Positions 1-35,703 of a stretch of 35,703 nt of DNA are shown here, piece by piece; position 1 is the first letter of the stretch, and each line of letters begins with the position of its first letter. The notes beneath the pieces were generated by a model, which made no database searches, was not told the origin of the DNA, and was given only the letters and a program-made list of their open reading frames with translations. Source of the stretch: Actinomycetales bacterium (GTDB lineage: Bacteria > Actinomycetota > Actinomycetes > Actinomycetales > Quadrisphaeraceae); contig JAKONK010000089.1 of NCBI GenBank assembly GCA_022701985.1, positions 1-35,703 of the forward strand, written 5' to 3'. The position numbers and the translations under genes are program-made.

Positions 1-2
1 TG

Positions 3-1229
3 CTCAAGCACCCCGACGGCTCGCTGGAGCCGCGCGTCATCGGCTCGGTGGTCGAGTACCTCTTCGCCCCCGACGACCCGGAGGCCGTGGTCGAGAAGAT
101 GGCGGCCCCCACCACGCGGATCGTCTCGCTGACGGTCACCGAGGGCGGCTACAACCTCGACGACATCACCGGGGAGTTCGTCACCAGCACCCCCGCCGTG
201 GCCGCCGACGCCGCGGCGGGCTCCGACGCGGCGGCGCTCACGACGGTGTTCGGGCTGGTCGTCGAGGCCCTCGTCCGCCGCCGGGAGCGGGGGCTGGAGC
301 CGTTCACCGTGATGAGCTGCGACAACCTGCAGGGCAACGGGCACCTGGCGCAGACGGCGTTCGCGGCCTTCGCCTCCCTGCGGGAGGAGGCCCTGGGGGA
401 GTGGGTGCGCCAGCACGTGCGCTTCCCGAACTCGATGGTCGACAGGATCACCCCCGCCACCACTCCCGACGACGTCGCTCTGGTCGAGCGCGAGTTCGGC
501 ATCGCCGACGCCTGGCCCGTGGTGTGCGAGCCGTTCACGCAGTGGGCCCTGGAGGACTCCTTCGGCGCCGGCCGCCCGCCGCTGGAGCAGGTGGGCGTGC
601 AGGTGGTGCCCGACGTCGAGCCGTACGAGCTGATGAAGCTGCGCCTGCTCAACGCCAGCCACCAGGCGCTGGCCTACTTCGGGCGTCTGCTCGACCACGA
701 GCTGGTCGACGGCGCCGCCACCGACCCGGCGCTCAAGCCGTTCGTGCGCGCCTACATGGACCACGAGGCCACCCCGACGCTGTCCGCTGTGCCCGGGGTC
801 GACCTGGAGGCGTACAAGGACACCCTCGAGGAGCGCTTCGGCAACCCCCACGTGCGCGACACGACCGCGCGCCTCGGCGCCGAGAGCTCCGACCGGATCC
901 CGAAGTGGCTGGTCCCGGTGGTGAGGGCGAACCTGGCCGCGGGGCGCGACGTGCACCGCTCGGCCGCCGTCATCGCCAGCTGGGCGCGGTACGCCGAGGG
1001 CGTCGACGAGCACGGGGCGCCGATCCAGGTGGTCGACCGCCGCGCGGACCGGACCACGGCTGCCGCGCAGCGCCAGAGGGGCGAGGACGCCGACCCCCTG
1101 GCCTTCGTGCGCGACCGGGAGCTGTTCGGCGACCTGGTCGACGACGAGCGGTTCACGCAGGCGTACCTGGACGCCCTGCGGGGCCTCCACGCCGACGGGG
1201 CCCGCGCCACCCTGGAACGCCTCCTCTGA
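3..1229 (+). CDS. Mannitol dehydrogenase family protein (polyol dehydrogenase / fructuronate reductase-like), 5' end outside the window
   Basis: ORF stays open to the window edge upstream of the GTG at 48 (LKHPDGSLEPRVIGSVVEYLFAPDDPEAVVEKMAAPTTRIVSLTVTEGGYN...). The TRIVSLTVTEGGY and C-terminal KPFVRAYMDHEATPTL blocks are typical of the long-chain mannitol dehydrogenase family. Confidence 0.9.
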   Translation, partial: LKHPDGSLEPRVIGSVVEYLFAPDDPEAVVEKMAAPTTRIVSLTVTEGGYNLDDITGEFVTSTPAVAADAAAGSDAAALTTVFGLVVEALVRRRERGLEPFTVMSCDNLQGNGHLAQTAFAAFASLREEALGEWVRQHVRFPNSMVDRITPATTPDDVALVEREFGIADAWPVVCEPFTQWALEDSFGAGRPPLEQVGVQVVPDVEPYELMKLRLLNASHQALAYFGRLLDHELVDGAATDPALKPFVRAYMDHEATPTLSAVPGVDLEAYKDTLEERFGNPHVRDTTARLGAESSDRIPKWLVPVVRANLAAGRDVHRSAAVIASWARYAEGVDEHGAPIQVVDRRADRTTAAAQRQRGEDADPLAFVRDRELFGDLVDDERFTQAYLDALRGLHADGARATLERLL

Positions 1230-1238
1230 CCCACCCCC

Positions 1239-1499
1239 CCGTGATCATGGACCTCCGGAGCACTTTCCGACCGTGATCATGGGCGTCCCGAGCGCTGTCC
1301 GGCTGCAGCGTCGGTGGGCTCCTCGTGCCGGGCGCCGTTGGTCGATGGCCCGGCCGGCCGTCCTCGACGCGTCATCCGACAGGAGCGACTGACAGCTGAC
1401 TCCGCTCCGGCGACCGCCCGTGGGCGGGCGCGCCGCCCGCCCGTGTTCGGGAAGTCCATGATCACGGCCGGAAGGTGCGTGGGAGGTCCATGATCACGG
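1239..1499. repeat. Nested inverted repeats with core CGTGATCATGG in the intergenic region
   Basis: CCGTGATCATGGACCTCC at 1239-1256 is perfectly inverted at 1482-1499 (GGAGGTCCATGATCACGG). Inner pair: CCGTGATCATGGGCGTCCCGAGC (1271-1293) and GTTCGGGAAGTCCATGATCACGG (1445-1467). Confidence 0.85.
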
Positions 1500-1577
1500 C
1501 GGGGAGGGGAGTCTTCCTCTCGGGAGACTGGCAACGCGCTGTGGATCTCCCGTGACCTGATCGTGACAGTCGGTTCG

Positions 1578-1607
1578 TTGACAACGTTTGCAGGATGTCG
1601 CCAGACT
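1578..1607 (+). promoter_or_regulatory. Putative promoter and LacI-family operator upstream of the LacI regulator
   Basis: TTGACA (1578-1583) and a CAGACT -10-like hexamer (1602-1607), overlapping the imperfect palindrome TGACAACGTTTGCA (1579-1592) with the central CG typical of LacI-family operators. Confidence 0.5.
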
Positions 1608-1650
1608 CGTGCCTGCTGCAGACGACGACGTCAGGGCGGGAGGCTGGACC

Positions 1651-2709
1651 ATGGTCAACACCACGAAGAGCCGCGCCTCACGGGCCACCCTCACCGACGT
1701 CGCCGCCAAGGCCGGCACCAGCGCCTCCACGGTCTCCCGCGTGCTCCACGGGGGAGCCGGGGTCACCGACGAGCTCACGGCCCGGGTCCGCCTCGCGGCG
1801 TCCGAGCTGGGGTACTCCGTCAACCGCCAGGCGCGCTCGCTGCGCCGCGGCAAGGACACCGCCATCGGCGTGGCCATCGAGGACTTCACCATCCCCTTCT
1901 TCGGCCGCGTCGTGGCCGAGGTCGAGCGCGCGGCGCACGCCCGCGGGTACGGGGTCGTCATCACCTGCGCCGGGTCGGGGCGCTCGGAGGAGGAGGCCGT
2001 CGAGCCGCTGCTGTCCCGCAGCGTCGCCGGCCTCGTCGTCGCCACCGGCACGGCGGGGGCACCGCAGGGCTACCTCGCCGAGGTGGCCACCGAGCTGCCC
2101 GTGGTGCAGGTCGACGCCCCGGCGGCGAGCCCCTTCTCCGACGCCGTCGGCATCGACAACGAGACCGCCGGCCGCCGCGTCACCGAGCACCTGCTCGCGC
2201 GCGGCCACCGCCGGATCCTCTTCGTCGGCTCGGGCCCGGCGGCGACCACCGTCCAGCTGCGCCGCCAGGGCTACGAGGCGGCCATGCGCGAGGCGGGCCT
2301 CGAGCCCCGCACCACGTGGATGGGGTACCTGCCCAGCGAGACCACCGAGCGCGCCGTCGCCGAGCTCGGCGAGCTCACCAGCAGCGGCGCCGACGGCGGC
2401 GGCATCACGGCCGTCGTCTCCGGCGTGGCCCGCGTGACCATGGGCCTGGCCTCGGCCATCGCCCGCCTGGGGCTGCGCGACCTCGCCTACGTCGCCATCG
2501 ACGACCTCGCCGGTGCCGACGCCTTCAGCCCGCCCCTGACCGTCCTGGAGCAGGACGTCGAGACCATCGGCGCACGAGCGGCGGAGCTGCTGTTCGCGCG
2601 CATCGACGGGTGGGACGGTCCGCCGTCCCACGAGCTGGTGCCGCTGCGCCTCATCGAGCGCGGCTCCGGCGAGCTCCCTCCCCGGGTGCTCAGCACGACC
2701 ACCACCTGA
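1651..2709 (+). CDS. LacI family transcriptional regulator
   Basis: ATG at 1651 preceded by GGGCGGGAGG. N-terminal HTH RATLTDVAAKAGTSASTVSRVLHG, then a periplasmic-binding-protein-like sensor domain. Confidence 0.92.
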   Translation: MVNTTKSRASRATLTDVAAKAGTSASTVSRVLHGGAGVTDELTARVRLAASELGYSVNRQARSLRRGKDTAIGVAIEDFTIPFFGRVVAEVERAAHARGYGVVITCAGSGRSEEEAVEPLLSRSVAGLVVATGTAGAPQGYLAEVATELPVVQVDAPAASPFSDAVGIDNETAGRRVTEHLLARGHRRILFVGSGPAATTVQLRRQGYEAAMREAGLEPRTTWMGYLPSETTERAVAELGELTSSGADGGGITAVVSGVARVTMGLASAIARLGLRDLAYVAIDDLAGADAFSPPLTVLEQDVETIGARAAELLFARIDGWDGPPSHELVPLRLIERGSGELPPRVLSTTTT

Positions 2710-2726
2710 CAGACACCCGACAGACA

Positions 2727-2748
2727 CCGGGCGCGAGAGCGCGCCCGG
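2727..2748 (+). terminator. GC-rich hairpin between the LacI gene and the substrate-binding protein gene
   Basis: CCGGGCGCG-AGAG-CGCGCCCGG: perfect 9-bp stem with 4-nt loop, just upstream of the GAAGGAAGAGG Shine-Dalgarno region. No U-tract. Confidence 0.45.
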
Positions 2749-2773
2749 ACACACGAAGGAAGAGGTCCTCCTC

Positions 2774-4150
2774 ATGGCAGCACGACGACGTGTCCTCGCC
2801 TCCATCGCCGCCGCAGCCGGCGTCGCCGTGCTCGCCTCAGGGTGCGCGGGCGCCGGGGGCGGTGGCGGCAGCGGCAGCGGTGGCAGCGCCGGCAGCGGCG
2901 ACGCCGACTCCATCAACGTGGTGATGGTGAACAACCCGCAGATGGTCGACCTGCAGAAGCTGACGGCGGACAACTTCACCAAGGAGACCGGCATCACGGT
3001 CAACTACAAGGTTCTGCCCGAGAACGACGCGCGCGACACCATCCAGACCGACTTCTCCCAGCAGTCGGGCCAGTACGACGTCGCGACGATCTCCAACTAC
3101 GAGGTGCCGTTCTTCTCGGCCAACAAGTGGATCGCGAACCTCGACGAGAACATCGCCGCGGACTCCGCCTACGACCAGGACGACGTCCTCAAGCCCATCG
3201 CCGACGGCCTGAAGGGCGCTGACGGCTCGCAGTACGCCGAGCCGTTCTACGGCGAGAGCTCCTTCCTCATGTACCGCAAGGACGTGTTCGAGGCCAAGGG
3301 CCTGACCATGCCCGCCAACCCCACCTGGGACCAGGTCGCCGAGCTCGCGGCCCAGGCCGACGAGGGCCAGGGCGGGATGCGCGGCATCTGCCTGCGCGGC
3401 CAGGCCGGCTGGGGCCAGGTCTTCGCCCCGCTGACCACGGTGGTCAACACCTTCGGCGGCACCTGGTTCGACGCCGACTTCAACGCGCAGGTGAACGCCC
3501 CGCCGTTCGTGGAGGCGACCAACTTCTACGTGAACCTCGTGCAGCAGCACGGTGAGCCCGACGCGGCCAACGCCGGCTTCACCGAGTGCCTCAACGCCAT
3601 GACCCAGGGCGGCGTGGCCATGTGGTACGACGCCACCTCCGCCGCCGGCTCGCTCGAGGCCGACGACTCGCCCGTCAAGGGCAAGATGGGCTACGTCGCG
3701 GCCCCGGTGAAGGAGACCGCCTCCTCCGGCTGGCTGTACAGCTGGGCGTTCGCCACGCAGGAGTCCTCGCAGAAGAAGGACGCCGCCTGGAAGTTCATCT
3801 CCTGGGCCACTAGCAAGGAGTACGAGGAGCTGGTCGGCCAGGAGATCGGCTGGTCGAACGTCCCCGCCGGCAAGCGCTCCTCGACCTACCAGAACGCCGA
3901 CTACCAGGCGTCCGCGCAGGCCTTCTACCAGGCGACCGAGGCGGCCATCAACGCCGCCGACCCGAACAACCCCGGCGTGCAGCCCCGTCCGGCGCCGGGC
4001 ATCCAGTTCGTGGCCATCCCCGAGTTCGCCGGCATGGCCACGCAGGTCAGCCAGGGCGTGAGCGCGGCGATCGCCGGTCAGCAGACCGTCGAGCAGGCCC
4101 TCGAGGCCGGACAGCCGCTGGCGCAGGCCGCCGGCGACGCCAACAAGTAA
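2774..4150 (+). CDS. Sugar/polyol ABC transporter substrate-binding lipoprotein (SmoE-like)
   Basis: Signal peptide with lipobox VLASGCAG; body and position before two permeases fit an extracellular solute-binding protein family 1 member. Confidence 0.9.
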   Translation: MAARRRVLASIAAAAGVAVLASGCAGAGGGGGSGSGGSAGSGDADSINVVMVNNPQMVDLQKLTADNFTKETGITVNYKVLPENDARDTIQTDFSQQSGQYDVATISNYEVPFFSANKWIANLDENIAADSAYDQDDVLKPIADGLKGADGSQYAEPFYGESSFLMYRKDVFEAKGLTMPANPTWDQVAELAAQADEGQGGMRGICLRGQAGWGQVFAPLTTVVNTFGGTWFDADFNAQVNAPPFVEATNFYVNLVQQHGEPDAANAGFTECLNAMTQGGVAMWYDATSAAGSLEADDSPVKGKMGYVAAPVKETASSGWLYSWAFATQESSQKKDAAWKFISWATSKEYEELVGQEIGWSNVPAGKRSSTYQNADYQASAQAFYQATEAAINAADPNNPGVQPRPAPGIQFVAIPEFAGMATQVSQGVSAAIAGQQTVEQALEAGQPLAQAAGDANK

Positions 4151-4178
4151 GCCCACCCATCCGGTGGTGAGCACCCCT

Positions 4179-4221
4179 CCCGGCCCGCCGTCGTCCCGCA
4201 GGGCGACGACGGCGGGCCGGG
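4179..4221 (+). promoter_or_regulatory. Long perfect stem-loop between the binding-protein and permease genes
   Basis: CCCGGCCCGCCGTCGTC (4179-4195), CCGCAGGGC loop, GACGACGGCGGGCCGGG (4205-4221): 17-bp perfect stem. CCCCT/AGGGG can extend it with a one-nt bulge. Confidence 0.7.
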
Positions 4222-4254
4222 CAGGGGCGCCCACCCGGCGGAAGAAGGACTCCC

Positions 4255-5232
4255 GTGACCACAGCCACACCTGCGGCGTCGGAGCTGACGCCGGAGCAGC
4301 GCACCACCTACCAGGCCCCCCAGGGGCAGGCCGCCCGCGACCGGCGGGAGGCCCGGCGCCGCCGCATCCCGCTGCTGCCCGCGCTCGTCTTCACGATCGC
4401 CGCGACGCAGCTGCCGTTCCTGGCGACCATCGTCATCTCGTTCATGGACTACCGGGCGCTGCGGCCCGACCAGCGCGGCTTCACCGGCTTCGACAACTAC
4501 GTCCAGGTCTTCACCAACCCCGCCATCCGCAGCGCGGTGCTCACCACGATCCTGCTGACGGCCACCGTCGTCATCGTCAGCCTGGTCCTGGGCACGGCGA
4601 TCGCCCTGCTGCTGGACCGCAAGTTCATCGGCCGCGGCGCGGTGCGCACGATGATGATCGCGCCGTTCCTCGTGGTCCCCGTCGCCGCCGCCCTGCTGTG
4701 GAAGCACGGCATCCTCAACTCCGGGTACGGCCTGCTCAACGGCGTCCTGACCTGGGTCTGGGGGATCTTCGGCTCTGACAGCCCCCCGCAGCCCGCGTGG
4801 CTGACCGACTACCCGCTGCTGTCCATCGAGCTCTCGCTGATCTGGCAGTGGACGCCGTTCATGATGCTGATCCTGCTGGCGGGCCTGCAGTCGAAGCCCG
4901 GTGACGTGGTCGAGGCCGCCCGCATGGACGGCGCCGGGGCGTGGCAGATCTTCCGCTACATCACGTTCCCGCACCTGCGCCGCTACCTGGAGCTCGGTGG
5001 CCTGCTCGGGTCGATCTACATCGTCCAGGCCTTCGACTCGGTCTTCATCATCACCGCCGGGGCCCTGGGCACCGCGAACCTGCCGTACACGATCTACGCG
5101 ACCTTCTTCCAGCAGCAGAACTACGGCCTGGCCTCGGCGCAGGGCGTGGTCGTGGTGATCGGCACGATCATCATCGCGACCTTCGCGCTGCGCACCGTGT
5201 CCAGCCTGTTCGACGAGGAGACCGGCCGATGA
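4255..5232 (+). CDS. Sugar/polyol ABC transporter permease (SmoF-like)
   Basis: GTG start; multiple TM segments; EAA-type loop VEAARMDGAGAWQIFRYITFPHLR. Confidence 0.9.
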   Translation: MTTATPAASELTPEQRTTYQAPQGQAARDRREARRRRIPLLPALVFTIAATQLPFLATIVISFMDYRALRPDQRGFTGFDNYVQVFTNPAIRSAVLTTILLTATVVIVSLVLGTAIALLLDRKFIGRGAVRTMMIAPFLVVPVAAALLWKHGILNSGYGLLNGVLTWVWGIFGSDSPPQPAWLTDYPLLSIELSLIWQWTPFMMLILLAGLQSKPGDVVEAARMDGAGAWQIFRYITFPHLRRYLELGGLLGSIYIVQAFDSVFIITAGALGTANLPYTIYATFFQQQNYGLASAQGVVVVIGTIIIATFALRTVSSLFDEETGR

Positions 5233-6116
5233 GCACCCACACCAACTCCGCCGTCGCCGCCACCTCCTTCAAGGGCTCGGGAGCGCGCAAGAAGCGGCGC
5301 ACCCCCGAGGACGGCGGGCACCCGGCGTGGGGGATCGCCGCGTGGGCGGTGGGGCTGCTCTTCGCGGCGCCCGTGCTGTTCATGCTGCTGACGTCGTTCC
5401 ACTCCGAGACCGACGCGGCCACCAACCCGCCCTCGGTCCTGGCGCCCCTCACGCTGGACGGGTACCGCTCGTTCTTCGCGGGCCAGCCGTGGCCGCCGCT
5501 CATCAACTCCCTCACCGCGTCGGTGGTCTCGACGCTGCTGGTGCTGGTGCTGGCGGTGCCGGCGGCCTACGCGCTGAGCATCAAGCCGGTGGAGAAGTGG
5601 ACCGACGTCCTGTTCTTCTTCCTGTCCACGAAGTTCCTGCCGATCGTGGCCGGGCTGCTGCCGCTGTACCTGTTCGCCAACTCCATCGGCGTCCTGGACA
5701 ACATCACCTTCCTGATCCTGCTGTACACCTCGATGAACCTGCCGATCGCGGTGTGGATGATGCGCAGCTTCCTGGCCGAGGTGCCGGTGGAGATGATGGA
5801 GGCGGCCCAGCTCGACGGCGCCGGCCTCATCACGATGCTCCGCTCGGTGGTGGCGCCGGTGGCGCTGCCGGGCATCGCGGCCACGTCGCTGATCTGCTTC
5901 ATCTTCAGCTGGAACGAGCTGCTGCTGGCGCGCACGCTGACCTCGACGGTGGCGAGCACCTCCCCGGTGTTCCTCACCAGCTTCGCCACCAGCCAGGGCC
6001 TGTTCCTGGCGCAGGTGTGCGCGGCCGCCGTCGTCATCTCCCTGCCGGTGCTCGCCGCGGGCTTCGCGGCCCAGGACAAGCTGGTCCAGGGCCTGTCCCT
6101 CGGCGCGGTGAAGTGA
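5229..6116 (+). CDS. Sugar/polyol ABC transporter permease (SmoG-like)
   Basis: ATG at 5229 overlaps the upstream stop by 4 nt; EAA loop MEAAQLDGAGLITMLRSVVAPVALPG; C-terminal QDKLVQGLSLGAVK. Confidence 0.9.
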   Translation: MSTHTNSAVAATSFKGSGARKKRRTPEDGGHPAWGIAAWAVGLLFAAPVLFMLLTSFHSETDAATNPPSVLAPLTLDGYRSFFAGQPWPPLINSLTASVVSTLLVLVLAVPAAYALSIKPVEKWTDVLFFFLSTKFLPIVAGLLPLYLFANSIGVLDNITFLILLYTSMNLPIAVWMMRSFLAEVPVEMMEAAQLDGAGLITMLRSVVAPVALPGIAATSLICFIFSWNELLLARTLTSTVASTSPVFLTSFATSQGLFLAQVCAAAVVISLPVLAAGFAAQDKLVQGLSLGAVK

Positions 6117-6904
6117 CCGCCCGGTCCGCCGTCGTCACCGGTGCCGCGGGCGGCATCGGCAGGGCGGTGGCGGCCCGGCTGCACGCCGACGGCCTGGCCG
6201 TCACCCTGCTCGACCTCCCGCGCAGCGCCGACGCGCTGCGCGGGGTGGAGCACGGGCTGCGCACCGCCGGGGGAGCCGGTGCGCAGCCCGTGCGCTCCGA
6301 CCACGTCGACGTCACCGACGAGGACGACGTCGAGCGCGCCGTCCGCGACCACGTCACCGTCCTCGGCGGGCTGGACGTCGTGGTCGCCAACGCCGGGATC
6401 GCGGTCACGGCGCCGCTGCTGGAGACGACCACCGCCCAGTGGGACACCACCATGGCCGTCAACGTGCGCGGCGTGGCCAACTGCTACCGCGCCGGCGCGC
6501 GGCAGATGGTCGCCCAGGGGCGCGGGGGCCGGCTGATCGGTGCGGCCTCCGTGGCGGCGCACCGCGCCGGCCGCTGGCAGAGCGCCTACTCCGCCTCGAA
6601 GTTCGCCGTCCGGGGGCTGACGCAGGCCGTCGCCCTCGAGCTGGCCGAGCACGGCATCACCGCCAACTGCTACAGCCCCGGGGTGGTCGAGACCCCCATG
6701 TGGGACTCCATCGACGCCGACCTGTCCCAGCGCACCGGCGCCGCCCGCGGCGCGCCGATGGCCGCCATGACCGGGCAGATCGCCCTCGGGCGGCTGCAGT
6801 CGCCCGACGACGCGGCCGGTGTGGTCTCCTTCCTCGCGTCACCCGACGCGGCGTACATGACCGGCCAGTCCGTCGTCGTCGACGGCGGCATGTGGTTCTC
6901 CTGA
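6113..6904 (+). CDS. SDR family oxidoreductase (sorbitol dehydrogenase / acetoin reductase-like)
   Basis: GTG at 6113 overlaps the upstream stop; TGAAGGIG cofactor motif, NAG, YSASK active site, terminal VVVDGGMWFS. Confidence 0.88.
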   Translation: MTARSAVVTGAAGGIGRAVAARLHADGLAVTLLDLPRSADALRGVEHGLRTAGGAGAQPVRSDHVDVTDEDDVERAVRDHVTVLGGLDVVVANAGIAVTAPLLETTTAQWDTTMAVNVRGVANCYRAGARQMVAQGRGGRLIGAASVAAHRAGRWQSAYSASKFAVRGLTQAVALELAEHGITANCYSPGVVETPMWDSIDADLSQRTGAARGAPMAAMTGQIALGRLQSPDDAAGVVSFLASPDAAYMTGQSVVVDGGMWFS

Positions 6905-6937
6905 CCGCCCGAGACCCCGAAGGGCCCTGACGACCCC

Positions 6938-7582
6938 GTGGACCTCTACCTCGACACCGCCGACCGCGGCCCCGCCCTGGCCCTGCTGGCCACCGGGGCC
7001 TTCCGCGGCGTCACCACCAACCCCGTCATCCTCCAGCGGGCGGGCCTGACCGTCGCCGACGCGCCCGCCGTGCACGACTGGGCGGTGGAGGGCGGGGCCG
7101 AGCGGGTCTTCCTGCAGTCCTGGGGCAGCACGGCCGACGAGGTCGCCGAGCGGGGGCGCCGGCTCGCGGCGCTCAGCGACCGCGTCGTGGTGAAGGTGAC
7201 CGCGACGCTCGCGGGCTCCACGGCCTGCGCGCGCCTGGCCTCCGAGGGCGTGCCGACGCTGCTCACCGGGGCGTTCACGCCCGCCCACGCCGTCCTGTCC
7301 GCGGGCGTCGGCGCCTCGTGGGTGGCCCCGTACGTCAGCCGGATCGCCCCCGACGAGGCGACCGCGGTCGACGTCGTCGTCGCCATGCACCGCGCCCTCG
7401 GCGCCGGCCCCACCGCCGTCCTCGCCGCCAGCCTGCGCAGCCTCGACGCGGTGGGGGCGCTCGCCGCCGCCGGCGTCCCGGCGGCCACCCTCGGCGTGCC
7501 GCTGGCCGAGGCCCTGTTCACCCACGAGCTGACCCTCGCGGCCGACGGCACCTTCGAGGAGGCCGCCGCGGCAGCGCCGTAG
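6938..7582 (+). CDS. Transaldolase / fructose-6-phosphate aldolase (FSA-type) family protein
   Basis: MDLYLDTAD...GVTTNPVIL...VVVKVTATLAGSTACARL...; compact ~214 aa TIM-barrel with the VVKVT Schiff-base lysine region. Confidence 0.85.
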   Translation: MDLYLDTADRGPALALLATGAFRGVTTNPVILQRAGLTVADAPAVHDWAVEGGAERVFLQSWGSTADEVAERGRRLAALSDRVVVKVTATLAGSTACARLASEGVPTLLTGAFTPAHAVLSAGVGASWVAPYVSRIAPDEATAVDVVVAMHRALGAGPTAVLAASLRSLDAVGALAAAGVPAATLGVPLAEALFTHELTLAADGTFEEAAAAAP

Positions 7583-7583
7583 G

Positions 7584-8417
7584 GTGACGAGCGTGCCGTT
7601 CGACCCCCTCCTGGTGGCCCTGGACGTCGACGGCACCGTCGTCGACCACGACATGGTCCTCACCGACCGCGTCCGCGACGCCGTCCGCGCCGTCGCCGCC
7701 GCGGGCCACCACGTCGTCGTGGCCACCGGCCGCTCCTTCGTCTCGGTGCAGCCGGTGCTCGCCTCCCTGGGCCTCGACACCGGCTACCTGGTCACGAGCA
7801 ACGGCGCCGTCACCTCCCGCCTCGACCCGGCGCTGCCCGGGGGAGCGGAGGACGTCGAGGTCGTGACCTTCGACCCGGCCCCGGCCCTGGCGCTCCTGGG
7901 CGCCGAGCTGCCCGACGCGGCCTTCGCCGTGGAGGTCCCCGGTGACGACGTCCTCGTGGCCGGTCCCTTCCCCGACGGCGAGCTCGACGGGCCGCTGCGC
8001 ACCGTCGAGCTGGCCGAGCTGACCGCCCTGGTCGGCGCGCGCGCCACGCGCGTGGTGGTCCGCAGCCCGGAGCACACCACGCAGGACTTCGTGGAGCTCG
8101 TCGGCAGGGTGGGCCTGGCGGGGGTGAACTACGCCGTCGGCTGGACGGCCTGGCTCGACCTCGCCCCGCAGGGCGTGACCAAGGCCAGCGCGCTCGAGCT
8201 GGTGCGCACGCGCCTCGGCATCGCCCCGGAGCGCACCCTCGCGGTGGGTGACGGCCGCAACGACGTCGAGATGCTCCGCTGGGCCGGCCGCGGCGTGGCG
8301 ATGGGGCAGGGCCCCCAGGAGGTCCACGACGCCGCCGACGAGGTCACCGGCAGCGTCGCCGACGACGGCCTCGCCGACGTCCTCGAGGGCCTGCTCGCCC
8401 CGGCGACGTCCCCGTGA
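7584..8417 (+). CDS. HAD superfamily hydrolase, Cof type
   Basis: LVALDVDGTVVDHD motif I; GVTKASALELVRTRLGI; AVGDGRNDVEML C-terminal motif. Confidence 0.87.
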   Translation: MTSVPFDPLLVALDVDGTVVDHDMVLTDRVRDAVRAVAAAGHHVVVATGRSFVSVQPVLASLGLDTGYLVTSNGAVTSRLDPALPGGAEDVEVVTFDPAPALALLGAELPDAAFAVEVPGDDVLVAGPFPDGELDGPLRTVELAELTALVGARATRVVVRSPEHTTQDFVELVGRVGLAGVNYAVGWTAWLDLAPQGVTKASALELVRTRLGIAPERTLAVGDGRNDVEMLRWAGRGVAMGQGPQEVHDAADEVTGSVADDGLADVLEGLLAPATSP

Positions 8418-9262
8418 CCTCCTCCGCGCCCCCTCCCGCGGCCCTCCCGCCGCTCCGGCTGGTCGCCACCGACCTCGACGGGACGGTGGTGCGCAGCGAC
8501 GGCTCCGTCTCGCCGCGCACCCGTGCCGCCTTCGAGGCCTGCCGAGCGGCCGGCGTGCACGTCGTCGCCGTGACCGGCCGCCCGCCGCGCTGGGTGACCG
8601 ACCTCGCCGACGTCTTCGGCCCCGTGACGGTGGTCTGCGCCAACGGCGCCCTCACCTACGACCTCGCCGAGCACCGCGTCGTCTCCTCCCGCACGATCCC
8701 CGCCGCGGTGGTCCTCGACGCCGTCGCCGCCGTCCGCACCGCCCTCCCCGGGGTCGCGGCCGCCATGGAGACCCTCGAGGGCTTCCGCCACGAGCCGGCC
8801 TACGTGCCCAGGTACGACGCCAAGCGCGACCCCGTCACCGGCACCCTCGAGGACCTGCTCGCCGTCGACCCGGGCGTGGTCAAGCTGCTCCTGCGCGCCG
8901 GTGACCTGCCCGCCGACGTCGTCCTGCGCGCCGTGCGCGACGCCGCCGGCGACATCGTCGAGCCCACCCACTCGGGCATGGACGGCCTCGTGGAGGTCTC
9001 CGCGCGCGGCACCAGCAAGGCCAGCGCCCTCGCGGCGCTCGCCGACGACCTCGGCATCGACGCCTCCGAGGTCGCCGCGTTCGGGGACATGCCCAACGAC
9101 CTGCCCATGCTGCGCTGGGCGGGCCGGTCGTACGCCATGACCGGCGGGCACCCCGAGGCCGTGGCCGCGGCCTCCGCCCTCGCGCCCCCGTGCGACGACG
9201 ACGGCGTCGCACGCGTCGTCGAGCAGCTGCTCAGCGAGCGGGCGGGCTCCCCGGCTCCCTGA
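8414..9262 (+). CDS. HAD superfamily hydrolase, Cof type (tandem paralogue)
   Basis: LVATDLDGTVVRSDGSVS; GTSKASALAALADDLGID; AFGDMPNDLPML. 4-nt overlap with the preceding gene. Confidence 0.87.
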   Translation: MTSSAPPPAALPPLRLVATDLDGTVVRSDGSVSPRTRAAFEACRAAGVHVVAVTGRPPRWVTDLADVFGPVTVVCANGALTYDLAEHRVVSSRTIPAAVVLDAVAAVRTALPGVAAAMETLEGFRHEPAYVPRYDAKRDPVTGTLEDLLAVDPGVVKLLLRAGDLPADVVLRAVRDAAGDIVEPTHSGMDGLVEVSARGTSKASALAALADDLGIDASEVAAFGDMPNDLPMLRWAGRSYAMTGGHPEAVAAASALAPPCDDDGVARVVEQLLSERAGSPAP

Positions 9263-9719
9263 CCAGCGCCTCCACCTGGGCCACGGCGCGCTCGGCGGCC
9301 GCGGCCCCGCCCGGGTCGGCCAGCGCCGCGGCGCCCCCGTCGGGGCCGGAGCGAGCCCGGACCCGCGCCATCGTCACGGCCTCGCCCGCCTGCGCGGCCA
9401 GCGTCGCGGACCGCGACAGGCGCGCGTGGTGCTGGCCGGCCTCCCCGCCGGGCACCTCCAGGCCCCCGCTGGGGTGCGCCGCCTGCTCGGCGGCGCACGC
9501 CGCGCGGACCTCGTCGAGGCAGGCCGCGAGCCGGGCCCCGCACACCTCCAGCGCGTCGCGCAGCGGCGAGGCGGGCACACCCTCGAGCACCTGGTGGTAC
9601 CTGTCGACGGCGCGGCGGAACCTGTCGTGCAGGCGCCGCCACACCCCCTGTCCCAGCTCGAGGTCGTCGGGGGAGCGCCGCGCCAGGACGTCGCGCAGGC
9701 GCCGCCTCACCGCTGCCAC
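9231..9719 (-). CDS. Hypothetical protein downstream of the Bpa gene
   Basis: GTG at 9719 lies 19 nt after the Bpa stop (VAAVRRRLRDVLARRSPDDLELGQGVWRRLHDRFRRAVDRYHQVLEG...); overlaps the convergent HAD gene end by 32 nt. Confidence 0.6.
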   Translation of the reverse strand: MAAVRRRLRDVLARRSPDDLELGQGVWRRLHDRFRRAVDRYHQVLEGVPASPLRDALEVCGARLAACLDEVRAACAAEQAAHPSGGLEVPGGEAGQHHARLSRSATLAAQAGEAVTMARVRARSGPDGGAAALADPGGAAAAERAVAQVEALVREPGSPPAR

Positions 9720-9738
9720 GGGCCGCTGGTCGGGGGGG

Positions 9739-10275
9739 TCAGAGGTACTGGCCGGGCGAGGGGCGCTGGTCGACGACCGACCCGCCGGCGCCCTGTGGGC
9801 CGCCGTGCCCGTCACCGGCTCCGGGGGGCAGGGCCCGGCGCATCTGCTCGAGCTGGCTGCGCGCGGCCACCTGCTGCGCCACGAGCGCGGTCTGGATGCC
9901 GTGGAACAGGCCCTCCAGCCAGCCCACCAGCTGCGCCTGGGCGATGCGGAGCTCGGCGTCTGTCGGCGTCCCGCCCTCGCCGAAGGGCAGGGAGATGCGC
10001 CGCAGCTCGGCGACCAGCTCGGGGGAGAGGCCGTCCTCCAGCTCGGCGAGCGACCGCTCGTGCACCTGGGCCAGGCGGGCGCGGCCGGCGTCGTCCAGCG
10101 GCGCCCCGCGGACCTCCTCCAGCAGCTGGCGGACCATGCTGCCGATGCGCATCACCTTCGCCGGCTGCTCCACGGAGCCGACGGCGCGGGCCGCGTCGGA
10201 CTCCTCGCCGCCGCCCGCCGCCAGGGCGGAGCCGGAGACCACGACGACGGGATCGGGCTGCTGCTGCTCGCTCAC
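9739..10275 (-). CDS. bpa: Bacterial proteasome activator (Bpa/PafE family)
   Basis: KVMRIGSMVRQLLEEVRGAPLDDAGRARLAQVHERSLAELEDGLSPELVAELRRISLPF... and C-terminal ...PSPGQYL. GQYL is the proteasome-engaging tail of this family. Confidence 0.92.
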   Translation of the reverse strand: MSEQQQPDPVVVVSGSALAAGGGEESDAARAVGSVEQPAKVMRIGSMVRQLLEEVRGAPLDDAGRARLAQVHERSLAELEDGLSPELVAELRRISLPFGEGGTPTDAELRIAQAQLVGWLEGLFHGIQTALVAQQVAARSQLEQMRRALPPGAGDGHGGPQGAGGSVVDQRPSPGQYL

Positions 10276-11291
10276 CGGCCCATCGTCTCCCAGACCAGCA
10301 GGACCTTCCCGACGTGAGCCCCGGCCTCCAGGTCGGTGTGCGCGCGGGCGACGTCGGCGGCGGTGCGGACCACCACCCGCTCGGAGACCACCGGGCGCAC
10401 CCGGCCCTCGGCGACCAGCGGCCAGACGTGCTCGACCACGCTGGCGCAGATCGCCGCCTTGCCGTCGGGCCCGTCGACCGGACGCGCGCGCAGCGTGCTG
10501 CCCAGCAGGCTCAGGCGCTTGGCCATGAGCAGCCCCAGGTCGAGCTCGGCCCTCCGGCCGCCCTGCAGGCCCAGCTGCACCAGCCGCCCGCCGGGAGCGA
10601 GCACCCGGACGTTGCGGTCGAGGTAGGGCCCGCCCACCACGTCGAGGACGACGTCGGCGCCCCGCCCGTCGGTGGCGGCCCTCACGGCCTCGACGAAGTC
10701 CTGGGTCGAGTAGTCGACCAGCACGGAGGCGCCGAGCTCGGCGCAGGCCCGCAGCTTGCGCTCGCTGCCCGCGGTGACGGCGACGACGGCCCCGGCCTGC
10801 GCGGCCAGCTGCACCGCCATGGTGCCGACGCCGCTCCCACCGCCGTGGACCAGCAGCACCTCGCCGGGGCGCAGGCCCGCGGACATGAAGACCGTCGACC
10901 AGACCGTGGCCGCGACCTCGGGCAGCGCGGCGGCGTCGACGAGGTCGACCCCGGCCGGCACCGGCATGACCTGCCCGGCGGGCACGACGACCAGCTCGGC
11001 GCAGCCCCCTGCGGCGAGCAGCGCGCACGCCTCGTCGCCGACGCGCAGGTCGGTGGTCCCCTCGGCGCCCTCCCCGAGGGCGAGCACCGTGCCGGAGACC
11101 TCCAGGCCGAGCACGTCGCTGGCCCCGGGCGGCGGCGGGTAGGTGCCGCCGCGCTGGGCGACGTCCGCCCGGTTGACGCCCGAGGCGGCCACCCGCAGGA
11201 GCACCTCGCCCGGTCCGGGCTCCGGGTCGGGCAGCTCGCGGAGCTCCAGGACCTCGGGTCCTCCGGGCTCACGCGCGACGACAGCACGCAT
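10272..11291 (-). CDS. NAD(P)H:quinone oxidoreductase, zinc-binding alcohol dehydrogenase superfamily
   Basis: MRAVVAREPGGPEVLELRELPDPEPGPGEVLLRVAASGVNRADVAQRGGTYPPPPGASDVLGLEVSG...; VHGGGSGVGTMAVQLA. 4-nt overlap with the Bpa gene. Confidence 0.92.
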   Translation of the reverse strand: MRAVVAREPGGPEVLELRELPDPEPGPGEVLLRVAASGVNRADVAQRGGTYPPPPGASDVLGLEVSGTVLALGEGAEGTTDLRVGDEACALLAAGGCAELVVVPAGQVMPVPAGVDLVDAAALPEVAATVWSTVFMSAGLRPGEVLLVHGGGSGVGTMAVQLAAQAGAVVAVTAGSERKLRACAELGASVLVDYSTQDFVEAVRAATDGRGADVVLDVVGGPYLDRNVRVLAPGGRLVQLGLQGGRRAELDLGLLMAKRLSLLGSTLRARPVDGPDGKAAICASVVEHVWPLVAEGRVRPVVSERVVVRTAADVARAHTDLEAGAHVGKVLLVWETMGR

Positions 11292-11387
11292 GCGGCCGAC
11301 CCTAGGCAGGCCCGCCCGCGCCCGCCCGGCGAGCGAGCCTCCCCACCACCGCAGTCGTGGGCGTCCCGGACGGCCCCGGGCCCGGGG

Positions 11388-12122
11388 TCAGGCCCGGCGG
11401 ACGGAGGCCCGGGCCGCGGCGAGGTCCTCCGGGGTGTCGACGTCGGCGAGGACGTCCCCGGCCGTCGTGACCTCCGCCAGAGCGTCCGCCGGAGGCAGCA
11501 GCCGGGCCGCGGGCAGCCCCGCGAGCGCACCGCGGGCCGCACCCCCTCCGGCGGCAGGACCTCCACCGGCGCCGGCGAGGGTGCGCACGCGCTCGCGGAG
11601 GGCGGCGGCGTCGTGCGCGGCGACCAGCACCTGGCGGTGCCGCGACCCGTCGGTGCCGACCTCGACCGCGACGGCCGCGGTGACCTCTGGACCGCTCGAG
11701 CGCAGGGCGGCCAGCAGCCCGGGCAGGGCCTCGGCGGCGCGCGGGGCGTCGGCGGGCACGACGACGACGACCCGCCCCAGCAGCCCGGCGCGCTCCAGCG
11801 CGGCCAGACCCGCGGCCACCGCCGCCGCGGGACCGCCCCCGGGCGGGTCCTCGCGGCAGGTGACGACCGCGCGGGCCGCCCCACCGCCGGCGGGCTCCCG
11901 GCGCTCCGGCCCCACGACCGCCACGGGGACGTGCACCGGCAGCCCGTCGAGGACGTGCCCGAGGAGAGACCGGCCCCCCACCAGGACCGCCGGCTTGTCG
12001 AGCCCGCCCAGCCGGCGTCCCGCGCCACCCGCCGGGACGACGGCGCAGACGCCGTCCCACAGGTCCCCGGCGGCGGCGGCAGCGCCCCCACCAGGTCCGT
12101 CGGGGTCGGATGCGGGGAGCAC
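11388..12122 (-). CDS. MobA-like NTP transferase (molybdenum cofactor guanylyltransferase family)
   Basis: VPAGGAGRRLGGLDKPAVLVGGRSLLGHVLDGL nucleotide-binding motif; VPADAPRAAEALPGLL. Confidence 0.78.
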   Translation of the reverse strand: MLPASDPDGPGGGAAAAAGDLWDGVCAVVPAGGAGRRLGGLDKPAVLVGGRSLLGHVLDGLPVHVPVAVVGPERREPAGGGAARAVVTCREDPPGGGPAAAVAAGLAALERAGLLGRVVVVVPADAPRAAEALPGLLAALRSSGPEVTAAVAVEVGTDGSRHRQVLVAAHDAAALRERVRTLAGAGGGPAAGGGAARGALAGLPAARLLPPADALAEVTTAGDVLADVDTPEDLAAARASVRRA

Positions 12123-12333
12123 CCGGGGATCCTCGCGCCCCCGCGCACCGGGCGGCCCGCCGGGGGGCCGGGAGGTTCTGGGCGGTCGGGGCGTCGACGA
12201 GAGGCGGGACCTGGGAGAGGATGTGCGGCGGGTGGGCCGTTCGGGGGGGCGGTTCGCTCACCGTGAAGGCGCGTGGCTCCGTGGCCGCGGTCGCCCTGCA
12301 GGTGGTGCACCACGCGCGAGACGAAGGGTGGAC

Positions 12334-15300
12334 ATGGTCCGCAACCTCAGCATCCGGTCCCGGATCCTGGCCGTCCTGGCCCTGCCGGTGCTGGTGCTCG
12401 TCGCGGCGTCCGCCGTCCTGTCGTGGTCCAGCTGGACCACCGTGCGCGAGGCGGGCCAGCTGCAGCGGGCCGTCGACGCCGCCCGCAGCCTCCCGGTGCT
12501 GGTCAGCGCCCTCGACGACGAGCGCACCGCCTCCGTGGCCCTGCTGTCCGGTGACGCCACCGCCGCCGACCGCGTGGCGCGGGCCCGGGCCGCCACCGAC
12601 CCCCTGCTGCAGGGCGTCACCGACCAGCTGGCCGCCGTCGACACCTCGCGCCTGTCGGGTGAGGCGGCCCAGGGCATCGCCGCCGCCGTCCGCGCGCAGA
12701 GCCAGGTCGCCACCGTCCGCTCCGTCGTCGACGAGGGCCGCCAGAGCGCGACCAGCGCCTCGGCCCGCTACTCCACGGCCATCAGCGCCCAGGCGGCCCT
12801 GCCGGAGGCCCTGGCCGTCGACGCCGACCCGGCCTCGGGCACCCCCGACGCGCTCCGCGCCGCCAGCTCGCTGCAGCAGCTCGTGGGCCTCCTCGCCGAC
12901 GAGCGCGACGTCGGCGCCCGCGCCCTGCAGTCCGGCGGCGGCGTCGACTCCGCCGAGCGCGCCTCCCTGGTGGGCGTGGCCGCCCGCATCGCCTCGACGC
13001 GCGCCGACGCCGTCCGCCTCGGCCGCGGCGCCGGCGTGCAGGTCCCGCCGCCGGGCGTCGAGGTCGCGCAGCTGCGCGCGGCCGTCGAGGGCGACCCGGG
13101 CGCCGGGTTCGCCCAGCCCTCCGTCGACGCGTGGCGCGCGGCGCTGGACGCCGAGACCGACGCCCTCTCGCCCTCCTCAGCGGCGCTGGCCGCCGCCGGG
13201 GCCGACGGCGTGGCCCAGCAGCTCAGCAGCGCCCGGACCACGGCCGTGGCCGTCGCGCTCGGCGGCCTCGCCGCCGTCGTGCTGCCGCTGCTGTTCGGCC
13301 TGCTCATCGCGCGGGGCATCACCCAGCCGCTGCGGGCGCTGACCCGCGCCGCCGGCGACGTCCGCTCGCGCCTGCCGCGCCTGGTCGAGGCGGCCCACTC
13401 CACGTCCGGCGCCGCCGCCGAGGACGCCGAGCTCGAGCCGATCCCGGTCCGCTCCCGCGACGAGGTGGGGCGCCTGGCCGCGGCCTTCAACGACGTCAAC
13501 TCCACCACGGTGCAGGTGGCGCGCGAGCAGGCGGCGCTGCGCGCGGCCATCTCCAGCACCTTCGTCACCGTCGCCCGCCGCGACCAGGCGCTGCTCAACC
13601 GCCAGCTGACGTTCATCGACACCCTCGAGCGCGCCGAGGAGGACCCCCGCACCCTGGAGGACCTCTTCACGCTCGACCACCTCGCCACGCGCATGCGGCG
13701 CAACGCCGAGTCGCTGCTGGTCCTCGCCGGCATCGACGGCGGCCGCCGGCTGCGCGCCCCGATGCCGCTGAGCGACGTCGTGCGCACCGCCTCCAGCGAG
13801 ATCGAGGACTACCGCCGCGTCGACCTGGCCCTCGGCACGGACCCCGCGGTGCTCGGCCACCTGGCCCTGCCGGCGGCGCACCTGGTCGCCGAGCTCCTCG
13901 AGAACGCGACCCGCTCCTCCGACCCGACCACCCGCGTCCGGGTCTCCACCTCCCAGCTCTCCTCCGGTGTGCAGCTGACGGTCACCGACGACGGCATCGG
14001 CATGTCGCCGGCCCAGCTCGCCGAGGTCACCGCCCGCCTGGCCGACCCCTCCGCCAGCGCCGCCGTCGGGGCCTCCGAGCTCGGCTACTTCGTGGTGGGC
14101 CGCATCGCCCGCCGCCTCGGCGCTCGCGTCGAGGTCCACGCCGGGGCGGTGCGCGGCACCGTCGTGGCCGTCTCGCTGCCCACCTCGGTCTTCGCCGGGT
14201 CGGTGGAGTCCGCCGCACCGAGCGCTGCGGCACCGGTGCAGGCGCTGCCCGTGCGCGGACCCGCCACGGGCGCCCTGTCCGCGCTCCAGCTGCCGCCGAC
14301 CCGCGCCGCGGGCCCCGCCCCCGTCGAGCACCCCGCCGCGGTGCCCGCACCCGACCGCGCCGCCGCGGTGGCGGCTCCGGCCGCGGGCACACGCTCGGCG
14401 CCCGGCGGCCTGCCGCGGCGGGCGCCGCGCACCTCCGGGCCCGCGCCGGCCCTCACCGCGCCGGTGGCCGCCGCCCCGGCGCAGCAGCCGGAGCCGGTGG
14501 CCGCGCCGTCGGCCGCCTCCGCCGACGACCCCCGAGCCGCCCGCCGCAGCGCGGTCTTCCGCACCTTCACCGCGCGCCGCGGCGAGCTGGAGCCCTCCGC
14601 CGACCCGACCGCGGCAGGCAGCCCCTCCAGCAGCCCCGTGGTCGACCTGACGGCCGTGCCCACCCCGCTGGTCGGCCGCACCGGTCCCGCGGTCGCTGCG
14701 GCGCCCGTCGTCGTCGCGCTCGACGACGACGCGCCCTACGTGCCCGACCGCGCCCCGGCCCCGGGCGCCACGGCACTGCCGTCTCGTGACGACGAGCGGG
14801 TCCGCGGCGCGCACGCAGCCCCCAAGCGGGGCCTGTTCGCACGGCGCCCGGGCCGCGGCGAGACCACCTCCGGCCTGCAGGCCGTCGTGCCCGCCGCGAA
14901 CACCCCTGCCCCGGGAGCCGCGGACGAGGGCGTGGACGTCGCGGAGGTCCGTCCCATGACGCGCCGCGAGCTGCGGGCCCTGGAGGCCAGCGGCCAGCTG
15001 TCCGCGGTGCGCACCGGAGGGCGGGCCGCGGTCCGCACGACCGGCCGCCAGCCCGCCGTCCCCGCGGCCAGCACCGCCACCGGCACCAGCACCGGTGCCG
15101 CGGCGCCGGCCGCTCCGCCCGCCGCACCGCCGCTGGCCCCCGAGCCCGCCTCGGCGCTGCCTGCGGCCTCCGACCGCCCGGTGGTGCCCGCAGGCGTCCG
15201 CGACCTCCGCGTGGAGACGGCCTTCACCCCGGTGACGGCTGCCGCTGCCTCCCCGAGCGCCCTGCCGCGCCGCAGCGGCTCCGCGACCACCGGCTCGGCG

Positions 15301-15801
15301 CCCGCCTCCCCGGCGGCGTCCGCACCCGCCGCGGTGCGGACCACCGGGCCGGTGCGCACCGACGACGTCGGCTCCACCGCTGAGCGGGCCGCCGCGTGGC
15401 TGGCCCAGCCCGCGGCCCCGCTGCGCCCGCTGCCGCCGATGCCCGCCGCCCCGGCAGCGGGGGGCCCCGGCGGCCGCCCGCTGGCTCTGGCGGTCTTCGA
15501 GACCGGCGAGGTCCCCCGCGAGGCCTACCGCCCCGCGGCGGTGTCCACCGGAGCTGCGCCCCTGGTGCGCCGGACCGCGGGGTCGGCGCTGCCCACCCGT
15601 CCCGCGGGCACCCCCGCCGCCGCCCGGCCCGCCGGCGGGCAGCACCCGCCCCGCCGTCGCGAGCCCGCCGACGTGCGGACCATGCTGGCCGGGTACACCT
15701 CGGGCGTCAGCCGGGCCCGGCGCGCGGGCGCCCGGCCCGACGGGCGCGTCGAGCAGGCCCACGGGCAGGTGCCCGCCCAGGAACCCCAGGAGGACCGTTG
15801 A
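12334..15801 (+). CDS. Conservon sensor-kinase-like protein (CvnA type): NIT sensing domain, HAMP, HATPase_c and a long Pro/Ala-rich tail
   Basis: ATG at 12334 after GAAGGGTGG; N-terminal TM; DDERTASVALLSGD and LLADERDVGARAL (NIT-like); RGITQPLRALTRAAGDV (HAMP); HLVAELLENATRSS...VTDDGIGMSPAQL (N and G1 boxes); followed by cvnBCD-type genes. Confidence 0.9.
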   Translation: MVRNLSIRSRILAVLALPVLVLVAASAVLSWSSWTTVREAGQLQRAVDAARSLPVLVSALDDERTASVALLSGDATAADRVARARAATDPLLQGVTDQLAAVDTSRLSGEAAQGIAAAVRAQSQVATVRSVVDEGRQSATSASARYSTAISAQAALPEALAVDADPASGTPDALRAASSLQQLVGLLADERDVGARALQSGGGVDSAERASLVGVAARIASTRADAVRLGRGAGVQVPPPGVEVAQLRAAVEGDPGAGFAQPSVDAWRAALDAETDALSPSSAALAAAGADGVAQQLSSARTTAVAVALGGLAAVVLPLLFGLLIARGITQPLRALTRAAGDVRSRLPRLVEAAHSTSGAAAEDAELEPIPVRSRDEVGRLAAAFNDVNSTTVQVAREQAALRAAISSTFVTVARRDQALLNRQLTFIDTLERAEEDPRTLEDLFTLDHLATRMRRNAESLLVLAGIDGGRRLRAPMPLSDVVRTASSEIEDYRRVDLALGTDPAVLGHLALPAAHLVAELLENATRSSDPTTRVRVSTSQLSSGVQLTVTDDGIGMSPAQLAEVTARLADPSASAAVGASELGYFVVGRIARRLGARVEVHAGAVRGTVVAVSLPTSVFAGSVESAAPSAAAPVQALPVRGPATGALSALQLPPTRAAGPAPVEHPAAVPAPDRAAAVAAPAAGTRSAPGGLPRRAPRTSGPAPALTAPVAAAPAQQPEPVAAPSAASADDPRAARRSAVFRTFTARRGELEPSADPTAAGSPSSSPVVDLTAVPTPLVGRTGPAVAAAPVVVALDDDAPYVPDRAPAPGATALPSRDDERVRGAHAAPKRGLFARRPGRGETTSGLQAVVPAANTPAPGAADEGVDVAEVRPMTRRELRALEASGQLSAVRTGGRAAVRTTGRQPAVPAASTATGTSTGAAAPAAPPAAPPLAPEPASALPAASDRPVVPAGVRDLRVETAFTPVTAAAASPSALPRRSGSATTGSAPASPAASAPAAVRTTGPVRTDDVGSTAERAAAWLAQPAAPLRPLPPMPAAPAAGGPGGRPLALAVFETGEVPREAYRPAAVSTGAAPLVRRTAGSALPTRPAGTPAAARPAGGQHPPRRREPADVRTMLAGYTSGVSRARRAGARPDGRVEQAHGQVPAQEPQEDR

Positions 15802-16286
15802 CCACGCAGACCAGCGGCTCGGCGAGCCCGAGCGGTGCAGGGGGCGCGACGACGGCAGCCGGCTTCAGCTGGCTCCTCGACGACTTCGTCCGACGCGTCC
15901 CCGGCGCGCGCACGACGCTCGCCGTCTCGGCCGACGGCCTCCTGATGTCGATGTCGGCCGAGCTCGACCGCACCGAGGGCGACCAGCTCTCCGCGATCGT
16001 CGCGGGCATGTCGAGCCTCACCCGCGGGGCGGCCCGCCAGCTGCGCGGCGGCGAGGTGCGCCAGGCCATCGTGGAGATGGACGAGCTGTTCCTGTTCACC
16101 ATGAGCGTCTCCGACGGCTCCGTGCTCGCCGTCGTCGCCGACGCCACCTGCGACGTCGGGATGGTCGGCTACGAGATGGCGATGCTCGTCTCCCGCGCCG
16201 ACGCCGCCCTGACCCCGCAGCTGGTGGCGGAGATGCGCGCCTCCCTCCCGGTCGACGGCCCCGGCCGCGGCCCGCGGGAGGGGTGA
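15798..16286 (+). CDS. Roadblock/LC7 domain protein (CvnB type)
   Basis: TTG start overlapping the upstream TGA; FSWLLDDFVRRVPGARTTLAVSADGLLMSMSAELDRTEGDQLSAIVAGMSSLTRGAARQL. Confidence 0.92.
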   Translation: MTTQTSGSASPSGAGGATTAAGFSWLLDDFVRRVPGARTTLAVSADGLLMSMSAELDRTEGDQLSAIVAGMSSLTRGAARQLRGGEVRQAIVEMDELFLFTMSVSDGSVLAVVADATCDVGMVGYEMAMLVSRADAALTPQLVAEMRASLPVDGPGRGPREG

Positions 16287-16289
16287 GGC

Positions 16290-16727
16290 GTGGTGCCCCC
16301 GCCGTTCGACGACGCCGACGACGACGGCGCGGAGGAGGTCCGCACCGTGCGGCCCTACGCCGTCACCGGGGGCCGCCGCGCGCCCAGCGCCACCGAGCTG
16401 CCCCTGGAGGCCCTGGTGCAGGCCCTCGGCACGCCGGCCACCGGCATGACCCAGGAGAGCCGCCGTGTCCTGGAGCTCACCTCCGGGGGGTGGCTCTCCA
16501 TCGCCGAGCTGTCCGCCCACGTGCGCCTCCCGGTGCCCGTGATGAGGGTCGTCGTCGGCGACCTGCAGCGCAGCCGCGCCGTCCGCGTGCACGCCCCCGA
16601 GCTCCCCCCCGTCTCCGCGGCCGGCGCCGGTGCCGGCGCCGCCGGCACCCGGTCCGCGGACGGCTGGGTGGCCGCGACCCCCCGCACCCTGCTGGAGAGC
16701 GTCCTCGATGGCATCAGCACCCTCTGA
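16290..16727 (+). CDS. DUF742 domain protein (CvnC type)
   Basis: VRTVRPYAVTGGR...LPLEALVQAL...ESRRVLELTSGGWLSIAELSAHVRLPVPVMRVVVGDLQ...TLLESVLDGISTL. Confidence 0.92.
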   Translation: MVPPPFDDADDDGAEEVRTVRPYAVTGGRRAPSATELPLEALVQALGTPATGMTQESRRVLELTSGGWLSIAELSAHVRLPVPVMRVVVGDLQRSRAVRVHAPELPPVSAAGAGAGAAGTRSADGWVAATPRTLLESVLDGISTL

Positions 16728-17328
16728 GACCCCCGCGCCCCCCGCCGACGCCGAGGACCGGGCCCACGAGCCCACCGAGGCGCCGACCACGGTCAAGATC
16801 GTGGTCGCGGGAGGGTTCGCGGTCGGCAAGACGACCTTCATCGGGTCGCTGTCGGACATCGAGCCGCTGAGCACCGAGGCGGCCATGACCGAGCACTCGG
16901 TGGGCGTCGACGACGCGGGCGGCGTCTCCGACCGCAAGACCACCACCACCGTCGCCATGGACTTCGGGCGCATCGCCCTGCCCGGCAACCTGTGGCTGTA
17001 CCTCTTCGGCACGCCGGGCCAGGACCGGTTCCTCTTCATGTGGGACGACCTGGTCCGCGGCGCGATCGGCGCGGTCGTGCTGGTCGACACCGAGCGGCTC
17101 GACCAGTGCTTCACGGCGGTCGACTACTTCGAGACCCGCGGCATCCCCTTCGTCGTCGCGGTCAACTGCTTCGACGGCGTGGCCCGACACGAGCTGGACG
17201 ACGTCCGCGAGGCCCTGGCGGTGCCCGAGCACGTGCCGGTGCTCTACACCGACGCCCGCACCCGCCCCGCCACCAAGCAGGCGCTGGTGACGCTGGTGCA
17301 GCTGGCGGTCTCCCAGGCGACCGGCTGA
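16708..17328 (+). CDS. Small GTPase / ATP-GTP-binding protein (CvnD type)
   Basis: ATG at 16708 inside the end of the DUF742 gene; KIVVAGGFAVGKTTFIGSLSDIEPLSTEAAMTEHSVGVDD...LFGTPGQDRFLFMWDDLVRGAIGAVVLVDTERL. Confidence 0.93.
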   Translation: MASAPSETPAPPADAEDRAHEPTEAPTTVKIVVAGGFAVGKTTFIGSLSDIEPLSTEAAMTEHSVGVDDAGGVSDRKTTTTVAMDFGRIALPGNLWLYLFGTPGQDRFLFMWDDLVRGAIGAVVLVDTERLDQCFTAVDYFETRGIPFVVAVNCFDGVARHELDDVREALAVPEHVPVLYTDARTRPATKQALVTLVQLAVSQATG

Positions 17329-17388
17329 CCGGCTGACCGCCGGACGGGGCCGGACCAGGGGTCTGCCGGAAGATCCGGGCGGCCGGGG

Positions 17389-18333
17389 GTGTTCGATGCG
17401 GACGTGCGCATCTACGACGACGTCACCCAGCTCGTCGGCCGGACCCCGCTGGTCAGGCTGAACCGCCTCGCCGGGGGAGCACGGGCGGAGGTGGTCGCCA
17501 AGCTCGAGTTCTACAACCCCTCCGCGAGCGTCAAGGACCGCATCGCCGTCGCCATGCTCGACGCCGCGGAGGCCTCCGGAGAGCTGCAGCCCGGGGGCAC
17601 CGTGGTCGAGGCGACCAGCGGCAACACCGGCATCGGCCTGGCCATGGCCGGCGCCGCGCGCGGGTACCGCGTCGTCCTGACGATGCCGGAGACGATGAGC
17701 CTGGAGCGGCGCGCGCTGCTCAGGGCGTACGGCGCGGAGGTGGTGCTCACCCCGGGCAGCGAGGGTATGAAGGGCGCCGTGGCCCGCGCCGTCGAGGTCG
17801 CCACCGAGCGCGGCGCCGTGCAGGTGCGCCAGTTCGCCAACGCCGCCAACCCCGAGGTGCACCGCCGCACCACCGCGCAGGAGATCTGGGAGGACACCGA
17901 CGGCCGGGTCGACGTCGTCGTCGCCGGCATCGGCACGGGCGGCACCATCACCGGCGTCGGCCAGGTGCTCAAGGAGCGCAAGCCCGGGCTGCGCGTGGTG
18001 GCGGTGGAGCCGGCCGAGAGCCCGATCCTCAACGGCGGCCAGCCCGGCCCGCACAAGATCCAGGGGATCGGGCCGAACTTCGTGCCCGAGGTCCTCGACA
18101 CGTCGGTCTACGACGAGGTGGTCGACGTGGACGTCGACACCTCCGTCGCCTGGGCCCGCCGCGCCGCCGCGGAGGAGGGCATCCTCGCGGGGCTGTCCTC
18201 CGGCGCCGCGCTGAAGGCCGCCGTCGAGGTGGCGAGCCGGCCGGAGATGGACGGGAAGCTCGTCGTCGTCGTCATCCCCTCCTTCGGGGAGCGCTACCTG
18301 TCGACGGTGCTGTACAGCGACCTGATGCAGTGA
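17389..18333 (+). CDS. cysK: Cysteine synthase (O-acetylserine sulfhydrylase)
   Basis: [20 protein letters not shown]...[24 protein letters not shown]...[16 protein letters not shown]. Start may instead be the in-frame GTG at 17404. Confidence 0.94.
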
Positions 18334-18953
18334 CCCGGCTGACCCGGCTGACCCGGCTGACCCGGCTGACCCGGCCGGCCTCCTCCTGGCGCGAGCGGGC
18401 CCGCGAGGACGTGGCGGCCGTGCTGCTGCGCGACCCGGCGGCCCGCTCGCGCCTCGAGGTGGTGCTGGTCACCCCCGGGCTCCACGCCGTGTGGCTGCAC
18501 CGCCTCGCCCACGTCCTGTGGACCTCCGGCCCGGCGGGGCGGCTCCCGGCCCGCCTCGTGGCGCACTGGGCGCGCCGCCGCACCGGCGTGGAGATCCACC
18601 CGGGCGCGCGCATCGGGCGGCGCCTGGTGATCGACCACGGGATGGGCGTCGTGATCGGGGAGACGGCCGTCATCGGTGACGACGTGCTGCTCTTCCACGG
18701 CACGACCCTCGGGGGCCGGGTGGTGACCGTCGACGACCAGCGGCAGGCCCGCCGCCACCCCAGCGTGGGCGACGGCGCGGTCGTCGGCGCCGGGGCCACG
18801 GTGCTCGGGCCGGTGCACGTCGGCCGCGGCGCCCGCGTGGGGGCGGGCGCCGTCGTCCTGGTCGACGTGCCGGACGGGGCGACGGCGGTCGGCGTGCCGG
18901 CGAAGGTGCTGCCGGCCCGGCTCCAGGTGCCTCAGGAGCCCTCGGGCGCCTGA
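18330..18953 (+). CDS. cysE: Serine O-acetyltransferase
   Basis: [44 protein letters not shown] left-handed beta-helix; directly follows cysK. Confidence 0.92.
18331..18375 (+). repeat. 9-bp tandem repeat (TGACCCGGC)x5 at the cysK/cysE junction
   Basis: TGACCCGGC TGACCCGGC TGACCCGGC TGACCCGGC TGACCCGGC; encodes TR(LTR) repeats at the CysE N-terminus and tandem TGA stops in the cysK frame. Confidence 0.95.
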
Positions 18954-19918
18954 GGTCCTCCCGACCCGTCCGCCCCGCCCTGCGAGCGCAGGAAGCGCTC
19001 CAGCTCGGCGGCCAGCTCGTCGCCGTCGGCGACCTCGTCGTCGGGCAGCCGGGGGCTCCCCATCACCGAGCCGTCAGCGCCCTGCAGGCCGCGGCCCGCG
19101 AGCACGGCGTCGTACTGCGCCTCCAGCGCGACCACGGCCGAGCGGGTCTCGGCGCTGGCGGCCACCTGCTCGTCGACCTGGGAGAGCACGTCGACGGCGG
19201 CCGCCGAGAGCACCGCCAGCGACTCCTCGAAGCGCAGGCCCGCCGCCTGGGCGACGGCCTCCAGCAGCGCCGCCGCGGACGGCGGGAAGGACGTGGCCCC
19301 CAGGTAGTGGGGCACGTGCACCGAGAAGCCCATCGAGGGCAGCCCGGCCTGGCCCAGCTGCAGCTCCAGGAAGGCCCCGGCGTGCCCGGGGACCACGACG
19401 TCGCTGAACCAGCGGGGCCGCCCGGCGATGAGCGCGCGGTCGCTGGCGTGCGCCGTCAGCGCCGCCGGCCGGGTGTGGGGCGCGGCCCAGGGGATGCCCT
19501 GGACGGACACCGCCAGGCGCGCCCCCCACCGCTGCGCGAGCTGGTGGACGGCGACCGCGAAGCGCTGCCAGTGCAGGTCGGGCTCCGGGCCGGTGAGCAG
19601 CAGGAACCGGGTGCCGGCGTCGTCGACGACCTCGTGGAGCAGCAGCTCGGGCAGCTCCACCGAGGCGAACCTGTCGCCCGCGAAGGCCATCGGGGGACGG
19701 CGGCCGCGGTAGTCGTGGACCAGGTCGACGTCGAAGCGCGCCAGGACGCGGGAGTCGAGGTCGGCCAGGAGCCGCTGCGCGAGCAGCTCGGACGCCGACC
19801 CGGCGTCCACGAAGCCCGTCAGCGCGTGCAGCAGCACGGGACCGGGCACGCCGTCGGCGCCGTCAGCAGCCGGGGTCGCCTCGGCGACCACCTCGTACAG
19901 GTCCTCAGGTGCCAGCAC
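18932..19918 (-). CDS. PAC2 family (proteasome assembly chaperone-like) protein
   Basis: GTG at 19918 with GGAGGAGGT upstream; [24 protein letters not shown]...[16 protein letters not shown]...[11 protein letters not shown]...HVPHYLG. The longer ORF start at 20131 lies inside the intergenic repeat. Confidence 0.88.
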
Positions 19919-19978
19919 GGCCCCACCTCCTCCGCAGGTGCAACCCCGCGGCGCCCCTGATCCATCCCACTCCCGCTC

Positions 19979-20134
19979 GTGATCATGGACTCCACGCACA
20001 CGGACCGGGAGGTGCGTGACGCCGCACGGGCAGAGGCCTGACGGCAGGGCCGTCCGGACCCCTCCGGGGGACGTCTGCCCGTCGGGCGTCACGTCCCACC
20101 GGTCCCCGGTGTTCGGGAGGTCCATGATCACGGG
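19979..20134. repeat. Second inverted-repeat locus of the CGTGATCATGGAC family
   Basis: CGTGATCATGGAC-TCC at 19979 and GTTCGGGAGGTCCATGATCACGGG ending at 20134; same core and orientation as 1239-1499. Confidence 0.8.
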
Positions 20135-20191
20135 AGAAGAGGGGGAGAAGTCGTTGGCGCCGTGGGGGAGGGCGCGGCCAGACTGCTGGGG

Positions 20192-21475
20192 GTGAGCAGC
20201 CCCCCTCCCGCCGTCCCGCCCGCGGGTGCCCCGGCCGACGCCGTCGTCCGCTGGGCCACCGCTGCCGACACGGCCGCCGTCCGGGTGCTAGACGGCCGAG
20301 CCTTCGGCTTCACCTGGGAGGACGCCGACGCCGCGCTCCTCGAGGGCGTCATCGAGCCGGAGCGCTTCGTCGTGGCCGAGGAGCCCGGAGACCACGGCCT
20401 GCACGCCAACGACGCGCTCGTGGGCGCCGCCGGCTCCTACTCCTTCACCATGACCGTCCCCGGCGGCGCGCGCCTGCCCGTCCCCGGTGTCACCTGGGTG
20501 GCCGTGGCGCTGCACCAGCGCCGCCGCGGCCTGCTGCGCCGGATGCTCGGCGAGCTCCACACCCGCCTGGTCGCCGAGGGGGCGTCCCTCGCCGTCCTCA
20601 CCGCCAGTGAGGCCACCATCTACGGCCGCTACGGCTACGGCGCCGCCACCACCGAGCGCACCGCGCGCGTCGACCGCCGCCGCGCCCGCCTCAGCCCGGC
20701 CGCCGAGGAGCTCGCCGGAGCGACGGTCGCCCGCCACGCCGCCCCCGCCACCGCCCGGCAGCACCTCGCCGACGTCCACGAGCGCTGGTGCGCCCAGACC
20801 CCGGGCGCCCTCACCCGCAGCACCGGGTGGTGGGACCAGCTGCTCGCCGACACCCCCGGCCAGCGCGCCGGCGCCACCGAGCTCTTCGCCCTGGTGCACC
20901 CCGACGGGTACGCCACCTACCGCCTGCGCGACGGGTGCGCCCGCGTCGTCGAGCTGGTCTCCACCACCCCCTCGGCCCACGCCTCCCTGTGGCGCTCGCT
21001 GCTGGCCCTCGACCTCGTCGACGAGATCACCACCGGCCGCGGCACCCCCCTCGATGACGCCCTGCCCCACCTGCTCACCGACGCCCGCGCGGTGGAGACC
21101 ACGGCCGTCGACGACGGCGTGTGGGCCCGCCTGCTCGACGTCCCCGCCGCGCTCGCGGCGCGCACCTACTCCTGCGAGGTCGACGTCGTGCTCGACGTCG
21201 TCGACGCCCCCGGCGACGCGGGGCTCCCAGGAGTCGACGCCTCGGCGCGGGTGCGCCTGCGCGGGGGACCGGACGGCGCCGAGTGCACCCGGACCGAGGC
21301 CCCCGCCGACGTCCGCCTGGGCGTGGCCGCGCTGGGCGCGACGTACCTCGGCGGCACCCGGCTCGCGCCGCTGGCGCGCGCCGGCCTGGTGGAGGCCGAC
21401 CGCCCCGAGCCGCTGGCGCGGCTGGGGACCGCGCTGCTGGGGGAGCGGGAGCCGCAGTTCGGCACGGGCTTCTGA
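20192..21475 (+). CDS. GNAT family N-acetyltransferase, Eis-like
   Basis: VRWATAADTAAVRVLDGRAFGFTWED...GVTWVAVALHQRRRGLLRRMLGELHTRL...ASEATIYGRYGYGAAT. Confidence 0.87.
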   Translation: MSSPPPAVPPAGAPADAVVRWATAADTAAVRVLDGRAFGFTWEDADAALLEGVIEPERFVVAEEPGDHGLHANDALVGAAGSYSFTMTVPGGARLPVPGVTWVAVALHQRRRGLLRRMLGELHTRLVAEGASLAVLTASEATIYGRYGYGAATTERTARVDRRRARLSPAAEELAGATVARHAAPATARQHLADVHERWCAQTPGALTRSTGWWDQLLADTPGQRAGATELFALVHPDGYATYRLRDGCARVVELVSTTPSAHASLWRSLLALDLVDEITTGRGTPLDDALPHLLTDARAVETTAVDDGVWARLLDVPAALAARTYSCEVDVVLDVVDAPGDAGLPGVDASARVRLRGGPDGAECTRTEAPADVRLGVAALGATYLGGTRLAPLARAGLVEADRPEPLARLGTALLGEREPQFGTGF

Positions 21476-21532
21476 GGAGAGCACCGGGCGCCTGCGCCGC
21501 GGAGGCGGGGTGCGGCAGGATGGGCGGGTCGA

Positions 21533-21620
21533 GGAGGGCTGCCGGAGCGGCCGAACGGGGCAGTCTTGAAAACTGCTGACTGGTCGTGCCAGTCCGTGGG
21601 TTCGAATCCCACGCCCTCCG
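21533..21620 (+). tRNA. tRNA-Ser (anticodon TGA)
   Basis: Acceptor GGAGGGC/GCCCTCC; anticodon stem-loop GCAGT-CTTGAAA-ACTGC; long variable arm; GTGGGTTCGAATCCCAC T-arm; discriminator G; CCA not encoded. Confidence 0.96.
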
Positions 21621-21642
21621 CCCGACGGGTCGGATCGGGGCG

Positions 21643-22650
21643 TCAGCCGGTCAGGTGCTGGACCGCGCGCGAGCCGGCCGGTGCTGACCCGGCGCGCGCC
21701 CTGGTCGAGCGTTTGGCGGCGTACATCGCCTCGTCGGCGGTCCGCAGCGCGGCATCGACGTCGGGGTGGTCGTCCAGGCGGGCCAGGCCGACGCTGACGC
21801 CCACGGGCAGCCCCGGGGGGGAGGCCTCCGCCACGGCGGCGGACAGCCGGTCGAGCACGGAGGCGTCCTCGTCACCGGCGGCGCCGCGCAGGAGCAGGCC
21901 GAACTCGTCACCGCCGAGGCGCGCCACGAGGTCACCGGAGCGCACGTCGCTGACGAGGTAGGCCGAGATGCGCAGCAGCAGGGCGTCGCCGGCGGCGTGG
22001 CCGAGGGTGTCGTTGACCGGCTTGAACCCGTCGAGGTCGAGGAACGCCACGAGCGCCCCCGTCTCCCCGGCAGCCCGCACCCGCTCCACCGACGTCGTGA
22101 AGGCCCGGCGGTCGAGCAGCCCGGTGAGGGGGTCGGTGTGGGCCAGGCGCCGCAGCTCGGCGTTGGCCAGCCCGAGCGCCCGCGAGCGCGCGGCGATGAC
22201 CTCTCCGACCACCACGAAGACCGGGACGGCGTAGACGGCGGTCCACGCGGCGTCGGGGTGGTGGTGCAGCAGCAGGGGCACCGTGTACGCCACCAGCGCC
22301 AGGGGTCCGACCGACAGGGAGGTCCAGCGCGGGTGGTGCACCCCGATCCAGACGAAGACCAGCAGGAAGAAGACGCCGTAGCGGTAGGGGTCGTCACCGC
22401 CGACGCTGTTGTGGACGGCGATGAGCCCCAGCGCCGCCGGGACCATGGCGAGCGTCGCCCGGGCGGACAGGCGCCGCCAGACCGGGAGGTACATGCAGGC
22501 GGCCACCACCCCCGCGGCGACCGCGACGGCGCGGACGGGGGCGGTGTCGTCGACCGCCGACGGGAAGAAGGTCGAGACCAGGACGAGCGCCGACGACAGC
22601 AGCCCCACGAGGCCCAGCCCGCGCGCCGCCGCCCCGGGGCGCGTGGTCAC
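21643..22650 (-). CDS. Membrane GGDEF diguanylate cyclase
   Basis: Hydrophobic N-terminal segments; DPLTGLLDRRAF; DLDGFKPVNDTLGHAAGD; RSGDLVARLGGDEF with intact GGDEF and RxxD I-site. Confidence 0.92.
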   Translation of the reverse strand: MTTRPGAAARGLGLVGLLSSALVLVSTFFPSAVDDTAPVRAVAVAAGVVAACMYLPVWRRLSARATLAMVPAALGLIAVHNSVGGDDPYRYGVFFLLVFVWIGVHHPRWTSLSVGPLALVAYTVPLLLHHHPDAAWTAVYAVPVFVVVGEVIAARSRALGLANAELRRLAHTDPLTGLLDRRAFTTSVERVRAAGETGALVAFLDLDGFKPVNDTLGHAAGDALLLRISAYLVSDVRSGDLVARLGGDEFGLLLRGAAGDEDASVLDRLSAAVAEASPPGLPVGVSVGLARLDDHPDVDAALRTADEAMYAAKRSTRARAGSAPAGSRAVQHLTG

Positions 22651-24506
22651 GGCGCCACCCGGAGGTCACCGGCGCCGGCGCCCCCGAGCTGGCGCGCGCC
22701 GAGCAGCAGGTCCTGCGCCACGTCCTGCGGCACGGGTCGCGACAGCAGGAACCCCTGCGCCTTGTCGCACCCGAGCTCGCCCAGGATGCGCAGCTGGCCG
22801 GGGGTCTCGATGCCCTCGGCGATGGTGGTCAGGCCCAGGGCGGAGGCGATGTCGAGCACCGCGCGCACCATGGCCAGCGACGTCGCGTCGTCCTCCAGCC
22901 GGGAGATGAAGGCGCGGTCGAGCTTGACGACGTCGACGGGCAGCTGGTGCAGGTACGACAGCGACGACGAGCCGGTGCCGAAGTCGTCGATGGCGATGCC
23001 GACGCCGATGTCGCGCAGCGCCTGGAGCCGGCGCGCGGCGCCGTCGAGGTCGAGCATCATCGCGGTCTCGGTGAGCTCGAGGGTGAGCAGGTGGGGCGCC
23101 AGCCCGGTGCGGGCCAGCACGTCGCCCACGCGGTGCACGAGGTCGACGTCGAGCAGCTGCTGCGGCGAGAGGTTGACGCTGGTGGTCCAGGCCCGCGACG
23201 GGTCGATGGCGTGCCACGCGGCGGAGCGCTCCGCGGCGTCCTGCAGCACCCGCAGGCCGATCGGGCGGATCAGCCCGACCTCCTCGGCCACCGGCACGAA
23301 CTCCAGCGGCGACACCAGGCCGCGCTGGGGGTGCTGCCAGCGCACGAGGGCCTCGAACCCGGCGACGCGGGAGGGGTCGGTGAGCAGCGCGTACGGCTGG
23401 TAGTGCACCTGCAGCTGCCCGGTGCCGGGCTGGCCGCTGAGGGTGGCCCGGAGCTCGTCGGCCGTGCGGGACCGCTCCAGCACCTCCTCGCGCAGGCGCG
23501 GCGTGTAGATCACGGTGCGGGCGACCGAGTCGGCCTCGGCGCCGGTGCGCTGGGCGGAGTGCAGCGCCAGGGCGGCGTCGCGGAGCACGTCGTGGGCGGT
23601 GCGCTCGTCACCCGGGCGGTGCAGCACGGCGCCGGCGCAGGCGCTGACCACGATGGTGGCGCCCTCGACGTCGACGGGCCGGTTCACGACCTCGAGCAGG
23701 CGCAGCGCGATGGCGGCGGCGTCGGCGTCGTCGGGCACGTCGTCGACCAGCACGGCGAAGACGGACCCGCTCACCCGGACGACGCGCTCGTCGCCGCGCA
23801 CGGCCGCGGACAGCCGCAGCGCGGTGGTGGTCACGACCAGCTCGCCGACGGCGTGGCCCAGCGTCGCGTCGATGGTGGCGAGGTCGTCGAGCTCGACCTT
23901 CACCACCGCCAGCGGGCTGGTGCGCGGCACCGCGAGCATCTCCTCGACCTGCCGGAGCAGCAGCGTGCGGTTGCCCAGGCCCGTGACGACGTCGTGGGTG
24001 GCCTGGTGCTCCAGGGCGTCGGTGAGCCCCTGGAGGCGCTGCTGCTCGGTGACGAGGGTGTCGAGCATCCGGTCGAACTGGCCGCTCACCATCATGAGCT
24101 CGTCGCGCGGCGGGCGGGCGGCGTCGCCCTGGCGGGCGTGCCCGCCGACGCGCGCGGTGAGGTCGCCCTCCGAGACGCGGCGGGCGACGTCGGCCAGCCG
24201 CTTGGTGCGACGGCCCACGAAGGCGATGAAGACCAGCCACAGCACCACGAGCATCAGCGCGGTGCCGTCGGTGGTGACCAGGGAGACCTGCTGGCTCAGC
24301 TCGGTGCACGCCGGGGTGCCCCCGCAGGCCTCCGTGTCGAGGGCGCCCTCGAGGTAGAGGGCCATGCCCAGGGACACGGCGAGCACCGGGCCGCCGACCT
24401 TGACGATGACGGGGGTCTGCGCGGAGGCCCCGTGCGCCGCCTCGAGCAGCCGGGAGCCGGCCCGCCGCAGGGGCCCGGGCGCACGGGGCGCCGTCTGCTC
24501 GTCCAC
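22647..24506 (-). CDS. HAMP-GGDEF-EAL protein with degenerate GGDEF, likely a c-di-GMP phosphodiesterase
   Basis: GGDEF position reads SGSVF (VVRVSGSVFAVLVDD); EAL motifs intact: FEALVRWQHPQRG, SVNLSPQQL, LELTETAMM, IDDFGTGSSSLSYL, AEGIETPGQL. Confidence 0.92.
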   Translation of the reverse strand: MDEQTAPRAPGPLRRAGSRLLEAAHGASAQTPVIVKVGGPVLAVSLGMALYLEGALDTEACGGTPACTELSQQVSLVTTDGTALMLVVLWLVFIAFVGRRTKRLADVARRVSEGDLTARVGGHARQGDAARPPRDELMMVSGQFDRMLDTLVTEQQRLQGLTDALEHQATHDVVTGLGNRTLLLRQVEEMLAVPRTSPLAVVKVELDDLATIDATLGHAVGELVVTTTALRLSAAVRGDERVVRVSGSVFAVLVDDVPDDADAAAIALRLLEVVNRPVDVEGATIVVSACAGAVLHRPGDERTAHDVLRDAALALHSAQRTGAEADSVARTVIYTPRLREEVLERSRTADELRATLSGQPGTGQLQVHYQPYALLTDPSRVAGFEALVRWQHPQRGLVSPLEFVPVAEEVGLIRPIGLRVLQDAAERSAAWHAIDPSRAWTTSVNLSPQQLLDVDLVHRVGDVLARTGLAPHLLTLELTETAMMLDLDGAARRLQALRDIGVGIAIDDFGTGSSSLSYLHQLPVDVVKLDRAFISRLEDDATSLAMVRAVLDIASALGLTTIAEGIETPGQLRILGELGCDKAQGFLLSRPVPQDVAQDLLLGARQLGGAGAGDLRVAP

Positions 24507-24518
24507 CGGGGCCCCGCC

Positions 24519-24974
24519 TCAGGCGCGCAGGCGGGTGCGGGTGCGGGTGGCCCAGACGACGCCCAGGAGCACGGCGGCGGTGCCGAGGTGCAGGGCGTGG
24601 TCGGGGCTGTTCAGGGCGATCGGGTCCATGTGCCCGCCCATGACGAAGGGGCCGACCAGCCCGAGGAGGAGGAACACGACGCCGACCAGGCGGTCGACGC
24701 TGCGCGCGGCCTCGGTGCCCAGCAGGGCCCCCACCAGCAGCGCGCCGCCCAGCCCGAGGTGGGCGACGTTGTGCACGGGGTTGATCTGGAACAGCAGGAT
24801 CGTGGCGTGGTTGTGCATGGACCACTCGGTGACGCCCGTGAGCACGAAGCCCACCAGGCCGACGAGCAGGTACACGGCTCCCAGGCCGGCACCCGCGATG
24901 CGCACCGGCGTCCAGCGGCGACCGGGGTCGGCCTGCTCGCTGCGGGTGCGGGGGCTGGTCGCGGAGGAGGTCAT
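24519..24974 (-). CDS. DUF4383-type small membrane protein
   Basis: AGLGAVYLLVGLVGFVLTG...LLFQINPVHNVAHLGLGGALLVGAL...; four predicted hydrophobic helices. Confidence 0.8.
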   Translation of the reverse strand: MTSSATSPRTRSEQADPGRRWTPVRIAGAGLGAVYLLVGLVGFVLTGVTEWSMHNHATILLFQINPVHNVAHLGLGGALLVGALLGTEAARSVDRLVGVVFLLLGLVGPFVMGGHMDPIALNSPDHALHLGTAAVLLGVVWATRTRTRLRA

Positions 24975-25090
24975 GGCTCCTGCATCGGCAGCAGGGACCG
25001 CGGTGTTGAGCACCGAGCCTCCGGCGGGGCGTCAGCCGTCCGGCAGACGCCCTGGCCGGCGGCCCGCGGTGATCTCCCCGCCGCGCGGGG

Positions 25091-25120
25091 CTCAGGTCCG
25101 GACGCGGTCCGGCCGATGAG
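25091..25120 (+). promoter_or_regulatory. Possible FliA/WhiG-like promoter upstream of the chemoreceptor gene
   Basis: CTCA at 25091-25094, then GCCGATGAG at 25112-25120, resembling the GCCGATAA -10 of sigma-28 type factors; 58 nt before the start codon. Confidence 0.35.
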
Positions 25121-25177
25121 ATCGCTGCAGCCCTCTCCCGACGGCGGCCCACACCCCTCTTCTCCTGGAGTCGCCCG

Positions 25178-26758
25178 GTGCGCACGAGGTTCGCTGACCT
25201 GAGGATCACCGCCAAGCTCGGCGGCGTCCTCCTGCTGTGCACGCTGCTGGTCGGCGTCGTCGTCGCCACCGCCGTGGCCCAGCTCACCGCGGCCCAGGAC
25301 CGGGCCACGGCGATCAACAGCCAGCTCGACTCGGTGTCGACCATCGCCGAGGTGCGCGCCGACATGCTCCTCGTGCGCAGCGACGTCCTGCGCGTGGTCC
25401 TGGCGGCGCCGGACAAGAAGGACGCCGCGGTCCAGACCCTGGACGCGGACGTCACCGCGCTGGGCGAGAGCTGGAAGGCGTACCAGGCCAGCGAGCCGCT
25501 CGCCCCGGCCGCCCAGCGCACCGCCCTGTGGGACGCGGTCGGCGCCTGGGGCACCCTGCGCGACCAGTCCGTGACGCTCGCGGCGGCCGGTGACACCGCG
25601 GGGTACACCGCCCTGCGCGACGCCAAGGTCACGCCCGCGGCCGACGCCGCCTTCGAGGCCCTCGCCGGTGTCCAGCAGACCGAGGCGGACGCCGCTGACG
25701 ACCTCGTCGCCTCCGGCGAGGCCGCCTACACCCGCAGCCTCGCCCTCTTCCTCACCACCGCGGCGGTCGGCCTCGTCGTCGTCCTGCTCCTCGGGGTGCT
25801 CATCGGCCGGGGGATCACGCGCCCCCTGAGCCGGGTGCTGGAGGTGGTGAACGGCCTCGCCGACGGCCGCCTCGACCAGCGCACCGGCATCAGCAGCAAG
25901 GACGAGGTGGGGCAGCTGGCCGCGGCCACCGACGCCTCCATCGACAGGCTCTCGTCGGTGGTGCGCGACATCACCGCCAAGGCCGTGACCGTCACCGGGT
26001 CCTCCGAGCAGCTCACCGCCGTGTCGAGCCAGCTGTCCTCCGGGGCGGAGGAGTCGTCCGTGCAGGCGCAGCTGGTGGCCGCGGCCTCGGAGCAGATCTC
26101 GGCCTCGATGTCGACCATCGCCGCCGCTGGCGAGGAGATGACCTCCGCCATCGGGGAGATCGCGTCCTCCACCGCGACCGCCTCACGGACCGCGGCCGAC
26201 GCCGTGACCACCGCCGAGGCCGCCGCCGCGACGGTGGAGCGCCTGGGGGCCTCCAGCCGCGAGATCGGCGACGTCGTGAAGCTGATCACCTCGATCGCGG
26301 AGCAGACCAACCTGCTGGCGCTGAACGCCACGATCGAGGCCGCTCGCGCCGGGGAGGCGGGCAAGGGGTTCGCGGTGGTGGCCGGTGAGGTCAAGGAGCT
26401 GGCCCGCCAGACGGCTCGGGCGACCGAGCAGATCGTGACCCGCGTGGCGACCGCTCAGAGCGACGCGGCGGCGGCGCGCTCCGCGATCCAGCAGATCAGC
26501 GAGGTCATCTCCCGCATCGATTCGCTGCAGGCGACGGTGGCCTCGGCGGTGGAGGAGCAGTCGGCGACGACGGCGGAGATGGTCCGCTCGGTCACCGAGG
26601 TCTCCTCCGGCACGCAGGAGATCAGCGCGAACATCGGTGGCGTGGCGACCGCGGCTGCTGAGACGACGTCGGGTGCGGCGGCGACCAGCACCACGTCGGT
26701 GGAGCTGTCGCGGACTGCGGGTGAGCTGCGGGCTGCGGTAGCGACCTTCCGCCTGTGA
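25178..26758 (+). CDS. Methyl-accepting chemotaxis protein
   Basis: Two TM segments with a 4HB-like sensor; HAMP; signalling hairpin [45 protein letters not shown]. Confidence 0.95.
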
Positions 26759-26798
26759 GCACGAGGTGCGACGGGTCGCACGAGGGGGAGGCGGGCTG

Positions 26799-29159
26799 GT
26801 GACCGACACGATGCGTGCCACCGGGGCCCGAGCATCCTTGCTGGTCACCGCCATGGCCTTCCTGGCCTGCTGCATCTGCGTCCCGGCCCGCGGCGCCCTG
26901 GAAGGCGCCCTCGGTGCGCGAGCCGTCTCCCACGTCGTGGACCTCGGCCTGTACAACTCCGTCTACGTCGCCGCGGCGGTCGCCCTGGTCCTCCGTCCCG
27001 CGCACTCCCCGCGGGAGGGGAGGGGCTGGTGGATCCTGGCGCTGGGGATGCTGTGCACGGCAGGCGGCAACGCCTGGTACTCCCTGGTCCTGGCGCGACT
27101 CCCCGAGATGCCCTACCCCTCGGTGGCGGACGTCTTCTACCTGTCCTGGTACCCCGCCTGCTACCTGGCGATCGTGCTGGTCCTGACCGCCCACGTCGGC
27201 CGCTTCCCGCTCAGCGTCTGGCTGGACGGCATCGTGGCCGGGGCCGGGGTCGCTGCCACCGCCGCGGCCCTGTGGTTCCGACCCCTGACCGCCACCGATC
27301 CGGGAGCACCCCTGCTCACCGTCCTGGCGTCGATCGCCTACCCCGTCTTCGACCTGCTGCTGCTGGTCCTGCTGGTCGGGGTGCTCTTCGTCGTGCGCAC
27401 AGCGCTCCGCGGCTGGGTGCTCCTGCTGGCCGCAGGACTGGGCCTGACCGCTGCCAGTGACGTCCTGCTGTCCACGCGGGTGGTTGCCGGCTCCTACGTC
27501 CAAGGGGGGTGGGGCGACGTCGGGTTCCTGGCTGCCGTCGTGATGATGGCCCTGGCCGCACACCGCAGCCGCCGTTCCCGGCCCGTCGATGCGCTGGAGG
27601 TCCTCACCCGACGCCGCGGGGGCTCCGTGCGCGTCCTGCTCATCCCCCTGCTGAGCGCTGGCGCGAGCCTCGCCCTGCTCGCCCTCGGGCAGGGGGAGCG
27701 GTTCCCTCCCGTCGCGGGGATCTTCGCCGCCGCGTGCATCGGCGGCGCCGGGCTGCGCGCTGCGCTCACCTTCCACGAGCTGGCCCAGATGGCCGACGTG
27801 CACCGCGAGGCCCGCACGGACGACCTGACCCGCCTGCCCAACCGCCGAGCCCTGTACGAGGGGTGCGACACCGTCCTGGCCGCCCGCACCCGCGAGCACA
27901 CCGTCACGGCACTGCTGCTGATCGACCTCGACGGCTTCAAGGACATCAACGACAGCCTGGGCCACGGCGCGGGGGACGACCTGCTCGTCGCCTTCGCTCG
28001 CCGGGTCGAGCGCCTCGTGGGACCGGACCAGCTCTTCGCCCGTCTGGGCGGGGACGAGTTCGCCGTGCTGCTGCCGCGCTCCGGTGAGGCGGAGGGCCTG
28101 GCGCTGGCCCGGGAGGTGGTCAGCGCGGCTCGAGAACCGTTCGCCCTGGCGACCGCCCGACTCACCGTCGACGCCTCCGTCGGTGTGGCCACCACCACCG
28201 CCGGGCCGGAGGGCCGGGGGGACCTGCTGCGGATGGCCGACATCGCGATGTACGCGGCCAAGGGCAGCCCGAACCGGGTCTGCACTCCCGCCGACGCCGT
28301 CGACGCCCACCTCGGCGAGACCCGCCTGGCGCTGCTGTCACGGCTGCGTGACGGGTTGACCGGCGCTCCTGCTGCGCGTGCTGCGTCTGGCCGGGTCGAG
28401 GTCCTGCTCCAGCCCAAGGTCGACCTCAGCGACGAGAGCCTGGTGGGTGTGGAGGCCCTGGCCCGCTGGCGCGAACCCGACGGCACCCTCCTGCCGCCGC
28501 ACGAGTTCCTGCCCCTGATGAGCCGCGCTGGGCTGCTGCCCGCCCTCGCCACGGCGGTCCTGAGCGCAGCCCTGGACGCCGCACGCCGGCTCGCTGACGC
28601 TGGGCTGGTCGTGCCCGTCGCCGTGAACCTGTCCCCGGTCGACGTCCAGGACCTCGCTCTGGCCGCGCGCCTCGGGGAGCTCCTCTCCCAGCGCGACCTG
28701 CCGTCGTCGGCGCTGACCGTGGAGCTGACCGAGGACAGCCTCGTCACCGATCCCGATCGTGTCGCAGGAGTCCTGGCAGCCGTTCGCGCCCTGGGGGTGC
28801 GGGTCAGCCTCGACGACTTCGGGACCGGCTACTCCTCGCTGTCCTACCTGCGGCACCTGCCCGTGGACGAGGTCAAGCTGGACCGTTCCTTCACCACCGA
28901 CATCGAGACCGACCCCGCTGCGGAAGCCGTCGTCCGGCACACCGTCGGCCTGGTGCACGCTCTGGGGCTGCAGATCGTCGCTGAGGGCATCGAGGACGGC
29001 GCCACCGCTGCAGCCATGCGGCGCCTGGGGTGTGACCAGGGCCAGGGCTTCTACTGGTCACGCCCCACGACGTGCGAGGACGTGCTCCTCACCCACTGCG
29101 GGGGTCGTCGGCGCTCGACCGCTGGACGGTCGGACTCGGACACCGCCGAGCACCGGTGA
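26799..29159 (+). CDS. Multi-pass membrane GGDEF-EAL protein with both catalytic motifs intact
   Basis: GTG at 26799 after GGGGGAGGC; RLGGDEFAVLLPRS; VGVEALARWREPDG, VELTEDSL, LDDFGTGYSSLSYL, AEGIEDGATAAAMRRLGCDQGQGF. Confidence 0.92.
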   Translation: MTDTMRATGARASLLVTAMAFLACCICVPARGALEGALGARAVSHVVDLGLYNSVYVAAAVALVLRPAHSPREGRGWWILALGMLCTAGGNAWYSLVLARLPEMPYPSVADVFYLSWYPACYLAIVLVLTAHVGRFPLSVWLDGIVAGAGVAATAAALWFRPLTATDPGAPLLTVLASIAYPVFDLLLLVLLVGVLFVVRTALRGWVLLLAAGLGLTAASDVLLSTRVVAGSYVQGGWGDVGFLAAVVMMALAAHRSRRSRPVDALEVLTRRRGGSVRVLLIPLLSAGASLALLALGQGERFPPVAGIFAAACIGGAGLRAALTFHELAQMADVHREARTDDLTRLPNRRALYEGCDTVLAARTREHTVTALLLIDLDGFKDINDSLGHGAGDDLLVAFARRVERLVGPDQLFARLGGDEFAVLLPRSGEAEGLALAREVVSAAREPFALATARLTVDASVGVATTTAGPEGRGDLLRMADIAMYAAKGSPNRVCTPADAVDAHLGETRLALLSRLRDGLTGAPAARAASGRVEVLLQPKVDLSDESLVGVEALARWREPDGTLLPPHEFLPLMSRAGLLPALATAVLSAALDAARRLADAGLVVPVAVNLSPVDVQDLALAARLGELLSQRDLPSSALTVELTEDSLVTDPDRVAGVLAAVRALGVRVSLDDFGTGYSSLSYLRHLPVDEVKLDRSFTTDIETDPAAEAVVRHTVGLVHALGLQIVAEGIEDGATAAAMRRLGCDQGQGFYWSRPTTCEDVLLTHCGGRRRSTAGRSDSDTAEHR

Positions 29160-29167
29160 CCGCTCTG

Positions 29168-29199
29168 GGACCGCGGTCCAGCCAGCGCCTCGCTGGCTG
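29168..29199 (+). terminator. Candidate terminator: palindrome plus perfect hairpin just after the GGDEF-EAL gene
   Basis: GGACCGCGGTCC (29168-29179) overlapping CAGCCAGCG-CCT-CGCTGGCTG (29179-29199, 9-bp stem), starting 9 nt after the stop. No U-tract. Confidence 0.5.
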
Positions 29200-29522
29200 C
29201 CGCTGCTCGCCTCCGCTGGACGCCTCGAGGCTGGTGCTCGGGCGACGACGCGCCCACGGTCGGACAGCGTGCTGCCGAGCACGGCTGCCCGGGCGGTCCA
29301 GAGGCACCGCGCCCCTCCTGACGGGGTCGTCACGAGGCCCGCGCGGCGCCTGCGGCCCGACGCGCGAGCGTCACGGGGTCGCGGAGCGTGCGGTCGATGT
29401 CGACGTCACACCGCAGGCTCGACGGACCCTCTGCCCGAGGCGCCTCCGTCCGTCGCGGACGGGACCGCTCGTCGGACGCGGCGCACCTGGCACGAGCCGA
29501 GTCGCGACCGGTCCGCCCCGCC

Positions 29523-29936
29523 TCATCCGACCTGGCGCTGGCGATCCCCTCCCTCGACGTCGGGGAGGAAGGGGCCGCCGTACTCCCGCAGGTGGCTGAC
29601 CAGCCCGTCGCGCAGCGTGAAGACTCCGATGTAGCGCCGCCGCAGGCGCCGGCCGAGGTCGTGGCGCTGCAGGGATGCTTCGTACTCGCACACCACCGTG
29701 GCGCCGTCCGCGTCCATGACGCGCTCGACGGTCACGCGGTGGAAGTGCAGCACGTCGACCAGGGAGGCGACCATCTCTCCGATCGCGACGCGCCCCCGGA
29801 CCGCTCTGCCTGTGCCGTCACCGTCGAAGGGGACCTCCAGGACGGCGTCGTCGGTGAAGAGGTCCGCGAAGCTCGGGCCGCGCGGTCGCAGGCGTGACCC
29901 GAGCGCCGCGGTGAGGGCGTCGACACCGGCCTGCAT
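29523..29936 (-). CDS. SnoaL-like / NTF2-fold protein
   Basis: FADLFTDDAVLEVPFDGDGTGRAVRGRVAIGEMVASL...FHRVTVERVMDADGATVVCEYEA; nuclear transport factor 2-like pattern. Confidence 0.75.
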   Translation of the reverse strand: MQAGVDALTAALGSRLRPRGPSFADLFTDDAVLEVPFDGDGTGRAVRGRVAIGEMVASLVDVLHFHRVTVERVMDADGATVVCEYEASLQRHDLGRRLRRRYIGVFTLRDGLVSHLREYGGPFLPDVEGGDRQRQVG

Positions 29937-29981
29937 GTGAGCCCCCGCTCCGTCAGCGGCAGCGGCCCGCTCGGGGGTCAC

Positions 29982-30788
29982 CTACGCCGCCCCGAGGAAG
30001 CGGGTGGCCGACAGGCCGCCGTCGACGTCGAGCAGCGCGCCGTGCACGAAGGCGGCCTCGTCGCTGACCAGCCAGCGCACCGCGGTGGCGACGTCCACCG
30101 GGCGCACCGGCTGCCCCGCCGGAGTGGTGGCGGTCATGGCGGCCAGGGCCTGCTGGGCGTCGGCGTTGCCCGGGGTGGCCGTCGCACCGGGGGCGACGGA
30201 GTTCACGCGCACGCCCCGGGGCCCGTACTCCGCGGCCCAGGTGCGGGTGAACTGCTCCACCGCGGCCTTGCTGGCGGTGTAGACCGCCCCGAAGGGCACG
30301 CCCGTGCGCGACATCCACGATCCGACGTTCACGACGGCCCCCGCTCCGCGCTCGGCCATGGCCGGCGCGAGCTGGGCGACCAGGACGTGCGGGGCTCGGA
30401 TGTTGGTCGCCCAGACGACCTCCAGGTCGGCGTCCGGTGTCGAGGCGGTCGGTGCGGCGGGGTAGACCCCGGCGTTGTTCACGACGATGTCGACCCGTCC
30501 GCCCAGGGCGTCGCGAGCGGCGGTGGCGAAGGCGCGCACCGCACCGGCCGAGGCCCCGAGGTCGGCGGGGACGGCGTGCGCCGCCCCGCCGGTGGCGCGG
30601 ATGGTGGCGGCGACCGCCTCGGCGCGCTCCGCATCGCGTCCGGTGACCACCACCTCTGCCCCGGAGGCGGCCAGCACGCGGGCGACGGCCTCGCCGATGC
30701 CGCTGGAGGAGCCGGTGACGACGGCGGTGCGTCCGGCCAGGCGGGCGTCGGGGACGAGGGAGGCGAGGGCGTCTAGGTTGGACTGCAT
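29982..30788 (-). CDS. SDR family oxidoreductase
   Basis: TAVVTGSSSGIGEAVARVLA; NNAGVYPA; YTASKAAVEQFTRTWAAEYGPRGVRVNSVAPG; LDVDGGLSATRFLG. Confidence 0.92.
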   Translation of the reverse strand: MQSNLDALASLVPDARLAGRTAVVTGSSSGIGEAVARVLAASGAEVVVTGRDAERAEAVAATIRATGGAAHAVPADLGASAGAVRAFATAARDALGGRVDIVVNNAGVYPAAPTASTPDADLEVVWATNIRAPHVLVAQLAPAMAERGAGAVVNVGSWMSRTGVPFGAVYTASKAAVEQFTRTWAAEYGPRGVRVNSVAPGATATPGNADAQQALAAMTATTPAGQPVRPVDVATAVRWLVSDEAAFVHGALLDVDGGLSATRFLGAA

Positions 30789-30794
30789 GGTCCA

Positions 30795-30835
30795 TTCCTA
30801 GCAGCCATGGACTGCTCGGTCCAGTCATCTAGGCT
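30795..30835. promoter_or_regulatory. Overlapping divergent promoters with a TetR-type operator
   Basis: Plus: TGGACT (30808-30813), 16 nt, TAGGCT (30830-30835), 6 nt, ATG 30842. Minus: TGGACC (30823-30818), 17 nt, TAGGAA (30800-30795), 6 nt, ATG 30788. Operator TGGAC-TGCTCG-GTCCA (30808-30823). Confidence 0.65.
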
Positions 30836-30841
30836 GGGGCC

Positions 30842-31477
30842 ATGGGGACGACCGCGGCTGGGCTCACCGAGAAGGGGCGCCAGACGCGCCAGCGGATCAT
30901 CGAGGCGACGGCGCTGCGCATCCTGGACGCGGGCATCGACGGCACCAGCCTCGACGACGTGCGGGCGGCGACCCTGACGAGCAAGAGCCAGCTCTTCCAC
31001 TACTTCCCCGGGGGCAAGGCCGAGCTGGTGCGCGAGGTGGCGCGCTGGGACGGCGAGCAGCTGCTCGCGGCGCAGGAGCCGCACCTGAGCGACCTGTCCA
31101 CGTGGGAGTCCTGGGGCGCGTGGCGGCGCGGCCTCCAGGAGTACTACCTGGGTCTGGGGCGCTGGGCCTGCCCGATCGGTTCGCTGACCGCGCAGATGGC
31201 GGCCATCGACCCTGAGACCGAGCAGTTCCTGCGCCAGGCCTGGACGGCCTGGCGCACCCGCATCGCCGACGGCGTCCGCCGGATGCAGGCCGGCGGTCAC
31301 ATCGACCCGGCAGCCGACCCCGAGCGGGTGGCGGCGTCGGTGCTCGCCGCCATCCAGGGCGGGCTGCTGCTCAGCCAGCCGGAGCGGGCCAGCTGGCCGC
31401 TGGAGGCGGCCCTGGACGCTGCGTGGGCCACGCTGCACGCCAGCGCGTCGACGCACGTCCGGAGCGCGACGGCCTGA
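30842..31477 (+). CDS. TetR/AcrR family transcriptional regulator
   Basis: KGRQTRQRIIEATALRILDAGIDGTSLDDVRAATLTSKSQLFHYFPGGKAELVREVA. Confidence 0.93.
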   Translation: MGTTAAGLTEKGRQTRQRIIEATALRILDAGIDGTSLDDVRAATLTSKSQLFHYFPGGKAELVREVARWDGEQLLAAQEPHLSDLSTWESWGAWRRGLQEYYLGLGRWACPIGSLTAQMAAIDPETEQFLRQAWTAWRTRIADGVRRMQAGGHIDPAADPERVAASVLAAIQGGLLLSQPERASWPLEAALDAAWATLHASASTHVRSATA

Positions 31478-31502
31478 CCGCTGCGTCGACCGTCTCGTTG
31501 AT

Positions 31503-31588
31503 GGACCGCTGACCGCCCGCCTCGGAGGAGGTTGCGGCGCGCTGGCGCTTGGGGCCGCGGTCCGTCGCAGTTGAGACCCTCATCCGGT
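31503..31588. repeat. Intergenic element copy A
   Basis: GGACCGCTGACCGCCCGCCTCGG...GGGGCCGCGGTCCGTCGCAGTTG...CATCCGG; gap-free alignment of 31504-31570 with copy B, 52 of 67 identical by hand. Confidence 0.8.
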
Positions 31589-31654
31589 CGGCGGGGTGCT
31601 GACGATCCGCCTACGGCGACCGGTGACTGAGCTTTGCAGACCGGGCAGCAAACC

Positions 31655-32500
31655 TCACTGAGTGCTGTCGAGGATCAGTCGGGTTGCCTCCTGCGGTGCG
31701 TCCCACTGTGGAAAATGGCCGCACCGCTCGAACCAGTGCAGCTCCGCGTCGGGGAAGAGCTCCACAGCACGTGCGGCCTGTTTCGGCACGGTCACCAAGT
31801 CGCGACGCCCCCAACCGATCGTGACCCGGCCGGGGGCGGTGCCAGCAGGCGCACCCTGTTGCCTGGGCCCGTGGATCAGGGCGTCCAGGGCCGCGCCAGT
31901 CGCCGGGGAGTCGGCCAGCCCACGCACGTCCGGCAGCACGGTCTCGCGCGAGAGCGTCCAGGGCCGCGCTGACAACTGCGCCAGCAGCAGCGTCCTGCCC
32001 ACCGAGCTGCCGAGCAGTGCTGGCAACAGGGGCCGTAGTGCTCGCACCAGCTTGATCGAGGGTCGCAGCGTGGCGCCGAAGACGAAGACCTCGCGGTCGT
32101 TCCAGAAGCCGCCCGGGTCCAAGGCCACGGTGTCGCCGCCGAGTCCCCGCCGCGCGAGCTCGAGCACCATCCGGCCGCCCATCGACTGGCCGACGGTCGA
32201 GACCCCGTCCAGCCCCTGTTCGCGGATGAAGTCCGCGACGGAGTCAGTCAAGGTGGCGATCGAGACCTCGCCGGTCAAGGGCGGTGTCTCACCGAACCCT
32301 GGTAGATCGACGGCGATGACCTCACGGTGCTCGGCCAGTTCGTCGAGGATCGGAGACCAAGATCGCCATCCTGCACCCAGACCGTGGACGAGTAGCAGCG
32401 GGTGGCCGCTCCCTCGTCTTACGTGATTCAACGCCACACCTGAGAACGCTAACTCACCTCGAGAAACTCGCCCATTAAGAAAAGCGCGTAACGCTGGCAC
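31655..32500 (-). CDS. Alpha/beta hydrolase
   Basis: HPLLLVHGLGAGWRSWSPILDELAEHREVIAVDLPGFGETP; GQSMGG nucleophile elbow; WFERCGHFPQWDAPQEATRLI. Exact start uncertain. Confidence 0.87.
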   Translation of the reverse strand: MPALRAFLNGRVSRGELAFSGVALNHVRRGSGHPLLLVHGLGAGWRSWSPILDELAEHREVIAVDLPGFGETPPLTGEVSIATLTDSVADFIREQGLDGVSTVGQSMGGRMVLELARRGLGGDTVALDPGGFWNDREVFVFGATLRPSIKLVRALRPLLPALLGSSVGRTLLLAQLSARPWTLSRETVLPDVRGLADSPATGAALDALIHGPRQQGAPAGTAPGRVTIGWGRRDLVTVPKQAARAVELFPDAELHWFERCGHFPQWDAPQEATRLILDSTQ

Positions 32501-32683
32501 TTCCTGACGGCCGCGTGTGAATCAGCGGCGTGTCCCGACAGTCGAACGACGACCGCAACACCCGTCCCGTGCTGTTCGACCCACCCAAGATCTCTCCGGC
32601 CGGGCAGGTCAGTGAGCTCTTCTCCGAAGATCGACCGTGAGAAGGGATCGGTGTCCGGCGAGCACCTACGAGGCAGTGCCGCT

Positions 32684-32772
32684 GGACGACCGCTGGCCGC
32701 ACGCCTCGGTGGGCGTCGCGGCCACTTGCCGCTCGGGGCCGTCGTTCGTCGCAGTAGGGATGGTCAACCGGC
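32684..32772. repeat. Intergenic element copy B
   Basis: GGACGACCGCTGGCCGCACGCCTCGGTGGG...GGGGCCGTCGTTCGTCGCAGTAGGG...GTCAACCGG. Confidence 0.8.
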
Positions 32773-32801
32773 ACAGCGACCAGGTCGCTAACGTCGTAGC
32801 G

Positions 32802-33671
32802 ATGCTGCCGGCCGATGGTCACGTCCACAGCCAGTTCTCCTGGGACGCCCCCCACGGTGACATGCATGCCACCTGCGCCCGCGCGATGGCCCTCGGACTG
32901 CCCGCCCTGGCCTTCACCGAGCACCTGGACCTGACCCCCTGGACCCTGCGGGCACATCCGGTCCCGCCCGGCTGCCGCGGCCGCGCCGATGCCCGCGGTC
33001 GCTACCTGGGCGAGGCACTTGACGTGGCCGCCCACCTCGAGCGGTTGCTGCGGTGTCAGCAAGCCTTCCCCGGGCTGGTCATCTGGTCGGGGCTGGAGAT
33101 CAGCGAGCCGCACTGGCACCCGCGCGAGGTCGCCGAGGTGGTGGCCGCTGTGAGCCCGCAACGGGTGATTGCCTCGGTGCACGCCTTGGCCGACGTGCAT
33201 CTCGGCGCAGCGGACGGTGGCTACGTGGAGGTCGGTGACGGCTTTGACCAGCGTCCTGCGGTCGAGGTGGTGCGTGCCTACCTGGCTGAGGTGACCGCCA
33301 TGTGCACCAGCCGAGCGCCCTTCGACGTCCTGGGGCACATCGACTACCCGCTGCGCTACTGGCCGAAAGGCGCAGGACCGGTGCCGTGGGAGGAGCTGGC
33401 CGATGACTTCCGTGCGGCCCTGGAGGCTGCGGCCGCCGCTGAGCGGGTGCTGGAGGTCAACACCCGGGTGCCGCTGCCGCCGCGGGTGCTGAGCTGGTGG
33501 CACCAGGCCGGTGGGCAGGCGGTGGTCTTCGGCAGTGACGCTCACCGTCCCCTAGAGCTGGGGCGCGGTCTGGTCGAGGCGGCGGCGATGGTGAGCGCTC
33601 ACGGCTTCGTCCCCGGCCAGAGGCCCTTCGAGCCCTGGCGCCGGGGCCCGGGTCGGGGCGGTGCGCGGTGA
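32802..33671 (+). CDS. PHP domain-containing phosphoesterase (histidinol-phosphatase-like)
   Basis: MLPADGHVHSQFSWDAPHGDMHATCARAMALGLPALAFTEHLD; DVLGHIDYPLRYW; VFGSDAHRPLELGRGL metal-binding motifs. Confidence 0.88.
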   Translation: MLPADGHVHSQFSWDAPHGDMHATCARAMALGLPALAFTEHLDLTPWTLRAHPVPPGCRGRADARGRYLGEALDVAAHLERLLRCQQAFPGLVIWSGLEISEPHWHPREVAEVVAAVSPQRVIASVHALADVHLGAADGGYVEVGDGFDQRPAVEVVRAYLAEVTAMCTSRAPFDVLGHIDYPLRYWPKGAGPVPWEELADDFRAALEAAAAAERVLEVNTRVPLPPRVLSWWHQAGGQAVVFGSDAHRPLELGRGLVEAAAMVSAHGFVPGQRPFEPWRRGPGRGGAR

Positions 33672-33723
33672 TCGCTTAAGTCGTTGAAGGCTTCTCCGCA
33701 AGGACCCAGTGCTGTGTCGAAGA

Positions 33724-33809
33724 GGACCGCTGCCCGCCCGCTCCGACGGGGTCAGCGACGGATCGCGGCAGGTGCCGCTGTCCGTCGCAGTTGGGGTCGG
33801 CAACCGAAC
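33724..33809. repeat. Intergenic element copy C
   Basis: GGACCGCTGCCCGCCCGC...GTGCCGCTGTCCGTCGCAGTTGGG...CAACCG. CCGCnGTCCGTCGCAGTTGnG matches copy A at 19 of 21. Confidence 0.75.
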
Positions 33810-33907
33810 GGCGCGGTGCTCATCGCGCCCGTCGGGGAGCTTCGCCAGCCCTTCTCGGATGACTCGGCGTTGGCGAGCCAGGTCCTGGCTGAGGTTCTCG
33901 TGACGGT

Positions 33908-34270
33908 TCAGCCCAGAGCCTGCGCGGTGAGCAGCTGCGACGGCAGGTTGTCACCGCTTGCCTCATCCAGTCGCTGGAAGCCCGCTCCCAGTACATCGGC
34001 CAGGTCCGCGGTGTAGATGCCGGCGGTGCCGACGACGACGAGGTCGCTGCTGTCGGCGAGCTCAGCGACCGAGGAAAAGATCTCCGCACGTGAGCCCGAT
34101 CCAGCGCTGTCCGACGTCAGCGTCGTCTTCGTCGCACTGGCCGTCGTGGCGTCAGGGGAAGGGGCGCTGTTGCTGCATGCCGAGAGGGCCAGGACAGCAG
34201 CAGCCACCAGTCCCACAAGCCTTGCGCCGGCGCAGGCCTGCATAGGGCAGCAGGGTGGCAGCTGGCTCAC
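33908..34270 (-). CDS. Small putative lipoprotein of unknown function
   Basis: ARLVGLVAAAVLALSACSNS lipobox signal; RAEIFSSVAELADSSDLVVVGTAGIYTADLADVLGAGFQRL. Confidence 0.6.
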   Translation of the reverse strand: MSQLPPCCPMQACAGARLVGLVAAAVLALSACSNSAPSPDATTASATKTTLTSDSAGSGSRAEIFSSVAELADSSDLVVVGTAGIYTADLADVLGAGFQRLDEASGDNLPSQLLTAQALG

Positions 34271-34401
34271 TGATCATGGGTGTCTCCTCCATGGCGGGCC
34301 CGTGCGGCTGGCGATGTAGGGCAGCGTCGTCCCCGTCAGAGATGACGTGTTGGCGACGCGCCGTGTTGCAGCCCACGGGACGGCCATTCCAGTCATCCCG
34401 G

Positions 34402-34482
34402 TGGACGACCGCTGGCCGGACGTCGTGCGCCCCCCAAGCCACGTAGGCGATCGACAAGGCTGGTCGTTGCAGTGGCAACGGT
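34402..34482. repeat. Intergenic element copy D (more diverged)
   Basis: TGGACGACCGCTGGCCG (34402-34418) identical to copy B over 17 nt; GCAGTGGCAACGGTCATCC matches the copy B tail at nearly the same spacing (1-nt offset). Confidence 0.6.
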
Positions 34483-34601
34483 CATCCCACGAACTGCGAC
34501 GCACCTCTCCAAGAAACCGAGTGACGGATGGAAGCGGTCGCTGGCCCCAACCACTAGGTACGGCGGCGACGGCTCACCGCGGCCCGGGAATCCGTACAGG
34601 C

Positions 34602-35324
34602 TCAAGGACATAGACGCGGCAGATCCTCGGAGGCGACCCGCTGGAAGACCTCTTGGTGACCCGCATCGTCCTCGAAGGTGAGCATGTCGCCCTCGATCGC
34701 GGCCCAACCTCGCTGGACCGGGACGTTCCACCCAAGCGGAGGACCGCCGGCGCCGTCGTCCAGGGCGCCTCCAACGCGCGCATAGCTGCTGTAGCCGTCG
34801 GAGATGGTGCACACCCCACGGTCAGTGAAGATGACCAACGAGATGCGTCCCTGGGAGTCCGTCGCCGGCCCACCCAGAGGCAGCGCCACGAGCTGTCCAT
34901 CTGAGGTGGCTTGGACGTCGACCCGATAGTTCTCCCCGTCGCACTGAGCCCCGTTGGGCTGGAACAGATACGGCTCAAGGACACCGCTGGCTTGGTAGGC
35001 CCGGTCCCCACGCTCGGTGACGACCTCAACCTCCACGGCGACCGGCTCACCGGTCAGGTCAGCCTCGACCGCGGTCGACAGTCCGTATTCGTCGTTGCCG
35101 GCAAAGCCGTACGTCCCTTTCTTTTACAGGTCGGGCAGTCTGACGGTGGCGTAATAGTCACCACCTTCGAAGGGCAGCACGGTGGTCAGGTCGACGCTGA
35201 CCCCTTCAGGTGCGCCGACATCGCTACAGCCGGTGACCTCGATGGGTGAGGAGTTGAGGCCGAGACAACCGGTAGTCATGAGCACGGGGGTGAGCGCCAA
35301 AGCTGCGTGGTGGGTGCGTCGCAT
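34602..35324 (-). pseudogene. Putative secreted lipoprotein gene split by an in-frame TAA at 35124-35126
   Basis: Same frame on both sides: MRRTHHAALALTPVLMTTGCLGLN...GGDYYATVRLPDL[TAA]KKGTYGFAGNDEYGLSTAVEADLTGEPVAVEVEVVTERGDRAYQ...FQRVASEDLPRLCP. Confidence 0.75.
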
Positions 35325-35703
35325 AGTCAGTCTCTTCCCTCGGTGCCGCGTCGTTGCTTTGACCGGGAGCTCTAGTGGAAGTGTGTGACGTGGCTCGGCT
35401 CAGCTGCATCGAGGAGAGGCGACGGTCTCGTATCGATCGGCGAACCGGCCTGTGCCTAGACGCTTGGCCCTGCTCCGTGAAGACCTGACGCGTCGTCGAG
35501 GGCCGCCAGGGCCCTCCTCACCGTCAGCGTCTCGTTGACGACCGTCGAGTGAACGACTCACGGCCCTCCAGGCGCTCGTCGTCGCGCTCGGTGCGCGAGT
35601 CTCGTTCGACCTGTCCGGTGGTCCGTCTCACCCGAGGGGCGGTCTGCGGAGATCAGCACCGCTGGCGCGAAGACAGCTCTGCGGAGGTCCCGGGCGGGGA
35701 CGC

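Follow-up and report, generated by a model that had tools for sequence, protein, structure and literature searches.

Integron-like gene-cassette arrays in Quadrisphaera, likely run by a small serine recombinase

Background

The attC sites of integrons vary in sequence while their structure is conserved (PMC9024848), and among Actinobacteria IntegronFinder 2.0 lists no complete integron (PMC9024848). Other systems also mobilise genes at short sites: in the pdif (XerCD-dif) modules of Acinetobacter-type plasmids, genes are framed by short sites and exchanged between replicons, and in SCC elements a serine recombinase (CcrAB or CcrC) places DNA, at times in tandem, into a single chromosomal site. 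No small serine recombinase is known to build arrays of unrelated gene cassettes, and neither a serine-recombinase integron nor any description of the system presented here was found in the open-licence literature searched, which is only weak evidence of novelty.

The arrays described here, from the actinobacterial genus Quadrisphaera, are likely to represent an integron-like system of gene capture that is driven by a small serine recombinase (SR), a reading to which a probability of roughly 0.65 is given, catalysis by SR being inferred from association and from the logic of the junctions.

Results and discussion

The array in the window

The window, meaning the whole stretch of DNA that was analysed, is an entire contig of a draft genome (G000:C67, 35,703 bp), and the array within it runs into the assembly break. 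The repeated element of a preliminary description of this contig, copies A to D, is here named T1; each copy is scored below with R3, a refined model built from 54 copies. Both ends of T1 are copies of a short site, S, and the array is followed by a further element, T3. The features are as follows.

29453-29478, + strand: candidate single site S (GTCGCGGACGGG-AC-CGCTCGTCGGAC, centre 29464-29465), above the cut-off; weak match to the T1 model (E 0.01)
31487-31591, + strand: T1 copy A (R3 E 8.5e-22); 5' site AC at 31505-31506, 3' site AC at 31576-31577
31578-32688, - strand: cassette with an alpha/beta hydrolase gene (ORF 31655-32500, minus)
32672-32771, + strand: T1 copy B (R3 E 3.2e-20); 5' site AC at 32689-32690, 3' site AT at 32760-32761
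32762-33725, + strand: cassette with a PHP-domain phosphatase-like gene (PF02811; ORF to 33671, plus)
33711-33811, + strand: T1 copy C (R3 E 1.4e-14); 5' site AC at 33726-33727, 3' site a degenerate GT at 33796-33797
33798-34407, - strand: cassette with a small putative lipoprotein gene (ORF 33908-34270, minus); no Pfam match
34392-34476, + strand: degenerate T1 copy D (R3 E 5.1e-4); 5' site AC at 34408-34409 kept
34410-35540, - strand: last cassette, with a broken lipoprotein-like gene (ORFs 34602-35036 and 35124-35324, minus)
35529-35648, + strand: T3, an attI-like array-end element (R2 E 3.9e-18); 5' S GTCTCGTTGACG-AC-CGTCGAGTGAAC, AC at 35541-35542

The order A, B, C, D and then T3, which lies 55 bp from the contig end, fits the rule for arrays given below, and the GC content falls from 75.6% before copy A to 68.2% within the array. 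Scanning both strands of the whole window for S gave eight positions above the cut-off, all on the + strand, of which seven fall in copies A to D or T3 and the eighth is that at 29464. This last site is a potential left edge of the array, and the block of SnoaL-like, SDR and TetR genes before copy A may be one more cassette; its composition is native-like despite the site. Synteny of the left flank was uninformative, the SDR/TetR pair not being conserved in congeners, and a plasmid search returned gene-level homologues only (e.g., of the hydrolase, 80%, in a Streptomyces plasmid). The lipoprotein-like gene at 34602-35324 is split near 35036-35124 and is apparently a decaying cassette gene.

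Element T1 and its distribution

The preliminary description, made from sequence alone, had reported a four-copy repeat, and this is real, with A, B and C as clear copies and D as a degenerate one (E 5.1e-4 with the genus-wide model, 0.6 with a model of A-C alone). Its statements that all four copies lie on the same strand (+) between genes of mixed orientation, and that A and B are alike, also held, the similarity of A and B measured here being 75% over 84 columns. It had named the lack of further copies in the genome as grounds for refutation; more copies, clustered in one orientation, occur in the source genome and in every congener.

The model built from A-C gave matches in all five congeners, many of them clustered; in 93 genomes from other genera no match rose above noise. 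R3 recognises ~85 T1 copies at E<1e-4 in the six Quadrisphaera genomes and none outside Quadrisphaera at that threshold, the best outside match being 2e-3. A T1-specific DNA pattern, with which 85,462 species genomes were scanned, was matched by Quadrisphaera granulorum DSM 44889, 'Streptomyces sp. NP160' and one stray, an exact match in Streptomyces bambusae that sits in ordinary coding sequence and was set aside as chance. 'Streptomyces sp. NP160' (NZ_VDMJ01000018.1 and related contigs) looks like a misnamed Quadrisphaera. A compact pattern for S occurs in six of 396 genomes of the order, all within Quadrisphaera and its sister genus. The system is confined to one actinobacterial family.

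T1 and T3 measure ~110-125 bp. T1 is intergenic (45 of 46 centres lie outside called genes) and is adjoined by palindromes such as GTCAGCGTCTCGCTGAC; many copies are only about 75% alike. The possibility that T1 is a piece of a coding gene was rejected: its consensus is readable in one frame, but its conservation lacks a three-base period and its centres avoid called genes as stated. An RNA or attC-like structure was likewise rejected, for there were no Rfam matches in the window, no covariation or conserved fold among T1 copies, and a predicted fold of copies A and B no more stable than that of shuffled sequences (z -0.4 to -0.8). Nor is T1 a tRNA or a tRNA att site, as ARAGORN finds only a distant tRNA-Ser.

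Site S and its central dinucleotide

The two ends of T1 (5' GTCTCG....GAGGACCGCTGACCG and 3' GTCGCAGATGGGATCGCT.ACCGG) are shown to be copies of one ~26-bp site consisting of 12 nt, AC or AT, and 12 nt, with their centres about 70 bp apart within T1. Among 81 T1 copies the 5' site has AC in 71 of 74 cases and the 3' site has AT in 71 of 80. Junctions map strand exchange to the central A-Y of S. The centres are alike in 31 of 37 breakpoint pairs that are non-redundant and not fully independent (19 AC, 12 AT), and unlike in the other six; this agreement is partly expected if the dinucleotide descends together with its flank, yet it holds for left-shared and right-shared pairs.

Inverted joins, in which a left half is joined to a left half or a right half to a right half, occur in five places, all with AT and none with AC:

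Inverted joins: G005:C4:490934; G005:C22:11445; G000:C126:15010; G002:C127:50805; G003:C19 near 21390

Such a restriction of inversion to AT, which is self-complementary (palindromic) as AC is not, is predicted by the 2-bp overlap rule of serine recombinases. By inspection of the consensus, the halves of S form no clean inverted repeat, and the strongest motif, CGCTGAC, recurs in direct orientation around the centre, in contrast to the resolvase sites of textbooks. At G006:C2:164302-164501, a bare S unit (CGCTGGCCGGTCAGCGTCCCGCTGAC plus 3 nt) is present in seven tandem 29-bp copies.

Arrays, array ends and cargo

The orientation rule is shown: neighbouring T1 copies less than 10 kb apart lie on the same strand in 50 of 53 pairs (p 5.5e-12). 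T3, about 125 bp with one S at its 5' end, is located 3' of T1 arrays, the nearest T1 being 5' of T3 on the strand of T3 for 21 T3s and the opposite for one; for ten T3s there is no T1 closer than 20 kb. Two T3-ended arrays were examined in detail, and in both the genes immediately beyond T3 look native. The array genes look foreign (coding score 0.34 vs 0.51, p 1e-10; GC 70.6 vs 74.7%) and are of mixed orientation, 36 with T1 and 48 against it. For most of the 30 array proteins scanned, the match is to a widespread accessory family: GNAT acetyltransferase, glyoxalase, short-chain dehydrogenase, alpha/beta and epoxide hydrolases, RibD_C, fatty acid desaturase, antibiotic-biosynthesis monooxygenase, FAD monooxygenase, LysE exporter, TetR, carbon-nitrogen hydrolase, an extra Trp/Tyr-tRNA synthetase, and DUFs. 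With acetyltransferases, a glyoxalase, oxidoreductases and hydrolases among their cargo, the arrays constitute a pool of exchangeable accessory genes. A short-period tandem repeat at L098:15911-16312 (G003:C19) is unrelated to the arrays.

Evidence for mobility

Breakpoints at S, sharing of blocks between species, and one gain or loss of 16 kb within the S of a T3 are all shown by comparison of genomes. At array loci, 50 of the 135 ends of blastn matches between species fall inside elements, against 5.1 +/- 3.1 (at most 16) in 1,000 control shifts of the element positions; these loci had been selected because they carry T1, and the permutation corrects for this in position alone. The hydrolase block of the window runs between the 3' site of A and the 5' site of B; it is 94.5% identical to G002:C90:11902-13024 with both ends at S, and a 1,859-bp unit of T1 plus genes with S at both ends is 99.6% identical between G002 and G005. 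Between G001:C14 and G002:C123, identity on the two sides of S in T3 is 99.6% across 14.3 kb and 99.96% across 5.3 kb, and G001:C14 alone has an extra 16,275 bp placed exactly in this S and S-bounded on both sides. In the same pair of genomes, one T1 position with near-identical flanks (L064:10397-10504 vs L069:9870-9977) differs in its interior at about 20 positions, as if the T1 spacer itself had been swapped, which is possible.

Because arrays are same-strand, breaks fall at S, a block is shared from S to S, and 16,275 bp are inserted in the S of T3, the arrays are considered mobile and integron-like, with the elements as their joints, although excision and integration have not been seen in living cells. 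The evidence is limited to one draft genome per species, and contigs often end within arrays.

The preliminary description had guessed at a gene-cassette or recombination-site array other than attC, and had proposed a search for further copies and a check for gain or loss of exactly one element plus one gene. The guess is supported on these tests: homologous blocks begin and end at the element, and the hydrolase block has moved between species with element-bounded ends. For gain or loss, two near-identical loci differ by a single insertion, of 16,275 bp, located exactly in the site. That description could not show T1 to comprise two sites of recombination, nor T3 to close the array, nor a recombinase to be linked with the system in relatives; the T3 at 35529-35648, the single S at 29464-29465 and the reach of the array to the assembly break had gone unseen.

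The associated serine recombinase

Small serine recombinases are present in G001, G003, G004 and G005, in the last at G005:C4:490152-490802, but none was found in the source genome (G000, 94.8% complete) or in G002, though both have arrays. Four of the five group-A SR genes of Quadrisphaera are themselves framed by S as cassettes in which S is directed towards the 3' end of the gene, and no SR occurs within 3 kb of the Quadrisphaera T3s examined. An association of T3 with SR is shown in the sister genus (g2): at each of the five T3 loci a PF00239 gene, convergent with T3, lies 0.4-0.9 kb past it. Four of these loci came out of an unbiased scan of genomes (chance about 6e-14), and the fifth was a local find. 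Sites or arrays of S lie upstream of these T3s in the orientation of T3, in one place as seven tandem 29-bp units. SR resembles the Gin invertase (PDB 4m6f, 9.8e-33) and gamma-delta resolvase (1.2e-24), and the SR of G005 combines the resolvase catalytic domain PF00239 (2.8e-39) with a C-terminal helix-turn-helix, PF02796. SR is favoured over tyrosine recombinases because the T3-SR association in the sister genus is the deciding comparison and SR is of the Gin/gamma-delta type. Catalysis by SR at S is inferred.

Proposed mechanism

S would be the crossover site, and T1 a conserved spacer between two S with different centres (AC 5', AT 3'). AC and AT would mostly not recombine together, so that T1 would not be lost; for this reason T1 would be retained, and the mobile unit would be T1 plus one gene block, from AC to AC or from AT to AT. 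T3, with one S of the AC kind, would close the array on its 3' side, and cassettes could enter or leave there, the role of T3 as the preferred entry point being inferred. SR would be encoded beyond T3 and pointing back, [cassette + S/T1]n -> T3 <- SR, and would serve several arrays of a genome in trans.

Alternative explanations

The same array might instead be served by a tyrosine recombinase downstream of T3 (YR378, a 378-aa protein, and relatives), with T3 as its attI, making the system a remote functional counterpart of integrons, one with double-stranded sites; this remains possible. In its favour, five of 33 T3s have a PF00589 gene on their own strand no more than 3 kb downstream (about 0.11 expected, P 1.4e-7), and YR378 is at least 95% identical in G000, G001, G002 and G004; in the source genome it lies 290 bp from a contig start. 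On the other hand, YR378 is broken by an insertion (IS) in G003 and absent from G005, the genome with most T1, the tyrosine recombinases adjoining T3 are from divergent families, and the recombinase beside the five sister-genus T3 loci is SR. Tyrosine recombinases have an overlap of 6-8 bp, and inverted joins at a 2-bp AT do not fit them. Each Quadrisphaera genome carries many phage-type tyrosine recombinases; their association with T3 is real, and T3 may also be an entry point for phage-like islands. The contig with the YR378 gene (L128, G000:C40:1-4632) starts 290 bp upstream of it and could follow the end of the window; joining the two contigs was considered and cannot be shown.

It is also conceivable that the arrays are relics, built by a recombinase now lost and immobile in most species, which is compatible with the serine-recombinase reading and differs from it only in present activity. 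The lack of SR in G000 and G002 speaks for a relic, as does the degeneracy in the window of copy D and of the 3' sites of A and C. Against it, the difference between G001 and G002 is recent, given flanks 99.6-99.96% identical, and S-bounded blocks are 99.6% identical between species; present-day activity of the system is nevertheless inferred only.

A dispersed intergenic repeat of the REP/REPIN or MITE type, merely marking spots of homologous recombination or rearrangement, is very improbable. T1 is indeed short, intergenic and beside palindromes, but no Y1/RAYT transposase (PF01797) was found in the six genomes, the arrays are strictly same-strand with T3 termini, a likeness of ~75% is too low for efficient homologous exchange over 85 bp, breakpoints fall within 1-2 bp of S and the 16-kb difference is exact, and neither S-less empty sites nor target-site duplications around single T1 copies were seen. 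A true but hard-to-recognise integron (IntI and attC) in an actinobacterium, for which the array architecture, the single end site and the small cargo genes of mixed orientation would argue, is as good as ruled out: no protein in any of the six genomes exceeds the curated TIGR02249 cut-off for IntI, RYYYAAC (R'') plus GTTRRRY (R') is absent from all 81 T1 copies on either strand, and T1, showing no covariation or conserved fold, is conserved in sequence, unlike attC.

Comparison with known systems

The serine-recombinase reading can be set beside the systems named at the outset. The sites of pdif modules alternate in orientation and use XerCD, whereas here there is one orientation, with AC/AT centres and an end element; SCC elements have large serine recombinases, a single att in rlmH and no repeated site after each gene. 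The Gin/Hin invertases and Tn3/gamma-delta resolvases (gix/hix/res) share PF00239 plus PF02796, a 12+2+12 layout, inversion at a palindromic centre and, in res, a site of the size of T1 and T3, but the known members act by inverting or resolving one segment or a few, and S, on inspection, appears to lack their usual symmetric half-sites.

In common with integrons (including superintegrons and CALINs), sites in one orientation lie between small unrelated cargo genes of either orientation, each array has one special end site, a recombinase gene adjoins some loci while many arrays have none nearby, and gain or loss occurs exactly at sites (16,275 bp in the S of T3, G001 vs G002). It differs in that there is no IntI, the sites are sequence-conserved, of ~26 bp and with a 2-bp centre, in place of a folding attC, the chemistry is probably that of serine recombinases, and T1 holds two sites with different centres. 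The system works like an integron but is not a member of the class: tests for an integrase, for the attC motif and for a folded site all came out negative. A bolder reading, held with a confidence only a little better than even, is that this is a second kind of integron, independent of IntI and attC, in which SR assembles foreign cassettes and the incompatibility of AC with AT both defines and protects the mobile unit. If SR does the work, gene-cassette capture has arisen on at least two occasions with distinct chemistries, and the rule of AC and AT offers a natural two-site tool for ordered DNA assembly. Each Quadrisphaera genome examined has cassette arrays that share the functional design of integrons and are made of unrelated parts.
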